A DNA stretch of 64,000 bases, taken from Chlorobiota bacterium (GTDB lineage Bacteria; Bacteroidota; Ignavibacteria; Tepidaquicellales; OLB5). The translations under genes and the position numbers were made by a program. How positions within the stretch are numbered: position 1 is the first letter of the stretch; every line of letters begins with the position of its first letter. Below are positions 1-64,000 of the stretch, piece by piece. Location: NCBI GenBank assembly GCA_022616535.1, contig JAKEEM010000008.1, forward strand, positions 1 through 64,000, written 5' to 3'. The notes beneath the pieces were generated by a model. The model was not told the origin of the DNA. It ran no database searches and saw only the letters and a list, made by a program, of their open reading frames with translations.

Positions 1-54
1 AAATCAAAAATTAAAGGAACTAATCAGCGGGAATCAAAAATAATTATACCTGTT

Positions 55-75
55 CCCTCTCCTTTTGAGAGAGGG
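55..75. repeat. Small inverted repeat of the dispersed C-rich family
   Basis: CCCTCTC and GAGAGGG form a hairpin just upstream of the transhydrogenase subunit, followed by a G-rich tail. It resembles the C-rich/G-rich palindromes near 2.1, 6.9 and 60.4-60.9 kb. No T-run follows, so it is not a clear terminator. Confidence 0.5.
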
Positions 76-90
76 CAAGGGTGAGGGCTT

Positions 91-402
91 ATGGAACAAA
101 TATTTAATTTTATTGGTGAAAATATAGGGATGATTTATATTGTCATTCTTTCGGTATTTCTCGGTGTTGAAGTTATATCACACGTTCCATCGGTTTTGCA
201 TACGCCGCTTATGTCAGGCGCCAACGCAATACACGGGGTTGTGATAATAGGGGCAATAATCGTAATGGGACGCGCTGAGCCGGATAATTACGCCGCGATT
301 GTTCTTGGCTTCTTTTCAGTAATACTCGGAACTCTCAACGTTGTCGGCGGATTTGTCGTTACAGACAGAATGCTTGAAATGTTCAAAAAAAAGAAAAAGT
401 AA
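91..402 (+). CDS. pntAB: NAD(P) transhydrogenase alpha subunit, part 2 (membrane domain)
   Basis: Small membrane subunit (103 aa) of proton-translocating NAD(P) transhydrogenase, which uses the proton gradient to reduce NADP+ with NADH. Three to four hydrophobic helices fill residues 10-95 and a lysine-rich tail ends the protein. The family motif region 'HVPSVLHTPLMSGANAIHG' is visible at about residues 31-49. In split-alpha organisms the order is NAD-binding subunit, this subunit, then beta. The beta gene follows 14 bp downstream, so the NAD-binding subunit should lie just left of the window. Start chosen at the only ATG that keeps the first helix intact. Confidence 0.94.
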   Translation: MEQIFNFIGENIGMIYIVILSVFLGVEVISHVPSVLHTPLMSGANAIHGVVIIGAIIVMGRAEPDNYAAIVLGFFSVILGTLNVVGGFVVTDRMLEMFKKKKK

Positions 403-416
403 GGACTGGACGATAA

Positions 417-1802
417 ATGATAAACTTTTACGTTTTAGCCTTAATATACCTTATAGGTTCGATAACATTTGTTCTTGGTCTCAAAATGCTGAGCCATCCT
501 GAATCTGCAAGAAAGGGAAACCTGATTGCTGCAGGCGGAATGACAATAGCAATTTTCGGGACTATTTTTTTGGATAAATCCATCGGAAATTACCTGTGGA
601 TTTTCGGCGGGATTGTGATTGGTTCTATCATCGGAACCTTTGCAGCAAAAAAAGTAAAAATGACTGCTATGCCTCAGATGGTATCTATGTTCAACGGTAT
701 GGGAGGCGCATGTGCTGCAGTCATATCGATTGTTGAATACAGCAAGCATGATTTTTCTCACGGCGGGCCCTGGGCTGTTGCAACAATAATGGCCGGCATG
801 TTAATCGGTTCGGTTTCCTTTGCAGGAAGTATGATTGCCTTTGGCAAGCTTAACGGCAATATAGGTGACAAGGTTTTCCCGGGTCAAAAGTTTATTAATC
901 TTGTTATACTGCTCACGGGACTTGGAATCGGAGTATATCTGGCATTGCAAAATTTTGGAAACAATACTCTTCTTTTAATTGCGACTGCTGTAGCTTTATT
1001 TTACGGAGTAATGTTTGTAATGCCAATCGGCGGAGCAGATATGCCGGTTGTAATTTCACTGCTGAACTCCTTTACGGGGGTTGCCGCTGCATTCGGCGGT
1101 TTTATGTATAATAATCAGGTTATGTTAACCGGAGGTATACTCGTAGGTTCAGCAGGAACAATACTTACGATTCTGATGTGCAAGGCAATGAACCGCTCGC
1201 TGTTTAATGTAATAGCGGGAGCGTTCGGAACTGCAGGAGGAGCATCAGCGGGCGCAGCATCGGATAAAGGAACCGTTAAGGAAATTTCTGTTTCCGATGC
1301 CGCAGTGCTTCTTGCTTATTCAAAAAAAGTGTTTATTGTACCGGGGTACGGACTTGCCGTTGCGCAGGCGCAGCATACCTGCCATGAGCTTGAAAAGCTG
1401 CTTGAAGAAAAAGGCGTTGAAGTTAAGTATGCAATTCACCCTGTTGCAGGCAGAATGCCCGGGCATATGAATGTTCTGCTGGCAGAAGCCGACGTTCCCT
1501 ACGACAAGCTTCTTGAGATGGAAGATGCTAACGGTGAAATGCCGAATACCGATGTATCGGTTATTATTGGAGCAAATGATGTCGTTAATCCAGCAGCAAG
1601 GAGTGACAAGTCAAGCCCTATTTACGGAATGCCGATTATCGATGTCGATAAATCACAAAACGTAATTGTTATGAAGCGTTCGATGGCTTCGGGCTATGCG
1701 GGAATCGATAACGAGCTTTTCTACTACCCCAATAACCGTATGCTCTTCGGCGATGCCAAAGCTTCACTGCAAAAGCTGGTTGCCGAAGTAAAAGCTCTTT
1801 AG
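417..1802 (+). CDS. pntB: NAD(P) transhydrogenase subunit beta
   Basis: Full-length (461 aa) beta subunit. The first ~270 residues are hydrophobic, with about eight to nine membrane helices forming the proton channel. The C-terminal ~180 residues are the NADP(H)-binding domain III, with the fingerprint 'GYGLAVAQAQ' near residue 310, 'HPVAGRMPGHMNVLLAEA' near 343, 'GANDVVNPAA' near 385 and 'KRSMASGYAG' near 420. It lies 14 bp behind the small alpha subunit, in the same transcription unit. No clear terminator follows. Confidence 0.96.
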   Translation: MINFYVLALIYLIGSITFVLGLKMLSHPESARKGNLIAAGGMTIAIFGTIFLDKSIGNYLWIFGGIVIGSIIGTFAAKKVKMTAMPQMVSMFNGMGGACAAVISIVEYSKHDFSHGGPWAVATIMAGMLIGSVSFAGSMIAFGKLNGNIGDKVFPGQKFINLVILLTGLGIGVYLALQNFGNNTLLLIATAVALFYGVMFVMPIGGADMPVVISLLNSFTGVAAAFGGFMYNNQVMLTGGILVGSAGTILTILMCKAMNRSLFNVIAGAFGTAGGASAGAASDKGTVKEISVSDAAVLLAYSKKVFIVPGYGLAVAQAQHTCHELEKLLEEKGVEVKYAIHPVAGRMPGHMNVLLAEADVPYDKLLEMEDANGEMPNTDVSVIIGANDVVNPAARSDKSSPIYGMPIIDVDKSQNVIVMKRSMASGYAGIDNELFYYPNNRMLFGDAKASLQKLVAEVKAL

Positions 1803-2005
1803 TTATTAAGCGAGCCCTTAACACTTTTCCTTTGCGGGAATGACAATTCACCGGTTGTCTGGAGTGTTCCCCCCTTTCGCGGTAAAAATCAGGGTTCAAA
1901 CAAATACACATTTTTCCTCCGTTTTGACCAGAAAATGATACGGCAAAATGTCAGCTGCAAAATTCGAGTGTATTGAGCAAAAAGATACACGGCAGAAAAA
2001 AAACC

Positions 2006-2034
2006 ATGTGTCAAATCCGATATTATGTAAAGTT
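2006..2034. repeat. dif-like repeat, copy 1
   Basis: Positions 2012-2034 are identical over 23 bp to 59571-59593. The right half, ATATTATGTAAAGT, resembles the XerD-binding arm plus centre of known dif sites (B. subtilis dif ends in ATATTATGTAAACT). The left 11 bases are less conserved (8 of 11 between the two copies). This is a repeat for certain; a role as a Xer site is inference. Confidence 0.4.
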
Positions 2035-2108
2035 GGCAATTTAGAAACCTCAATTTTAGTTCATTTTCGATGTGTTGATATTTTGACATTTTTTCCATTT
2101 TGTTTAAA

Positions 2109-2206
2109 AGTCCCCCTTAAAAAGGGGGAGCTTGAGGGGGATTAGAAATTAACCGGATTGCAGGATTTTTAAATCCCCCTTTAATTCCCTCTTTAGAAGG
2201 GGGACT
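2109..2206. repeat. Inverted pair of dispersed C-rich palindromic repeats
   Basis: Two copies of a ~35-bp element (core TCCCCCTT...AAGGGGGA with a GAGGGGGATT tail) lie in opposite orientation about 25 bp apart. The whole stretch could fold into one long imperfect hairpin. The same family occurs at 6881, inside the gene at 60129-60800, and near 60820-60945. Confidence 0.7.
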
Positions 2207-2357
2207 ATAATAGGTGGTAAATATAACATTCCCCCTTTTCTTTGTCAAGCGCCTTGTGCAACTTTCACCTCATATGTGCCTAATAGAGTAGAATCTGGTT
2301 TTCAGTTAACGGGTTAAGTTATTATTTTTTGATGTTTAATTTTAATTGTGGAATTGG

Positions 2358-2365
2358 TAAGTTTG
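2358..2365 (+). promoter_or_regulatory. Possible Bacteroidetes-type -7 element for the restriction operon
   Basis: TAAGTTTG matches TAnnTTTG and lies 16 bp before the methyltransferase ATG. The position 20 nt upstream is TTT instead of TTG, so this is a weak candidate. Confidence 0.35.
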
Positions 2366-2381
2366 GAAAACCCAAACATTA

Positions 2382-4247
2382 ATGGCGAAAAAAAAGATTG
2401 AGGAACCTCAAATCACCTTAATTGAAAAGGATAACGGTGATGTTGAGATACCAAAACAGAAAGAATTTTACGAAATTCCAGCGCGTTTTGGCTCTGTGCC
2501 AGTTGATGAGGCACCTTTAGGATATGAAGTTGAAACCAGACGCAGAGAAACAAAAATAACAAAGTTTGAACACGCTTACCCAAAGATTTATTTACCTTTT
2601 CAGGAAGTTGAAAGGGTTAGTTTTGGACACGGTGATAAATTTGAAAAAACTGAATTATTCCCAAAGGGAGCAAACCGCTTATTTTTTGGTGATTGTTTGC
2701 ACATTATGAGGCAATTGCCAAGTAAATCAATTGATTTAATATACATTGACCCGCCTTTTTTTTCCGGAAGAAATTATAATGTAATATTTGGTGACAAAAA
2801 TGAGATGCGCTCTTTTACAGATATTTGGGAAGGGGGTATGCCAGGTTATCTAGTTTGGTTAAACGTCAGATTATATGAAATGAAACGTCTCTTAAAAGAT
2901 ACGGGGAGTATCTATGTACACCTAGACTGGCATGCGAGTCATTATGTAAAGGTTGAAATGGATAAGATTTTTGGATACGATAATTTCGTTAATGAAATAG
3001 TTTGGTGGTACAGGAGATGGAGCAATGCATCAAAGAATTACCAAAGGATGCATGATGTAATATTATTCTATAAAAAAAGTGATAATTACAAATTTAACAT
3101 ACAATATCAAGAGTATGCAAAACCGGAAGTGATTGAGCAAACAGTAAGGGGCGTCATAGAAGGTAAATTAGTAAGATTAAGGGATGAAAAAGGTGATTAT
3201 ATTAAAAGAGAAAAAGAAAATAAAGGTGTACAATGTCATGATGTTTTTGATATCCAACATGTCCAACCAACTGCGAAAGAAAGAATTGGATATCCTACTC
3301 AGAAACCGGAGAAATTATTAGAGAGAATTATTATTGGAGGAACAGATGAAAACGATGTAGTCGCAGACTTTTTCTGTGGTGGTGGTACAACACCAACAGT
3401 TGCACAAAAATTAAACCGCAGATGGGTTGCTTGTGACCAATCAAGAATTGCTGTTTCAATCACAGCTGATAGGATTAATAAACTTGTTTCGGCAAAGGGA
3501 AGGATGTTTGATGTTCCAGACTATACCATAGAACATTGGGGGATATACGAAGCACCAATGCTTGAAAAATATAATGAAAAAGAATTTAAGGAATTTGTTA
3601 TTAAAGCATTTGGCGGTAAAACTGAAAGTGTATCACCATATATACACGGGGTAAGACACGGCGTGCCCTTATACGTTGGTGAGCCATCGCGTAACTCTAA
3701 AATTACAAAAGAAGATGTAAAAGTATTTGCAGAAGCAATATTCAAAGAACGCAATTCTAATTACGGCACAATGATTGCATGGAATTTTGACAGGGAAGCA
3801 AAGCGAGCCGCCGATATTCTATCTGCAAGAGAAAATATAAGGATGGATTTTGTTCGATTGAATTTAATACGTCTTGAAGATGAAGAATTCCGCCAGCATG
3901 TTGTGAGCAAACATAAAGATTATGAAGAACTTTTAACTTTTATACAACCACCTGAAATTAGAATAAATTACACAAGATTAAGTAAATTGGTTTATAAGTT
4001 TGATGTATCCGAGTCAGTGAGCTTAAACAAAGATGGAATTATTGCTAATGTCCAATGGGATTTTAATTTTAAGCATAGGTTTAAATCAACAGATGGATAC
4101 GCATTTTTAAGAGATAAAAAGACTGGTAAACCGATATTGATTGTAGATTATGAATTTAAAGCCCCGGGTAATTACAAAGTTGGTTGTTCTGTTCAAGATG
4201 ACCAGGGGGGAGAAAAAACAGAAATAATGATACTGGAAGTTAAATAA
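2382..4247 (+). CDS. Type III-like site-specific DNA methyltransferase (Mod)
   Basis: A 621-aa beta-class amino-methyltransferase. Catalytic motif IV 'DPPF' is at residues 123-126. The SAM-binding motif 'DFFCGGGTT' comes later, at 329-337, after 'YPTQKP' at 304-309. This order (DPPF, target recognition region, FxGxG) is that of type III Mod proteins, which methylate adenine in the recognition site and direct the restriction subunit. About 260 further residues follow the catalytic core; the last ~70 resemble an Ig/PKD-like beta-sandwich. The stop overlaps the start of the helicase gene by one base, the first of three tight junctions in a four-gene operon. Whether it acts alone or as a restriction partner is inferred from the neighbours. 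Confidence 0.88.
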   Translation: MAKKKIEEPQITLIEKDNGDVEIPKQKEFYEIPARFGSVPVDEAPLGYEVETRRRETKITKFEHAYPKIYLPFQEVERVSFGHGDKFEKTELFPKGANRLFFGDCLHIMRQLPSKSIDLIYIDPPFFSGRNYNVIFGDKNEMRSFTDIWEGGMPGYLVWLNVRLYEMKRLLKDTGSIYVHLDWHASHYVKVEMDKIFGYDNFVNEIVWWYRRWSNASKNYQRMHDVILFYKKSDNYKFNIQYQEYAKPEVIEQTVRGVIEGKLVRLRDEKGDYIKREKENKGVQCHDVFDIQHVQPTAKERIGYPTQKPEKLLERIIIGGTDENDVVADFFCGGGTTPTVAQKLNRRWVACDQSRIAVSITADRINKLVSAKGRMFDVPDYTIEHWGIYEAPMLEKYNEKEFKEFVIKAFGGKTESVSPYIHGVRHGVPLYVGEPSRNSKITKEDVKVFAEAIFKERNSNYGTMIAWNFDREAKRAADILSARENIRMDFVRLNLIRLEDEEFRQHVVSKHKDYEELLTFIQPPEIRINYTRLSKLVYKFDVSESVSLNKDGIIANVQWDFNFKHRFKSTDGYAFLRDKKTGKPILIVDYEFKAPGNYKVGCSVQDDQGGEKTEIMILEVK

Positions 4248-5899
4248 TGCATAATGCTTTTTTAAGATACGAGCAAGACTTTAAGGAATGGGTTGAAGGT
4301 GATTTTCCTGATGTAAATCCATTGACGAGAGATTATCTTGAGCATTTACGCCGCCCGGATGCCCCCCGCAAGCTCTGGAATCACCAATTAGAGTCAGTTT
4401 ATAGAGCTGTTTACAGTTATGAGCTTTTACAGATGAAGAAACTTCTCCTAAACATTGTTACAGGTGGTGGTAAAACCGCTATTATTGGAGCAATTATTGG
4501 CTGGCTTAAAGTTTGTCACAATATACATAAATTTTTACTTTTATGTCCAAACACTATTGTTAGAGATAGATTAGAAGACGATTTTTATAATACAAAAGTA
4601 TTCAGAGATTTTGAGTTTTTACCACCTGGTACAGAACATTTTAAAAATGATTTGGGGTTGCATATACTTGAATCTGGTTCAAGTCCGCAAGGTATACTGG
4701 AAAATGGTATAGTTCTTGGGAATATCCACCAATTATACCAGTCTAACATTAGCGGCCAACGTAACCTTGCGTATATTATGAACTATGTAGAAGAACTTGC
4801 AATTTTCAATGACGAAGCACATAACACCCCTGCAACAGAATATGATAATGTTTTATTTGCTCTTTCAAAAAAATCTAAATTCAGATGCGATACCACCGCA
4901 ACACCGGATAGAGCAGACGGTAAAACACCAGATGCTGAAATGATTTATGAGTTTAATATTCAGGACGCTCAATCGGAAGTCCCGCCAATAATCAAAAGTA
5001 TTGTCGTTTATCAGCCGAGGCTTTCTTCTGTTCAGTTAACATATACGAATCCAGATACCGGCGAAAAAAGAACAGTCGATGAAATGGATGAAGAGTTTGA
5101 AAAGATTGAAAAGGGATTAACCTCAACTCAATGGGTAACGGACCCTGAGCCGATGAGAAAACAAATAGGGATAGCTTTAGATAGGTTAAACGAACAAAAA
5201 GCGAGAGCAAAAAGCATAGGCAATGATTCATATAATCCTATATTATTTGTAGTAGGAATTTGCATAAAAGACGCAGAACAAGCACGCGATATTCTAAAAG
5301 ATGGGTATGGCATTAACACACTGTTAGTTACTGAAGAATCAACCGATGAAGAAAGATTACTTGCTGGATTAATAGGCAAAAAAGGCCAAGTCCTTGAAGA
5401 AGCTAAAAATTTATTAACACGTAAAGTTGGCTTAAGCAAAGCAACACAATTAGTAAAAGAAGCTGAGGAATTACAAGCAGTGGTTAGCGTTTTAATGCTG
5501 CGTGAAGGGTGGGATGTACCTGCTGTTTGTGTAATACTATTGCTGCGAAAATTTTCTTCTCCTGTTTATGGTCAGCAAGTCGTCGGCAGGGGCTTGCGTC
5601 TCAACATAAGAGGTGAAGATGCACAAGAATTTTGCGCAATTGTTGACCATGAAAAACTTGACCATAAATGGTTGTGGGATATAGTCGGCGCAAAAGTAAA
5701 AAGGAACATTGAGCAAGGAAATTTATTTGGAATAGAAGAAGATTTACCTCCGAAGCGCAAAGCTCAATTCGTTGCAAACCCTGATTTGCTAATTGACGTA
5801 CCCGTACCCTTTGTTGAAGAGGAAGTCGATTTTAGCGATTTACTGGACATTGAAGTATTGGAGGCGGATTATCCTAACTGGGAAGATGTAATTGAATGA
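4247..5899 (+). CDS. Type III restriction-like DEAD/DEAH helicase (Res helicase part)
   Basis: Superfamily 2 ATPase of 550 aa. Walker A 'TGGGKT' is at residues 72-77, the DEAH box at 189-192, motif III 'TATP' at 217-220 and a motif VI-like 'QQVVGRGLR' near 445-453. In type III enzymes this domain hydrolyses ATP and moves along DNA from the site. Unlike classical Res proteins (about 900-1000 aa), it ends after the helicase and has no C-terminal nuclease. The missing nuclease is encoded two genes downstream. Its end overlaps the next gene by 8 bp. Confidence 0.88.
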   Translation: MHNAFLRYEQDFKEWVEGDFPDVNPLTRDYLEHLRRPDAPRKLWNHQLESVYRAVYSYELLQMKKLLLNIVTGGGKTAIIGAIIGWLKVCHNIHKFLLLCPNTIVRDRLEDDFYNTKVFRDFEFLPPGTEHFKNDLGLHILESGSSPQGILENGIVLGNIHQLYQSNISGQRNLAYIMNYVEELAIFNDEAHNTPATEYDNVLFALSKKSKFRCDTTATPDRADGKTPDAEMIYEFNIQDAQSEVPPIIKSIVVYQPRLSSVQLTYTNPDTGEKRTVDEMDEEFEKIEKGLTSTQWVTDPEPMRKQIGIALDRLNEQKARAKSIGNDSYNPILFVVGICIKDAEQARDILKDGYGINTLLVTEESTDEERLLAGLIGKKGQVLEEAKNLLTRKVGLSKATQLVKEAEELQAVVSVLMLREGWDVPAVCVILLLRKFSSPVYGQQVVGRGLRLNIRGEDAQEFCAIVDHEKLDHKWLWDIVGAKVKRNIEQGNLFGIEEDLPPKRKAQFVANPDLLIDVPVPFVEEEVDFSDLLDIEVLEADYPNWEDVIE

Positions 5900-6332
5900 A
5901 TTCGAGTACGGCGCAGAAGTTGAAATTACAAAAGTAACTATTGATAGTGTTGAAGGTAAGAGGCTCGCCCAGGAATCCTTTACAGAAATTATAGATGCTC
6001 CTAAATCCACTTCAAAACAAGCAGCTGTTTCACAAAGAGAAATCACAAAAGAGGAATTAATTGAAACATTAAAACATACCATTCGTGATATATCGAATAA
6101 TTTAATTGCGGAAGAGGGTATTGGCTCGCATGAACTAGGATATATTTATAATGTTCTAATGAATCACATCAGAGTTAAGCTTTTGGACGGTAAAAGCGCA
6201 GGATTAGCAAGCGAAACATCTCTTATACATGCCTTAAATCACAGAGGAACCATTACACATAATTTCAAATCAAGGCCCGGACTAATCGCAAGTATCGTGA
6301 AATACAGAAAGGAAATTCAAAATGGCAGGTAG
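5892..6332 (+). CDS. Small middle protein of the split restriction operon, unknown fold
   Basis: A 146-aa protein that I do not recognise. It is mostly charged and helical, with a conserved-looking segment around residues 55-100. Its position between helicase and nuclease corresponds to the linker region of an unsplit Res protein, so it may be that linker made as a separate subunit (inference). It overlaps the helicase by 8 bp and the nuclease by 11 bp in successive frames. No strong ribosome binding site precedes it, so translational coupling to the helicase is likely. Confidence 0.7.
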   Translation: MNEFEYGAEVEITKVTIDSVEGKRLAQESFTEIIDAPKSTSKQAAVSQREITKEELIETLKHTIRDISNNLIAEEGIGSHELGYIYNVLMNHIRVKLLDGKSAGLASETSLIHALNHRGTITHNFKSRPGLIASIVKYRKEIQNGR

Positions 6333-6675
6333 TGAAAGAGGCGATTTTGAAAATCCTAAAAAATCCGCTTACTCGGTTGAAAGATATGATTCTGATTGGG
6401 AAAGACAGTATATGCTTCAATTAGAAAAGGACAAAATGGTTTTGAAATGGACAAAAATTCATGGCATTAATATAGAATATATCACCGAAGCGGGTAACAA
6501 GCGTGGCTACAGACCGGATTTTTTAGTTCAAAAGGTAAACGGAGATGTAGAACTACATGAAGTCAAGGGAGGACAATTCATAGATAATCCAGATACAAAA
6601 AGAAAATTCGAAGCCGCAAAAAACTGGTGCGGTAAACGTAATATGAAATTTATTGTAATCACAAAGAAAAAATAG
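6322..6675 (+). CDS. PD-(D/E)XK nuclease subunit of the restriction system
   Basis: A stand-alone nuclease of 117 aa. 'RYDSDWER' (residues 21-28) supplies the usual upstream Glu, 'RPDF' gives Asp66, and 'ELHEVKGG' gives Glu80 and Lys82, the PD-(D/E)XK metal-binding set. The fold resembles TnsA-like and Res C-terminal nucleases. A good ribosome binding site (AAAGGAAA) lies 6 bp before the ATG, which shows that it is a genuine separate start and not the tail of a frameshifted Res. It probably cuts DNA together with the helicase two genes upstream. Confidence 0.82.
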   Translation: MAGSERGDFENPKKSAYSVERYDSDWERQYMLQLEKDKMVLKWTKIHGINIEYITEAGNKRGYRPDFLVQKVNGDVELHEVKGGQFIDNPDTKRKFEAAKNWCGKRNMKFIVITKKK

Positions 6676-6974
6676 GAACAAAATTGACATATCCGCTCAA
6701 TCCGCAAAAATTCGAGGATTTAAAACGGACACTTTTTACCTCTTAACGGAACAAATCCCCTAAAACCCTACGACTTAATCAAAAAAAGGGGCTAAGGGCT
6801 TAGGAACCCCCGACTGTAAACATTGCAGCTTTAATGATTTTTCATTAATTATTCTTAAAACGCAAATTACAGAATCTAATCCCCCCTTTAGTTAAAGGGG
6901 GGACTGGCTTCTTCTGTGTATTTTGCAGAAACTTTATAACGTGTTTATTTATTTATAGGTTTAAACCGCTAATA
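6676..6974. other. Spacer after restriction operon with one palindromic repeat
   Basis: No gene is seen in these 299 bp. A perfect palindrome (10-bp arms CCCCCCTTTA/TAAAGGGGGG) at 6881-6902 belongs to the dispersed repeat family. It is not followed by a T-run, so termination of the upstream operon by it is uncertain. Confidence 0.6.
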
Positions 6975-8264
6975 ATGTTCGTAAGAATAATAATCATTTC
7001 TGCATTTTTACTTCACTCAATCCATGTTTTCTCCCAATCGTGGTCTAAAATTATAACCACAGGCAATGTGCCGAAGCTAAAAAACCATTCGGCTATTTAC
7101 CACCCCGCTACAAACAGCATGGTTGTATTTGGGGGGAGAACTCCCACAGCCAACAGCAATGAAATTTGGAGCTTAAATCTGGCTACTAACCAGTGGACTC
7201 AATTGATTCCATCAGGCAACTTGCCCTCGCCGCGATTTACGCAAAATGCTAATTACGATTCGCTTAACAACAGAATGATAATCTGGTCAGGGCAGGGAAC
7301 GGAATTATATAATGATGTTTGGGCGTACAGCTTTGCTTCGAATACCTGGCTCCAGCTATGGCCGGACGGAAATGTAAGCGGTGTTCCTTTAAAACGATAC
7401 GGAACTGCCTCTGTATTTGACCCTGCGAACAGACGCTTTGTAACATTTGCAGGATTTACAACAAGCGGGAGATTTGAAGATACGTGGACATTTAATGTAG
7501 ATAATATGACGTGGACAGACAGGACTAACAATCCCCACCCTCCAAAAAGATGCCTGCACTCAGCCTGCTTTGCTTATGATTTAAGAAAAATGGTAATTTA
7601 TGCGGGGCAGGATACAGGTCCGCTGGATGATATATGGTCGCTAGACATCGATAATTTTTCATGGCAGAACATTACTCCGGCTTTAAAGCCCCCCGGCAGG
7701 TTTTGGAACTCGATTATTTACTACGGCAGCGGTAATCTAGTTATTTTCGGCGGATTGGGTTCGCAACCATTAAACGATATGTGGAAATTTTCTATTTCTG
7801 GTAACCAGTGGGAATCGGTTAATCAGGGTTCGAACATTCCCCCTGCAAGATGGGGACACACTGCAGTTTACGTTCCAGAGCAGGACAGAATGCTCATATT
7901 CGGTGGCGAGGGTGATTCAACCTACAACGACACCTGGCAGTTTACAAATGTAAGCGTCATAGCAATTGAACCGGTTTCACAATTTATACCTAAGAACTTC
8001 TCTCTTGAGCAGAACTATCCCAATCCCTTTAACCCCGTCACAAAAATTAAATTCGATTTACCAAATGTAGGGACAACTCGCCGAGTTACACTCACAGTGT
8101 TTGATATCATCGGCACCGAAATCCGAACACTTATTAATGGTAGTCTGCTACCCGGAAGTTATGAAATAAATTTTGACGGTTCGAATCTTCCAAGCGGAGT
8201 TTATTTTTACAGATTGACAGCCGGAAAATATATTGCTTCCCGGAAGATGATTCTTTTAAAATAA
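6975..8264 (+). CDS. Secreted Kelch-repeat protein with T9SS sorting domain
   Basis: Exported 429-aa protein. A signal peptide occupies about residues 1-20. Six Kelch-type blades follow (for example 'NSMVVFGGR', 'NLVIFGGL', 'DRMLIFGGE'), predicting a six-bladed beta-propeller over residues ~25-330. A type A T9SS tail begins at 'LEQNYPNPFNP' near residue 343 and ends 'SRKMILLK'. Such tails are recognised by the PorU/PorV machinery at the outer membrane, so the protein should be surface-attached or released. Its ligand cannot be told. It stands alone, with spacers on both sides. Confidence 0.88.
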   Translation: MFVRIIIISAFLLHSIHVFSQSWSKIITTGNVPKLKNHSAIYHPATNSMVVFGGRTPTANSNEIWSLNLATNQWTQLIPSGNLPSPRFTQNANYDSLNNRMIIWSGQGTELYNDVWAYSFASNTWLQLWPDGNVSGVPLKRYGTASVFDPANRRFVTFAGFTTSGRFEDTWTFNVDNMTWTDRTNNPHPPKRCLHSACFAYDLRKMVIYAGQDTGPLDDIWSLDIDNFSWQNITPALKPPGRFWNSIIYYGSGNLVIFGGLGSQPLNDMWKFSISGNQWESVNQGSNIPPARWGHTAVYVPEQDRMLIFGGEGDSTYNDTWQFTNVSVIAIEPVSQFIPKNFSLEQNYPNPFNPVTKIKFDLPNVGTTRRVTLTVFDIIGTEIRTLINGSLLPGSYEINFDGSNLPSGVYFYRLTAGKYIASRKMILLK

Positions 8265-8399
8265 GGCTATAAACAAATTAGTAATTATCAGATTACCTCT
8301 TAACTCATTGTTTTTCCCTATGTTTTAAAATTTCATCAGAACTTTGTATTTTCCTGGATTGTTTTAATTAGCAAAATTGCCAAAAAAGAAGGGGGGTTT

Positions 8400-9119
8400 A
8401 TGAAACGACCAATTTTGAGAATGCTAAGTAAAATTAAATATTGTGTTATTTTTGGGGGTTTTCCATTTATTTTTTCACTTCTGGCGGCGGCATGCGGAGA
8501 AGACGAAACAACAATTACTAATCCTCCTCCGAGTGGAGGGGCATTTACCTTATCAGGCAGCGTAACGAATTATCCGGGAGGAAGCGTCATTGCGAAGGCA
8601 GAAATATTGAAGTTTATTCCTCCCGATACTTTTGCGGTAGGAACTGATACCATAGATAACAACGCACAGCTAAGCATGTCACTTGTAACGCCTCCGGCGG
8701 ATTTTCTAATCCCAATAGTAGTTCCCTCGGGTGTTACGGTAAGTGATACAAGTGCAAGAATTTCCGGTTTCAGCCAGCTTGGGGCATATAATTTCTCTGG
8801 GACACTATTAGCCAACATCCGTAAGAAAAACTTTGCAGATACAAATGTTGTTGAAGGTTCATTTGCCGTTCAGTATATTTTTTCAAATAAAGCAGTAACC
8901 GTTACGGGCTCTGATACAACGATTAATTTAACCGATACTACGATTTCAGCATACAATCTTAATCTGCAGGCGGGGTGGAACACAGTTTCAATCCGCAGAA
9001 CAATCCAAAGACCGGATTTTGAGCTGACGGACTTTTTAAGCGGTGAGCTCGCGGGAGCGTCATGGCGGTGGGAAACATCTTCGCCTTTGTTTAAGAAATT
9101 TAAGACTTTTGAGTTTTAA
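8400..9119 (+). CDS. Putative outer-membrane lipoprotein, unknown function
   Basis: A 239-aa protein with a basic N-terminus, a hydrophobic stretch and a lipobox-like 'SLLAAAC' ending at Cys32, followed by an acidic and Thr/Pro-rich linker typical of Bacteroidetes lipoproteins. The rest is beta-rich with no domain I recognise. A strong ribosome binding site (GAAGGGGGG) lies 3 bp upstream of the ATG. A clear terminator follows, so it is monocistronic. Confidence 0.7.
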   Translation: MKRPILRMLSKIKYCVIFGGFPFIFSLLAAACGEDETTITNPPPSGGAFTLSGSVTNYPGGSVIAKAEILKFIPPDTFAVGTDTIDNNAQLSMSLVTPPADFLIPIVVPSGVTVSDTSARISGFSQLGAYNFSGTLLANIRKKNFADTNVVEGSFAVQYIFSNKAVTVTGSDTTINLTDTTISAYNLNLQAGWNTVSIRRTIQRPDFELTDFLSGELAGASWRWETSSPLFKKFKTFEF

Positions 9120-9135
9120 GCTTCTAATGTGCGGA

Positions 9136-9162
9136 GGGCGAGTCGGTGACTCGCCCTTTTTT
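9136..9162 (+). terminator. Rho-independent terminator
   Basis: A perfect 9-bp stem (GGGCGAGTC/GACTCGCCC) with a 3-base loop and six T residues follows the lipoprotein gene. Confidence 0.93.
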
Positions 9163-9221
9163 AAAGCAAACCTAGTACTACCTAAATAACTTCTGTGCAT
9201 ATTTTATCAAACATTAATAAA

Positions 9222-9252
9222 TTGATAAGGATTTATTTTTTAAGTATCTTTG
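9222..9252 (+). promoter_or_regulatory. Bacteroidetes-type promoter (TTG-N20-TATCTTTG)
   Basis: TTG at 9222-9224 and TATCTTTG at 9245-9252 are separated by 20 nt. Transcription should begin near 9259, which excludes an in-frame TTG at 9250 as start and supports the ATG at 9280 for the peptidase gene. Confidence 0.7.
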
Positions 9253-9279
9253 GTGTTCATTGAAAATTTAAACATAAAT

Positions 9280-10341
9280 ATGTCAAGAATTGAAAAAATA
9301 AAGGAGATTTTAGACGAGCTTTCGCTTGACGCGTTCTACATCACCCACATTCCAAACATAAGGTATATTACGGGATTTTCCGGCTCGTCTGCAATTGTAA
9401 TTGTTACAAAGGGCAAAAATTACTTTATAACAGACTTCAGATACAAGGAGCAATCAGCTAAGCAGGTAAAAGGATTTGATATTTCTGTGAACTACCTTGC
9501 ACTTGAGGAAATAAAAAAAATCTTTTCAAGCGAAGGATTCAAAAGTGTCGGTTTTGAGTCTACACGACTGACAGTGCACCAGCTTGAAAATCTGCAGAAA
9601 AACTTTCCAGGAGTAAAATTTACTGCCGTAGCCGAAAGAATCGAAAAACTGACTATGGTTAAAACTCCCGATGAAATTGAAAAGCTTAAAAAAGCCGCTG
9701 AAATTACTGATAAAACCTTCTCGAAGCTCTTGGAAATCATTAAGCCGGGGATGAGCGAAAAAGATGTATCTGCGGAGATTTCATACTGGCATAAGAAATT
9801 CGGTGCCGAAAAAGACTCATCTGACCCGATTGTTGCAAGCGGCTGGCGCGGTTGCCTGCCCCACGGAGTAGCAACGGATAAGATTATCGAAAGAGGCGAA
9901 ATGGTAACGCTTGATTTCGGCTGCGTGTATGAAGGTTTTTGCTCCGATTTGACAAGAACAATTGCTGTTGGCGAGCCCTCAGACGAAATGAAAAAAATAT
10001 ACAATATAGTGTATGATTCCCAGCTTGAGGCAATTAAAAACGCAAAAACGGGAATAACGACCAAAGAGCTTGATTCAACAGCACGCGATTTTATCAATAA
10101 AAAAGGTTACGGCGAAAAATTCGGGCACGGACTCGGACACGGATTGGGCATAGAGGTACACGAGATGCCAAGCGTAAGCCAGAGAACCGATGTAAAGCTT
10201 CCCGAAGGGGTTATAGTAACAATTGAGCCCGGAATTTATATTGAAAACCTCGGGGGGGTCAGAATCGAAGATGACGTTTTAATCAAAAACGGCGGATGTG
10301 TAGTTTTAAACAGCTCATCCAAGGAATTAATCATAATATAA
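9280..10341 (+). CDS. M24 family aminopeptidase (Xaa-Pro aminopeptidase-like)
   Basis: A metallopeptidase of about 353 aa that removes N-terminal residues preceding proline. An N-terminal creatinase-like domain (residues 1-125) precedes a pita-bread catalytic domain with metal ligands visible in 'TLDFGCVYEGFCSDLTRT' (two Asp), 'GHGLGHGLGIEVHE' (His) and 'IEPGIY' (Glu) plus a final Glu in 'GGVRIEDD'. The start at 9280 agrees with the promoter and the usual beginning of the family; the longer frame from 9250 would overlap the -7 element. The glycosyltransferase gene starts 3 bp after its stop. Confidence 0.9.
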   Translation: MSRIEKIKEILDELSLDAFYITHIPNIRYITGFSGSSAIVIVTKGKNYFITDFRYKEQSAKQVKGFDISVNYLALEEIKKIFSSEGFKSVGFESTRLTVHQLENLQKNFPGVKFTAVAERIEKLTMVKTPDEIEKLKKAAEITDKTFSKLLEIIKPGMSEKDVSAEISYWHKKFGAEKDSSDPIVASGWRGCLPHGVATDKIIERGEMVTLDFGCVYEGFCSDLTRTIAVGEPSDEMKKIYNIVYDSQLEAIKNAKTGITTKELDSTARDFINKKGYGEKFGHGLGHGLGIEVHEMPSVSQRTDVKLPEGVIVTIEPGIYIENLGGVRIEDDVLIKNGGCVVLNSSSKELIII

Positions 10342-10344
10342 CCC

Positions 10345-11667
10345 TTGAAACAGGTTCTGCTTATTACATATGATTTTCCTCCCATAGGGAAAGGGAATGT
10401 TTTAAGATCTCTTAAGTTTGCCAAGTATTTTCCCAAGTATGGATGGCAGCCCATAGTGCTTACATCGACCCCCAAGCGTTATTATTTTAAAGATGATTAT
10501 TTGCTGCGCGAATCTGAACAGCTGGGCATAAAAGTTTTCAGAACAAAAGGGAGCAAAAAGAATCTTTTAACCGGAAGCCGGCTAAGAAATTTGCCAAATG
10601 AAAATTCCAGAAAGTTCTTTGCGAAGCTGAAAAAAATAACCAAGATCCCTGACGAGAGCAAACCGTGGATTAAGAAAGCAGTAAAGCTTGCCTCAAAAAT
10701 AATTGACACACATGAAATTGAAATAATCTATGCGGCAGCTCCCCCGTTTTCTGCACTTGTTGCAGCCGGTGAGCTTAAAGAAAAATTTAAAATTCCCTTG
10801 GTTATCGATTACCAGGACTCGTGGCTTCACTCACCTTTAAGCTATTTTCCGATGGGCTATCACAGGCTGAGAAATATGAAAATGGAGCAGGACGTAATAA
10901 GGGTCACTGATGAAATTCTCACCACAAACCGCAGAATCAAAGAGTATTTAATAGAAGAATATGACTATTTAAAACATGAGGATATTAACATAGTTAACCA
11001 CGGCTTTGATGAAGAAGATTTTCAAGAAGCAAAAAAGCTGAGTTTGCCTGAAAAGCTGAAGATGAGATTTACGCATATCGGCAACTTTTTTAATTTAAAC
11101 TCACCCAGATATTTTTTTGAAGCGCTGATGCTTGCATTGCGAAAGCGTCCCCAATTAAGAGGAAAGATTGAAGCATGCTTTGTAGGCGGATTAACTATGG
11201 AAGACCTGAATTTAATCAAGAAATATAATATTTCCGATACAGTGTTTAACCCCGGATATTTGACCCATATGGAAGCGATAAGATACATGCTTGCCTCGGA
11301 TGTGCTCTGGTTTATGGTTGACAAAGGCGAGGGTGCCGATGTCATTGCCCCGGTAAAGCTTTCGGAATACTTCGGTGCAAGAAAACCGATTCTTGCTTGT
11401 GTTACGGACGGGGCCGCAAAGCAGCTTTTGAGGGATTATGATGCAGTCAGAATCTGCGAGCCCGATGAACCTGGTGAAATAGCAAAGCTAATAATCGAAT
11501 ATTACGATTTGTATGAAAAGAATTCTATGCCCGCTGCCAATGAAGAGCTAATTAAAAAATTCGACGTCGATAAGCTCGCTTACCAGCTTGTGAGGTATTT
11601 TGAGTTTTTGAGAGACATTCCGCCGGGATTTGGGATTAAGGAAAAAGAAATGCTCGGGCAGGATTAA
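10345..11667 (+). CDS. Glycosyltransferase, GT4-like (paralog of 12831-14120)
   Basis: A 440-aa GT-B fold enzyme. The N-terminal half starts 'MKQVLLITYDFPPIGKGN', the usual GT4 acceptor-domain opening. The C-terminal half contains 'THIGNFF', 'PGYLTHMEAIRYMLASDVL' and 'KLSEYFGARKPILACV', the nucleotide-sugar binding region with the Glu of the E-x7-E motif. It starts with TTG three bases after the peptidase stop. It is clearly paralogous to the enzyme at 12831, and a sugar oxidoreductase converges between them, suggesting a small surface-glycan locus. Donor and acceptor cannot be told. Confidence 0.85.
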   Translation: MKQVLLITYDFPPIGKGNVLRSLKFAKYFPKYGWQPIVLTSTPKRYYFKDDYLLRESEQLGIKVFRTKGSKKNLLTGSRLRNLPNENSRKFFAKLKKITKIPDESKPWIKKAVKLASKIIDTHEIEIIYAAAPPFSALVAAGELKEKFKIPLVIDYQDSWLHSPLSYFPMGYHRLRNMKMEQDVIRVTDEILTTNRRIKEYLIEEYDYLKHEDINIVNHGFDEEDFQEAKKLSLPEKLKMRFTHIGNFFNLNSPRYFFEALMLALRKRPQLRGKIEACFVGGLTMEDLNLIKKYNISDTVFNPGYLTHMEAIRYMLASDVLWFMVDKGEGADVIAPVKLSEYFGARKPILACVTDGAAKQLLRDYDAVRICEPDEPGEIAKLIIEYYDLYEKNSMPAANEELIKKFDVDKLAYQLVRYFEFLRDIPPGFGIKEKEMLGQD

Positions 11668-12686
11668 ATCTTTCTGTAAATTTCCATGCTTTGGTAAATC
11701 CGCTCAATTATCTCAACTGTTTTCATGCCTTCATAAGCGTTAGCGGCGATTGTTCCTCCTTTAGTCAAAACTTTGATAACGTTCTCGTAAACCTTCTCAT
11801 GGTTTGACATTGAACCCTGATAGAAGCCGTAATCATTAGGCGGGCGTGATTCAGGCAGACCCTTGATTTCATACCCATCTATTGACTGGTATTCCAGAAC
11901 ATTCAGGTACTGCCCCCCGACTTTGACAGTCCCGTTTTCTCCGAAAACTGTTAAAGAGCCTTCCATATTTTTCTTGTAGCTGTTGACGGTATAGTTGATT
12001 GTACCAAGTGCTCCGCTGGAAAATTCAATAATTGCAACACCTGTGTCTTCAAATTCAACCAAACCGGTGTGAATGAAATTTTTACCGAAAGCTTTCACGG
12101 TTTTTATAACTCCGAAAAGCCAGTAAATTAAATCAATAAAATGGCTGAACTGAGTGTAGAGCGTTCCCCCGTCTAATGCTTTTTTTCCTTTCCAATCGGA
12201 CTGCCTGTAGTATTCATCGTTTCTGTTCCAGAAGCAGTTAAGCTCAACGTTTAAAATTTTACCGAGACGGTTTTCATCGATTGCTTTTTTTAATGCGGCG
12301 ACTGGCGGGTTGAATCTGTTTTGTTTTACTATAAATAAACTCTTGTCTTCCTTATCTGCCTCGAACATCATCTTTTTGCAGTCAGCAGCAGATATTGCCA
12401 TGGGCTTTTCGCAGAGTACGTGATGTCCGGCTTTTAATGATTTTATCGTATGCTCGGCGTGGAGTGAATTGGGCGTACAAACGGAAATTACATCAACAGC
12501 AGCTTCATTTTCAAGCAAATCATCTATGAGAGTGTAATGGTTAGCGCTGTATTGAGAAGACAGTTCTTTGGCTCTTGCTTCTTTGATATCGCAAACGGCA
12601 GAGAGTTTTGCAGTTTTGCTAATTATTTCAGCGTGTCTTTTGGCTATTCTGCCGCAGCCAATTATTGCGAATTTTAAGTCGTTCAA
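11664..12686 (-). CDS. Gfo/Idh/MocA oxidoreductase, WlbA/WbpB-like
   Basis: A 340-aa NAD(P)-dependent sugar oxidoreductase. The Rossmann motif 'IIGCGRIAKRH' is at residues 8-18, 'CEKP' near 92-95 carries the conserved Lys, and 'GGTLYTQFSHFIDLIYWLFG' near 173-192 includes the catalytic His. The segment 'KQNRFNPPV' and the following 'CFWNRNDEYY' resemble UDP-N-acetyl-glucosaminuronate dehydrogenases of O-antigen pathways (family-level inference). It converges with the preceding glycosyltransferase, overlapping by 4 bp. Confidence 0.85.
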   Translation of the reverse strand: MNDLKFAIIGCGRIAKRHAEIISKTAKLSAVCDIKEARAKELSSQYSANHYTLIDDLLENEAAVDVISVCTPNSLHAEHTIKSLKAGHHVLCEKPMAISAADCKKMMFEADKEDKSLFIVKQNRFNPPVAALKKAIDENRLGKILNVELNCFWNRNDEYYRQSDWKGKKALDGGTLYTQFSHFIDLIYWLFGVIKTVKAFGKNFIHTGLVEFEDTGVAIIEFSSGALGTINYTVNSYKKNMEGSLTVFGENGTVKVGGQYLNVLEYQSIDGYEIKGLPESRPPNDYGFYQGSMSNHEKVYENVIKVLTKGGTIAANAYEGMKTVEIIERIYQSMEIYRKI

Positions 12687-12770
12687 TTATAATTAATTTG
12701 CGTACAAAACATAAATATCCTAAAAAAGAACACCCTTTTCAAGGTTAATATTGGGGAATTTCTTAATAAA

Positions 12771-12801
12771 TTGAATAAAACCCATTTTTTAGGTAACTTT
12801 G
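12771..12801 (+). promoter_or_regulatory. Bacteroidetes-type promoter (TTG-N20-TAACTTTG)
   Basis: TTG at 12771-12773 and TAACTTTG at 12794-12801 have the same 20-nt gap as the other promoters here. It is placed to drive the glycosyltransferase-purD-epimerase-meaB-acyl-CoA dehydrogenase run. Confidence 0.7.
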
Positions 12802-12830
12802 CTGTTCATTTATTTTTTATCTGTTAACAA

Positions 12831-14120
12831 TTGAAAAACGTATTAGTTATTTCATATTACTACCCTCCTATGGGAATGGGCGGGGTTCAAAGGACTGCAA
12901 AGTTTACTAAATATCTCCGCGCTTACGGCTGGCAGCCATATGTTTTGACCGTAACGCCTAAGCGATATCTTGCAAGCGATAATTGCCTTTTGGATGAAGT
13001 TGAAAAAGCAGGAGTTAGGATTTACCGGACAGGTTCTAAAGAATCAAACGGAAACGGCCATAAGGTTGTGCAATTTAAAAATGATTCGAACAGAAAATTT
13101 CTCAGTAATCTCTCACAGACGTTTTTAATACCGGATTCAAAAATTTTCTGGAAAAGCAAAGCAGTTGAGCTTGGAAGCCGTTTAATTGAAGAAAATAATA
13201 TTGAATTAATCTATGCAACTGCACCTCCTTATACGGATTTTCTTACTGCAGTGAAATTAAAAGAAAAATACGCAATCCCGGTCGTGCTTGATTACAGAGA
13301 TTCGTGGCTTGACTGTCCTAACAATTTTTATGCCACGCCGTTTCATAAAAATTACCATAAAAAGCTTGAAACGGAAGTACTGAGGGCAGCTGATAAAATT
13401 ATCACCATAAATACAAGAATCAAAGAGCTGCTTCTGCTTAAATACCCTTTTAAAAATGATGAGGATATAGTTGTAATTGAGCAGGGATTTGACCCTGAAG
13501 ATTTTGAAAAAAATAACATATTCAATAAACGGGAAAAGATAAGACTCACATATTCAGGAAGCTTTTTAAATTATTATACCCCGAAGCATTTTCTTGACGG
13601 CTTAAAGATGGCTGTTGATAAAAGGCCTGAGCTAAAAAATAAAATCGAAGCATTGTTTATCGGTACATTCCCCCCGGAATACAAAAATTACATTAAAGAG
13701 CTTGGAATTGAATCAATGGTTAATATACCGGGATATTTGGAACATTCTCTTTGCATAAAATACTTGATGGAATCCGACGTGCTTTGGATGATGATTAATA
13801 AGACAAGCAGAAGCGACCTTCACTCAACCGGAAAGCTTTACGAGTATTTTGGTGCCAGAAAACCGCTTATTGCCTGCATTCCTGACGGCGTAGCAAGAAA
13901 GTCCCTTGAAAATCACGGTGCGGTAAAACTCACAGCTCCCGATGACTCACATGCTATTGCAGCAGCAGTCTTGGAATATTATGACTTATTTGAAAAGGGC
14001 TCAATGCCTGTTCCCAATGAGGAATTAATCACACAGTATGACAGGAAAAGATTAACAGAGAATCTAGCTAAAGAGTTTGATTCTGTAATAATGAAGCTTG
14101 CCGAGGCGGTTAGCGGGTAA
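12831..14120 (+). CDS. Glycosyltransferase, GT4-like (paralog of 10345-11667)
   Basis: A 429-aa GT-B enzyme beginning with a TTG codon ('MKNVLVISYYYPPMGMGG'). It matches the enzyme at 10345 along its length, including 'GWQP', 'TPKRY', 'YRDSWL'/'YQDSWL', 'PGYLEH' and 'YEYFGARKPLIACI'. Transcription predicted to start near 12808 fits this TTG. The purD ATG lies one base after its stop, so the two genes are co-transcribed. Probably active in cell-surface glycan assembly at the inner membrane; substrate unknown. Confidence 0.85.
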   Translation: MKNVLVISYYYPPMGMGGVQRTAKFTKYLRAYGWQPYVLTVTPKRYLASDNCLLDEVEKAGVRIYRTGSKESNGNGHKVVQFKNDSNRKFLSNLSQTFLIPDSKIFWKSKAVELGSRLIEENNIELIYATAPPYTDFLTAVKLKEKYAIPVVLDYRDSWLDCPNNFYATPFHKNYHKKLETEVLRAADKIITINTRIKELLLLKYPFKNDEDIVVIEQGFDPEDFEKNNIFNKREKIRLTYSGSFLNYYTPKHFLDGLKMAVDKRPELKNKIEALFIGTFPPEYKNYIKELGIESMVNIPGYLEHSLCIKYLMESDVLWMMINKTSRSDLHSTGKLYEYFGARKPLIACIPDGVARKSLENHGAVKLTAPDDSHAIAAAVLEYYDLFEKGSMPVPNEELITQYDRKRLTENLAKEFDSVIMKLAEAVSG

Positions 14121-14121
14121 A

Positions 14122-15396
14122 ATGAAAGTTCTTGTTATTGGAAGCGGGGGACGCGAGCATGCAATTGTTTGGAAGCTTAAGCAAAGTCCCAACGTTAGCG
14201 AATTATACTGTGCGCCGGGCAATGCCGGAATTAACCTGATTGCAAATGAGGTAAAAATTAAAGCAGAGGATAATGCGGCTTTATTAGATTTTGTGAAAAG
14301 TTCCGGAGTTGATTTTACTGTGGTTGGGCCCGAAGTGCCGCTGGAGTTGGGAATTGTTGATGAATTCAGCAAAAACGGCTTAAAAATCTTTGGTGCATCA
14401 AAATCTGCTTCGAGACTTGAAAACAGTAAAGTTTTTGCAAAGGATTTTATGAAAAAGTATGGCATTCCCACAGCAAAGTTCGAGACTTTTAATTCGGGTG
14501 AAGCAGAAAAGGTTTTCGGTTTTTTAAAAAGCACAAAGTGTCCGATAGTAATTAAGGCAGATGGACTGGCTGCGGGCAAGGGCGTTGTAATTTGCCAAAA
14601 CGAAGAAGAGGCGGCTAAGGCAATTACAGATTTTTTCGGTAACAGAATTTTCGGAGCAGCTGGTGAAAAAATTGTAATTGAAGAATTCCTGAGGGGAAAC
14701 GAGGCATCTGTATTTGCAATCTGCGACGGAGAAAATTATATAGTGCTCCCTCCAGCGCAGGACCATAAGAAAATCGGAGATGGTGAGACAGGAAAAAATA
14801 CGGGCGGAATGGGAAGCTTTGCTCCGGCAAAAAAAGCAGTTAGCGAAGATATTCTGAATAAAATTAAGCAAAGAATAATAGAACCGGTGCTTGGAAATAT
14901 GAAATCCGAAGGTAATGAATTTAAAGGTTGTCTCTACTGCGGTTTGATGATTGATGAAAGCGGAAACCCCGTTGTGGTTGAGTTCAATACACGATTCGGC
15001 GACCCGGAGGCACAGGTAGTCCTGCCGCTTGTAAAATCAGATTTTTTTGAATTGCTCTATGCTTCACAGGGAGGTTCATTAAATAATTACAAACTTGAAA
15101 TCACAAGTGATTATTATAATTGTGTAGTACTTGCTTCTAAGGGCTACCCCGATAAATACGAAACAGGCAAAGAAATTACAGGGCTGGATGAGGTAAGCAG
15201 TGATTGTATAGTCTTCCACGCAGGCACGAAGTCAGACGCTGGAAGAGTTTTAACCAGCGGAGGAAGGGTTTTGAACATTGTGGGTAAGTCAGGCAAAGAT
15301 TTAAAATCTGCAATTGAAGCAAGTTATAAAAATGCTGAAGTAATAAATTTTGAAAATAAATATTACAGAAGAGATATAGGTCAAAAAGGACTGTGA
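14122..15396 (+). CDS. purD: Phosphoribosylamine-glycine ligase
   Basis: A GARS of about 424 aa, catalysing ATP-dependent joining of phosphoribosylamine and glycine in de novo purine synthesis. It opens with 'MKVLVIGSGGREHAI', has the ATP-grasp region around 'VIKADGLAAGKGVVI' (residues ~140-155) and 'PAQDHKKIGDGETGKNTGGMG', and 'VEFNTRFGDPEAQV' as the metal-binding segment. Start taken at the ATG at 14122; an upstream in-frame TTG would add eight residues overlapping the previous gene and is not needed by the family. Confidence 0.96.
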   Translation: MKVLVIGSGGREHAIVWKLKQSPNVSELYCAPGNAGINLIANEVKIKAEDNAALLDFVKSSGVDFTVVGPEVPLELGIVDEFSKNGLKIFGASKSASRLENSKVFAKDFMKKYGIPTAKFETFNSGEAEKVFGFLKSTKCPIVIKADGLAAGKGVVICQNEEEAAKAITDFFGNRIFGAAGEKIVIEEFLRGNEASVFAICDGENYIVLPPAQDHKKIGDGETGKNTGGMGSFAPAKKAVSEDILNKIKQRIIEPVLGNMKSEGNEFKGCLYCGLMIDESGNPVVVEFNTRFGDPEAQVVLPLVKSDFFELLYASQGGSLNNYKLEITSDYYNCVVLASKGYPDKYETGKEITGLDEVSSDCIVFHAGTKSDAGRVLTSGGRVLNIVGKSGKDLKSAIEASYKNAEVINFENKYYRRDIGQKGL

Positions 15397-15410
15397 GGAA
15401 TACAGATTAA

Positions 15411-16334
15411 ATGAATATATTAGTAACGGGCGGAGCCGGTTTTATCGGTTCAAATATAGCTGATTCATACATTGCTGCTGGACATAATGTTATTATTATA
15501 GACAATATGTCAACAGGAGTAGGGAGCTTTATTAACCCGAGAGCTGTATTTTATGAAATAGATATTTGCAGCGAAAGCATTTCGAAAATATTTGAAAAAC
15601 ATAAAATAGATTTTATCAACCACCACGCCGCGCAGATTGACTTGAGGAAGTCCGTAGATGACCCTAAGTTTGATATTGAGGTTAACGTTAAAGGTTCAGT
15701 TAATCTTTTGCAGAACGCAGAGAAGTATAAAATTAAGAAATTCATCTTTGCTTCAACAGGGGGAGCTATTTATGGCGAGCACGATTACTTTCCTGCAGAT
15801 GAGCTTCATCCGACGCGCCCTCACGCTCCATACGGAATAAACAAACTAACGGTTGAAAAGTATCTCTTCTATTATAATCATGTCTACGGTTTGGATTACG
15901 TAGTTCTCAGGTATGCGAATGTTTACGGTCCGAGGCAAAATCCTCATGGGGAGTGCGGCGTAATTGCCATTTTTACCGATAAGATTTTAAAAAGGGTCAA
16001 GCCCCTAATTAACGGCGATGGCTTGCAGACTAGGGATTATGTTTATGTTTCTGATGTGGTGAAAGCAAACGTTTTGGCACTTAAAGCAAAAAAACCTGCA
16101 ATATATAATATAGGAACAGGCAGAGAAACAGATGTAAATTATATATTTGCCCAAATTAATAATTTTGCGGGAACTAAATTTACTGAAAAGCACGGCCCGC
16201 CTAAAATAGGGGAACAAAGACGTTCCGTATTAAGCTTTGAAAAGATAAAAAACGAACTGGGCTGGAAGCCCGAGGTTGATATTGAAACCGGCTTAAAAGC
16301 AACCACAGAATATTTTAAAAACCACAAAAGGTAA
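15411..16334 (+). CDS. NAD-dependent sugar epimerase (UDP-glucose 4-epimerase-like)
   Basis: Extended short-chain dehydrogenase of 307 aa. 'TGGAGFIGSNI' (residues 5-15) binds NAD. The catalytic Tyr and Lys are in 'YGINK' near residue 141, with the 'STGGAIYG' serine region before it. 'RYANVYGPRQNP' and 'DGLQTRDYVYVSDV' are typical of GalE-type UDP-hexose 4-epimerases. It lies 14 bp after purD. Exact substrate (UDP-Glc, UDP-GlcNAc or related) is not fixed by sequence. Confidence 0.88.
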   Translation: MNILVTGGAGFIGSNIADSYIAAGHNVIIIDNMSTGVGSFINPRAVFYEIDICSESISKIFEKHKIDFINHHAAQIDLRKSVDDPKFDIEVNVKGSVNLLQNAEKYKIKKFIFASTGGAIYGEHDYFPADELHPTRPHAPYGINKLTVEKYLFYYNHVYGLDYVVLRYANVYGPRQNPHGECGVIAIFTDKILKRVKPLINGDGLQTRDYVYVSDVVKANVLALKAKKPAIYNIGTGRETDVNYIFAQINNFAGTKFTEKHGPPKIGEQRRSVLSFEKIKNELGWKPEVDIETGLKATTEYFKNHKR

Positions 16335-16362
16335 ACAGAAAACTTTAGGTAAACAGAGAAAC

Positions 16363-17301
16363 TTGCTCGATAAGCTTGTATCACAGATACTAAAATCAGA
16401 TAAAATTGCAATAGCACGCGGGATATCTCTTGTTGAAAATGAATCGAAGGATGCAAATGAACTACTAAAAGCGTTGTATAAGGAAACAGGTAAGGCATAC
16501 GTAATCGGAATAACGGGACCCCCCGGTGCGGGTAAGAGCACTTTAGCAAATTATCTTACAAAGCTTTTGATCGAGAAGGGTTATAAGATTGGTGTAATAG
16601 CGGTTGACCCAACGAGCCCCTTTACCGGTGGAGCTTTGCTTGGAGACAGAATAAGAATGCAGGATAAGGCTATGGATAAAGGGGTTTTTATCAGGTCAAT
16701 GGCAACAAGGGGAAGTCTCGGCGGGCTTTCGAAAAAAGCGAAGGAAGCGTGCGAAATACTGGATGCTTCAGGCAAGGATTTTATTATAATTGAAACGGTT
16801 GGTGTCGGACAGTCCGAGCTTGATATTGCGCAGACAGCCGATACGACAGTTGTAGTTCTGGTTCCTGAATCCGGCGATGCGGTGCAGGCAATGAAGGCGG
16901 GGCTTATGGAAATAGGCGATATTTTTGTTATCAACAAATCTGACAGAGAGGGCTCGGATGCACTGGGAGTGGCACTCAGAACAATGCTTCACTTAAAAAT
17001 GAAGAAAGATGGTGACAGGGGGGAGACGCCTGTTGTTAAAACAATTGCATCTCAAAACAAGGGTATTGATGAGTTATATGAATTTATAATTTTGCACAAG
17101 AAGTATCTTGAATCAAACGGTAAACTTGAGGAAAAAAGAAAAGATAATCTGATAAAACAAATTAATGAATTGGTTAATGACAAGTTAGAAAATAAATTTT
17201 GGACTGAAGAGAAAAAAAGTGTGCTGGAAAGCTCAATAGATAAAATTTCAAGCAGAGAAGTGACACCCTATGATTTTGTAGATGAATTGTTTAAAAATTA
17301 A
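16363..17301 (+). CDS. meaB: Methylmalonyl-CoA mutase-associated GTPase MeaB
   Basis: A 312-aa G3E-type GTPase that protects and reactivates B12-dependent methylmalonyl-CoA mutase. P-loop 'GPPGAGKST' lies near residues 51-59, 'AVDPTSPFTGGALLGDR' follows, then 'ETVGVGQSE' (Walker B region) and 'NKSD' for guanine specificity. It starts with TTG, 28 bp after the epimerase. The mutase genes are not in the window, but the next gene is an acyl-CoA dehydrogenase, consistent with acyl-CoA metabolism. Confidence 0.95.
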   Translation: MLDKLVSQILKSDKIAIARGISLVENESKDANELLKALYKETGKAYVIGITGPPGAGKSTLANYLTKLLIEKGYKIGVIAVDPTSPFTGGALLGDRIRMQDKAMDKGVFIRSMATRGSLGGLSKKAKEACEILDASGKDFIIIETVGVGQSELDIAQTADTTVVVLVPESGDAVQAMKAGLMEIGDIFVINKSDREGSDALGVALRTMLHLKMKKDGDRGETPVVKTIASQNKGIDELYEFIILHKKYLESNGKLEEKRKDNLIKQINELVNDKLENKFWTEEKKSVLESSIDKISSREVTPYDFVDELFKN

Positions 17302-17321
17302 TAACTAAATAATAATAAGTC

Positions 17322-18467
17322 ATGGATTTTAATCTTACAGAAAGTAATTTAGAGATACAGAAGCTTGCACGAGATTTTGCTCAAAACAAAATAGCGCCTG
17401 TTGCAATGAAATATGATGAATCACAGGAATTTCCCCGGGAGATTGTAAAGGAGCTTGGGCAGATGGGTTTTCTTGGCATATTGTTTCCCGAAGAGCTCGA
17501 AGGTTCAAATTTGTCTACGGTTGATTATACAATAATTGTAGAGGAAATCTCAAAAGCGGACCCATCGCTTGGGCTCACAGTGGCATCTCATAATGGACTT
17601 TGCACAAACCATATTTACATGTTCTCAAATGATGAGCTTAAGAAGAAATATGTACCTGATTTAGCTTCGGGCAGAAAACTTGGTGCTTGGGGATTGACTG
17701 AAAACGTTTCAGGCAGCGATGCTGCAGGGATGAATACTACTGCTGTCAAGCAGGGAAATACTTATGTTCTAAACGGAAGCAAAAGCTTTATTACACAAGG
17801 AGGCGTGTGTGAAACAGCAGTTGTTACTGCAGTGACCGATAAATCTAAGAACTCCAAAGGTATTTCAGCATTTATTGTTGAAAAGGGATTTGAGGGTTTT
17901 TCGGTAGGCAAAAAAGAAAATAAGCTCGGGATGCGTTCATCAGATACATGCGAGCTGGTTTTTGATAACTGTAAAGTTCCTGCTTTAAACCTAATCGGAG
18001 AGCAAGGGGACGGATTCAGACAGTGTATGCAGGTTTTGGATGGGGGCAGGATATCGATAGCTGCCTTGTCAGTTGGTATTGCCCAGGCAGCTTTAGACCA
18101 TTCAATTAAATACGCAAAGCAAAGGAAACAGTTCGGCAAACCACTTGCTGATTTTCAGGGAATCCAGTTTAAGCTGGCTGATATGGCTACCGAGGTGGAG
18201 GCTGCGCGGCTATTGACATATAGAGCCGCAAAGCTGAGGGATGATGGAAAGGATTTTAAGTTCGCTGCCTCGATGGCTAAATATTACGCGAGCGAAATTG
18301 CCACCAAAGCTACAAATGAAGCCATCCAGATTCATGGCGGATACGGATTCATTAAGGAGTTTCCCGTTGAAAAGCTTTACCGAGACGTTAAGCTGATGAC
18401 AATTGGCGAAGGAACAAGCGAAGTGCAAAAAATGATTATGGCAAGACAGCTTGTTGAAATGTATTAA
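17322..18467 (+). CDS. Acyl-CoA dehydrogenase (short-chain type)
   Basis: FAD flavoprotein of 381 aa that makes the 2,3-enoyl-CoA and passes electrons to ETF. 'WGLTENVSGSDA' and 'GSKSFITQGG' form the flavin/substrate region. 'QRKQFGKPLADFQ' and 'QIHGGYGFIKEFPVEKLYRD' are signature sequences, and 'GEGTSEVQ' near residue 365 holds the catalytic Glu position of butyryl-CoA dehydrogenases. Length is normal. It follows meaB by 20 bp and is the last plus-strand gene before the convergent MlaE. Confidence 0.94.
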   Translation: MDFNLTESNLEIQKLARDFAQNKIAPVAMKYDESQEFPREIVKELGQMGFLGILFPEELEGSNLSTVDYTIIVEEISKADPSLGLTVASHNGLCTNHIYMFSNDELKKKYVPDLASGRKLGAWGLTENVSGSDAAGMNTTAVKQGNTYVLNGSKSFITQGGVCETAVVTAVTDKSKNSKGISAFIVEKGFEGFSVGKKENKLGMRSSDTCELVFDNCKVPALNLIGEQGDGFRQCMQVLDGGRISIAALSVGIAQAALDHSIKYAKQRKQFGKPLADFQGIQFKLADMATEVEAARLLTYRAAKLRDDGKDFKFAASMAKYYASEIATKATNEAIQIHGGYGFIKEFPVEKLYRDVKLMTIGEGTSEVQKMIMARQLVEMY

Positions 18468-18536
18468 ATGTATTAAGTGAAGCCAAAGTCAAAGCTCAAA
18501 TGAAAATGTCAAAATCGTTCCTCAATACTCTTGCAG

Positions 18537-19310
18537 TTATCCGAATATTGTTGTCCACAGAATATAGTCTAAAACCAGAGTCATAGCGGCGGCTAAAACG
18601 AATGCACGGATTGTAGCGTTGCCTACACCCTGTGCACCGCCTTCGGCGTTTAAGCCGACGTGGCAGCCGAGAATAGCTGTTGATGCACCAAAGAAAAACG
18701 CCTTAATAAGTCCGCCAATAATATCCTTCATCTCAAAGACTCTTCTTGCACTGTTGAAAAATATCTGAAACGAAACATCCTGAAAGAAGTATGCAACTCC
18801 AAATGCACCCATTACCGCAATGAAGTTGGCTATGATTGTAAGCACGGGGAGCATAACTATAGATGCAAGAAATCTCGGCATTACAAGGTATCTGACCGGA
18901 TTTATTGCTAGTGATTCAAGCGCGTCAATCTGCTCGGTCACCTTCATAGTTCCGAGTTCAGCCGCAATTGATGCGCCAATCCTGCCTGCAAGAACTATTG
19001 CAGTTAAAACCGGACCTAGCTCAATAAATATTGCTTTCGTTACAGCCGAGCCAAGATATGAGAGAGAAATAAACCCCTGGAACTGGTAAGCTGCCTGCCA
19101 GGCTGATACTGCCCCTGTAAAGAACCCTATAATTACGACCAAAGGTATTGAGCCTGTTCCGATATGGGCCATCTGTTCTAAAATCAGCTTCCTGTCTCTG
19201 AAAACTCGGGGAAGGCTTGAAATTATACCTGTGATTAGTATGGAAATTCTGCCTATTTCAAGGAAAAAGAACTCAATTTTATCAATCAACCAGTCTACAA
19301 GTCTGTCCAT
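18537..19310 (-). CDS. mlaE: MlaE-family ABC transporter permease
   Basis: A 257-aa inner-membrane permease of the Mla phospholipid transport type, with about five to six hydrophobic segments. Family hallmarks are 'GFFTGAVSAWQAAYQF', 'ELGPVLTAIVLAGRIGASIAAELGTMKVTEQIDAL' (written in parts, residues ~95-135) and the proline-rich 'NPVRYLVMPR'. Start chosen at ATG 19310; a TTG three codons upstream is also possible. The usual partners MlaF and MlaD are not adjacent, so the permease is orphaned here. Confidence 0.9.
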   Translation of the reverse strand: MDRLVDWLIDKIEFFFLEIGRISILITGIISSLPRVFRDRKLILEQMAHIGTGSIPLVVIIGFFTGAVSAWQAAYQFQGFISLSYLGSAVTKAIFIELGPVLTAIVLAGRIGASIAAELGTMKVTEQIDALESLAINPVRYLVMPRFLASIVMLPVLTIIANFIAVMGAFGVAYFFQDVSFQIFFNSARRVFEMKDIIGGLIKAFFFGASTAILGCHVGLNAEGGAQGVGNATIRAFVLAAAMTLVLDYILWTTIFG

Positions 19311-19526
19311 AATGTGCAAATATGTATAATATAGTAAAGTGATTCAATTCAAATAGACCAGTTAGTGCATAAAAAATTAATATTATCTCAAAAAATAACT
19401 TTCAATAAAAGCATTGCAAGTCTTAAATTTTATTTATAGATTTATTTATTCGATATAAATAATTTTAATTTAATTTATTTATTATGGCGGCAGCCATAGT
19501 GAATTTACTTATAACATTATAAAAAT

Positions 19527-21377
19527 ATGAAAACAAAAATAATTTTACTATTGGCCCTCCTATACGCAGTTAATCTGGCAATTATTTCGGGAAATAAGGA
19601 TAATGAGAAAAATATAACATACCTTGATAAAAGGATAGCGCAACAAGATGCTTTTACGAACATGAATTATAAAGTTTATAATTTTAATGTTGAGTCAGAT
19701 GTATTTCGCCCCCATTTAGAGCAGGGATTTTCAACAGATAGTTTAGTGGTCGGTCCAGAAATTATGACAGGAATAACAGGATTTTATGATTATAAAACTA
19801 ACGGCGAAGCTAACGTTTATATTCAGGTTGACCCTTCTCACCCTGATTCAATAAATGTGGTGGATGTAACCGCAGACACTCTGGATCATACGGGGATAAC
19901 TTCAAGGAGAACTGAATATGCGTTTTCAACCGATGGAGGGCAAACATGGCAAGCAAGTATTGAAGTTCCCGATGCTTTAAGGTCGGGATATCCGGTTCTA
20001 CACTTGAGAAATAGTGCAGCGGTAATTGCAAACCACAGCGAAGCCATTGGCGGGAGATTAGATGCAAATCTTTACGTTGATGTTGTTCCTCAAGCGGGTT
20101 CCTTCACACAATACGGACATCCAAACCCGAGTACGTCTCCTTTTGGTATTTGGCCGCAAATTGCCGTATACAATAACGGGAATGTTGGATTGGTTTCAAG
20201 AAGAAATGTTTCAAGTTCAAACCCTCCAGAGACGTTATATTATTCATTTTGGAATGGAACAGTTATGAGTGCAAGGACTCCTATTTACTTAACAAGCACT
20301 AATTTTAACGGTAGTGTGGGAAGCAATATGCGTTTTCATCTTGCTACAAACGGAACAGGAAGGGTAACGGTGATAGCGGCTCCGGTGAACCAAAATGATA
20401 CTCTTGGAGACAGCAAGATTTTCTCGAGAACTTCGACGGATAATGGTGCTACGTGGGGACCAGTTACAACGGTTTTCGCTCCATACACTGAAAATAGCGG
20501 TCAGGATACAATAGCAACTGCGGGGGGTTCAGGATTTATTTATAAACCAGGAACATCAACGTGGTTTTTAGCTTATCCAGTTTCAAAAATTTCGGAGGGC
20601 GGTGCACTTTTTGCAAATGCCAAGCTTGTTATAACTAGAAGTGACGGCATGACTTATACGATAACAACCCGCCAGCAGGTTGGAGCATGTACAACATACG
20701 CTCAAAATATGTCGTTTGTGTTTAACATAGATTTTCCTGCGCTGGGCTTCTCAGCCGACGGGAGCACTTTATATTGCGTTTACAGTGTTGTTATGCCTGA
20801 TATAGCACCAACTAATTATAACCAGAGAGACATTTTCTGCCAGTATTCTCTTGACAATGGAACAACATGGTCTAATCCTCTGAGACTAACAAACACTGTA
20901 AATATCGATGAAACATATCCGTCGGTCTCATTTTGGAACAGAGGAACTCAAGGCGGACCGTATCAGCTTAATATTACATACATGAAAGACCCGGGAGTAG
21001 GGCCTGCTTCTTTTGGAGGTTCGGCACCATCATCGAAAAATTTCCAAATATACAGAAAGCTTACAGGATTAGCGCCCATTGGAATATCCAATAACCAGAA
21101 CATTCTGAAGGATTATCACTTGTCTCAAAATTATCCGAATCCTTTTAATCCTTCAACAAAAATTTCTTATAACATTGTTAAGCTAGGCCATGTTTCCTTG
21201 AGTGTCTATGATATTTTAGGAAGGGAGGTTGCTATTTTAGTAAATGAAGTTCAGCAGCCAGGCGTTAAGCATATCGAGTTCAACGCTAACAATTTACCTA
21301 GTGGTATTTATTTCTATACCATTAAAATTAATTCGGGTGATTTCACAGATACAAAGAAAATGGTTCTTGTTAAATAG
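19527..21377 (+). CDS. Secreted Asp-box (sialidase-like fold) protein with T9SS tail
   Basis: A 616-aa exported protein. The signal peptide is within residues 1-22. Asp-box motifs of beta-propeller folds appear as 'STDGGQTW', 'STDNGATW' and 'SLDNGTTW'. A type A T9SS tail begins 'LSQNYPNPFNPSTKI' near residue 533 and ends 'DTKKMVLVK'. Asp-boxes occur in sialidases and in non-enzymatic propellers; I see no sialidase Arg triad, so enzymatic activity is not claimed. The next gene is a paralog. Confidence 0.82.
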   Translation: MKTKIILLLALLYAVNLAIISGNKDNEKNITYLDKRIAQQDAFTNMNYKVYNFNVESDVFRPHLEQGFSTDSLVVGPEIMTGITGFYDYKTNGEANVYIQVDPSHPDSINVVDVTADTLDHTGITSRRTEYAFSTDGGQTWQASIEVPDALRSGYPVLHLRNSAAVIANHSEAIGGRLDANLYVDVVPQAGSFTQYGHPNPSTSPFGIWPQIAVYNNGNVGLVSRRNVSSSNPPETLYYSFWNGTVMSARTPIYLTSTNFNGSVGSNMRFHLATNGTGRVTVIAAPVNQNDTLGDSKIFSRTSTDNGATWGPVTTVFAPYTENSGQDTIATAGGSGFIYKPGTSTWFLAYPVSKISEGGALFANAKLVITRSDGMTYTITTRQQVGACTTYAQNMSFVFNIDFPALGFSADGSTLYCVYSVVMPDIAPTNYNQRDIFCQYSLDNGTTWSNPLRLTNTVNIDETYPSVSFWNRGTQGGPYQLNITYMKDPGVGPASFGGSAPSSKNFQIYRKLTGLAPIGISNNQNILKDYHLSQNYPNPFNPSTKISYNIVKLGHVSLSVYDILGREVAILVNEVQQPGVKHIEFNANNLPSGIYFYTIKINSGDFTDTKKMVLVK

Positions 21378-21462
21378 TTGATTTTTGATATTTGAATTCG
21401 GAATAAGACAGAGAGTCTTTAACTTAAAAACAATGATTTTTTAATAATTTCTTAAAATATGC

Positions 21463-21493
21463 TTGACAACGTTCAATAATTATATTATATTTC
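21463..21493 (+). promoter_or_regulatory. Near-consensus promoter (TTG-N20-TATATTTC)
   Basis: TTG at 21463-21465 and TATATTTC at 21486-21493, again with 20 nt between. The final G of the -7 motif is replaced by C. It lies 41 bp before the second Asp-box gene. Confidence 0.5.
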
Positions 21494-21534
21494 GTAAAGT
21501 CAAAATTTAAATCTATTAACAAAAAGGAGAAAAA

Positions 21535-23199
21535 ATGATAAAGAAATTCAGTCTTTTTGTCTCGTTTGTTTTATTAACGGGTATTCTATATGCCCAGGTA
21601 ACTCCTCCAACATTGGGTCCAGGGGAGTACTGGACTAACCTTTGGTCATTAAGCTATGATTACCAAACTAACGGTTCTGTAAGATACATAGTACAGGACC
21701 CGTTAAACCCTATGAATCTTTGTGCTATCCAGATGGCGACACGCGACAGTGTAAGTCCGCCAGGAACAAACAGATATGTTTGGTTTTCTTACAGCAGTGA
21801 TGCCGGCAGGACATGGGATAATGGTGTTGAAATAGCAACTGCCCGTTTCGAGGGTTTTCCCTGTATGACTGTTCGGAACAATATCCCATTAGTAGCTTTA
21901 CATGAAGTTGACCCGACATCAAGAACATTTGTTTACCAGGATGCTGTTTGGGGTGCAGGTTCATTTGGCACAATCGGAAATTTTCCCCAGACTCCGAATT
22001 TGATTCTTTGGCCTCATGTTGCTGTTTCCACAAATAGTAATATTATCGTAGCCGCTGAACCTAATCCACCGGTTGCAGATGGTTATTATTCATATTGGAA
22101 TGGTTCTGCCTGGTCTCCACACTTTACGCTTACAAATACAAGCGGCCCATCGGGGAATTTTTCCGTTGAGTCAGGTCCCGGCGGCAGAGTATTTATTTTT
22201 GGCGAAGATGATTTTGCAACTAACTTTACAAAACTTTGGGTTTCTACTGATAACGGTGTAACATTCACTTTACAAACAGGTTCAGATGCTCCCCCCGAAG
22301 TGCTAAATGTGGGCGGCCAGCAGCTTTTTGCATATATTGACGGCGGGAAATCCGGAATTTATGTAGGGAATGATATACATTTAGTTTATTCAGTTTACAG
22401 TGATAGCTCTGAATCTTTACCAACACCACCGAACACAAATTGGTATAAACATGCTAAGATAATACATTGGTCATCCAGCACAGGTGTTGATACAGTAGCA
22501 GGGAGATATAATATGCCTAACATGACAGATACTTTAACGCACGCGCTTGTTACTCCTGTATGCCAGGCTTCACTCGGCATATATAACGGCGTTTTATATT
22601 GTACTTACACTGCATTCTTGAGAGGAAATACACAAACTGTCGATGACGGTTCCATTGTAAACGCAGGTGAAATATTTATTACGTATTCAACTGATAATGG
22701 TAATACATGGAACACTCCAGTTAATATTACAAATACAGCAAGTGTAGAAGAGAAGCATTCATCAGTTATAAGAAATCTTGTTACCCCCACCGGAGACAGT
22801 GTTGGTGTATTTTACCTTAGAGATATGAAAGCAGGCGGATGGGTTAATGTTAATGGGTGGGGACCAGCTCCCGTTTATGGAATCTACAAAAAGCTTTCTG
22901 GTGTTATAGGTATAAAGCAGGATTTAGAGATTGTCAGGGAATTCAAGCTGTTCCAGAATTACCCTAATCCGTTTAATCCGACGACTACGATAAGTTATTA
23001 TATACCCAAGAGCTCAAATGTAACGTTAAAGGTATATAATATACTTGGTTCGGAGGTTGCAACATTAGTCAATGGATTTGAAAAATCCGGCGCTAAAGAA
23101 ATAGTATTTGATGCTTCACATTTAGCAAGCGGAATATACTATTATACTATAGCGGCAGGCGAATACAAAGATACCAAAAAGATGGTTCTTGTTAAGTAA
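21535..23199 (+). CDS. Secreted Asp-box protein with T9SS tail (paralog of the preceding gene)
   Basis: A 554-aa exported protein with signal peptide (residues 1-20) and Asp-boxes 'SSDAGRTW', 'STDNGVTF' and 'STDNGNTW'. The sorting tail starts 'LFQNYPNPFNPTTTI' near residue 471 and ends 'DTKKMVLVK'. Strong ribosome binding site AAAAAGGAG 6 bp before the ATG. It has its own near-consensus promoter and its own terminator. Arrangement of motifs matches the 19527 gene, so the pair arose by duplication. Function unknown beyond a surface beta-propeller. Confidence 0.83.
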   Translation: MIKKFSLFVSFVLLTGILYAQVTPPTLGPGEYWTNLWSLSYDYQTNGSVRYIVQDPLNPMNLCAIQMATRDSVSPPGTNRYVWFSYSSDAGRTWDNGVEIATARFEGFPCMTVRNNIPLVALHEVDPTSRTFVYQDAVWGAGSFGTIGNFPQTPNLILWPHVAVSTNSNIIVAAEPNPPVADGYYSYWNGSAWSPHFTLTNTSGPSGNFSVESGPGGRVFIFGEDDFATNFTKLWVSTDNGVTFTLQTGSDAPPEVLNVGGQQLFAYIDGGKSGIYVGNDIHLVYSVYSDSSESLPTPPNTNWYKHAKIIHWSSSTGVDTVAGRYNMPNMTDTLTHALVTPVCQASLGIYNGVLYCTYTAFLRGNTQTVDDGSIVNAGEIFITYSTDNGNTWNTPVNITNTASVEEKHSSVIRNLVTPTGDSVGVFYLRDMKAGGWVNVNGWGPAPVYGIYKKLSGVIGIKQDLEIVREFKLFQNYPNPFNPTTTISYYIPKSSNVTLKVYNILGSEVATLVNGFEKSGAKEIVFDASHLASGIYYYTIAAGEYKDTKKMVLVK

Positions 23200-23212
23200 T
23201 AACTAAAATTTA

Positions 23213-23245
23213 AAGCCCTGGTTAATAATAATCAGGGCTTTCTTA
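23213..23245 (+). terminator. Rho-independent terminator
   Basis: AAGCCCTG pairs with CAGGGCTT around a 12-base loop, followed by TTCTT. Placed right after the Asp-box gene. Confidence 0.75.
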
Positions 23246-23269
23246 AAATACATTAATCGGAGGTAATAA

Positions 23270-26185
23270 ATGAGGCTATTTAACAATTTCTTCTTAGCCC
23301 TTCTTACGATAACTATGCTGATTTTTTCCGAGACGATTGCTTACTCATTTGAGCCGTTAGGCACAACCGGTAAAATTGCGGGAAAAGTTACTGATGAAAA
23401 CGGTTCACCTTTACCGGGAGCTACACTCAAAGTTGAAAATACTCAAATGGGCGCGGTTTCAGATGCCGCGGGCGACTATGTTATCATTAATGTCCCGGTA
23501 GGTAAATATTCGGTAAAATGCTCATATCTTGGCTATGACCCAGTTTTGCAGACGGACGTTAATATATCTGCTGATGTTACGACAACGGTGGATTTTAGAT
23601 TAAAGGAGACCGGCGGAATTAAGACCGAAGAGGTTTTAGTCATTGCCAAAAGGAACACCCTTAGCCCTGATCAAAGCGGTAAAATTATCGGAACTGAATT
23701 TATTGAAACAACCGGCATCAGAGGGATAGAGAATATAGCATCTAAAACTGCTGGCGTTGTTCAGGATGAAGACGGAGCCCATATTAATATAAGGGGCGGC
23801 AGAGACAATGAAACTGCAGTTATTATAGACGGTATTTTAACAACAAACCCGCTAGACGGTAATTCTACAGCTTATGTTTCCAATAACCTGCTGCAGGAAC
23901 TGGCTGTTTTAACAGGCGGATTCAGCGCTGAATACGGCAATGTTCTAAGCGGTGTGATTAATGTTACAACGAAAAGCGGTTCGGATAAATATTCAGGTAT
24001 TATTGAAGTTCTTTCTGACGGGGTTTACGACAGACTTCTGAATACTAATTCACAGGGTTATAACATTTATAGTGTGAACTTGGGCGGTCCGTTAATACCG
24101 ACAAAAAAATTGGGGAACTTTCTCAATTTTTACGGCGGTGTTGAAAGAAACTTTCTCCAGGTTCACAACCCCAGCTGGATTGCTGACCAGCTTGATCTTT
24201 CCTCAGGCAATACCTTACCCGGATTCCTTAACAAAAGGTGGTCAGGCAACGGAAAGCTTAATGCGGATTTCTCCACCATAAATAAAAAATTGCTGTTGAG
24301 ATTTGTCGGAGGTGTAAATATTTCGCGCACTGACAGAAGGTTATGGGTCCAGTCGTATATGAGACATAACTGGAACAGAAATCCTCAGATTCTGGAGGAT
24401 AATGACCAGTTTTACGGGAAGATAACCCACCAATTCAGCAATAAAGTATTCTACGAATTGCAGTTCAATTATTTTAAGACAGAATCAATACAGCAAGATC
24501 CATTATTGATAGATAATTTATTCTGGTACGGAGACCCTGACCATGTACCACTTCTGGAATTTCCGGGCGGCAGAATTGGCTTTGATAAATATGGTATGTT
24601 TGCACTTGAAAACAGAATAAATAATTTCTATGAGAAGCAGCAGACTCAATACTATGAAGGCAGTTTTAATATTCTTACACAGCTGAAACATAATGAAATT
24701 AAATTGGGAGGAAATTACAGATACCATACCATAAGACTATTCCAGATATCTCCGATTGTATTAGCTCAATTTAAGGCGCAGTTTCCGGATAGTCTGGATT
24801 CACCTTATTTTAGAGAGTATGTAGATAATCTTGTTAACACAAATTATTTTGGGTATACTTTCAGCGGCGCTTCGGGCGTAACACTTGACCTGGCTAACGA
24901 TGACAGTAAGCTTTCTGAGGGTTCGGTCGATGGAGCTAAGCACCCGGTAGTTGCTAGTTTATATCTGCAGGATAAAATCGAATTCCAGGATTTTACATTA
25001 AATGCGGGTTTAAGATTCGATTACCTTGACCCGGCATCATGGAGAATAAAAGATATTAACAATGCAGTGAGGTTTGGCGACCCTAATGCATTTGATATCG
25101 AAGACGTTGATTTAGAAAGCGACCCGACTTATGCAGTTAGCCCGAGACTTGGATTTTCATTCCCGGTAACTGAAAGAACAATATTTCATGCTCAGTTCGG
25201 CAAGTTTATACAAATGCCTAATCTTGAGCTTTTGTATAATGGATACGGAAATATGAGATACTGGATTAATATAGGTGGTTTTGCGGGTACCTTTGGAAAT
25301 CCAAACTTGAAACCCGAAAAAACAACTTCGTATGAAATTGGGGTTAAACAGCAATTCGGAGATAAACTCTCTGTTGACCTAACCGCTTTTTATAAAGAAA
25401 CCGAGGATTTAATCGGAATTAAGAGATATATACAGGAACCAAGTTCCATTCAGGTTTATGCAAACCAGGACTATGGAACTATAAGGGGAGTTGATTTAGC
25501 AATTGATTTTAGAAGAACAAGCAGAGTTGCATTTTCAATTGCATATTCATTGTCATTTGCTTCCGGCACAGGTTCAGATCCTAATTCTTCATCAATTGCA
25601 CACTGGCTTGGTGATGAACTGCCGAAGTTTACTAATTTATTAGACTATGACCAGAGACATACAGGAACATTAAATTTGGATTACAGATTCGGTAAAACAG
25701 ATGTTCCAAAAGGTTTCTGGGGCGCTGTTCTTTCAAGATTAGGTCTTAACCTTCTGTATTCATTCAACAGCGGCAGACCTTATTCCAAGAAAGACCCGGC
25801 TGTGGACCCGCTTGCTTCAACGGGCTCTGGAGCTACACTAAAATCTTCCATAAACGGGGCTTTTGGACCCTGGAACCACAGACTGGATATGAAGCTTGAT
25901 AAAACAGTATCTGTTTGGAGACTGGATTTCAATTTCTATATATGGGTTATAAACGCTTTGAACACAAGGCTAGTAAATGATGTATGGCCCGGAAGCGGTG
26001 ACCCTGGTGACGCGGGGTACCTGGCAACCCAGCAGGGGATAAACCGTGCAAATGCTTTTGATACAGATACTGACCCGACTACGAGCGCTGAGGAATTCAG
26101 GAAGCTTTATGGTTTGAGGACAATGGAAATTGATAATTACGGTCCCCCAAGGCAAATAAGATTCGGTATTAAAATGAACTTCTAA
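23270..26185 (+). CDS. TonB-dependent receptor with carboxypeptidase-regulatory-like N-domain
   Basis: Outer-membrane receptor of 971 aa. After a signal peptide (about 1-27), a CarboxypepD_reg-like beta domain spans ~35-115 ('GKVTDENGSPLPGATLKV'). A plug domain follows (~140-235, with 'INIRGGRDNETAVIIDG' and 'GGFSAEYGNVLSGVINVTTKSG'). The rest is a 22-strand barrel ending in 'IRFGIKMNF' with terminal Phe. The receptor imports a large ligand or works in surface-protein handling. Ribosome binding site CGGAGG precedes the ATG. A strong terminator follows. It sits beside a 1092-aa T9SS-type surface protein and a PorV-like protein. Confidence 0.93.
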   Translation: MRLFNNFFLALLTITMLIFSETIAYSFEPLGTTGKIAGKVTDENGSPLPGATLKVENTQMGAVSDAAGDYVIINVPVGKYSVKCSYLGYDPVLQTDVNISADVTTTVDFRLKETGGIKTEEVLVIAKRNTLSPDQSGKIIGTEFIETTGIRGIENIASKTAGVVQDEDGAHINIRGGRDNETAVIIDGILTTNPLDGNSTAYVSNNLLQELAVLTGGFSAEYGNVLSGVINVTTKSGSDKYSGIIEVLSDGVYDRLLNTNSQGYNIYSVNLGGPLIPTKKLGNFLNFYGGVERNFLQVHNPSWIADQLDLSSGNTLPGFLNKRWSGNGKLNADFSTINKKLLLRFVGGVNISRTDRRLWVQSYMRHNWNRNPQILEDNDQFYGKITHQFSNKVFYELQFNYFKTESIQQDPLLIDNLFWYGDPDHVPLLEFPGGRIGFDKYGMFALENRINNFYEKQQTQYYEGSFNILTQLKHNEIKLGGNYRYHTIRLFQISPIVLAQFKAQFPDSLDSPYFREYVDNLVNTNYFGYTFSGASGVTLDLANDDSKLSEGSVDGAKHPVVASLYLQDKIEFQDFTLNAGLRFDYLDPASWRIKDINNAVRFGDPNAFDIEDVDLESDPTYAVSPRLGFSFPVTERTIFHAQFGKFIQMPNLELLYNGYGNMRYWINIGGFAGTFGNPNLKPEKTTSYEIGVKQQFGDKLSVDLTAFYKETEDLIGIKRYIQEPSSIQVYANQDYGTIRGVDLAIDFRRTSRVAFSIAYSLSFASGTGSDPNSSSIAHWLGDELPKFTNLLDYDQRHTGTLNLDYRFGKTDVPKGFWGAVLSRLGLNLLYSFNSGRPYSKKDPAVDPLASTGSGATLKSSINGAFGPWNHRLDMKLDKTVSVWRLDFNFYIWVINALNTRLVNDVWPGSGDPGDAGYLATQQGINRANAFDTDTDPTTSAEEFRKLYGLRTMEIDNYGPPRQIRFGIKMNF

Positions 26186-26195
26186 ATTAAATGAG

Positions 26196-26235
26196 ATGCA
26201 CTCAGGCTTTTGTCTGAGTGCATTCTGATTTTTAA
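26196..26235 (+). terminator. Rho-independent terminator
   Basis: A perfect 10-bp stem (ATGCACTCAG/CTGAGTGCAT) with an 8-base loop, followed shortly by five T residues, after the TonB receptor gene. Confidence 0.85.
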
Positions 26236-26257
26236 TAATTTTAATTACTAAGAAGAT

Positions 26258-29200
26258 ATGAAAAAATATATTACAATAACATTTATACTTGTAATTTCGC
26301 TGATGATGTTTGCATTTAAAGATAAGGACCGGAGCCCAAATGAAAGGGATAACATTACACCGCCTTATCAGCTCGCCATAACAAATGCCACTCTTGATGC
26401 TAATACTATTGACACTTGGTTTAGAACTAACGGTTCGTTTAACTATAACCCTGTAAATACTAATTTGCCTGGTTTTGAATGGCCAAAAGAGTCGGGTTTA
26501 TTTGCAAGGTTTGCTTCCGGTCTGTGGTTGGGGGCAAAAGTCGGGAATGATACACTTGTTGTTATAACAGAGTATGCATTTGAATTTTTGAACGGCTATA
26601 CGGATAATAATGGGCAGCCTCAGGGCAAAGACAACCCTGCTTACAGGATTTATAAGTTAATCAAGGGTGTAAACAATGAAGACCGCCAGCAGTGGCCGAA
26701 TGCTCTGCTTGGAAATTCCGACCAGGGTGCGCCTGTATATTTTGATTCTGCTTCCAATTCGTGGAAGCCGCTTGATTTAGGTGACCAAACGGTATTTTGC
26801 AGATATACAGACAGCTATCCTGTATCTCACACCGTCCAAAACGGTTCTACAGTGCCGTTGAAGGCAGATATAATCAATACGAATTTTGCATTTGATGTAA
26901 ATGGCCCGCTTGGACAAATTGCATTCAGTGAATTTAAAATTATAAACAGAAGCAATAACGTATGGACTGATGTTTACCTAACTGCGTGGAGTGACGATGA
27001 TTTGGGGTATGCTCTTGATGATAAGGTCGGAGTTGATACATCGGCAGGCTTAGGCTATACTTATAACGGAGACAATGATGACCCGGATTATGGTCCGAAG
27101 CCCCCGGCTGTTGGATTTGATTTTTTCAGAGGGGCTGCTTTATTTACTGGACTTCAGCAAGACATCGACACTTTATGCAGGGGAACTGAAAAGCAGATAC
27201 GTGTTGGCTACAGACAGCTTGGAATGAATGTTTTTAACTGGTTTTCAAACACTATTCACCCGGTAAATGGCAACCCCTCTACATTCAGGGAATCATACAG
27301 GTATATGTCCGGCTGGAGAAGGGATGGTTCTCCGACGATTAATCCAGTTACAAATCAACAAACAACATTCATGTTTTCCGGTGACCCTGTCGAAAATACT
27401 GGTTGGATTCAGTCTGGTATAGATGACCAGAGATTTATGCAGTCGACGGGACCTTTTGTTATGAATCCGGGGGATACCCAAATAGTTGTTATTGCACAAA
27501 TTATAGCGAGAGGTTCGAGCAATATAAACAGTGTTAAAACTCTAAAGATTTATGATGGAGTGGCCCAGAAGATTTATAATAACTGCTTCCAGGTTCCTGC
27601 TTCCACTCCGATTCCAATTGTGAATTACTTTGCTCCGGGAAATGGAAAGATATATTTATCATGGGATGACCGTGCTGAAAGAACACTGATTCGAAATAAT
27701 TTATCAGGTGGTTTTTACAAGTTTCAGGGATATAATATTTATCAGGTAAGAACAGGCACTAACGGAACCGATAAAGCCGATAGGGAGCTTATTGCAACTT
27801 TTGACGTTAAAGATACAATATTTGATATAGAAGATAGTGTAATTGCAGATGAATATGGGGGCTCGTGGATTTATACAGTTGTTCAGCCGGGTTCAGATAA
27901 CGGAATAAGCAGGTATATTGTAATAGACAAGGATAAATTTACGGACCAGTCTTTAATAAACGGAACACCTTACAGTTATACTGTAACAGCATATTCATAT
28001 GATTCTCTTAGCGGACCGTTCAGGTCAGCAACAGCTAGAGTTAATGAAAGTTCTTATGCAGGGGGGTTAATTACTATTATACCCCAGAATCTTGTTCAGG
28101 GCACAGAAGTTTTTTATAATGTTGGTGATACTGTAAATACCAGCAGGCGTGATCTGGGTGCTATTCCTATTGTTATTGAACCTTTAAATATTATTGATGC
28201 TGTGTACAGGACAACTTACAGCCAGGTAAATAATAATTTAGTTTGGACTTTGACGAGAACAATAGGCGGTAGCACATCAACATTGGTGCAAAATAATGCT
28301 GATTTTACAGGCAGCCAGGACACTGCAAAGATTAGGGACGGCTTGATGTTTGTTCACCAAAATGTTGGCGTTGTACATAGAGGAGTGGTCAGGGACCCCG
28401 ATGATCAAATGGGCGATACTAGCAATCTACAGACAAAGTTAAGAGGCTGGCAATATAACCCGCCTCAAAATCAATGGGTACAGGGAGTAGATACCACAGT
28501 TATTAAGACAGCAAAATTGTTTACCAATAGGCAATTTGAAAGCTGGAGCATGGGAATCAGTTTTCCAACGAATACTACTTTTAGAGGAATTAATACCAAA
28601 ATAAGCGCTACAGGGACTCAATTTACTCCAGTGAATGGTATTTTAAATGGAGGACCATTAAGAAAAATAAAATTTGTTTTTGGTAATACTCAAAAAGCAT
28701 ACAGATATGCTTCAGTTGAAGGGAACATTTTGCTTGGAGATACTGGCAGAATTAACAATACGCCATATAAAGATTATGTAGACGTGCCGTTTCAGGTTTT
28801 TGCAATAGACGAACTTGATAGTTCCGGAGGCACACCTCGTCAGCTCAATGTCGCATTTGTTGATGCGGACGATAACGGCTTATGGGACCCGGATACATCT
28901 AAATTAGGTAAATATCAGATTCTTTATGTGTTTGCTTCAACTTATGACCCAAATCCAAATACTGTTTACACATTAAAAAATATAGGGTTTGGAGCACCGG
29001 GTTTTGGAGCAATGGATATTATGTATGCATGGGTTCCGAGAGTCAAGAAGGTTAACGGGGTTCCGTTGACGTATACAGCCGGGGACGAATTAATAATTTA
29101 TCCTTATACAATAACAAGGGCTGAGTTTGTGCCGGGACGTCCTGTGTATTACCAATGGACGACGCGAGGGAGTATTATAGGAAACAGCAGCATCGCCTCA

Positions 29201-29536
29201 AACAGAAGCGATATGGATAAGGTCAAGGTTTTCCCGAATCCATATTACGGGCAGTCTCGACTTGAGATAAATCCTGTTAACAGGTTTGTATATTTCTCTA
29301 ACCTGCCAAAGGAATGTACAATATATATATATTCTTTGAACGGTGTTTTGGTAAGAAAAATTCAAAGGAATTCAACCGATCCTAAAAACTCCCTTGAAAG
29401 ATGGAATCTTAGGAATCAGGATGATATTCCAGTGGCAAGCGGAATGTATATTGCCTTGGTGGATGCGCCGGGTATAGGGACTAAAGTCCTGAAGCTTGCT
29501 ATATTTACACCAGAAGAAAGAATTGATACGTTCTAA
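26258..29536 (+). CDS. Large surface protein with divergent T9SS tail, function unknown
   Basis: A 1092-aa exported protein. The signal peptide is at residues 1-20. The body is beta-rich, with acidic Asn/Asp clusters such as 'YNGDNDDPDYG' (near residue 270) that could bind calcium, and a fibronectin-like region around 455-590. The last ~100 residues contain 'VKVFPNPYYG' and 'ASGMYIALVDAPG', a divergent T9SS sorting tail lacking the common 'KMVLVK' end. No enzyme motif recognised. It sits between a TonB receptor and a PorV-like protein; the order suggests that the three work together at the outer membrane (inference). Confidence 0.75.
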   Translation: MKKYITITFILVISLMMFAFKDKDRSPNERDNITPPYQLAITNATLDANTIDTWFRTNGSFNYNPVNTNLPGFEWPKESGLFARFASGLWLGAKVGNDTLVVITEYAFEFLNGYTDNNGQPQGKDNPAYRIYKLIKGVNNEDRQQWPNALLGNSDQGAPVYFDSASNSWKPLDLGDQTVFCRYTDSYPVSHTVQNGSTVPLKADIINTNFAFDVNGPLGQIAFSEFKIINRSNNVWTDVYLTAWSDDDLGYALDDKVGVDTSAGLGYTYNGDNDDPDYGPKPPAVGFDFFRGAALFTGLQQDIDTLCRGTEKQIRVGYRQLGMNVFNWFSNTIHPVNGNPSTFRESYRYMSGWRRDGSPTINPVTNQQTTFMFSGDPVENTGWIQSGIDDQRFMQSTGPFVMNPGDTQIVVIAQIIARGSSNINSVKTLKIYDGVAQKIYNNCFQVPASTPIPIVNYFAPGNGKIYLSWDDRAERTLIRNNLSGGFYKFQGYNIYQVRTGTNGTDKADRELIATFDVKDTIFDIEDSVIADEYGGSWIYTVVQPGSDNGISRYIVIDKDKFTDQSLINGTPYSYTVTAYSYDSLSGPFRSATARVNESSYAGGLITIIPQNLVQGTEVFYNVGDTVNTSRRDLGAIPIVIEPLNIIDAVYRTTYSQVNNNLVWTLTRTIGGSTSTLVQNNADFTGSQDTAKIRDGLMFVHQNVGVVHRGVVRDPDDQMGDTSNLQTKLRGWQYNPPQNQWVQGVDTTVIKTAKLFTNRQFESWSMGISFPTNTTFRGINTKISATGTQFTPVNGILNGGPLRKIKFVFGNTQKAYRYASVEGNILLGDTGRINNTPYKDYVDVPFQVFAIDELDSSGGTPRQLNVAFVDADDNGLWDPDTSKLGKYQILYVFASTYDPNPNTVYTLKNIGFGAPGFGAMDIMYAWVPRVKKVNGVPLTYTAGDELIIYPYTITRAEFVPGRPVYYQWTTRGSIIGNSSIASNRSDMDKVKVFPNPYYGQSRLEINPVNRFVYFSNLPKECTIYIYSLNGVLVRKIQRNSTDPKNSLERWNLRNQDDIPVASGMYIALVDAPGIGTKVLKLAIFTPEERIDTF

Positions 29537-29556
29537 TTTGAATTAACTTTAATCAG

Positions 29557-29586
29557 CAGCCTGCACTAAAAAGTTTGTGCAGGCTG
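29557..29586 (+). terminator. Hairpin after the surface protein gene (possible terminator)
   Basis: A perfect 10-bp stem CAGCCTGCAC/GTGCAGGCTG with a 10-base loop. It lacks a T-run, so it may stabilise RNA or attenuate instead of terminating transcription. Confidence 0.55.
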
Positions 29587-29612
29587 CAATAAAAAATTAA
29601 AAGGGTATTAAT

Positions 29613-30671
29613 ATGAAAAATAATTTTATACACAAACTTTTTATAGTGGCAATAATCTCTGCTTTTTGCATTAACGGTTTTGCCGGTCCGAGGAGTAAGA
29701 GAGGACTATCCGCTGCTCCGGAACTATTGATACCGGTTGGTTCTATTGGAACGTCGTTAAGCGGTTCTAATTTAGCAAATGTAACCGGAGTTGAGGCTAT
29801 TTACTGGAATCCGTCAGGTTTAGCCACGGTAAATTCTAATACAGGTGAAGTCATATTTTCCCATCAAAAATATATTGCAGATATAGATGTTAATTATTTT
29901 GCAGGTGCTTATAAATTGGGCTCTATTGGAAATATTGGTGTTTCCGTAAAGGCATTGGGATTTGGAGATATTGAGGTTACAACGGTCGATGCACCTGAAG
30001 GTACAGGAGAAACTTTCTCGCCGACTTATATTACATTGGGTTTGACTTATGCGAGAGCAATGACAGACAGAATATTATTTGGAACTAACGTAAAGCTGAT
30101 AACTGAAAGGATTACTAATGAAAGTGCTACCGGAGTAGCATTTGATTTCGGACTACAGTATATCGTTGGCAAGTCGGGTTTGAAATTTGGAGTTGCCCTA
30201 AAGAATTTGGGCCCAAGCATGAGGTTTGACGGGCCGGATCTGGAAGGATTCTATCAGCCGGAAGGAACACCCGGCGGCACGAGGAATGAACCCAGGAGAG
30301 TTACTCTTGGGGATTTTGAGCTTCCAACATCACTTTCTCTTGGAATCAGCTATGACCTTGGAGTGGGAAAAAACAATGGGGTAACATTCAATGCCTTATT
30401 TCAAAACAACAGCTACTCCCCGGATGATTACTCTTTAGGACTTGAATACAATTTCAAGAAGATATTTTATTTGAGAGGAGCTTATAATTTTGACCAGGAC
30501 TTCTTTGAATCAACCGAAGCCAGGGATGACAGATTATGGGGACCTACTTTCGGTGCCGGGTTAAGATACACTTTTGGTAATGTGAATGTTTCATTTGATT
30601 ATGCATACAGATATGTGTCGAAGAATGCATTCTCACAGAACCAGTTTTTTACTCTAGGATTAGGCTTTTAA
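29613..30671 (+). CDS. PorV/PorQ family outer-membrane protein
   Basis: A 352-aa FadL-like beta-barrel protein. The signal peptide ends near residue 24 ('GFAGP'). The early motif 'VTGVEAIYWNPSGLA' (residues ~58-72) is the family hallmark, and the C-terminus 'FFTLGLGF' ends in Phe as in outer-membrane barrels. PorV shuttles T9SS cargo to the attachment complex. The several T9SS-tailed neighbours fit that role, though PorQ-like or other roles are possible. Followed by a strong terminator. Confidence 0.85.
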   Translation: MKNNFIHKLFIVAIISAFCINGFAGPRSKRGLSAAPELLIPVGSIGTSLSGSNLANVTGVEAIYWNPSGLATVNSNTGEVIFSHQKYIADIDVNYFAGAYKLGSIGNIGVSVKALGFGDIEVTTVDAPEGTGETFSPTYITLGLTYARAMTDRILFGTNVKLITERITNESATGVAFDFGLQYIVGKSGLKFGVALKNLGPSMRFDGPDLEGFYQPEGTPGGTRNEPRRVTLGDFELPTSLSLGISYDLGVGKNNGVTFNALFQNNSYSPDDYSLGLEYNFKKIFYLRGAYNFDQDFFESTEARDDRLWGPTFGAGLRYTFGNVNVSFDYAYRYVSKNAFSQNQFFTLGLGF

Positions 30672-30688
30672 GCTGAAAATATTCAATG

Positions 30689-30721
30689 AAAAGGACAATC
30701 AAAAAAGATTGTCCTTTTTTT
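30689..30721 (+). terminator. Rho-independent terminator
   Basis: A 12-bp stem (AAAAGGACAATC/GATTGTCCTTTT) with a 6-base loop and T-run ends the PorV-like gene. It overlaps an in-frame ATG at 30686, which is therefore an unlikely start for the next gene. Confidence 0.93.
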
Positions 30722-30730
30722 ATTATTGAA

Positions 30731-32095
30731 ATGAAAGAAATATTAAAATTCTTTTCATACTTATTTCTCGTTATCACTTTTCAACTCAATTGTGAAGAAA
30801 ATTTAAAGTTTGATGTCGATTATTGTTCTTATAAATATGATGAGAGAACACTACTTGAACTTTATTATTCTTTTTATTTATCAGATTTATCTCTCAATAA
30901 ACTTGATAACCAAAACTTTGAGTTAGCAGGCAGGCTTGAAATTGAAATCAACAATGATGATAGTTTGGTTTTAAAAAAAACTTACCGAGTACCCCTGGAA
31001 ATTAAGGACACTATTAACTTTAAGAAAGAACAGAAACTTTTGGGACAGTTGAATTTTTTACTCTCGCCCTCGGTTTATAAGATTATAATTAAAGCGAAAG
31101 ATTACTATGATACATCCAAATTTACTATTAAAGAAAATATCATAGACATTAAAGATTATAAAACAAATGATCTTACTGCTAGCGATTTACAAATTTGTGT
31201 AAATATTCAAAAATCGGGTGATTCTATGAGCCCATTTTATAAAAATGGGCTTGAGATAACTCCTAATCCTTCGAGGTTATTTGGTAATAACGTTCCCGAT
31301 TTATTTTATTATATAGAATTTTATAATTTGGAAAAACTAAATAGTTCGAACTATAAAGTATTTTATCAAATTAGTAAAGAAGAGCAAATAATAAGTTCAT
31401 TTTCGAGAGACTATTCTCTAAATAGAAACTCGAAAGCGGAGTTCGGCAGTCTTGATATCATGAACTTTAATACAGGGAAATACAAGCTGCAGATATCAGT
31501 CGCTGACATATCTAACACGATTAAATATCAGTCAGCTAATTTTTTTTGGGTATATAATATTACAAGCTCCGATTCTCAGAATATTTTTGATGATACTTTT
31601 TCCGGAGAATATTCAGATATGCCTGAAAAATTTGTCAACGATGAAATAGAAAAAATAAAATATTTAATGAATGATGAACTTTCCAGAAAGCTATCAAAAT
31701 TCAGTACTTTAGAAGGGAAAAGAATTTTTTTATACGGATTCTGGAAAATTTTTGATGTTACCCCTAACACGCCTAATAACGAATTTAAAAATGAATATTT
31801 TGCCAGAATAGAATATTCAAATAAATACTTCAAAGAAGATTTTGTCGATGGCTGGAAAACCGATCGGGGTAGAGTTTTTTGTGTTTACGGAAGGCCGGAT
31901 GAAGTCGAAAGGTTTCCGCTTGAAGCAAATACGCGGGCGTACGAAATATGGAAGTACAATTCCCTTGAGGGTGGTGTTGAATTCGTTTTTATGGATATTA
32001 CGTCAGGAAGCGGCATCTACCAGCTTGTTCATTCCACAAAGAAGAATGAACTAAGAGACGATGAATGGAGACGACGGTTAAATATAAGAAGATGA
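30731..32095 (+). CDS. GWxTD domain-containing protein
   Basis: Protein of about 454 aa with a hydrophobic export signal at residues ~5-20. The C-terminal GWxTD domain shows 'DGWKTDRGRVFCVYGRPDEV' near residue 374 and 'YEIWKY' shortly after. These proteins occur in Bacteroidetes-type envelopes, and their role is unknown. Start chosen at ATG 30731: the upstream in-frame ATG at 30686 lies inside the preceding terminator, and the later start gives a clean signal sequence. A terminator follows directly. Confidence 0.85.
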   Translation: MKEILKFFSYLFLVITFQLNCEENLKFDVDYCSYKYDERTLLELYYSFYLSDLSLNKLDNQNFELAGRLEIEINNDDSLVLKKTYRVPLEIKDTINFKKEQKLLGQLNFLLSPSVYKIIIKAKDYYDTSKFTIKENIIDIKDYKTNDLTASDLQICVNIQKSGDSMSPFYKNGLEITPNPSRLFGNNVPDLFYYIEFYNLEKLNSSNYKVFYQISKEEQIISSFSRDYSLNRNSKAEFGSLDIMNFNTGKYKLQISVADISNTIKYQSANFFWVYNITSSDSQNIFDDTFSGEYSDMPEKFVNDEIEKIKYLMNDELSRKLSKFSTLEGKRIFLYGFWKIFDVTPNTPNNEFKNEYFARIEYSNKYFKEDFVDGWKTDRGRVFCVYGRPDEVERFPLEANTRAYEIWKYNSLEGGVEFVFMDITSGSGIYQLVHSTKKNELRDDEWRRRLNIRR

Positions 32096-32125
32096 AACTT
32101 GAACCAGCTTCAAGCTGTTTTTTTT
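32096..32125 (+). terminator. Rho-independent terminator
   Basis: CTTGAA/TTCAAG stem with a short loop, followed by CTG and eight T residues, immediately after the GWxTD stop codon. Confidence 0.75.
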
Positions 32126-32190
32126 ATGTTCATCATTTGGGATTTAAACAATGTAAAATTATTAGGATATTGCATTAAAATTCTTAACAG

Positions 32191-33114
32191 GTGCTGAAAT
32201 ACAAGTATCACATTGTTATTACTTCGTTTATATTGTCAGCTGTTCTATGGCTTTCTTTAAATTTAAATCAGTCTTATGAGATAGAAAGACTATTGCCAAT
32301 CCGCTTTAATGTAAACAAACCATTTGCTGTGGCTGGGAATATTCCTTTAAACTTAGATGTTAAATTCAGGGGGGTTGGGTGGAATTTGATAAGGTTATTT
32401 ACATCTATGAGCCTGGAATTTAATTACAATTATACTGCCCGGAAGAATGAACAATTTATTATATTAACAAATGAATATTTAAACAACAATCTTGGTATTT
32501 CTCAAAATCTGGTTATCACAGGTGTTTACCCTGAAACACTATTTGTTAAAATAGAAAATTACGAGGAAAAATATGTTAAAATACTGCCTAAAGTCACAAT
32601 CTATTGCCGTGAAGGATATCAGGTCGTTTATAAACCTTATGTTGAGCCTGACAGCATAAGAATTGGCGGTGCTGCAGGTATTTTGAAAGATATAAACTTT
32701 CTCTATACTCAAGAAGAGAATTTCAAAAATGTTAATTCAAGTATAGTAAAAAACATTGCTATAACAGACAACTTGTCGAATATTTTATGGCGTTCTCAAA
32801 GCGAAGTTAAGCTGCTTGTAAATGTTGAATTGACAGCTGAAAAGGAGTTTCAGGATGTAGAAATAAGAATTGAAAATTTACCAGGAGACAGAGATGTGCT
32901 GTTAATCCCCCAAAATCTTAATGTTCAGTTAAAAGGCGGGGTTAACCAGCTATCTGCAATTGACAAAAATAAAATAACTGCAAAACTTGATTACTATAAT
33001 ATTTTAAAAGATACCACCGGATCCTTAGTCCCTAATTTTGAGGTTCCGGAGGGCTGTATGGTTACATTTATTAAACCTGATAAGATTCAATACGTAATTA
33101 AAAAGAAATCCTGA
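32191..33114 (+). CDS. YbbR-like domain protein
   Basis: A 307-aa single-pass protein starting with GTG. One membrane helix at about residues 8-24 ('ITSFILSAVLWLSLNL') is followed by a periplasmic beta-rich region. The repeat style ('YVKILPKVTIYCREGYQV', 'PDSIRIGGAAGIL') resembles YbbR domains of Bacteroidetes. YbbR proteins (CdaR) regulate diadenylate cyclase in Firmicutes; no cyclase is in the window, but a PgpH-like c-di-AMP phosphodiesterase candidate lies at 39686. The CPBP gene begins 6 bp downstream. Confidence 0.7.
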   Translation: MLKYKYHIVITSFILSAVLWLSLNLNQSYEIERLLPIRFNVNKPFAVAGNIPLNLDVKFRGVGWNLIRLFTSMSLEFNYNYTARKNEQFIILTNEYLNNNLGISQNLVITGVYPETLFVKIENYEEKYVKILPKVTIYCREGYQVVYKPYVEPDSIRIGGAAGILKDINFLYTQEENFKNVNSSIVKNIAITDNLSNILWRSQSEVKLLVNVELTAEKEFQDVEIRIENLPGDRDVLLIPQNLNVQLKGGVNQLSAIDKNKITAKLDYYNILKDTTGSLVPNFEVPEGCMVTFIKPDKIQYVIKKKS

Positions 33115-33120
33115 CATCAA

Positions 33121-33891
33121 TTGCTCCAAGAAATCAAAAACGAACTTAAATCATTGTTAAATGCAGTAAAGACTTTGAACTTTAAAGAAAGCTTTATTTT
33201 TTTATCATTAGCGCTCATAACGTTTGTGTCGATGTATTATGCCTCTCCAAATTTTTTCAGGAGAACCTTTGATACTGCTGACGATAAGTTTTATTCTACT
33301 CTTTACTGGTTCTCTGCTGATGGGATTTTAATGTTTATAGTTCCAATTATTCTTATACCTTTGGTTTTGCGAGGGAAACTTTCGGATTATGGCTTTAGAG
33401 TTGGAGATTATAAATTTGGATTAAAGTCAGCGTCATTTTTTATTATTCTAATGCTTCCTGTTTTATGGATTGCCTCCGGCTCCGAAAGCTTTTCGAAGGC
33501 GTATCCGCAAGGGGGAACGTTTGTAAGAGAAAATATTGAAGTTCTTTTATATTATGAGTTATTTGTCGGATTTTATATGCTTGCTTGGGAGTTCTTTTGG
33601 AGAGGTTATGTGCTTTTCGGGTTGAAGGAAAAGTTCGGGATATACGCAATTTTTATACAAATGATTCCGTTTTTCATTTTGCACCGAGGCAAGCCAGAGC
33701 TTGAAACATTCGCTTCAATCTTCGCGGGACTTGTCTTAGGAATACAGGCATGGAGGGCAAATTCATTTATTTATTGCTTTATTGTTCACTGGTGCGTTGT
33801 GATTTTTATTGATGTAATATCCGTTTTAAGATATAAATCTGATTCATACGGGATTGGACCGGACGCGTTTTTAAAATTATTTTATAACTAA
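33121..33891 (+). CDS. CPBP-family intramembrane protein (putative protease)
   Basis: A 256-aa membrane protein with about six to seven helices, starting with TTG. The CPBP/Abi motif 1 appears as 'WEFFWRG' near residue 157 (Glu and Arg kept, the first Glu of the usual pair replaced by Trp). Motif 2 is 'FFILHRGKPE' near 179, and a His lies in 'IVHW'. Such proteins are intramembrane proteases related to Rce1; activity here is inferred. It follows the YbbR-like gene in one unit. Confidence 0.78.
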   Translation: MLQEIKNELKSLLNAVKTLNFKESFIFLSLALITFVSMYYASPNFFRRTFDTADDKFYSTLYWFSADGILMFIVPIILIPLVLRGKLSDYGFRVGDYKFGLKSASFFIILMLPVLWIASGSESFSKAYPQGGTFVRENIEVLLYYELFVGFYMLAWEFFWRGYVLFGLKEKFGIYAIFIQMIPFFILHRGKPELETFASIFAGLVLGIQAWRANSFIYCFIVHWCVVIFIDVISVLRYKSDSYGIGPDAFLKLFYN

Positions 33892-33909
33892 TATTTCATA
33901 AAAAATTAT

Positions 33910-34632
33910 ATGAGACTTTGCATTAATATTGACCATGTTGCAACATTAAGACAGGCAAGAAGGGAAGAAGAGCCTGACCCGGTACTTGCTGCTGGTATTT
34001 GTGAACTTGCCGGCGCCGATGGTATAGTCTGCCACTTGCGGGAAGACAGGCGTCATATTATCGATAGGGACGTTCGATTATTGAAAGAAACGGTTAAAAC
34101 AAAGCTCGATTTGGAAATGGCCGCAACAGATGAAATGGTTAAAATAGCATGTGAAATAAAACCATATATGGTAACCCTTGTTCCCGAAAAAAGGCAAGAG
34201 CTGACCACTGAGGGGGGCTTGGATTTGCACGCGATGGAAATGAAAGTTTCATCTGCAATAGACAAGCTTAAAGCTGAAGGAATTAAGGTTAGTGTATTTA
34301 TTGAACCGCAACCCGAAAGCATAGATATGGCTCTCGAAGTCGGGTCTGATATGATTGAAATACACACAGGAAAATACGCATTAATAGAAGTATATGATGA
34401 AAGAATTCTTGAGCTTGATAAGATAAGCCAGACAGCTAAAATTGCAAAAGAGCTTGGGCTTGGTGTGAATGCAGGGCATGGATTAAATTATCTTAACATA
34501 ATAACGATAGCCAATATGCTGGACATAGATGAGGTCAGCATCGGCCATTCAATAATTGCAAGGGCTGTTTTTACAGGGTTACACACTGCTGTTAAGGAGA
34601 TGGTAGAAATTATCAGAAGAGCAAGGCAATAA
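33910..34632 (+). CDS. pdxJ: Pyridoxine 5'-phosphate synthase
   Basis: A 240-aa TIM-barrel enzyme that condenses 1-deoxyxylulose 5-phosphate with 3-amino-2-oxopropyl phosphate to give pyridoxine phosphate. 'NIDHVATLRQARR' at residues 5-17, 'HLREDRRHI' near 42 and 'GHGLNYLN' near 191 (phosphate binding) are diagnostic, together with 'EVSIGHSIIARAV'. Length is normal. Its stop overlaps the sirtuin ATG by one base. Confidence 0.97.
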   Translation: MRLCINIDHVATLRQARREEEPDPVLAAGICELAGADGIVCHLREDRRHIIDRDVRLLKETVKTKLDLEMAATDEMVKIACEIKPYMVTLVPEKRQELTTEGGLDLHAMEMKVSSAIDKLKAEGIKVSVFIEPQPESIDMALEVGSDMIEIHTGKYALIEVYDERILELDKISQTAKIAKELGLGVNAGHGLNYLNIITIANMLDIDEVSIGHSIIARAVFTGLHTAVKEMVEIIRRARQ

Positions 34633-35366
34633 TGGATTTTTCAAATGAGCTTATTGAAAGATTAAAAAAAGCAAGGGTTGTTTCTGCTTTAACCGGTGCG
34701 GGCGTTTCTGCTGAAAGCGGTGTACCGACATTTCGCGACCCGGGAGGAATCTGGGAAAAGTTTCGCCCCGAGCAACTTGCAAATTTTGAAGCTTTTATGT
34801 CTGACCCTGATTTTGTGTGGAGCTGGTATCAGCACAGGAGGGAAATTATGCGCGAAGTCATGCCGAACCCGGGACACTATGCGCTTGTCGAATTTGAAAA
34901 AATATTTAGTGAGTTTAACTTAATCACTCAGAACATAGATAACTTGCACTATCGGGCAGGGAGCAAAAGGGTTACTGAGCTTCATGGGAATATCGAAAGA
35001 AATTACTGCGTTAGCTGCAAAACCTTCTACAATGATATTGATGTTAATGAAAAAAAAGTTTTGCTTTGTAAAAAATGCGGAAGTATAATAAGACCTGATG
35101 TTGTCTGGTTTGGAGAAATATTGCCCCGAAAAGAACTAATATTTGCAGAGGATTGTGCAAAAAATTCAAATGTATTTTTTTCAATCGGAACATCTGCGGA
35201 AGTATATCCTGCTGCGATGCTTCCTACGATGGCAAAACAATCAGGTGCATACGTAGTAGAAATTAACATCAGGCCTACTGTGATGTCTATGGATGTTGAT
35301 GAGGTTTTACAGGGAAAAAGCGGAGAGATTTTAAGTGAGCTCGTCAATAATTTAAAAAAATCATAG
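34632..35366 (+). CDS. cobB: NAD-dependent protein deacylase, sirtuin family
   Basis: A 244-aa SIR2 enzyme that removes acyl groups from lysines using NAD+. 'LTGAGVSAESGVPTFR' (residues 20-35) binds NAD, 'TQNIDNLH' near 99 and 'ELHGN' with the catalytic His near 117 follow. Two Cys pairs ('CVSC', 'CKKC') hold zinc, and 'PDVVWFGE' is the SIR2 signature. The Tyr/Arg pair in 'WYQHRRE' (about residues 64-70) matches the desuccinylase/demalonylase class (SIRT5-like), so acyl preference may be wider than acetyl. It overlaps pdxJ and lptB by one base each. Confidence 0.94.
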   Translation: MDFSNELIERLKKARVVSALTGAGVSAESGVPTFRDPGGIWEKFRPEQLANFEAFMSDPDFVWSWYQHRREIMREVMPNPGHYALVEFEKIFSEFNLITQNIDNLHYRAGSKRVTELHGNIERNYCVSCKTFYNDIDVNEKKVLLCKKCGSIIRPDVVWFGEILPRKELIFAEDCAKNSNVFFSIGTSAEVYPAAMLPTMAKQSGAYVVEINIRPTVMSMDVDEVLQGKSGEILSELVNNLKKS

Positions 35367-36106
35367 TGCCCTCGGTTCTAAAAGCGGAAAATTTAATTAA
35401 AGAATACAGCAAAAGATATGTTGTAGACGGGGTTTCTTTATCTGTAAAACAGGGTGAGATTGTCGGATTGCTTGGGCCAAATGGCGCCGGCAAAACTACG
35501 ACTTTTTATATGATTACGGGAATGATTAAATCAAACTCTGGTGAAATTTACATCGACGGCGAGGATATATCCCAAATGCCGATGTATAAAAGAGCCAGGC
35601 TGGGTATTGGCTATCTTCCGCAGGAAGCGTCTATTTTTAAAAGGATGACTGTTTACCAAAACATATATTCCGTTCTTGAGTTTATGGGCCTTGAACACCA
35701 TGAGCGAGACGATAAAACCCACAAGCTGATGAAAGAATTTGGAATCTCGAATATTTCTGACAGTATGGGTTATGTTTTATCCGGAGGTGAAAGAAGGAGA
35801 ACCGAAATCGCAAGAGCAATTGCTACCGACCCGAAGTTTATTCTGCTTGATGAGCCATTTGCTGGAATCGACCCGATAGCCGTTGAGGAGATTATGAAAA
35901 TGGTAGCAAAACTTAAGGAAAAGGGCATTGGTGTTTTAATAACCGACCACAACGTTCATGAAACTTTGTCGATTGTTGACAGAGGATATATATTGATAGA
36001 AGGCAAGATTTTCAGGCAGGGCTCTTCAGAAGAGCTTGCAAATGATGAGAAAGTTAGAAAATTATATTTAGGAGAAAGCTTCCGTTTAGACAGGTATAAT
36101 GTATGA
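35366..36106 (+). CDS. lptB: LPS export ABC transporter ATP-binding protein LptB
   Basis: A 246-aa ATPase of the LptB2FG complex that lifts lipopolysaccharide from the inner membrane. Walker A 'GPNGAGKTT' is near residue 37, the Q-loop at 'YLPQEASIFKRMTV', the signature 'LSGGERRR' near 138, Walker B 'FILLDEPFAGIDP' and the H-loop 'ITDHN'. The LptB-specific 'PQEASIF' separates it from other ABC ATPases. Starts with GTG overlapping the sirtuin stop. Its stop overlaps the next gene by 4 bp. Confidence 0.95.
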   Translation: MPSVLKAENLIKEYSKRYVVDGVSLSVKQGEIVGLLGPNGAGKTTTFYMITGMIKSNSGEIYIDGEDISQMPMYKRARLGIGYLPQEASIFKRMTVYQNIYSVLEFMGLEHHERDDKTHKLMKEFGISNISDSMGYVLSGGERRRTEIARAIATDPKFILLDEPFAGIDPIAVEEIMKMVAKLKEKGIGVLITDHNVHETLSIVDRGYILIEGKIFRQGSSEELANDEKVRKLYLGESFRLDRYNV

Positions 36107-36799
36107 GTAAGGTAATCCTTGCAATTTCCGCCCATCCGGATGATATTGAGTTTGCCTGCGGAGGGACAATGTTTAAGTTTGCCGAAAAAGGGTATGATAT
36201 TTATCTTGTTGTTGCTACAAACGGCGAGAACGGCTTCAAAATAAGCTACAAACCAAGAACAGAACGGGTTCGAATTCGTCACTTGGAACAGCTAAAGGCA
36301 GCAAAAATTCTGGGAGTTAAGAATGTTTTCTTTTTAAATTACAGAGACGGTTACTTAACCTATAACGACCAATTACGTTCAAAACTTGTTAAAATAATAA
36401 AGAAAGTTAGGCCTGAAATAATATTTACTTTCGACCCTGGGAATAAATCATTTGAAAACGTAAATCTACACCACCGTGACCATAGGGCAATCGCAGAGGT
36501 AGCGTTTGATGCGGTTTTTGCCTCTAGAAACAGGTATATGTTCAAGGGAGATCCTCATTCAGTTAGCTCATTTTATTTTTTCGGTCCCGATAAACCCAAT
36601 CATTTTGAAAATATCGTCGAAGTATATAAGCAAAAAAATTAATTTAATCTCGGCTCATCGCTCGCAATTCAACGACCGCAAATCAATGGCTGTATGGGTT
36701 AAGAAACATCTTTCACAATACACAAAAAAATATAAATACAGCGAGATGTTCAGAATTGTCAGGGTACAAAAACCGTTTGAAATGGAGGATGAGGATTGA
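36103..36799 (+). CDS. PIG-L family deacetylase, interrupted by a frameshift at an A7 run
   Basis: Zn-dependent de-N-acetylase with 'SAHPDDIEFACGG' at residues 9-21 and the His pair in 'NLHHRDHRAI' near 127. The first frame stops at 36642. The true C-terminus continues in the next frame as 'KINLISAHRSQF' to 'PFEMEDED', ending at 36799. Removing one A from the run at 36632-36638 joins both parts into ~231 aa, the usual length. The downstream gene starts on a TTGA overlap with the restored stop, which supports the restored frame. It may be a real mutation or a homopolymer assembly error. A role in N-acetyl sugar or bacillithiol-like chemistry is only inferred. Confidence 0.85.
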
Positions 36800-37170
36800 T
36801 TAGTGTAAGTGAGGAAGAGTTTCAGCAATTGATGGACGAGTCAATCGAGAATATACCGGAATTATTCAAAGATAAGATTGAAAATCTTGCTTTTATTGTT
36901 GAGCCTTATCCCTCAGAAAGTGATTTAGGAAAAGTCGGACTGAAGGAAAAACATTCGCTTTTAGGGTTGTATTCAGGTGTTCCGTATACTCATCGCACGA
37001 CGTGGTATACGGGCGTAACTCCAGATAGAATAATACTTTTTCAAAGAAATATTGAAGCATTGTGCAATTCAATTGAGCAGTTAAAAGAAAAAATCCGAGA
37101 GGTGGTGATTCACGAAGTTGCACATTATTTTGGAATGAATGAGGATGAAATAAGAAAGGCAGGCTATTAG
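36796..37170 (+). CDS. Small zincin-like metallopeptidase
   Basis: A 124-aa protein with 'HEVAHYFGMNEDEIRKAGY' at the C-terminus: an HExxH zinc motif plus a downstream Asp/Glu, as in the DUF1025/zincin-like minigluzincin family. The N-terminus has the family's 'LPELFKDKIENLAFIVEPYP'-like segment (about residues 17-37). It starts with TTG overlapping the stop of the PIG-L gene. Substrate unknown. It converges with kup. Confidence 0.82.
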   Translation: MISVSEEEFQQLMDESIENIPELFKDKIENLAFIVEPYPSESDLGKVGLKEKHSLLGLYSGVPYTHRTTWYTGVTPDRIILFQRNIEALCNSIEQLKEKIREVVIHEVAHYFGMNEDEIRKAGY

Positions 37171-37180
37171 CTTCTGCCTG

Positions 37181-39109
37181 CTAAAGCTCTATTTGAGAGC
37201 CAACTTCGAATACTTTGTCGTTAGGAATATTGAAAAATTCAGTTGCCCTTTGAGAATTTCGGGATAAAAGTACGAACAACTTCTTCCGGAACCTTCTTAA
37301 ACCTGTTGTATCTTTTACAAAAAGCAGCTCCCTGCCCAGGAAGAACGTAGTTTTTTCAATATTTATTTTAATTTCCCGTTTATTTAAAATCTCTATTATC
37401 TGTTTTAAGTTGGCATTATCCATAAATCCATAGCGGGCAACCACTCTGTAAAAACCTTCGGTCGGATTTTCGATTTCAATTGCTTCCTCGGCATTAACAT
37501 GTGGAACTTTTTCATATATAACGCTTAACACAACAATCTGTTTGTGCAATATCCTGTTATGCTTTAAGTTTTTAACAAGTGCCGGGGGAGTACCTTTCGG
37601 GTTGCTTGACATATATATTGCAGTTCCGGGGGTTGATACAACACGAACACTCATAACTTCATCAATAAACTTTTCAATCGGCTGTGTAACCTCCTGAATT
37701 TTTTCCAGCAGTAACTTTCTTCCCCAGTTCCATGTGGTCATTATAATATAAACAGCGAGCCCTAAGGCGAGCGGAAACCAGCCGCCGTGCGCGATTTTAA
37801 GCATATTCGATCCAAAAAAGGAAACATCTGCAACAAGAAAGAATACGGTAACAATCAGAGCAAGAGGCAGCGACCAGTTCCAAATCTTTCTCATTGCAAA
37901 GAATGCCAGCACCGTTGTTATCAGCATTGTAGTTGTTAACGCTACCCCATACGCAGCTGCAATATTGCTGGAAGACCGGAACTCTAATACAAGGAAAACT
38001 ATTGCGATAAACAAAAGCCAGTTAACCTGAGGTATGTATATCTGTCCGCGCTCTGATTCTGATGTATGGATAATCCTGACTCTTGGCAGATAGCCAAGCT
38101 GGACAGCCTGCTGAGTTAATGAAAATGAACCTGTAATTACTGCCTGGGAGGCAATTATCGTAGCCATTGTAGCCAGGACTACCATGGGATATAATGCCCA
38201 TTCAGGAGCAAGGTGATAAAAGGGGTTAACAACGGTTTCTGGTCTTCTTAAAAGCAAAGCGCCCTGCCCGAAATAATTTAGCAGAAGTGAAGGCATAGCA
38301 AGGAAAAACCAAGCTATTTGAATTGCCTTATGATTGAAATGTCCAATATCTGCATATAATGCTTCACCTCCTGTGACTACTAGAAAAACCGAACCAAGTA
38401 CTATAAACCCTAGAAATTTATTTTCGACAAAAAAGTTTACTGCATAAACCGGATTAACTGATGACAAAACCTCAGGATTTTGAATAATAGAACTTACTCC
38501 CAGAGTTGCCAATGTGAGAAACCATATTGAAGTTATAGGACCAAAAATTGAGCCTACTTTACTGGTACCCCTTTTCTGAAAGTAAAAAAGGGTAAAAAGT
38601 ATTATTAATGTAAGAGGAATAATATAAGGTTCAAAAAAAGGAGTGGCGACATTCAATCCCTCTACTGCGCTCAAAACGGAAATAGCAGGAGTTAGGATTC
38701 CGTCACCATATAAAAGCGAAGCACCGAACAAGCCAAGTGTGATAATAATCAAATAACTCACACCCTTGCCTTTTTTAGGTCTCACAAGTTCCATGAGAGC
38801 CATGATCCCGCCTTCACCTTCGTTATCAAGCCTTATAATTAATAAGTGGTATTTAATTGTTACAATAATTATCAATGACCAAAAAATGAGCGATAAAACA
38901 CCCAGAATGTTATTGTGGTTTATTGGGAGCCCGTGCTGAGGAGAAAAACATTCTTTTATGGCGTATAAAGGACTTGTTCCTATATCGCCGTAAATAATTC
39001 CTACAGCGCCTAAGGAAAGATATAAAAGGTATTTTAAGCTTTTATTATTATGGGTATTATTTTCCGACGCAGCCTTATTTGTAAGTTCCGTACTTATACA
39101 AAATTTAAT
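37181..39109 (-). CDS. kup: KUP/HAK/KT family potassium transporter, start codon unresolved
   Basis: K+ uptake permease with about twelve membrane helices and a C-terminal cytoplasmic domain. A standard start at 38875 would lose the signature 'YGDIGTSPLYA' that is encoded in the same frame upstream (about 39000), so the gene must extend further. The open frame reaches back to a stop at 39112-39110 and contains no ATG, GTG or TTG. Either a rare ATT at 39109 is used (642 aa, normal length), or one base is missing near the T4 run at 39099-39102, which would connect to an ATG at 39120. Function is sure; the 5' end is not. Confidence 0.88.
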   Translation of the reverse strand: MKFCISTELTNKAASENNTHNNKSLKYLLYLSLGAVGIIYGDIGTSPLYAIKECFSPQHGLPINHNNILGVLSLIFWSLIIIVTIKYHLLIIRLDNEGEGGIMALMELVRPKKGKGVSYLIIITLGLFGASLLYGDGILTPAISVLSAVEGLNVATPFFEPYIIPLTLIILFTLFYFQKRGTSKVGSIFGPITSIWFLTLATLGVSSIIQNPEVLSSVNPVYAVNFFVENKFLGFIVLGSVFLVVTGGEALYADIGHFNHKAIQIAWFFLAMPSLLLNYFGQGALLLRRPETVVNPFYHLAPEWALYPMVVLATMATIIASQAVITGSFSLTQQAVQLGYLPRVRIIHTSESERGQIYIPQVNWLLFIAIVFLVLEFRSSSNIAAAYGVALTTTMLITTVLAFFAMRKIWNWSLPLALIVTVFFLVADVSFFGSNMLKIAHGGWFPLALGLAVYIIMTTWNWGRKLLLEKIQEVTQPIEKFIDEVMSVRVVSTPGTAIYMSSNPKGTPPALVKNLKHNRILHKQIVVLSVIYEKVPHVNAEEAIEIENPTEGFYRVVARYGFMDNANLKQIIEILNKREIKINIEKTTFFLGRELLFVKDTTGLRRFRKKLFVLLSRNSQRATEFFNIPNDKVFEVGSQIEL

Positions 39110-39147
39110 TTATTCAACATCCTGCCTTGTTCAATGTGACAGATTTT

Positions 39148-39155
39148 CAAATTTA
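39148..39155 (-). promoter_or_regulatory. Possible -7 element upstream of kup
   Basis: On the minus strand, TAAATTTG matches TAnnTTTG. The -33 position 20 nt away is TTT, not TTG. It predicts a transcript starting near 39141, compatible with a kup start at 39120 or 39109 and not with an internal start at 38875. Confidence 0.4.
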
Positions 39156-39252
39156 ACGAAAAGCTATGTATAATAAAACTGTAATTTTTTTATATAAAAT
39201 GAAGTAAAATTACACTTTTTATTAAAATTTTATAAATTTATATTACAGTTAT

Positions 39253-39555
39253 ATGAGCAGAATACTATTCCAAATAAATTATGATATACACCCTGATAAG
39301 AGGGATGAGTACCTTGCCGCTGCTAAAGAGCTGGAGGGTTATATGAAATCCCATACAAACCATAACTATATGATTGTTGAGGATAAGAACAAAAGGAACA
39401 ATTTTACAGAGGTTTACATCCTTAACGGAGAAGCAGAGTTTGAAGGGCTTGAAGACGAAATGGATGACACCGTGTACGGGCTGACGACAAAGATTTTAAG
39501 CGAGTATGTTGTTGACGGCAAAACGAGGTATTCAACTCAATACGAAATAGGGTAA
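39253..39555 (+). CDS. Small conserved-looking protein, unknown function
   Basis: A 100-aa soluble protein with no export signal. It opens with 'SRILFQINYDIHPDKRDEY' and alternates beta and alpha segments, which resembles the ferredoxin-like fold of ABM/dimeric alpha-beta barrel proteins. I do not recognise a family. It is flanked by long AT-rich spacers, divergent from kup and upstream of the HD phosphodiesterase, and appears to be a single-gene unit. Confidence 0.7.
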   Translation: MSRILFQINYDIHPDKRDEYLAAAKELEGYMKSHTNHNYMIVEDKNKRNNFTEVYILNGEAEFEGLEDEMDDTVYGLTTKILSEYVVDGKTRYSTQYEIG

Positions 39556-39685
39556 TTTTTTTATTTAAAGACCCCCATATTTTCTTAATATAGGAAGTAT
39601 CCCTTTATAACTGCACACCTATAAAACATAATTATTATTAATTTAGAAAGCAAATTTGCAAAAAAATTACTGCAATGGAGTCTAA

Positions 39686-41926
39686 TTGCCAAAGCTGAAA
39701 TTAAATAAATCGGAATTTAAAGCCGATAAGCTGATTAAATTTTTTACAGGGCTTCTTACAGTTGTGCTGATTGTTGCCATGTTTCCAAAATATGAGACAA
39801 TTGAGACCGATTATACAGTTGGAATGGTTTGGAGCAAAGAGGATTTAATCGCTCCATTCAGCTTTCCGATTTATAAGAGCGAAGATGTTTACAAAAAAGA
39901 GCTTGATGAAGCGCGCAGCAAAGTCCTCCCCGTTTTTGATTTGAACATAGCAAAATCCGAAGGGCAGCTTAACTGGCTAGATTCGTTAAATGTTTTTTTT
40001 GCTAATCTTAAAAAGGTTCTAGATTACCAGGCGGAGTATAATAAGGAAAAAAATCTTCCCGAGGAAAAAAGAACCACCAGCGAAAGTACGCTTGAAAAAA
40101 TGAAAGTCACTTTAAATGCTTCATTTACCGAAGCTGAGTGGAAAAGCCTCTCTGCAGAACTTGGCACCCAGGCAGGAATCGATGCATTTAAGAAAAAATT
40201 GATCCAGTCCTTAAATCAGGTTTATGATAAAAGAATAATGGATTTACCCAAATCACAGATTACATCTTCAAAGATTTCATTTATTAAAGATAAAGTCGAG
40301 GAAACCATCGAAATAAATGAAATTCGTGATATCGAAGAGGTCGACAGGATTTTGAATAACGATTTCAGCTCTTACTTTAAAAACAGCGAATTTGCAAGCG
40401 CTGCATTTAAAATTTCCAAACTGTATATTTATCCCGACTTTACTTCTAATAAGGAAGAAACCGATAAAATAATTTCAGCAGTAACAGATGCTGTTCCCAA
40501 AACATTTGGAATAGTCAGAGAAAATGAAAGAATCGTAAGTAAACACGAGCCTATTAATGAGGTTACAAAGCTTAAGCTTGAGTCTTACAAAAAGATCAGG
40601 AATGAGCAGATGGGCAGCAGGGATTTTTATATGCAACAAATCGGAAGGTTTTTATTTGTTCTAACAATGATTTTTCTTATAGGAATTTTCCTCTACAAAA
40701 TGAGGGTATCTATTTTTAACGATAACCTTATGCTAATTCTCATATCAACCATAATTCTGCTCGAATGCTTATTATCGTATCTAAGCCTCCATTTAAAAAT
40801 AAATTACCCGATTGAATACCTGATTTTCGTGCCAGTAGCTGCAATGCTTCTTACAATCATTTTCGATTCACGTCTTGCAGTATATATTATAATGGTTATT
40901 TGCATTCTTGTTTCAGCCGTCAGAGGCGGAGATTATGATATTTTGATTCCAAATTTTTGCGCATCGGTGCTTGTTGTCTATTCCGTGCGGGATATAAAAA
41001 ACCGCTCCCAGATTTTTGTTTCTATGATTTATATTTTAATCGGTTATTTCATAAGCATTTTAGCCATAGGTTTTGAGAGATATGATGATTTTTCGGTCAT
41101 CAGGAGCCAGTTGTATATTGCTGTTTTTAATTCACTGCTCTCGCCAATATTAGCTTACGGCTTATTGATATTATACGAGCGTGTTTTCAGGGTTGCCACA
41201 GATCTTGTCTTTCTTGAACTTAGCGATTTCAATCACCCTTTACTGCGTGAGCTTTCAGCCAAAGCGCCGGGGACTTTTCACCATTCGATTGTTATGGGCA
41301 ACTTGTCCGAGCAGGCGGCTAAAGAAATCGGCGCTAATCAGATACTTGCACGTGTGGGCTGCTATTACCATGACATTGGGAAAGTGGTTAATCCGGAGTA
41401 TTTTGTTGAAAACCAAATGGACTCAAATAAGCATGAGGAGTTGAATCCTTCGCTTAGCGCTAAGACAATTATTGCGCACGTTAAAAATGGAATAAGGCTT
41501 GCAGAAAGATACAGGCTTCCAAAGGAAATTATTGATTTCATTCCTATGCATCATGGAACAAACTTAGTCTCTTACTTTTATGAAAAGGCAAGAACTGATG
41601 AAGGTGATATCGATACAACACATGAATATATTTACCGCTATCCGGGTCCAAAGCCCCAGACAAAGGAAACAGGTTTAGTGATGCTTGCTGACTCAGTTGA
41701 AGCTGCAACGAGGACAATCGAAGACCCTACGCCTGCTAAATTAGAAACACAGATAAATGAAATAATCAGGGCGAGATTTTTAGACGGTGAGCTTGACGAA
41801 TGCGACCTCACATTAAAGGATCTGATTAAAATTAAACAAAGTTTTTTAAAAACCCTTGTCGGAATCCATCACCACAGAATAAAGTATCCAGAGACCGTTG
41901 ATGAGGAAGAAGAAAAACTATCTTGA
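39686..41926 (+). CDS. 7TM-HD family phosphohydrolase (PgpH-like c-di-AMP phosphodiesterase candidate)
   Basis: A 746-aa protein starting with TTG. One helix at ~18-36 precedes a large extracytoplasmic 7TMR-HD domain (~40-310), then about seven membrane helices (~312-500). The cytoplasmic HD domain carries 'GTFHHSIVMGNLSEQAA' near 528, 'YYHDIGK' near 563, 'HHG' near 624 and 'ADSVEAATRTI' near 674. PgpH proteins of this layout hydrolyse c-di-AMP. Substrate here is inferred from family and the YbbR-like protein at 32191. Its end overlaps the start of the Xer gene. Confidence 0.9.
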   Translation: MPKLKLNKSEFKADKLIKFFTGLLTVVLIVAMFPKYETIETDYTVGMVWSKEDLIAPFSFPIYKSEDVYKKELDEARSKVLPVFDLNIAKSEGQLNWLDSLNVFFANLKKVLDYQAEYNKEKNLPEEKRTTSESTLEKMKVTLNASFTEAEWKSLSAELGTQAGIDAFKKKLIQSLNQVYDKRIMDLPKSQITSSKISFIKDKVEETIEINEIRDIEEVDRILNNDFSSYFKNSEFASAAFKISKLYIYPDFTSNKEETDKIISAVTDAVPKTFGIVRENERIVSKHEPINEVTKLKLESYKKIRNEQMGSRDFYMQQIGRFLFVLTMIFLIGIFLYKMRVSIFNDNLMLILISTIILLECLLSYLSLHLKINYPIEYLIFVPVAAMLLTIIFDSRLAVYIIMVICILVSAVRGGDYDILIPNFCASVLVVYSVRDIKNRSQIFVSMIYILIGYFISILAIGFERYDDFSVIRSQLYIAVFNSLLSPILAYGLLILYERVFRVATDLVFLELSDFNHPLLRELSAKAPGTFHHSIVMGNLSEQAAKEIGANQILARVGCYYHDIGKVVNPEYFVENQMDSNKHEELNPSLSAKTIIAHVKNGIRLAERYRLPKEIIDFIPMHHGTNLVSYFYEKARTDEGDIDTTHEYIYRYPGPKPQTKETGLVMLADSVEAATRTIEDPTPAKLETQINEIIRARFLDGELDECDLTLKDLIKIKQSFLKTLVGIHHHRIKYPETVDEEEEKLS

Positions 41927-42839
41927 AAAGAGGGGCACTGCAGACGAAAGAGAAAAGCAGATAAACTCCTTTTTGCTTCATCTGGAACTCGAAAAATCCC
42001 TGGCTGAAAATACAATCAAATCATATAAATTTGATTTATTAAAGTTCACGGAATTTCTGGATTCGGTCAACATTAAGTCTTTTGATGAAGTTGGAGAAAA
42101 TCATATTGAAAAATTTTTATCGGAGCTTAAAAAAGAAAATCGGTCCGCCACTGCAGCAAGGGTCATTTCGGTTTTGCGACAATTTTATAATTACTTATTA
42201 AACTCTCCAAAAACAAAAATTAAAGTTAACCCTTTTGATTTTTTTGATTCTCCAAAGCTGAACAGAAATCTGCCGGAAGTGCTTACGGTTAAAGATGTGG
42301 ATAAAATTTTAAGCCAGCCGGATACTAATACGACTCTCGGATTGCGTGACAAAGCCCTCCTTGAAACTATGTATGCATGCGGTCTAAGAGTAAGCGAAAC
42401 AATTAATTTGAAGTGCTCAAATGTTTTGATAAATGATGAAGATGTCAGGGTGTTTGGCAAGGGGTCAAAAGAAAGGATTGTGCCGATTGCAAAATCAACG
42501 CTTGATTGGATTCGGCTTTATTTAACAAAATCTCGTTTAAGTCTCACGAAGCCATTTTCGGAAGATTATTTGTTTTTAAACTGGCGCGGGAGGAAGCTTT
42601 CACGCATGGCTGTGTGGGATATTATCAATAAATACACTAAAACGGCTAAGATCGGGAAACAAATTCATCCCCATATTTTACGGCACTCGTTTGCAACCCA
42701 TCTGCTTGAGGGGGGAGCGGACTTGCGGTCAATCCAGGAAATGCTGGGACATTCGGATATCAGCACAACACAGATTTACACGCACGTAGATATCACCTAT
42801 TTAAAAGAGGTTCATAAACAATTTCACCCAAGGGCTTAG
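41901..42839 (+). CDS. xer: Tyrosine recombinase XerC/XerD
   Basis: A site-specific recombinase of about 312 aa that resolves chromosome dimers at dif. The N-terminal SAM-like DNA-binding domain is ~25-110. The catalytic domain carries Arg in 'ACGLRVSE', Lys in 'GKGSKERIVP', 'HILRHSFATHLLEGG' (His-x-x-Arg), 'LGHSDISTTQIYTH' (His and the nucleophile Tyr). ATG at 41901 used; it directly follows a TTG, and the N-terminal end may be shorter because the first ~25 residues overlap the HD gene. Two dif-like repeats lie elsewhere in this window. Confidence 0.92.
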   Translation: MRKKKNYLEKRGTADEREKQINSFLLHLELEKSLAENTIKSYKFDLLKFTEFLDSVNIKSFDEVGENHIEKFLSELKKENRSATAARVISVLRQFYNYLLNSPKTKIKVNPFDFFDSPKLNRNLPEVLTVKDVDKILSQPDTNTTLGLRDKALLETMYACGLRVSETINLKCSNVLINDEDVRVFGKGSKERIVPIAKSTLDWIRLYLTKSRLSLTKPFSEDYLFLNWRGRKLSRMAVWDIINKYTKTAKIGKQIHPHILRHSFATHLLEGGADLRSIQEMLGHSDISTTQIYTHVDITYLKEVHKQFHPRA

Positions 42840-44251
42840 CGCTTTAACACCTCATCTTTAATTTTATAAAGGTAAGTTAATGCCGCCTCATATTCATTTG
42901 GAATAATTCCGTCTAGTATTGCTTCTTCAATCTTTTTCTTAATAACACCCACTTCCCGTGAAGGCATAAGATTGCATATTTTCATAATTTCCTCGCCTTT
43001 GACAGGTGACTGGAAGTTACGGATTTTATCCCGCTCTTCAACCTCAGCAATTCTTTTTTCGACCCTGTCGAAGTTTTCAAGATATTTTTTTACCTTACCG
43101 GGGTCCTTAGATGTTATATCCGCCCTGCAAAGAGTTAATAAATCATTTATATCATCGCCTGCTTCAAAAATCAGCCTTCGGATGGCGGAGTCAGTAACAT
43201 TTTCCTCTGCAAGCGCTATTGGTCTTAAATGCAGGCGGACGAGCTTTTCAACATAGGGAAGTTTGTCAAAAGGCAACCGGAGCTTGCCGAAAATTTTTTT
43301 TTGCCATCTCGCGCCAAGCTCCTCATGTCCGTGGAATGTCCAGCCGGTTCCTTCGATAAATTTTCTTGTTACTGGCTTTGCAATGTCATGCATCAATGCA
43401 GCAAATTTCAGCCAGATATTTTCGGTTTTTTGCGAAATATTATCCACAACCTGCAGTGTATGATAGAAAACATCCTTATGGTGAAAATCTCTTCTCTGGT
43501 CAACACCCTCAAGCATATGTAACTCAGGGAATAAAATCTCCATTAATCCTGATTTGAACATCAATGCCAGGCCAATAGAAGGTTTTTCCGAAGCAAGTAT
43601 TTTGAAAAATTCATCTGTAATACGTTCCTGTGAAACCACACCTGTCGAATCATTATTTACTTTCAGTCTGATTCTCATCTCCTTTATAGCTTCAAAGGTA
43701 CTGTCCTCGATTATAAAACCAAGCTGTGAGGCGAACCGGCAGGCACGCATCATTCTAAGGGGGTCGTCGTTGAAGGTTTTGAACGGGTCTAAAGGAGTTC
43801 TTAGGAGTTTGTTTTTCAAATCCTCAATCCCATTAAATAAGTCTATAATCTCATTTTTATCATCATTCAGAGAAACTGCAAGGGCGTTTACAGTAAAATC
43901 TCTGCGGGATAAATCTTCTTTTAAAACGGCAAACTCTATATCGGGTTTCCTGGAATTGCTTCTGTAGCTTTCTTTTCGTGCTGAGGCAAATTCAATTTTG
44001 CTTTCGTTAACTTCAAGCAATGCAGTGCCGAATTTTTTGTAAACAGCAGAAAGTTTTTTCCCGAGCTCCTTAGCCGTAAGCGCGGCAAATTCCGTTGCAT
44101 CTCCCAGTACAGTTATATCGATATCCGTTTTAACTTTTCCTAAGATCTTGTCACGAACGTATCCTCCTACAAGAAAAGCTTCGGTACCGGTTTTTCTTGC
44201 AATTTCAGCAATTTTTTTAATTATTTCGCTGGAGTTTATGAAATTGGTCAA
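42836..44251 (-). CDS. cca: CCA tRNA nucleotidyltransferase / poly(A) polymerase family, HD-containing
   Basis: A 471-aa class II nucleotidyltransferase that adds or repairs the 3' CCA of tRNAs. 'FLVGGYVRDKILG' and 'TDIDITV' (residues ~26-47) form the catalytic site with two Asp. 'RRDFTVNALA' and 'DPLRMMRACRFASQLGF' follow. An HD domain is seen at 'FHHKDVFYHTLQVVDNI' (~255) and 'ALMHDIAKP'. The plain tRNA enzyme and poly(A) polymerase are not separable by eye. It overlaps the upstream oxidoreductase by 4 bp, and converges with xer, overlapping by 4 bp. Confidence 0.93.
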   Translation of the reverse strand: MTNFINSSEIIKKIAEIARKTGTEAFLVGGYVRDKILGKVKTDIDITVLGDATEFAALTAKELGKKLSAVYKKFGTALLEVNESKIEFASARKESYRSNSRKPDIEFAVLKEDLSRRDFTVNALAVSLNDDKNEIIDLFNGIEDLKNKLLRTPLDPFKTFNDDPLRMMRACRFASQLGFIIEDSTFEAIKEMRIRLKVNNDSTGVVSQERITDEFFKILASEKPSIGLALMFKSGLMEILFPELHMLEGVDQRRDFHHKDVFYHTLQVVDNISQKTENIWLKFAALMHDIAKPVTRKFIEGTGWTFHGHEELGARWQKKIFGKLRLPFDKLPYVEKLVRLHLRPIALAEENVTDSAIRRLIFEAGDDINDLLTLCRADITSKDPGKVKKYLENFDRVEKRIAEVEERDKIRNFQSPVKGEEIMKICNLMPSREVGVIKKKIEEAILDGIIPNEYEAALTYLYKIKDEVLKR

Positions 44252-45237
44252 CTTTTGGAAATGATTTTAATTATTTCATCGGCAACTTCCACAGCAACTT
44301 TCCCGTCTTCAAGGGAAACCTTGACGGGCTTATCGTTAATTATAGAGTCAAAAAACGATTCAAGCTCGCTTTTTATCGGGTTTGCTCTTTCAAAATCTTC
44401 TGTTTCGGGCTGCTCAAAAACAACTTTTTTTGTTTCAGATATAGGGAATGCTTTACCTGAAACAGATGTATTTGAATCAGTAAGTCTAAAAATTTCAGAT
44501 TTATTGTTTAAAAAATCTATGGAGATATAAGCATTGTGTTGAAATATTCTCATCTTTCTCATTTTCTTAAAAGAAATTCTGCTTGCTGTTATGTTTGATG
44601 TACAGCCGTTTTCAAATGATAAGCGTGCATTTGCTATGTCAATTGAATCGGAAACAACAGCTACTCCGTTAGCATCAATTTTATTAATTTTGGAATTTAC
44701 CAAGTGTAATATTATATCAATATCGTGTATCATTAAATCCTGAATCACGGAAACATCAGTACCTCTGGGATTAAACTGGGCGAGGCGGTGCGATTCAATA
44801 AACATTGGCTTGATTTCAAATTTGCCTAGTGAAACAAGTGCCGGGTTAAATCTTTCCACATGACCTACTTGTGTCTTTATTTTAAATCTTTTTGCTAGTT
44901 CAATCAAATCCTTAGCTTCAGTCGAAGAGCTTGTTACCGGTTTTTCAATGAAAACATTAATGCCCTTTTTGATTGCTTCTTCGGCAACTGCAAAATGTGC
45001 TGAAGTAGTAGTTACGATAATTAATGAATTGATATTATTAAGCAGTTCTTCAAATGTTTTAAATGATTTTAAGCTGTATAGACTATTTATTTCATTGGAC
45101 TTTACAGGGTCAATGTCATACACTCCGGCAAAGTTTACAGAATTATTTCCGCTGGAAATCTCGTTAAGCAGCTTACAATGGATTTTTCCAAGATGCCCAC
45201 AGCCTGCTAAACCAACGCTTATGATACTGTTTTTCAA
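44248..45237 (-). CDS. Gfo/Idh/MocA family oxidoreductase
   Basis: A 329-aa NAD(P)-dependent oxidoreductase: 'VGLAGCGHLGKIHCKLL' (nucleotide binding), 'FIEKPVT' with the conserved Lys, 'QVGHVERFNPAL', and 'DLMIHDIDIILHLV' with the catalytic His. The 'HVERFNPA' and 'RGTDVSVIQDLMIHDIDI' pattern resembles oxidoreductases found with lipid A genes (GnnA-like, making 3-amino sugars). That assignment is tentative. It sits in the ygfZ-to-cca operon and overlaps cca by 4 bp. Confidence 0.82.
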   Translation of the reverse strand: MKNSIISVGLAGCGHLGKIHCKLLNEISSGNNSVNFAGVYDIDPVKSNEINSLYSLKSFKTFEELLNNINSLIIVTTTSAHFAVAEEAIKKGINVFIEKPVTSSSTEAKDLIELAKRFKIKTQVGHVERFNPALVSLGKFEIKPMFIESHRLAQFNPRGTDVSVIQDLMIHDIDIILHLVNSKINKIDANGVAVVSDSIDIANARLSFENGCTSNITASRISFKKMRKMRIFQHNAYISIDFLNNKSEIFRLTDSNTSVSGKAFPISETKKVVFEQPETEDFERANPIKSELESFFDSIINDKPVKVSLEDGKVAVEVADEIIKIISKS

Positions 45238-45241
45238 TAGT

Positions 45242-46123
45242 TTAAGATATATCTATGCTTACTCGGTGCATTATAAATACACCGGCTAAGGTTATCAATG
45301 AACCTATTATAAAAAAAAGTGAAATATGCTCACCAAGAAATATAATAGAAAATATTACTGTAAGCAGTGGAGAAATATTTGAAAAGGTTGTGAGCTTGCT
45401 GATGGCAATTCTCCTGATTGCATAATACCACAAAAAATAAGTTATGTATGCAACAATTACGGCGAGGTAAAAATAACCCAATATCCCTTTGTAAGTGAGA
45501 TTCACAAAAGTGAGATTCGGAAGGTCGTAAATAAAAAGGGGAATGTAAAAAAACGTTCCTAGCAGAAACACAAAGGCCGAGCTTTTTAACGCCCCATATT
45601 TTTCAATCATGGTTTTCCCAAGTGTTAAATACATTGAAAATGTAAGGACTGCAAAAAGCAGCAATATGTCCCCGCTCAATACTTCAGGATTTACATCTGT
45701 TTGGGAGAAATTTTCGTAGAATATAAAAAATATTCCGATAACTGTAAGCATAATTGAAAACAATTTTGAATAATAAAATTTTTCGTATTTAATTAAAACA
45801 GCTACTATATAAGCATAGACCGGATTTAATGAATAAATTATTCCTGAATGTGAAGCAAAAGACATTTTTACCCCTGTTAGAAAAAAGAATTGATTTAAAG
45901 GAATGCATAGTAATGCGAGCAAGATTAACCTGGGGTAATCCTGTTTATCGAATTTCAGGTTTAGTTTTCTTGCTTTAAGCGTTATGTAAAACAGAATTGC
46001 AGCTGTGCCGAAACGAAAAAACCCAAAAGAAATGGGAGAAATCTCCGATACGCTCACCTTGGCAAATATGGGGGTAAAAGTTGCTGCAAGAGTTATAAAC
46101 ACTAGAAGCATTATGTTTTTCAT
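45242..46123 (-). CDS. EamA/DMT family transporter
   Basis: A 293-aa inner-membrane protein with ten hydrophobic helices made of two EamA repeats. 'PISFGFFRFGTAAILFY' near residue 30 and the matching second-half 'LTTFSNISPLLTVIFSIIFLGE' near 248 are typical of drug/metabolite transporters. Substrate unknown. Its ATG overlaps the stop of a 34-aa small gene by ATGA, showing translational coupling. Confidence 0.88.
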   Translation of the reverse strand: MKNIMLLVFITLAATFTPIFAKVSVSEISPISFGFFRFGTAAILFYITLKARKLNLKFDKQDYPRLILLALLCIPLNQFFFLTGVKMSFASHSGIIYSLNPVYAYIVAVLIKYEKFYYSKLFSIMLTVIGIFFIFYENFSQTDVNPEVLSGDILLLFAVLTFSMYLTLGKTMIEKYGALKSSAFVFLLGTFFYIPLFIYDLPNLTFVNLTYKGILGYFYLAVIVAYITYFLWYYAIRRIAISKLTTFSNISPLLTVIFSIIFLGEHISLFFIIGSLITLAGVFIMHRVSIDIS

Positions 46124-46224
46124 TGCTTCTTCTTAGCTTTTGCCTTGGATTCTTTAATCCTTGCTTTTGCTTTGGCTCTTTTTTTTCTGTGTTTATGCGT
46201 TACTTTTATTAGTTTTTTATTCAT
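46120..46224 (-). CDS. 34-aa highly basic small protein in an operon
   Basis: A small open frame between the aldolase and the transporter. It starts 3 bp after the aldolase stop (ATG at 46224) and ends on an ATGA overlap with the transporter start. The product opens 'MNKKLIKVTHKHRKKRAKAK' and continues with Lys/Ala/Arg to a 'KKKQ' end; well over half of the residues are Lys, Arg or His. Such composition suggests binding to RNA, ribosome or phosphate-rich surfaces (inference). The tight junctions on both sides make chance unlikely, though it may serve only as a coupling leader. Confidence 0.6.
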   Translation of the reverse strand: MNKKLIKVTHKHRKKRAKAKARIKESKAKAKKKQ

Positions 46225-46227
46225 TAA

Positions 46228-47289
46228 TTAAGCTATTGTTATTTCCTTTTCTAAATATACATCCTGAATTGAATGAAGAAGCTCAACACCTTCTTTCATT
46301 GATTTCTGAAATGCTTTTCTTCCCGAAATTAGACCTGTTCCGCCTGCGCGTTTGTTGATTACTGCTGTTTTAACCGCCTCCTTTAAATCCGATTCTCCCT
46401 TGCCAGTTGAAGCGCCACCTGAATTAATTAATCCGCACCTTCCCATATAGCAATTTGCTACCTGGTAGCGTGTAAGGTCAATGGGATTATCGGTTGTTAG
46501 CTTTTCATAAACATATTTATGTGTTTTTCCAAATTTTAAAGCATTATAACCTCCGTTATTTTCCGGGAGCTTTTGCTTAATTATATCGGCTTCTATAGTG
46601 ACTCCCAAGTGATTTGCCTGTCCGGTTAAATCAGCAGAAAGGTGATAATCCTTATCTCCCTTCACGGTAAATGCCGTGTTTCTCAAATAGCACCATAGAA
46701 TAGTTACCATACCAAGCTCGTGAGCATATTGAAATGCAGCAGAAATTTCCTGAATTTGCCTTGACGATTCTTCGGAACCGAAATAAATTGTCGCACCGAC
46801 TGCCGCAGCTCCAAGATTAAACGCCTGCTCCACGCTTCCAAAAAATATCTGGTCATACTTGTTTGGATAGCTTAAGAATTCATTATGGTTAATTTTTAGT
46901 ATAAAAGGAATCTTGTGAGCGTATTTTCTCGATACTGAACCTAAAACGCCAAGTGTAGTTGCAACAGCATTGCAATTGCCTTCAATTGCGAGCTTTACGA
47001 TGTTTTCGGGGTCAAAATAAATCGGATTGGGAGCGAAGGACGCTCCTGCTGAGTGTTCTATGCCCTGGTCAACTGGGAGAATTGACAAATAGCCGGTTCC
47101 GGCAAGTCTGCCGCTGTTGAAAATTGCCTGCATATTCCTTAATACTTGAGGGGATCGGTCGGAATCTTTCCAAACCCTATCTACAAAATCGGGTCCCGGT
47201 AAATGAATGCTTTCTTTTTGTATTGCTGTGCATTTATGTTCAAGCAGTTTTGCGTCTTCGCCTAATATTTCTTTAATTTTATTTAACAT
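46228..47289 (-). CDS. fbaB: Class I fructose-bisphosphate aldolase, DhnA/FbaB type
   Basis: A 353-aa TIM-barrel Schiff-base aldolase that cleaves fructose 1,6-bisphosphate. '[10 protein letters not shown]' near residue 69, '[12 protein letters not shown]' near 128, '[11 protein letters not shown]' near 164 and '[11 protein letters not shown]' near 289 (phosphate binding) match the archaeal/bacterial DhnA family. It follows the ygfZ gene by 11 bp and precedes the 34-aa ORF. Normal length and no anomalies. Confidence 0.92.
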
Positions 47290-47300
47290 AACACGAATTA

Positions 47301-48251
47301 TTAATTTATCCTGAATGGTAATTTAACTAATTTACAGTTTATAAGTGAATTATTTATTTTAATCTTATAATCCTTATTATAATTTAGAAAAATTGTTTTG
47401 ACAAAACCGAGTCCTATATAGCCGAATTGATTTGACATAACACTGCTTGTCACAAATCCGCATTCTTTATCATCCCTAATTATTTTAATTTCTCCAATTA
47501 CCGATGAAGAGGGAATTTCGTTGATTAGTTTTATACCAACCATATGTTTACTTATTTTATCGTAAGCGTCAAGTCTCGCTATAACCTCCTGACCGATATA
47601 ACATCCTTTGGTAAAACTTACGTATTGGTTAAGCCCGCATTCCAAAGGATTTGTCAATTCAGTCATCTCCTTACCAAAAGCGGGGATTCCGTATTCGATT
47701 CTTTTTATTTCATATTCCTTATCTAATAATTCTGCACAGTTTTTTTGGAGTCCCAGCTTATCTTCCCAAAATACTTTGTCTTTTGAGGCGTAAATGAATA
47801 AAAAACCGCCCAGTTCATCATCGTTTCTTATAATCAAGCTGTGGCAGTTATTTTCAATGAATATAGAAAAATCATTGCTTGCGAGTGAATTTAATTCTAC
47901 TCCAAAAGTTTTTTTTGCAAAGTTTTCCGAACCCTCAACCAAAAATAGAATCGTTTCATGAGTCCCCGCCATATCCAGTGCTTTAAAGTCATCCATTATT
48001 GTGTATTTATCGATATGGCTCAATACCTGTTTTGAATTATTAAAAGAACAAGCTGCAAAAACAAAGTCGCCGAAATTATATAAAGTTATAAGGTCAACAA
48101 ATCTTCCTTTATCGGTAGTAAGTACAGTCTTTGCACAATTTAATCTGTCTAATTCATCAACCTTGTTGGTCGAGAGCCTGTTAATCAAATCAAGACGCTC
48201 GTTTCCATCAAACCTTAAATAGTCCTTCTTTAGCTTGTAAAAATTGAGCAT
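47301..48251 (-). CDS. ygfZ: YgfZ/GcvT-like folate-binding protein
   Basis: A 316-aa tetrahydrofolate-binding protein that helps assembly or repair of certain Fe-S enzymes. The signature '[18 protein letters not shown]' is near residue 213. '[13 protein letters not shown]' near 21 is a family opening. It is the first gene of a minus-strand operon reaching to cca. On the minus strand a TAACTTTG lies at 48277-48284, a possible -7 element without a matching -33. Confidence 0.88.
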
Positions 48252-48335
48252 TTATCGATAAATATACCTGATTTTTCAAAGTTATTCAAAGTATTAATAT
48301 TTCTTACTTATTTAAATGTTTTTAAATAATTTCAA

Positions 48336-48366
48336 TTGAAACTCATACAAAATTCGTTTATTTTTG
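48336..48366 (+). promoter_or_regulatory. Bacteroidetes-type promoter (TTG-N20-TATTTTTG)
   Basis: TTG at 48336-48338 and TATTTTTG at 48359-48366 with a 20-nt gap. It predicts a ~50-nt leader before the RodZ-like gene and is divergent from the ygfZ operon. Confidence 0.65.
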
Positions 48367-48425
48367 CGTGCCTACTGATTGAGGTAATTTATAAATAAAT
48401 TTCCAATCTTATTATCCGCTCATAA

Positions 48426-49322
48426 ATGCTTAAGGAATTTGCAAAGGATTTAAAGAAACTTCGTGAGCTTAAGGGAATTACGATTTCGGAAATTTCGGCT
48501 CAAACAAGGATTAATCCCAAATTCCTTATTAATATCGAAAACGGCGTATTTGACTTTCAGCCTGAGACCTATATTCGATCCTTTATAAAAGAATACGCTA
48601 AAGCAATAGATGAAAATGAACATCATGTTTTAAACGATTATGATAAGGCAAAAGCCGGGTTCTATGCCAGAAGGAAATTTGTTACTGAAGAAGGCAAGGA
48701 AATTGTTGTCCCCGAAGAAAAGCCGCCTGTTTCAACTATTGAATCCACTGTTGAAGAAGCCGAAGAACAGGTTTATTCAAAAGGCATTAAGGAGAATAAG
48801 CCTGATTATTTTAAACCGCAATACGAGTACGATAATGATGTTCCTAACAAAAGGTTTGCAAAAAAGATTATTCTTGCCATTCTAATAGCAGCTGTTTTGG
48901 CTGGAATATATTTCCTTGTGGACTATCTTAATTCCTCCGGAAATAAAAGAACCGAGGTAAAACCTAAGTCTTTTAACGAGATATCCAGTGATTATGTAAC
49001 CAAAATTGCAGACAAAAGGGATTCATTAAAAAAAGTGGATTCATTGAAGCATGTTACAGCCGATTCGCTCAGACTCATGGTTAAAGCACTCAAGGATATT
49101 ACGATTAAAGTATACATAGATGAAGATAAAGTGATTGAAGAAGAAATACCGGCGAAGGATTCTTTGCTTTTAAAGGCAAAGGAACAGTTCAGATTCAGCG
49201 CGACCGCAAATTCAAGTGTTGAGCTTTATTTAAATGGAGCTTATTTAAGAAAACCTGCAACTCTTTCGGGGACCTCAATTAAAAATCTTGTTATTAAGAA
49301 AGACGGGATTGTTAGCCAGTAA
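48426..49322 (+). CDS. RodZ-like helix-turn-helix membrane protein
   Basis: A 298-aa protein with an N-terminal Xre-like helix-turn-helix domain ('LRELKGITISEISAQTRI', residues ~12-30, then 'YIRSFIKEYAKAI'). An acidic linker, one membrane helix ('ILAILIAAVLAGIYFLV', ~146-165) and a periplasmic beta domain (~215-298, DUF4115-like) follow. This layout is RodZ, which ties MreB to the cell-wall elongasome. It is followed 20 bp later by ligA. Confidence 0.85.
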   Translation: MLKEFAKDLKKLRELKGITISEISAQTRINPKFLINIENGVFDFQPETYIRSFIKEYAKAIDENEHHVLNDYDKAKAGFYARRKFVTEEGKEIVVPEEKPPVSTIESTVEEAEEQVYSKGIKENKPDYFKPQYEYDNDVPNKRFAKKIILAILIAAVLAGIYFLVDYLNSSGNKRTEVKPKSFNEISSDYVTKIADKRDSLKKVDSLKHVTADSLRLMVKALKDITIKVYIDEDKVIEEEIPAKDSLLLKAKEQFRFSATANSSVELYLNGAYLRKPATLSGTSIKNLVIKKDGIVSQ

Positions 49323-49339
49323 ACCTTTTGTTGTTTTAA

Positions 49340-51352
<2,013 letters not shown>

Positions 51353-51366
51353 GTTACCAAATAAAG

Positions 51367-52020
51367 TCACTTCATGAAGTTATAGCTGAATATAAAGTAA
51401 ATGCCCCCGAATTGTTTTTTTTCGTTGGTTTCGAGACTGCGGATGCCCTCTCCGAAAAGCTGTATGTAATAGTATCTGATATTAAAGCTCAAAGCAGAGG
51501 ATTTGCTGGTAACATAATCCAATCCAGCACCGGCAAAACCGCCTACAGTATATTTTGCTTTTGCGTACTTAAAGCTTGAAAAGAATGGCTCATTATAAGG
51601 TGTGTAAACTATTGCAGTTGGCGAGATGCCAAAATTAATGAATGGTCTCATATTATCGGTTACATCATCCCTGAACAGACGCATTTGCATTCCAAGATTA
51701 AGGATGGGAATCATAAATAATCTGTTTAATTTTAATGGAGTGTAAGTATTACCGAAAATATCGGTCTGTTCAAATTCCCGGTCATCTTTAGCACCTCCAA
51801 AAAACACCTCAGCAAATCCGGAAATGTCTTCGGAAAAATTGATGTATTTTGCACCTCCAAAACCAAAGCCGTTATCAGAAAATGCTACTTTGAGCGCCCA
51901 ATTATTAACTGGCTCTTTCTTTTGTTTAAGCTTTATATTGGTTTTTAAGGGTTCCTGGTTTTGGGAAAGACCTAAGTTAAGGCTTATAAAAAGTGTTAAT
52001 ACTACAAATACGATTTTCAT
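51367..52020 (-). CDS. Outer-membrane beta-barrel protein, unknown function
   Basis: A 217-aa exported protein with a signal peptide at residues 1-19 ('LFISLNLGLSQ'). It alternates polar and hydrophobic residues in the pattern of an eight-stranded barrel, with Gly/aromatic-rich strands and a Phe-rich C-terminus ('YFIFSYNFMK'). No enzyme motif. It converges with ligA and is divergent from kdsA. Confidence 0.72.
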   Translation of the reverse strand: MKIVFVVLTLFISLNLGLSQNQEPLKTNIKLKQKKEPVNNWALKVAFSDNGFGFGGAKYINFSEDISGFAEVFFGGAKDDREFEQTDIFGNTYTPLKLNRLFMIPILNLGMQMRLFRDDVTDNMRPFINFGISPTAIVYTPYNEPFFSSFKYAKAKYTVGGFAGAGLDYVTSKSSALSFNIRYYYIQLFGEGIRSLETNEKKQFGGIYFIFSYNFMK

Positions 52021-52051
52021 ATGTAATTTTAATGAACTATATTGATAAATG

Positions 52052-52073
52052 CAATCCCACTAGAGCGGGATTG
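52052..52073. repeat. Hairpin in the OMP-kdsA divergent region
   Basis: CAATCCC and GGGATTG form a stem with one internal mismatch pair, followed on the plus strand by TTGTTTGTTT. It lies between divergent genes, so it may act in the leader of the minus-strand gene rather than as a terminator. Confidence 0.5.
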
Positions 52074-52098
52074 TTTGTTTCAAGAAATAAGAATTACG

Positions 52099-52129
52099 TT
52101 GTTATAGTAATCTTTAATATTTAATTTTG
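52099..52129 (+). promoter_or_regulatory. Bacteroidetes-type promoter (TTG-N20-TAATTTTG)
   Basis: TTG at 52099-52101 and TAATTTTG at 52122-52129 with a 20-nt gap, 20 bp before the kdsA TTG start. Confidence 0.7.
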
Positions 52130-52149
52130 TGAATTAACAACACAATATT

Positions 52150-52989
52150 TTGACTAAGGAAATATCTGTTATTATAGACGGTAAGACCGTCAGTTTTGTT
52201 AACAAATCAAAGTTTTTTTTAATTGCAGGTCCATGTGCAGTTGAATCGGAAAGACTGTCCGTTGAAACAGCTAAAAGAATAAAAGACATATCTTTACGAC
52301 TCAAGCTCCCTTTCATATTTAAAGCTTCATATAAAAAAGCTAACAGAACAAGCGGTAGTTCTTTTCGTTCAATAGGCGTTATTGAATCACTAGATATCTT
52401 GGCAACAGTGAGGGAAAAAGTAAAAGTTCCTGTTTTAACAGATATTCATTCCGAAATTGAAGCGGAGATTGCTGCTGAATATGTAGATGTTCTGCAAATT
52501 CCAGCTTTTTTGTCAAGACAAACTGAAATACTTGAAGCAGCCGGTGAAACGGGTAAAATTGTAAACATTAAAAAAGGTCAGTTCCTCTCTCCCAATGATA
52601 TGATTCATCAGATAAAAAAGGTAGAGTCGACTGGCAATAAGAAAATAATGCTTACTGAGCGGGGGACTACTTTTGGGTATCAGAATCTAGTTGTCGATAT
52701 GCGTTCATTTGAAATTATGAAAAAATTCGGATATCCTGTTGTATTTGATGCTACCCATTCGGTTCAAATGCCTTCGAAAGAAAACGGTGTTTCGGGAGGC
52801 AATCCCGAATTCATCGAGCCCTTGTCCAAGGCGGCGGTTGCTGTCGGTATAAACGGTCTGTTTATCGAAACTCATCCAAATCCCAAAAAAGCGCTGAGTG
52901 ATGCAAGTTCGATGCTTCCTTTGAATAAGCTTGAAAGTATTTTGAAAAGGCTGCTATCAATTCACTTGGCTTCGTCTCAATATGTATAA
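52150..52989 (+). CDS. kdsA: 3-deoxy-8-phosphooctulonate synthase (KDO8P synthase)
   Basis: A 279-aa aldolase-like enzyme joining phosphoenolpyruvate and arabinose 5-phosphate for the LPS inner core. 'FLIAGPCAVES' at residues 24-34, 'FKASYKKANRTS' near 57, 'DVLQIPAFLSRQTEIL' near 117 and 'TERGTTFGYQNLVVDMR' near 170 are diagnostic, ending with 'FIETHPNPKKALSD'. An Asn-containing 'KKANRTS' suggests the metal-independent class. Begins with TTG behind a consensus promoter; overlaps the oxidase gene by 8 bp. Confidence 0.95.
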   Translation: MTKEISVIIDGKTVSFVNKSKFFLIAGPCAVESERLSVETAKRIKDISLRLKLPFIFKASYKKANRTSGSSFRSIGVIESLDILATVREKVKVPVLTDIHSEIEAEIAAEYVDVLQIPAFLSRQTEILEAAGETGKIVNIKKGQFLSPNDMIHQIKKVESTGNKKIMLTERGTTFGYQNLVVDMRSFEIMKKFGYPVVFDATHSVQMPSKENGVSGGNPEFIEPLSKAAVAVGINGLFIETHPNPKKALSDASSMLPLNKLESILKRLLSIHLASSQYV

Positions 52990-54379
52990 TAGGGTAAAGG
53001 CTGAAATAATTGAAAAGCTTAAGAGCATTGTTGGCAGTAAATATGTTTTAACGGATAAAGAGTCAATAAACCTTTTCTCAGAGGACGAGACCGAAGATTT
53101 GCATTTTCCACCGGAAGTTATTGTTAAGCCCTCATCACAATTTGAAATTTCCGAAATTTTTAAACTTGCAAATCAATATAAAATACCTGTTACACCAAGA
53201 GGCGGGGGGACTGGGTTGTCGGGGGGTGCTTTAACTGTCTTTGGTGGCATATGTTTATCAATGTCAAGGTTAAACAGGATTTTGGAAATCGATAAAAAAA
53301 ATTTCCAGGCAGTAGTTGAACCTGGTGTGATAACACAAATATTTCAGGAAGAAGTGGAAAAAAAAGGGTTATTCTATCCGCCTGACCCCGCCTCAAGGGG
53401 TTCCTGCCATCTTGGAGGTAATCTTGCTGAATGTTCCGGCGGTCCGAGAGCTGTTAAATACGGTGTTACAAAAGATTATGTGCTTGGATTAGAAGTTGTC
53501 TTGCCGACAGGTGAAATAATAAACACTGGGGGCAGAGTCCTTAAAAACGTAACAGGCTACAATTTAACCCAATTGATAATAGGAAGCGAGGGAACTCTTG
53601 CAGTAATTACTAAAATAATTTTCCGCCTTATTCCACTACCTAAATACAAAAAAGTGATACTCGCTGCATTTAACTCATTTGAGGATGCAACCGATTCGGT
53701 GGCTAAGATTTTTCAAAGCGGAATAACACCATCTGCGATTGAATTTATGGAAAAAGCTGCCGTAAGGGCAGTTGAAGGAAGGCAGAATAAGAAATTTCCA
53801 AACAGCGAAGCCGAAGCACAGCTTTTTATTGAAGTTGACGGGAGTTATCCCGAACTTCTTGATAAGGATATCGAACTAATTGCCGAGGTGATTGATGAGT
53901 TTAAACCGCTTGATGTCGTACTTGCTGAGGATGAACAGAAAGTTCAGGATGTGTGGGCACTTCGCAGAGGGATAGGAGAGGCAGTTAAGTCAATTTCGCC
54001 CTATAAAGAGGAAGATACAGTAGTTCCAAGAGCAAATATGACAAAACTTATTAAAGGAGTTAAAGATATATCTTCCAAATACGGAATCACAACAATTTGC
54101 TACGGTCATTCAGGAGATGGGAACATTCACGTAAATATTTTAAAAGATAAACTTGATGATAAGAGCTGGAATGAGAATCTTGATATAGCAATTAAGGAAA
54201 TATTTGAGCTCACAGTTTCGCTTGGAGGTACAATTTCTGGTGAACACGGAATAGGTTATTCGCAGAAAAACTATCTTTCAATAGCAATTTCAAAAACAGA
54301 ACTGGAGCTTATGAAAAAAATAAAAAATACTTTTGACCCCAATAATATTTTAAACCCGGGAAAAATTTTTGCAAATTGA
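52982..54379 (+). CDS. FAD-linked oxidase, GlcD/lactate dehydrogenase type
   Basis: A 465-aa flavoprotein. The PCMH FAD-binding domain shows 'VTPRGGGTGLSGGA' near residue 68 and 'PPDPASRGSCHLGGNLAECSGGP' in pieces near 135-157. The C-terminal domain has 'GHSGDGNIHVNI' near 375 and 'GTISGEHGIG' near 415. Likely oxidises glycolate or D-lactate; substrate not fixed. Overlaps kdsA at its start and the thioesterase at its end (TTGA). Confidence 0.9.
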   Translation: MYNRVKAEIIEKLKSIVGSKYVLTDKESINLFSEDETEDLHFPPEVIVKPSSQFEISEIFKLANQYKIPVTPRGGGTGLSGGALTVFGGICLSMSRLNRILEIDKKNFQAVVEPGVITQIFQEEVEKKGLFYPPDPASRGSCHLGGNLAECSGGPRAVKYGVTKDYVLGLEVVLPTGEIINTGGRVLKNVTGYNLTQLIIGSEGTLAVITKIIFRLIPLPKYKKVILAAFNSFEDATDSVAKIFQSGITPSAIEFMEKAAVRAVEGRQNKKFPNSEAEAQLFIEVDGSYPELLDKDIELIAEVIDEFKPLDVVLAEDEQKVQDVWALRRGIGEAVKSISPYKEEDTVVPRANMTKLIKGVKDISSKYGITTICYGHSGDGNIHVNILKDKLDDKSWNENLDIAIKEIFELTVSLGGTISGEHGIGYSQKNYLSIAISKTELELMKKIKNTFDPNNILNPGKIFAN

Positions 54380-54783
54380 TTAAATCCGAAATTAAAATTA
54401 GAGTGCTTTATGCCCATACGGATAAAATGGGAATTGTAAATAACGGAAGATATTTTGAGTTTTTTGAAGCCGGAAGGAATACTCTTTTAAGAGAAATTTT
54501 CCCCTACACAAAACTTGAAAAGATAAATTACGGATTGCCGGTCATCGAAGCCCATGCGAATTACTTATCATCGGCCATATATGATGATATAATCGCTGTT
54601 AAATCTTTTTTAAATGAAATGCCAACAGTTAAAGTAAAAATTAATTATGAGCTGTTTGTGAATGAAAAACTTATTGTTACAGGATATACCATTCATTCTT
54701 TTATTAAACTGGATAGTTTAAAACCTGCCCGGCCACCAAAAGAATTTCTTGAGCTTTTTAAATCAAAATTTAAAAGCGGATAA
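54376..54783 (+). CDS. Acyl-CoA thioesterase, 4-hydroxybenzoyl-CoA/YbgC-like
   Basis: A 135-aa single hotdog-fold enzyme. 'VLYAHTDKMGIVNNGRYFEFFEAGR' in pieces (residues ~9-33) carries the catalytic Asp of the YbgC class. Start is a TTG overlapping the previous stop. YbgC-type enzymes release CoA from short acyl groups and in some bacteria are tied to envelope lipids; no Tol-Pal genes are seen here. Confidence 0.86.
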   Translation: MIKSEIKIRVLYAHTDKMGIVNNGRYFEFFEAGRNTLLREIFPYTKLEKINYGLPVIEAHANYLSSAIYDDIIAVKSFLNEMPTVKVKINYELFVNEKLIVTGYTIHSFIKLDSLKPARPPKEFLELFKSKFKSG

Positions 54784-54795
54784 ATCGATTAGAAA

Positions 54796-55677
54796 GTGAC
54801 TTTAAAAGAATTTTACCTAAAGTACAAGAAAGACATTAATCATGCAATTAAATCTGCATTAATTGAAGATAGCGCTTATAATGATGTTACAACAAATCTG
54901 CTTTTTAAAGATAAACCGGGAGGCGGAAGAATTTCCGCAACGCTGGTTTGTAAGGGGAACTGTATAATAGCAGGAGTTGATATATTTAAAAAGGTATATA
55001 GAAAAATAGATAGAAATGTTTACTTTAAAAGCTTTTTTAATGACGGCGACAAGGTTGGGAACAAAGCTCAGGTACTTTTAGTAAAATCCTCATTGAGAAA
55101 TTTGCTGATTGGGGAACGGACTGCGCTGAATTTTCTGCAAAGCATGTCAGGTATTGCGACCTTAACAAGTAAATTTGTAAGGAAGCTTAAATTTAAAAGT
55201 GCAAAGATTCTTCACACAAGAAAAACGACTCCAAATTTCAGAATTTTCGAGCTCGCAGCTGTAAAAACCGGCGGGGGTGATTTTCACCGCTTAAGCCTCA
55301 AATCTGCAATAATGATAAAAGATAATCATATTAAATCAATCGGCTCTCTAAATGATGTTTTTGATGAGCTGAATTCACGTTCTGCTTCTAAAAGACTTAA
55401 ACATAAACTTGAGATTGAAGTTAAAAATCTTGACGAAGTTCAAATGGTCGTTAACAGAGGAAAAAATTTGGTTGATGTTGTAATGCTCGATAATTTTAAA
55501 CCAAGCGATGTTAATAATGCTGTAAAAATGCTAAAGAATTCTGGCTTTAAGATTGAGCTTTCGGGGGGAATCAATTTGAAGAATTTTAGCAAAATTCAAA
55601 GAAAAGGGATAGATTATTATTCTATCGGAATGCTGACACATTCGTATAAATCTATCGATTTTTCACTGGAATTTTAG
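54796..55677 (+). CDS. nadC: Carboxylating nicotinate-nucleotide diphosphorylase
   Basis: A 293-aa quinolinate phosphoribosyltransferase of de novo NAD synthesis. 'ALIEDSAYNDVTTNLLF' near the start, 'GERTALNFLQSMSGIAT' near 111, 'HTRKTTPNFRIFELAAVKTGGG' in pieces near 139-160, 'KDNHI' near 176 and 'ELSGGI' near 256 are family hallmarks. Starts with GTG; 12 bp behind the thioesterase and last gene of this unit. Confidence 0.95.
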   Translation: MTLKEFYLKYKKDINHAIKSALIEDSAYNDVTTNLLFKDKPGGGRISATLVCKGNCIIAGVDIFKKVYRKIDRNVYFKSFFNDGDKVGNKAQVLLVKSSLRNLLIGERTALNFLQSMSGIATLTSKFVRKLKFKSAKILHTRKTTPNFRIFELAAVKTGGGDFHRLSLKSAIMIKDNHIKSIGSLNDVFDELNSRSASKRLKHKLEIEVKNLDEVQMVVNRGKNLVDVVMLDNFKPSDVNNAVKMLKNSGFKIELSGGINLKNFSKIQRKGIDYYSIGMLTHSYKSIDFSLEF

Positions 55678-55695
55678 CTTTTTGAATAATCATTA

Positions 55696-55726
55696 TTGAT
55701 TATTAACTAAAAAATTGATAAGTTTG
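55696..55726 (+). promoter_or_regulatory. Bacteroidetes-type promoter (TTG-N20-TAAGTTTG)
   Basis: TTG at 55696-55698 and TAAGTTTG at 55719-55726 with a 20-nt gap, 49 bp upstream of the secreted-protein pair. Confidence 0.7.
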
Positions 55727-55775
55727 GCATAAGTTCACCACTTTTTAAACTAACTTTTCTTAAGGAGAAAACAAA

Positions 55776-56303
55776 ATGCTTTTAACAAACCACAAGTTAA
55801 AATTCATTATTGCCGTTTTGGTAATGTTTGCTGTGGGGTATATTTGCAGTTCCGATAAGGATAAGAAAGAAGACACTAAGAAGGAAGATACTAAGGAAGA
55901 TACGAAGAAAGAAGATACGAAGAAGGAAGACACCAAGAAAGAGGAAACTACCAGCGGCGATGTCAAGCTGTATTTCTGTGAAGAATACTCCGGGGGGCAG
56001 GAAATAGGCAAATCAGATGTTTTCATTATCGGTCCAAACGGTGGATATTTTACATGTATGATTGATTTGAGAGGCAGCGGCAAAACAATTGGAGTTGGCA
56101 AGCTTGAGCTTAGAATTACTAAGCTGACTGGAGGCAGTGAGAAAATCATTACTACTGAAAAATTCGATGTTCAACCCGACTGGGATTATATTTACTTCGA
56201 TAAATTCCATACGTTTTATTCCGCCGGTGATTATAAAGTTACCGCAATGAAACCCGATGGAACACCAGTTGCAACCGGCGAAGTAACTATTAAGATGAGG
56301 TAA
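55776..56303 (+). CDS. Exported protein with KKEDT tandem repeats, unknown function
   Basis: A 175-aa protein. A hydrophobic signal (residues ~8-23) ends before Cys24; the preceding residue is Ile, so a lipoprotein is possible but not certain. A charged linker of five to six KKEDT-type repeats follows (30-58). The C-terminal domain (~62-175) is beta-rich with 'SDVFIIGPNGGYFTCMIDL', matching the next protein ('SDVFNISRDGGYLYVLVRL'). Good ribosome binding site AAGGAG 8 bp upstream. Function unknown. Confidence 0.78.
   Translation: MLLTNHKLKFIIAVLVMFAVGYICSSDKDKKEDTKKEDTKEDTKKEDTKKEDTKKEETTSGDVKLYFCEEYSGGQEIGKSDVFIIGPNGGYFTCMIDLRGSGKTIGVGKLELRITKLTGGSEKIITTEKFDVQPDWDYIYFDKFHTFYSAGDYKVTAMKPDGTPVATGEVTIKMR
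55863..55949 (+). repeat. 15-bp in-frame tandem repeat (KKEDT linker)
   Basis: Units of 15 bp (AAGAARGAAGAYACN) repeat six times, one shortened to 12 bp, so frame is kept. The last unit is diverged. Such a tract can vary in copy number and lengthen or shorten the linker of the exported protein. Confidence 0.9.
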
Positions 56304-56336
56304 CCCCATAAATCAATTAGAAAGGCAAACACTTAA

Positions 56337-56726
56337 ATGTATAAAAAAATCACAGCAATATTATTCTTAGCTTTGGCATTTTTTGTATTGGGTTCGGAAT
56401 CGAACTCGCAGACTATATATTTCTGCGAGGGTGTTGATGATAACGGTTACCCCATCACTGAAAGTGATGTATTTAATATTTCCCGTGACGGCGGTTATTT
56501 GTATGTTCTTGTCAGGCTGCCTTACGAAGTTGCCTGCCGTTCGGTAAGATTTGAACTCTACAAAGACGGCAATTATGACAATACAATTTACCTTGATACG
56601 GAAAAGAACTGGACCTGGTTCTGGAAAAAAATTACATTCTATAAATCCGGCAGGTTTACTGTTTATGCTTATGACTGCTTTGACTATATGCTCGTTTCGG
56701 GGAGTGTTAGAATTCAATTCAGATAA
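56337..56726 (+). CDS. Secreted small beta-rich protein (paralog of the preceding C-terminal domain)
   Basis: A 129-aa protein with a signal peptide (residues 1-24, ending 'SNSQ'), then a single beta-rich domain similar to the C-terminal domain of the gene before: 'YFCEGVDDNGYPITESDVF' corresponds to 'YFCEEYSGGQEIGKSDVF', and both end in a '(V/S)GxVxIxxR'-like strand. It lacks the charged repeat linker. Same operon, 33 bp apart. Function unknown. Confidence 0.78.
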   Translation: MYKKITAILFLALAFFVLGSESNSQTIYFCEGVDDNGYPITESDVFNISRDGGYLYVLVRLPYEVACRSVRFELYKDGNYDNTIYLDTEKNWTWFWKKITFYKSGRFTVYAYDCFDYMLVSGSVRIQFR

Positions 56727-56751
56727 CGTTATTTCATTTGTAATATTGTTT

Positions 56752-56790
56752 AAGGTCAACTGCATTTCAGCTGTTGACCTTTTCATTTTG
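56752..56790 (+). terminator. Rho-independent terminator
   Basis: AAGGTCAAC pairs with GTTGACCTT around a 12-base loop, followed by a short T-rich tract, after the secreted pair. Confidence 0.75.
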
Positions 56791-56799
56791 TGATAGTTC

Positions 56800-58233
56800 A
56801 TGCTCGATAAAATCAAGAGTCTTTCAAAACAAACGCTTATATACGGGACAAGCACAATAATCGGAAGATTTTTGAATTTCATCTTAGTCCCTTTCTACAC
56901 GAACGTTTTCCCTCCTTCGGAATACGGAATAGTAGCTGTTGTATTTGCATACATTGCGTTCTTAAACATCATATACGCATTTGGATTTGAGGCAGGGTAT
57001 TTCCGTTTTGCATCTTCTGTTGAAATCGGCGACGAGAAGCAGAACTTCTCACACCCGTTTTTTACGATTCTTATCAACAGTGCGTTCTTCTCCGCAATAA
57101 TTCTGCTTTTCTCAGGAACATTCTCCGAAGTTGCCGGAATCAAAGACAGTTCCTTCATCATATACTCAGCTTTCATTCTGTTCTTCGATGCCCTTTCTCT
57201 AGTCCCGTTTGCATATCTCCGTTTAAAGAACAAAGCCATGCTGTTTGCTACAATTAAGCTGCTCAATATCGTAATCAACGTTTCGTTAAACCTGCTTTTG
57301 ATTCTGGTTTTCAACTTCGGGCTTGTTGCCGTATTCATAAGCAACCTTGCTGCATCGCTTGTTACTTTTCTGGTTTTATCACCCGTTGTTTTCAGGAATC
57401 TTTCGCTTAAGTTTAACCGGGAGCTTTTCAAAGAGCTGTGGAAGTTTTCTGTTCCGTATCTGCCTGCGGCGCTCGCATCTATGGTTGTTCAGGTTTTGAG
57501 TGTTCTCATTGTACGCTACCTTACTAATGAGCAAACTGTCGGAATCTTCAACGCTAACTACAAGCTTGGCATTTTCATGATGCTCGTGGTTTCGATGTTT
57601 GAATACGCCTGGCGCCCGTTTTTCCTCAATAACGCAGGTGACCCCGGTGCCAAGCCGCTTTTTGCCAAGATACTCACTCTTTTCGTTGGCTCTGCATCGC
57701 TTATCTTTGTGCTGCTCAGCTTTACCATTGAGGATATCGTCCGCATCCCGTTGCCTTACAAGGGCTACATCATCGGGCAGAAATACTGGGGCGGCGTTGT
57801 AATCGTTCCAATCATACTGCTTGCTTACCTGTTTCTTGGAATTTACACCAATTTAATTGCCGGTATCTACATCGAAAAGAAGACCAAATACCTTCCGTTT
57901 ATCACGGGACTCGGCGCAGTGCTGAACATCGCCGCGTGCTTTACGCTTATACCACTGTGGGGGATTGCCGGCGCTGCCCTCTCTACTCTCATCAGCTATA
58001 TTGCAATGGCTGTGTATATGTATGTTGTAGTCCAGAAGTTTTACCCTGTTGAGTATGAATTCTCAAAAGTGTTAAGTCTAATTGTAATCGACATATTGGC
58101 AATTGCAGTCTTCTTCCTTTCATTCGGCTCGCTTGATTTGCTTTACCGCACTATCCTTGCACTGGTATTGAGCGCTGTTATTATCTACATCTCAGGTCTT
58201 TACAAAGCTAAGTTGCTGCTTCCAAACCAGTAA
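56800..58233 (+). CDS. Polysaccharide flippase (Wzx-like, MOP superfamily)
   Basis: A 477-aa membrane protein with about fourteen helices. The opening 'LIYGTSTIIGRFLNFILVPF' and 'YGIVAVVFAYIAFLNIIYAFGFE' are typical of O-antigen/teichoic export flippases, which move lipid-linked glycans across the inner membrane. Codons are visibly richer in C and G than in neighbouring genes, hinting at a different history. It stands alone between a terminator and a convergent gene. Its glycan is not identifiable. Confidence 0.87.
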   Translation: MLDKIKSLSKQTLIYGTSTIIGRFLNFILVPFYTNVFPPSEYGIVAVVFAYIAFLNIIYAFGFEAGYFRFASSVEIGDEKQNFSHPFFTILINSAFFSAIILLFSGTFSEVAGIKDSSFIIYSAFILFFDALSLVPFAYLRLKNKAMLFATIKLLNIVINVSLNLLLILVFNFGLVAVFISNLAASLVTFLVLSPVVFRNLSLKFNRELFKELWKFSVPYLPAALASMVVQVLSVLIVRYLTNEQTVGIFNANYKLGIFMMLVVSMFEYAWRPFFLNNAGDPGAKPLFAKILTLFVGSASLIFVLLSFTIEDIVRIPLPYKGYIIGQKYWGGVVIVPIILLAYLFLGIYTNLIAGIYIEKKTKYLPFITGLGAVLNIAACFTLIPLWGIAGAALSTLISYIAMAVYMYVVVQKFYPVEYEFSKVLSLIVIDILAIAVFFLSFGSLDLLYRTILALVLSAVIIYISGLYKAKLLLPNQ

Positions 58234-58276
58234 TTCCATTTTATTCACTATTTCACAATTCACTATTTCGCTATTT

Positions 58277-58963
58277 CTAATGATGGTGATGATGATGCTC
58301 GCTGTGTATTTCATCAAGCAGTTCCTTCTTGTTGCTTACTCCGGCATTCAGCGAAACAATGTAGCTCGGCACTCCGATATCATTCATCACGCAGGGGATT
58401 AAGACCGAAACAATGAGTATCGGCAGAAACAACAGCGCTTTGAGTGAAATCACCTCCACGCCGTAGGTGATTAAATACATACCCGCAGCAGTTGAGGAGA
58501 GCAGTATATGCAAGCCGTGAGTGAATCGCGAGAGCCGCCTTACTGATTGCGAGAGTCCGTAGCCAAGCAGTGCTCCCGCTGTTATGAATGACCATGATAA
58601 TGCGGGCTCTTCGATTATGCAGACGTGAAAGTGCATATCGTAGCCCAAAAGGAGCCCACCGAGGTATGGCAGTACAATATCGCTCAGTGAACAGGTTACG
58701 GCTGATGATACGACAGCTACCAGCAGGCCGAGCCATAGCGCGCTTTTGTATTTCGATAGCAGCGAGGCGGGAGTGAGAGCCGCAAAGAACAGGTGGGAAA
58801 TGAAGAAACCCTCGAACAAATTCTCTGTCTCGGGTGCGGCTTGGGGGAAAAACGCAAGCTTGAGCACTGCAATTACCAGAGCCGCCCCGATTACCGCTCC
58901 TGCCGTGAAGCGCCAGTGAGTGCTTAGCTCGTCGATGAATATGTTTTCGTGGAGGTGCTTCAA
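58277..58963 (-). CDS. Polytopic membrane protein with natural C-terminal His6, unknown function
   Basis: A 228-aa protein starting with TTG. About six to seven hydrophobic helices occupy residues 18-195, with His-rich loops ('DMHFHVCIIEEP') and an ending 'DEIHSEHHHHHH' encoded by CAT/CAC codons before the stop. The His cluster could bind divalent metals; no transporter family was recognised. Base composition is GC-richer than the surroundings, like the adjacent flippase, so both may have arrived together. Confidence 0.72.
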   Translation of the reverse strand: MKHLHENIFIDELSTHWRFTAGAVIGAALVIAVLKLAFFPQAAPETENLFEGFFISHLFFAALTPASLLSKYKSALWLGLLVAVVSSAVTCSLSDIVLPYLGGLLLGYDMHFHVCIIEEPALSWSFITAGALLGYGLSQSVRRLSRFTHGLHILLSSTAAGMYLITYGVEVISLKALLFLPILIVSVLIPCVMNDIGVPSYIVSLNAGVSNKKELLDEIHSEHHHHHH

Positions 58964-58973
58964 ATGTCAAACG

Positions 58974-59062
58974 TCAAATGTGAAACCTCAAATGTCAAAT
59001 GTGAAACCTCAAACGGAATACGTGAGATGAAAGTTGTTAAATCCCTGCCTGCAGCAGGCAGG
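58974..59062. repeat. Short direct repeats and a 9-bp-arm palindrome
   Basis: A 19-bp sequence (TCAAATGTGAAACCTCAAA) occurs at 58974-58992 and again at 58995-59013. At 59044-59062 CCTGCCTGC and GCAGGCAGG form a perfect palindrome with a one-base centre, like small GC-rich repeats at 59893 and 60001. Confidence 0.75.
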
Positions 59063-59087
59063 CGAATCCGCATTCCCAAATCCGAAA

Positions 59088-59366
59088 TCATGGTATGTAT
59101 TCTTTTAACCGTTTTCTGATTTCCTCCTTATTAATCATATTGCCTTCGTTTAATTGGATTACGATGTCTTCGATAATTTTCTTCGCTTCATCCTTGCGGT
59201 AGTCTTTGATGAAGCCGTCGTAGTAGCTTGTGCCCGCCATTGCGCGGTTGATTTCAGCGTGCTTGTTGTTTTCGTTAAGCTCGGTATAATACACAACGCG
59301 GAACCTCTGGTTGTAGAGCTTATCCTTGTAGATTTCGAACATTATCTTGTCGGATTCAAATGCCAT
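59088..59366 (-). CDS. Small protein, unknown function
   Basis: A 92-aa hydrophilic protein with no recognised domain. The first half has a beta-type 'KLYNQRFRVVYYTELNEN', the second half is helical ('EAKKIIEDIVIQLNEG'). It lies at the edge of a repeat-rich region and may be an orphan remnant or an accessory gene. A degenerate 9-bp tandem repeat sits directly upstream of its start. Confidence 0.5.
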   Translation of the reverse strand: MAFESDKIMFEIYKDKLYNQRFRVVYYTELNENNKHAEINRAMAGTSYYDGFIKDYRKDEAKKIIEDIVIQLNEGNMINKEEIRKRLKEYIP

Positions 59367-59372
59367 CTATAT

Positions 59373-59426
59373 GAGTTTGTTAAGTTTATTAAGTTCATTA
59401 AGTTTGTTGAGTTCATTAAGTTCACA
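59373..59426. repeat. Degenerate 9-bp tandem repeat
   Basis: Six units of the form RAGTTYRTT follow each other (GAGTTTGTT, AAGTTTATT, AAGTTCATT and so on). The tract is immediately upstream of the minus-strand gene at 59088. Confidence 0.8.
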
Positions 59427-59564
59427 ACTAATCAACTGGTTAACACCTTCACCGATTTACTGATTTGCAAATTTACCCCAAACGATTGTATAAGGCAACG
59501 TAATTCAATGAACCCTCCGTTCCGGCGTTTTTTTACCGATTTTTTCATCCGGAAAATATTTTGC

Positions 59565-59593
59565 GTGTTCCAAATCCGATATTATGTAAAGTT
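59565..59593. repeat. dif-like repeat, copy 2
   Basis: Positions 59571-59593 equal 2012-2034 over 23 bp, with the same ATATTATGTAAAGTT half-site. The left 11 bases match in 8 positions. See copy 1 for the comparison with dif. Confidence 0.4.
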
Positions 59594-59727
59594 AGGTGAA
59601 ATATTTGGCGAATTTTTTTTATAATCAATAAATTTTTCATCTCATCGTGAAATTTTTGGCTAATCCGGCTTAAAAATGCAGTATGCATTGGATTTGAATG
59701 ATACTTTATTTCATACTTTTACCAAAA

Positions 59728-59759
59728 TGTAGGGGCGACCCGTCGGGTCGCACCCTACA
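59728..59759. repeat. Palindromic repeat with TGTAGGG/CCCTACA ends
   Basis: Arms TGTAGGG and CCCTACA enclose a central palindrome GCGACCC-GTC-GGGTCGC. The unit looks like a miniature dispersed repeat; only one copy was seen in this window. Confidence 0.7.
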
Positions 59760-59979
59760 GATGACTTTGCTTTACGTAATTATTTATTTTCATATATTTT
59801 TGCGGTGGTAAGGTAATTACATTAATATTACCCATAATATTAAGTGGTAACAATGCAAAAAGAAATCCCTCATCCCTGAGCGAAGCGTCTGCCCGCCCAC
59901 TGGCGGAAAGGGTCTTGTTTTAAACATTTTTGCTGCAGCTGCGGTTGCGGGTCTAAGACCTGATACGAACTTTCAAATT

Positions 59980-60041
59980 GTTCTTTTTGTCTTGACACCC
60001 GCCTGCGGAACGGGCAGGCAAAAAGAACCAAAAAAGTCAAG
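59980..60041. repeat. Nested repeat: GC-rich hairpin inside an AT-rich inverted repeat
   Basis: GTTCTTTTTG (59980-59989) pairs with CAAAAAGAAC (60019-60028), and CTTGAC (59991-59996) with GTCAAG (60036-60041). Between them sits a GC-rich hairpin GCCTGC/GCAGGC (60001-60019). The GC-rich part appears inserted into an older repeat. Confidence 0.65.
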
Positions 60042-60128
60042 TCTGTTTAAAAATGGCTAAAATTGACTTCATCCGCTGCCAAAAAATAAACTAAGTATTT
60101 CTCGTATAGTACGTTTCGGAAATTTCAA

Positions 60129-60800
60129 TTAACTTCCCAATATCGCCTCCGCAATCGTAGTCGCCCCTGCGCCGAATTCATCTTTTAGCTCGTCCCATTT
60201 TTTGCCAATCTCCGTTTGGTTTGGGATAAGCTTGTCGTCTCTAATTTCCTCGCCGGCTTTAAAATTCAAATCGCACGCGTAAACGTTTTGGGGATTCTTG
60301 TAATCGTAAATCGGCATACCGAACCGCCTGCAAACCACAGGTCTTGCCTCGTAAATTGTGCATTCGCCTTCAGGTCCGAGCGCGGGGCAGGGGGGGTTTA
60401 TGCTCCCCTCCTTAGTTAAGGAGGGGTGGCTCGAAGAGACGGGGTGGTCTGTGCTTTTGACCCCCTCCCGCTTTGCGAATTCCCCCTTGCTAAAGGGGAG
60501 ACTTTCATTCTTCGCCGAGTGGTCAGTTTCTAATCCCCCTAAATCCCCCTTTATAAGGGGGACTTTCTCAAGATACTCCTTCGCTTTTTGTTTCAGCTCC
60601 GCTTGGCGTTCCAAAGGCAGAGTTTTTACGTGCTCCCTTATTATCCACCCGTCAAGGGGAGTGATACGGAAAATCTGCGAGCAGCATTTTGAGCATCCCC
60701 TGCGGCATTGGATTTTGCTGCCGTAAAGCTCAAGGCTGCGGTCAAATTCCGTTTGAACTAAGTGCGTTATATCGTAAAATTTTTGTTTGAAGTCAGGCAT
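60129..60800 (-). CDS. YkgJ-family cysteine-cluster protein with repeat-derived insert
   Basis: A 223-aa protein. 'CRRGCSKCC' (Cys32, 36, 39, 40) and 'CPALGPEGECTIYEARPVVCRRFG' in pieces (Cys138, 147, 157) form the CxxxCxxCC...C metal-binding cluster of the YkgJ family (zinc or iron binding, exact role unknown). Residues ~80-136 are encoded by copies of the dispersed C-rich palindromic repeat and do not look like family sequence ('LPFSKGEFAKREG', 'SSSHPSLTKEGS'). The frame stays open, so the gene may still function with an extra loop. Confidence 0.82.
   Translation of the reverse strand: MPDFKQKFYDITHLVQTEFDRSLELYGSKIQCRRGCSKCCSQIFRITPLDGWIIREHVKTLPLERQAELKQKAKEYLEKVPLIKGDLGGLETDHSAKNESLPFSKGEFAKREGVKSTDHPVSSSHPSLTKEGSINPPCPALGPEGECTIYEARPVVCRRFGMPIYDYKNPQNVYACDLNFKAGEEIRDDKLIPNQTEIGKKWDELKDEFGAGATTIAEAILGS
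60393..60563. repeat. Dispersed C-rich palindromic repeats inside the YkgJ gene
   Basis: At least three units (CTCCTTAGTTAAGGAG near 60407, CCCCTTGCTAAAGGGG near 60482, CCCCCTTTATAAGGGGG near 60545) lie within the coding region, keeping the frame. The same family is found in spacers at 2.1 and 6.9 kb. Confidence 0.8.
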
Positions 60801-60817
60801 AGTTTTTTAGACCCCCT

Positions 60818-60945
60818 CGGTCTTCGACCACTCCCCCTTAGTAAGGGGGAGACTTGCGCACGTCCCCTCCTTAGCAAGACCCGAAGGGCTGTTGCTGCTT
60901 CCCAGCAACGTAACGGGTGCACGAAGTGCGGGGTGGTCTATGGAA
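60818..60945. repeat. Further dispersed C-rich palindromic repeats upstream of the YkgJ gene
   Basis: CCCCCTTAGTAAGGGGG near 60832 and a second unit starting TCCCCTCCTTAGCAAG near 60864 and closing with GCGGGGTGGTC at about 60945 lie directly upstream of the YkgJ start. An intervening GC-rich segment holds CTGCTTCCCAGCAACG. Confidence 0.7.
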
Positions 60946-61009
60946 CAAAATTACGGCATTAATATTATAAATCTTATGAATTTTTGGCTCCGCTTTTAGC
61001 TCAGGTTTT

Positions 61010-61017
61010 CGAATTTT
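61010..61017. repeat. Target-site duplication, left copy
   Basis: CGAATTTT directly abuts the left terminal repeat of the mobile element and is repeated exactly at 63574-63581. An 8-bp duplication is typical of the IS1 family (8-9 bp). Confidence 0.88.
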
Positions 61018-61033
61018 GGTAGTGTTACGTTTT
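61018..61033 (+). repeat. Left terminal inverted repeat of the IS1-like element
   Basis: GGTAGTGTTACGTTTT; identical to the reverse complement of 63558-63573. The GGTxxTG start resembles ends of IS1 elements. Confidence 0.88.
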
Positions 61034-61093
61034 GAATTGTGCATTTTAGGTTATTTTTCATTATTTTAATTGATTATTAATTAAAAATTTATT

Positions 61094-61621
61094 ATGGAAA
61101 TATGGCTCTTAATTGGCGGTTCTCTTTTGGGTTTCGGTATAAGTTATTTACTCCAAAAACTTTCATATAAAGACGAATATTATAAAAAGCTGATTGATAA
61201 AAGATTACAAGCATATGAATTAGTTGAAATTGTATTAGGTAAAATGAAAAGATTTGGCGAGACGTTGGATATGCAGGGTTTTCATCCCTATCACGCTGTT
61301 TTTGCAACAGAAGAGAGCCGTGCTGAATTTTATGTCCTATTGTTAAAAGCAAATGAAAAATCATATTTATTTAGCAAAGAATTAGACTCTGAATTTAAAA
61401 GTTTCGGATATTTTGTATATGGTAATATATATCCACCTTCTGAAGTAAAAGAAACTGCCATAAAACACTTTATAGTATTACAAAAACATTGTGAAAACAT
61501 CGAAAGTTTAATAAAAAAAGATTTAAAAGAATTGCACAAAGTCGAACCTTTCCTTAACGAAGAAAGAATAAAATTATCAGAAGTAAGAGCAAAAGAACAA
61601 CAATCCACCGATAAAAAATAA
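61094..61621 (+). CDS. Membrane-anchored passenger protein of the IS1-like element, unknown
   Basis: A 175-aa protein. One N-terminal membrane helix (residues ~3-20, 'IWLLIGGSLLGFGISYLL') is followed by a long helical, charged cytoplasmic domain with no recognised family. The body (25-170) has coiled-coil-like heptads. It is the leftmost cargo gene, reading inwards, and its last 68 bp overlap the end of the convergent gene 61554-61781. It may be an immunity, toxin or sensing partner of the other cargo genes, but nothing in the sequence fixes this. Confidence 0.62.
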   Translation: MEIWLLIGGSLLGFGISYLLQKLSYKDEYYKKLIDKRLQAYELVEIVLGKMKRFGETLDMQGFHPYHAVFATEESRAEFYVLLLKANEKSYLFSKELDSEFKSFGYFVYGNIYPPSEVKETAIKHFIVLQKHCENIESLIKKDLKELHKVEPFLNEERIKLSEVRAKEQQSTDKK

Positions 61622-61781
61622 TTCTTTTTTTGTTTTTTTTATTAAGTTCATCAATATATATTTTTAATTTTAATACTGCACCGATACTGACTTCGGTTTT
61701 AGAAGTCCCTAAAATATTATGAATTTCCAACAAGAAAGAACTTTGCTCTGGTGACAACCAATATTGTTTATCTCTTTTCAT
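61554..61781 (-). CDS. Ribbon-helix-helix-like protein with C-terminal membrane helix
   Basis: A 75-aa protein whose ATG overlaps the transposase stop (ATGA), so it is translated in tandem with the transposase. 'YWLSPEQSSFLLEIHNIL' and 'KTEVSIGAVLKLKIYIDELNKK' (residues ~7-50) look like a ribbon-helix-helix DNA-binding fold. A Leu/Ile-rich helix follows at the C-terminus. The last part is antisense to the convergent gene, so the membrane helix could be coincidence. Possibly a regulator of transposition; start at 61781 preferred over the longer frame from 61832 for its coupling. Confidence 0.5.
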   Translation of the reverse strand: MKRDKQYWLSPEQSSFLLEIHNILGTSKTEVSIGAVLKLKIYIDELNKKNKKRIIFYRWIVVLLLLLLIILFFLR

Positions 61782-62629
61782 ACAGCCATTTTCCTTTCTT
61801 TTTCTACCCCTAAGAAGTCTTCCCAATCCCAAATGGTATTGGTTATTCCTGCGACCATTGCAGGGGTGGCTCTTAATGATTTGTGGATTCTCATAAAATT
61901 ATAGTGGAAAAAATGTAAGCTAACTGCATATTTTAAATTGTCTAATTTCTTTGAAAATGCGTTAGTTAGTCTTGTAAATCTACGCATATTCATACGCATT
62001 GTTAGATTTTGTCTTTCAACATAGCTTGTAGAGATATGCTCTAATTTCGGTTCACCGATTAAAGAAATTATTTGAGTTTTTTTTATTTCCGCAGGGCTGT
62101 ATCTTTTTTCTTCTTTGTAATCCTCGCCATATACTTTATGGAGTTGTGCATAGTCAATTTGATTTCCAAAAATCCTTCTAACAGCGTGATAATAAGGTTT
62201 AAAACTATCGCTTGTTAATTGAAAACGAGTTATAACTCTTTGCTGTAAATCTCTTAAAAATGTATATGTATTTTCAAGACTTCTTTTGCCTGTTAAATAA
62301 TTTGTTACTAATTTCGTTTCAGCGTCAAGAGCTACAAATGTATATTGGTCGCCAATATCAGAACTTTTGCCATACCATTTTTGGTCAAGGTCAATTTGTT
62401 TTTGTTTTTTCTGAACGTAAGCCCAAATTTCATCAATTTGTATAAAATTGGATTTAATGTTTACTACATTTCTATCGTGTAAATCCAATGCTTTTTTTCC
62501 TGCTATTTCAAGAAGTCTTAAAATAGCTCCAGCGTGAACGTTAAGCATTCTTGAGATTGAACGGATTGAATTTCCCTCTACGAGTGAGTTAAGGATTTGG
62601 ATTTGTTTGTATATCGGAAGAATGTTCAT
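61778..62629 (-). CDS. IS1-family transposase (single-frame type)
   Basis: A 283-aa transposase from the ATG at 62629, which is preceded by AGGAG at 6 bp. An N-terminal helix-turn-helix ('LVEGNSIRSISRMLNVHAGAILRLLE') is followed by a DDE domain with Asp in 'QIDEIWAYV', Asp in 'ALDAETKL' and Glu in 'YVERQNLTMR', and the family's 'HYNFMRIHKSLRATPAM' tail. An open frame reaches upstream to 62797, and an ATG at 62773 also has a good ribosome site (GAGGGG), so a longer N-terminus (~331 aa) is possible. 'MNILP' matches the usual family start. Confidence 0.88.
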   Translation of the reverse strand: MNILPIYKQIQILNSLVEGNSIRSISRMLNVHAGAILRLLEIAGKKALDLHDRNVVNIKSNFIQIDEIWAYVQKKQKQIDLDQKWYGKSSDIGDQYTFVALDAETKLVTNYLTGKRSLENTYTFLRDLQQRVITRFQLTSDSFKPYYHAVRRIFGNQIDYAQLHKVYGEDYKEEKRYSPAEIKKTQIISLIGEPKLEHISTSYVERQNLTMRMNMRRFTRLTNAFSKKLDNLKYAVSLHFFHYNFMRIHKSLRATPAMVAGITNTIWDWEDFLGVEKERKMAV

Positions 62630-62659
62630 AGTAAGCTCCTTTTCTTTTGGCTTACTATG
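62627..62659 (-). promoter_or_regulatory. Hairpin sequestering the transposase start codon
   Basis: CATAGTAAGC (62627-62636) and GCTTACTATG (62650-62659) are perfect 10-bp inverted arms. In the transposase mRNA the stem contains the ATG at 62629 and part of the AGGAG site; the rest of the purine-rich site is in the loop. Such a fold would lower transposase synthesis. Confidence 0.65.
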
Positions 62660-62784
62660 AGTTATCTTTGTAGCAGAATCACTGTCTTGTTCATAGCAAG
62701 CTGTGATTTTAGGGGTTATCGAGTGGTCTAAACACTCTTTAATCCCGCTTTTATTTACTACAAAGATATACATTTTGTTCCCCT

Positions 62785-62799
62785 CTATGAGTATCATAG
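62785..62799. repeat. Short palindrome upstream of the transposase gene
   Basis: CTATGA-GTA-TCATAG forms a 6-bp-arm palindrome overlapping the most upstream in-frame ATG (62797). It could be an operator for the ribbon-helix-helix-like protein (inference). Confidence 0.4.
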
Positions 62800-62833
62800 A
62801 TTGATATTTTTTTATAAATTTACGATATTTGTG

Positions 62834-62896
62834 TAGTCAGTAGCGATAGAAATGCGAGTTCTATCGCTTATTCTTTAAAGAATATTTTACTGACTA
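62834..62896. promoter_or_regulatory. Three-way-junction palindrome cluster inside the IS1-like element
   Basis: Outer arms TAGTCAGTA (62834-62842) and TACTGACTA (62888-62896) enclose two inner palindromes: AGCGATAGAA/TTCTATCGCT (62842-62868) and the perfect TATTCTTTAAAGAATA (62869-62884). The 63-bp unit can fold into a cross-like structure. It lies between the divergent transposase and HNH genes, where it may hold their promoters or a protein-binding structure. Confidence 0.65.
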
Positions 62897-62946
62897 TATA
62901 TTTTAAAAGAACTTTTATTTAACACCCTGAAAGGAGTTAAAAACTT

Positions 62947-63246
62947 ATGGCACGTCAACCAAATACTGATGTAAATGGTAATTCCTTTTCCAGCTCTGTC
63001 AAAACAAATGTTTGGGAAAAAGGAAGTCTCATTAGTGGTTATGATGCCAGCGAATGGCGTAGAGATAAATGTGGTCGAGCAATGAAATATTCTGAACACG
63101 GCAATAGACAACACGAATTTGGCTGGGAAATTGACCATATTAAACCTGTCGCCAAAGGTGGCACTGATGATTTAAGTAATTTACAACCACTTTATTGGGA
63201 AAATAATGCCTCAAAAGGTGATACATATCCGTGGAATTGTCCTTAA
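62947..63246 (+). CDS. HNH endonuclease (passenger gene)
   Basis: A 99-aa nuclease. The HNH core 'EIDHIKPVAKGGTDDLSNLQ' at residues 61-80 followed by 'WENNASKGD' supplies the Asp-His pair, the central Asn and the final Asn. An upstream Cys ('DKCG') is a remnant of the treble-clef knuckle. Ribosome site AAAGGAG 10 bp before the ATG. Small HNH proteins of this sort occur widely as free genes in Bacteroidetes. Here it is carried inside an insertion element and may nick or cut DNA, perhaps helping spread or defending its host. It overlaps the convergent 73-aa gene by 4 bp. Confidence 0.85.
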   Translation: MARQPNTDVNGNSFSSSVKTNVWEKGSLISGYDASEWRRDKCGRAMKYSEHGNRQHEFGWEIDHIKPVAKGGTDDLSNLQPLYWENNASKGDTYPWNCP

Positions 63247-63464
63247 ATTTTGGGAAATATTTTTTCATTTAAGTCATTAGCTATTTTTTTAGCTTTTTCG
63301 TCGGAAGCACTTATAATTAAAGCATCAATGAATTTGACTTCATAATTGCTTCCTTCCGAAAAAATAGGATAAACAGAATATCCCCCCGCCAATAATTTTT
63401 CATACATACGATAATTTCTATCGTGTGTAGTCATATTTTGCGGTGATTCTATTTTTGCTTCCAT
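63243..63464 (-). CDS. 73-aa passenger protein, unknown function
   Basis: Small soluble protein convergent with the HNH gene (overlap 4 bp). It shows 'NYRMYEKLLAGGYSVYPIF' and an alternating 'YEVKFIDALIISASDEKAKKIA' segment typical of a small alpha/beta domain. No family recognised. Tight packing with HNH suggests a partner, perhaps an inhibitor, but that is speculation. Confidence 0.5.
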   Translation of the reverse strand: MEAKIESPQNMTTHDRNYRMYEKLLAGGYSVYPIFSEGSNYEVKFIDALIISASDEKAKKIANDLNEKIFPKI

Positions 63465-63545
63465 TTTAATATTTTTTATTTAGTTATTAATTAAAAAAGG
63501 GCATAGTTTGCCCTCCTTGTTTTTCAGACAAGTAAATGCCTGTGA

Positions 63546-63571
63546 TAGTGTTATTTGAAAACGTAACACTA
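63546..63571. repeat. Subterminal hairpin at the right end of the IS1-like element
   Basis: TAGTGTTA (63546-63553) and TAACACTA (63564-63571) repeat the core of the terminal repeat in inverted form just inside the right end. The left end lacks this second copy, so the two ends are not equivalent. Confidence 0.6.
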
Positions 63572-63573
63572 CC
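63558..63573 (-). repeat. Right terminal inverted repeat of the IS1-like element
   Basis: AAAACGTAACACTACC, the exact complement of the left end. Confidence 0.88.
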
Positions 63574-63581
63574 CGAATTTT
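63574..63581. repeat. Target-site duplication, right copy
   Basis: CGAATTTT directly outside the right terminal repeat; identical to 61010-61017. Confidence 0.88.
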
Positions 63582-63598
63582 AAATACCGTATTTTGGT

Positions 63599-63629
63599 TT
63601 GAAATTATAAGTACAAAATCGTAAATTTG
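63599..63629 (+). promoter_or_regulatory. Bacteroidetes-type promoter (TTG-N20-TAAATTTG)
   Basis: TTG at 63599-63601 and TAAATTTG at 63622-63629 with a 20-nt gap, 19 bp before the GTG start of the last gene. The mobile element ends 25 bp upstream of it. Confidence 0.65.
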
Positions 63630-63648
63630 TGGTTCTAAGTTACTAAAA

Positions 63649-64000
63649 GTGAAGAATTTAGCGAAATATAACGTTTTTATAGCAGCTTTGGTGATAGGCG
63701 GCGCGTTTTTCGTATTCGAAAGCTCCGATTACAGCCAGGAAGCACATCAATCAACAAAAGTAAGCGATATAGTCGCAGCTTTTGAAACAAGCAAAGACGT
63801 TCCAGAAGGATACCAGCGTGTTACGGTGAAAATTGAAAACGTCGATGATTTGCACGGGCAGGTTGAAAAATACATGCGCGAGCATTTTCCCATTATAAGC
63901 GATTTTGAAATCGAAGCAATTAAAGGTTCAATAGAGGTTACAAAGAATCTCGTTAACGATACTCTCGGACTTGTTGATTTTTTCCTTAACTTCAACGTAC
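63649..64000 (+). CDS. Exported or membrane-anchored protein, truncated by the window edge
   Basis: An open frame from GTG at 63649 to the window end (117 codons, no stop). A hydrophobic N-terminus ('NVFIAALVIGGAFFVF', residues ~8-23) suggests a signal anchor, followed by a soluble domain with 'VPEGYQRVTVKIENVDDLHG' and an acidic/amphipathic segment. The family is not recognised. The promoter directly upstream supports it. The opposite-strand frame here is a shadow. Confidence 0.7.
   Translation, partial: MKNLAKYNVFIAALVIGGAFFVFESSDYSQEAHQSTKVSDIVAAFETSKDVPEGYQRVTVKIENVDDLHGQVEKYMREHFPIISDFEIEAIKGSIEVTKNLVNDTLGLVDFFLNFNV

What the first reader, a model, noticed from the sequence alone, without database searches (positions are those of the whole stretch)
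2382..6675. Type III-like restriction system with Res split into three proteins
Helicase (550 aa), a 146-aa unknown and a 117-aa PD-(D/E)XK nuclease lie in three successive frames with short overlaps and together about equal one Res protein. The nuclease has its own good ribosome site, so the split looks natural. The middle protein has no assignment and may be a new subunit.
Basis: partly seen in the sequence, partly recalled or inferred. Interest (0 to 1): 0.65.

Follow-up and report, generated by a model that had tools for sequence, protein, structure and literature searches.

The report
Type III-like restriction system, separate nuclease
This is a bacterial DNA-defence operon (methyltransferase, motor protein and a small separate cutting enzyme); the separate cutter is a conserved trait of a widespread family, but the supposed third 'middle' protein is just the tail of the motor protein cut off by a one-base reading-frame shift.

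Summary
The ORFs are as reported: Mod-like methyltransferase 2382-4247, helicase 4247-5899 (550 aa), middle ORF 5892-6332 (146 aa), nuclease 6322-6675 (117 aa). The two splits have different causes.

Helicase/middle: an artefact of one net +1 frameshift near 5889-5895. In 69 of 70 relatives with the region present the two are one ORF, typically about 670 aa. The 'TTG start' of the middle ORF aligns with an internal leucine codon. The middle ORF is the C-terminal domain of the motor protein, positioned like the helical spacer of EcoP15I Res, and not a new subunit.

Nuclease: the split is natural. In 70 of 70 relatives from many bacterial and archaeal phyla the nuclease is its own gene (112-174 aa, mostly about 116), usually overlapping the helicase gene by 4-14 nt. 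These split systems form one branch, apart from fused Res proteins (support 100). The nuclease has the TnsA catalytic fold and an intact E...PD...ExK site.

So this is a copy, with a frameshift in its motor gene, of a conserved three-gene Type III-like R-M system. Genomes of the same family have an empty site there. I found no description of this architecture in the papers searched. New variant of a known kind.

The parts
2382..4247 (+). Mod-like beta-class N6/N4 amino-methyltransferase (621 aa): DPPF motif, then variable region, then FFCGGGTT motif; PKD-like C-terminal domain; intact
   Evidence: Pfam N6_N4_Mtase 1e-46; PADLOC MTase_II 4e-82 and MTase_III 5e-44; profile matches solved M.RsrI, CcrM, EcoP15I Mod; Mod relative upstream in 55 of 56 loci with room
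4247..5899 (+). SF2 helicase-type motor, N-terminal 550 aa (RecA1+RecA2 plus linker); Walker A TGGGKT, DEAH, TATP, GRGLR present; last residues out of frame with relatives
   Evidence: Pfam ResIII; alignment A1 with motifs invariant or nearly so; profile matches SauUSI and EcoP15I Res chains
5889..5899 (+). site of a single net +1 frameshift that ends the helicase ORF early at TGA 5897-5899
   Evidence: comparison of the junction with 12 relatives that read through it in one frame
5892..6332 (+).
   Evidence: 45-58% identity to the in-frame C-terminal part of relatives' helicase ORFs; predicted mostly helical, residues 601-690 of the L003 model at pLDDT about 90
6322..6675 (+). separate TnsA-like PD-(D/E)XK nuclease (117 aa), active site E27, D66, E80, K82; starts inside the 3' end of the motor gene (11-nt overlap)
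   Evidence: Pfam Tn7_TnsA-like_N 2e-11; E27/D66/E80/K82 invariant in 73 sequences; model pLDDT 91, best PDB matches TnsA, TM 0.73

Best explanation
A horizontally acquired three-gene, ATP-dependent, Type III-like restriction-modification operon: Mod (DNA recognition and methylation), a motor protein of about 690 aa (two RecA domains plus a helical C-terminal domain), and a small free-standing TnsA-fold PD-(D/E)XK nuclease made by translational coupling from the motor gene's 3' end. Most likely working (inferred): Mod recognises its site and methylates host DNA; on unmethylated DNA the Mod-motor complex uses ATP to move or switch state, and the nuclease subunit, docked on the motor's C-terminal domain where the fused nuclease sits in EcoP15I Res, cuts. 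In this genome one net +1 frameshift separates the motor core from its C-terminal domain, so restriction is probably off while methylation persists; the supposed middle subunit is an artefact of that shift. Shown here: gene content, domain identities, conserved nuclease split, frameshift. Inferred: complex, motor use, cleavage, loss of restriction.
For: Of 70 relatives with downstream room, 70 have a separate nuclease ORF and all but one (L035) keep helicase and middle in one frame; most helicase ORFs are 652-714 aa. Junction alignment shows one net +1 shift with the TTG at an internal Leu. Nuclease start overlaps the helicase end by 4, 11 or 14 nt in 49 of 70, which suggests coupled translation. 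Split systems form one branch against fused Res (support 100, one change). In the same phylum the two strong nuclease hits (E 1e-50 or better) stand alone at 120-124 aa, whereas most weaker ones lie in ORFs of about 850-1100 aa. Fused Type III-like operons mod+Res show the same nuclease domain at the Res C-terminus. TnsA fold. Empty site: in G008 and G014 pntB is followed within about 190 bp by the gene that in the window lies after the operon; only 1 of 15 family genomes (the window's own) holds the full system.
Against: No experiment; binding of the nuclease to the motor and Type III-like cleavage are inferred. No reads were available, so the frameshift may be a sequencing or assembly error, in which case the operon is intact. 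A weak TTG start for the C-terminal domain, giving a split but working motor, is not excluded: a GGGAAG stretch lies a few bases upstream. PADLOC scores the Mod higher as Type II than as Type III.
Confidence: 0.85

Rival explanations
1. One reading: three natural proteins; the middle ORF is a new subunit of a three-way split Res.
For: The middle frame is open and non-random. L035 also breaks near the same junction.
Against: 69 of 70 relatives read through the junction in one frame. The TTG is an internal Leu codon; an ATG overlapping the TGA opens a different, short frame. The L035 break needs two shifts within about 40 bases, which looks like errors or decay, not a gene start.
Confidence: 0.04
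2. The frameshift is a sequencing or assembly error and the operon in the living organism is an intact mod-motor-nuclease system.
For: A single net one-base shift with everything downstream still open and conserved; the assembly is in 77 contigs; other loci of the set also show isolated breaks in mod or helicase (L009, L013, L018, L035, L036, L052, L081).
Against: Neighbouring genes compared with family genomes align without breaks, so errors are not common locally. R-M restriction genes often decay for real.
Confidence: 0.4
3. Programmed frameshifting or termination-reinitiation joins or couples the motor core and its C-terminal domain on purpose.
For: Overlap of stop TGA 5897-5899 with the downstream frame.
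Against: No slippery or prfB-like sequence seen at GAA TGA A by inspection; no relative shows the same arrangement.
Confidence: 0.03
4. The nuclease split arose by recent breakage of a fused Res, as the helicase/middle split did.
For: Fused Res proteins with the same nuclease domain exist in the same phylum.
Against: Separate nuclease in 70 of 70 relatives across bacteria and archaea, in one branch with support 100.
Confidence: 0.01

Closest known systems
Type III R-M (EcoP15I/EcoPI, Mod2Res1)
   Same: mod then motor gene order; beta-class Mod; SF2 motor followed by a helical C-terminal (spacer-like) part; PD-(D/E)XK nuclease (PMC4490356)
   Different: Nuclease is a separate 117-aa protein, not the C-terminus of Res; motor about 25% identical to fused Res relatives; recognition and cleavage untested
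BPTD_3080 family restriction endonuclease (NCBIfam NF046055, fused, 970 positions)
   Same: Both helicase and nuclease match this profile (E 1e-19 and 1.5e-11), in the same order
   Different: Both score far below its cut-off of 800 bits; one chain there, two genes here
CglI / NgoAVII R-M systems
   Same: Three genes: methyltransferase, separate nuclease, separate SF2 ATPase (PMC4267653)
   Different: PLD-type nuclease, m5C methyltransferase and Z1-containing ATPase there, unrelated parts
TnsA of Tn7
   Same: Nuclease fold and catalytic layout (TM 0.73 to 1t0f)
   Different: No transposase genes next to it; operon partner is an R-M motor and Mod

Membership tests
Type III R-M | mod gene followed by a motor (res) gene in one operon | tested here: met
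   2382-4247 then 4247-5899; same order in 55 of 56 loci with room
Type III R-M | Mod is a beta-class amino-methyltransferase with target recognition region between motifs IV and I | tested here: met
   DPPF before FFCGGGTT, variable stretch between; matches EcoP15I Mod
Type III R-M | Res is one chain: SF2 motor, spacer, C-terminal PD-(D/E)XK nuclease | tested here: not met
   Nuclease is a separate gene here and in 70 of 70 relatives; therefore called Type III-like, not Type III
Type III R-M | Hemimethylation of a short asymmetric site; cleavage about 25 bp away, two inverted sites, ATP-dependent | not testable with these tools
   needs methylome and biochemistry
BPTD_3080 family (NF046055) | score above curated cut-off of 800 bits | tested here: not met
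   69.7 bits (helicase) and 43 bits (nuclease)
TnsA-like PD-(D/E)XK nuclease domain (PF08722) | score above gathering cut-off and intact catalytic residues | tested here: met
   44.6 bits against 26.5; E27, D66, E80, K82 invariant in 73 sequences
CglI/NgoAVII | PLD-type nuclease and Z1-domain ATPase | tested here: not met
   nuclease is PD-(D/E)XK; no Z1 or PLD match in Pfam

The most novel reading that the evidence does not exclude
A large, coherent and apparently undescribed branch of ATP-dependent R-M systems, spread over bacteria and archaea, in which the nuclease is a small dissociable subunit delivered to the motor rather than part of it; in some members two different nuclease genes stand in tandem (L057, L059), hinting at a hetero-pair that could cut the two strands.
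Probability: 0.5. Interest if true: 0.55.

Novelty: new variant of a known kind. Interest (0 to 1): 0.4.

Why it matters
In Type III enzymes the nuclease is fused to the motor and was disordered in the EcoP15I structure (PMC4490356), so how and when it is engaged is hard to study. A natural family in which the nuclease is a separate 117-aa protein would let nuclease recruitment be tested by adding or withholding one subunit. For annotation, it warns that the 146-aa 'subunit' here is a frameshift product.

Tried and rejected
Phages collection: no match; plasmids: only distant DEAD helicases at 23-53% identity over parts. Pfam, NCBIfam, PADLOC and PHROGs give no significant family for the middle ORF on its own, explained once it was seen to be the motor's C-terminus. 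Extra genes between mod and helicase in about 20 relatives were inspected: they differ from locus to locus (by eye: HNH-like, UvrD-like helicase, AAA-type ATPase, nucleotidyltransferase-like and others) and are not a constant fourth component. Paper searches found Type III diversity (m4C systems with an extra 5' ATPase, PMC8259958) and CglI/NgoAVII (PMC4267653) but no split-nuclease Type III; the library holds only open-licence papers and REBASE was not searchable, so absence is weak. Programmed frameshifting considered and rejected. The long branches joining fused and split Res make the exact root of the tree uncertain.

Full report
Observation. Pfam identifies an N6/N4 methyltransferase, a ResIII motor and a TnsA-like/RE_endonuc nuclease; the 146-aa middle ORF matches nothing in Pfam, PADLOC or PHROGs and has only one insignificant NCBIfam hit. 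The middle frame is clearly coding.

Relatives. One scan of the GTDB contigs with the helicase gave 80 loci from many bacterial phyla and several archaeal lineages. For each locus I mapped the four window proteins and the ORFs that contain them. Of 70 loci with at least 450 bp downstream of the helicase stop, all 70 have the nuclease as a separate ORF (112-174 aa, mostly about 116). All but one (L035) carry helicase and middle through the junction in one frame; most of these helicase ORFs are 652-714 aa. The nuclease start overlaps the helicase end by 4, 11 or 14 nt in 49 of 70, and by 11 nt in the window. A Mod relative lies upstream in 55 of 56 loci with room. A partial locus from the window's own class (G242) shows the same: motor end and middle part in one frame, nuclease separate with an 11-nt overlap. 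Five viral-collection contigs carry the same split system.

The helicase/middle break. Relatives read W-x-x-x-L-N-S-F-E-Y-G through the junction in one frame; the window has W-E-D-V, then a net one-base shift, then L-N-E-F-E-Y-G. The TTG taken as a start is the Leu codon. Everything downstream is open, so the shift is recent or an error. L035 is the only other locus broken near here, and it needs two shifts within about 40 bases. Without reads I cannot tell mutation from error; neighbouring genes show no breaks against family genomes.

What the middle part is. It is the C-terminal domain of the motor. In the model of the intact homologue L003 (A1, 67 sequences, mean pLDDT 84) residues 601-690 are a confident helical domain after a poorly predicted linker. 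EcoP15I Res has RecA1, RecA2, a helical spacer and then the nuclease (PMC4490356), so the position corresponds; homology of the two spacers was not shown. The whole-chain fold search finds general SF2 motors, with RadD first and SauUSI, EcoP15I Res and Type ISP LlaBIII among the hits.

The nuclease. The model (pLDDT 91) matches TnsA best (TM 0.73). E27, D66, E80 and K82 are invariant in 73 sequences. In 395 genomes of the phylum the two strong hits are stand-alone ORFs of 120-124 aa (G242 and the window's genome), while most weaker ones are the C-terminus of proteins of about 850-1100 aa. A tree of 73 split and 11 fused proteins needs a single change between the two states, support 100, although long branches make the root uncertain. 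So the nuclease split is old and conserved in this family.

Setting. The operon sits between pntB and a kelch-repeat gene. In two genomes of the same family (G008, G014) these two are neighbours; in two others (G003, G006) a different gene is there. Together with the single occurrence in 15 family genomes this indicates horizontal gain at a variable site.

Mechanism. By analogy with Type III enzymes, Mod finds and methylates the site, the motor uses ATP, and the nuclease cuts; the conserved gene overlap suggests stoichiometric production of the nuclease with the motor. In this copy the frameshift most likely leaves methylation on and restriction off, unless it is an assembly error. These functional steps are inferred.

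Classification. It works like a Type III system but fails the defining one-chain Res feature, so it is filed as Type III-like. CglI/NgoAVII show that separate nuclease and ATPase proteins can cooperate (PMC4267653), but with unrelated domains.

Noticed in passing
L057:3383-4254 and L059:8142-9004: Two different nuclease genes in tandem after the motor, both with E...PD...ExK intact; the second has a hydrophobic C-terminal tail. Possible hetero-pair of cutters.
   Followed up: partly
L035:7560-7610: The only other locus with a break at the helicase/middle junction; two shifts within about 40 bases, perhaps sequencing errors.
   Followed up: partly
L120:1298-3943: Mod gene interrupted by about 2.6 kb in the region between methyltransferase motifs, perhaps an insertion.
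   Followed up: no
L007, L034, L041, L056, L059, L060, L061, L065, L066, L079 between mod and helicase: Varied accessory genes sit between mod and motor in about 20 loci; perhaps a hotspot inside the operon.
   Followed up: partly
window 3990-4244: PKD-like domain at the C-terminus of the Mod protein, with N549, N556, Q558 and D560 invariant in 32 relatives; unusual for a methyltransferase.
   Followed up: no
window 2105-2240 and 6880-6905: Repeats of the kind 'aaaaagggggagctt / cccccttt' flank the operon.
   Followed up: no
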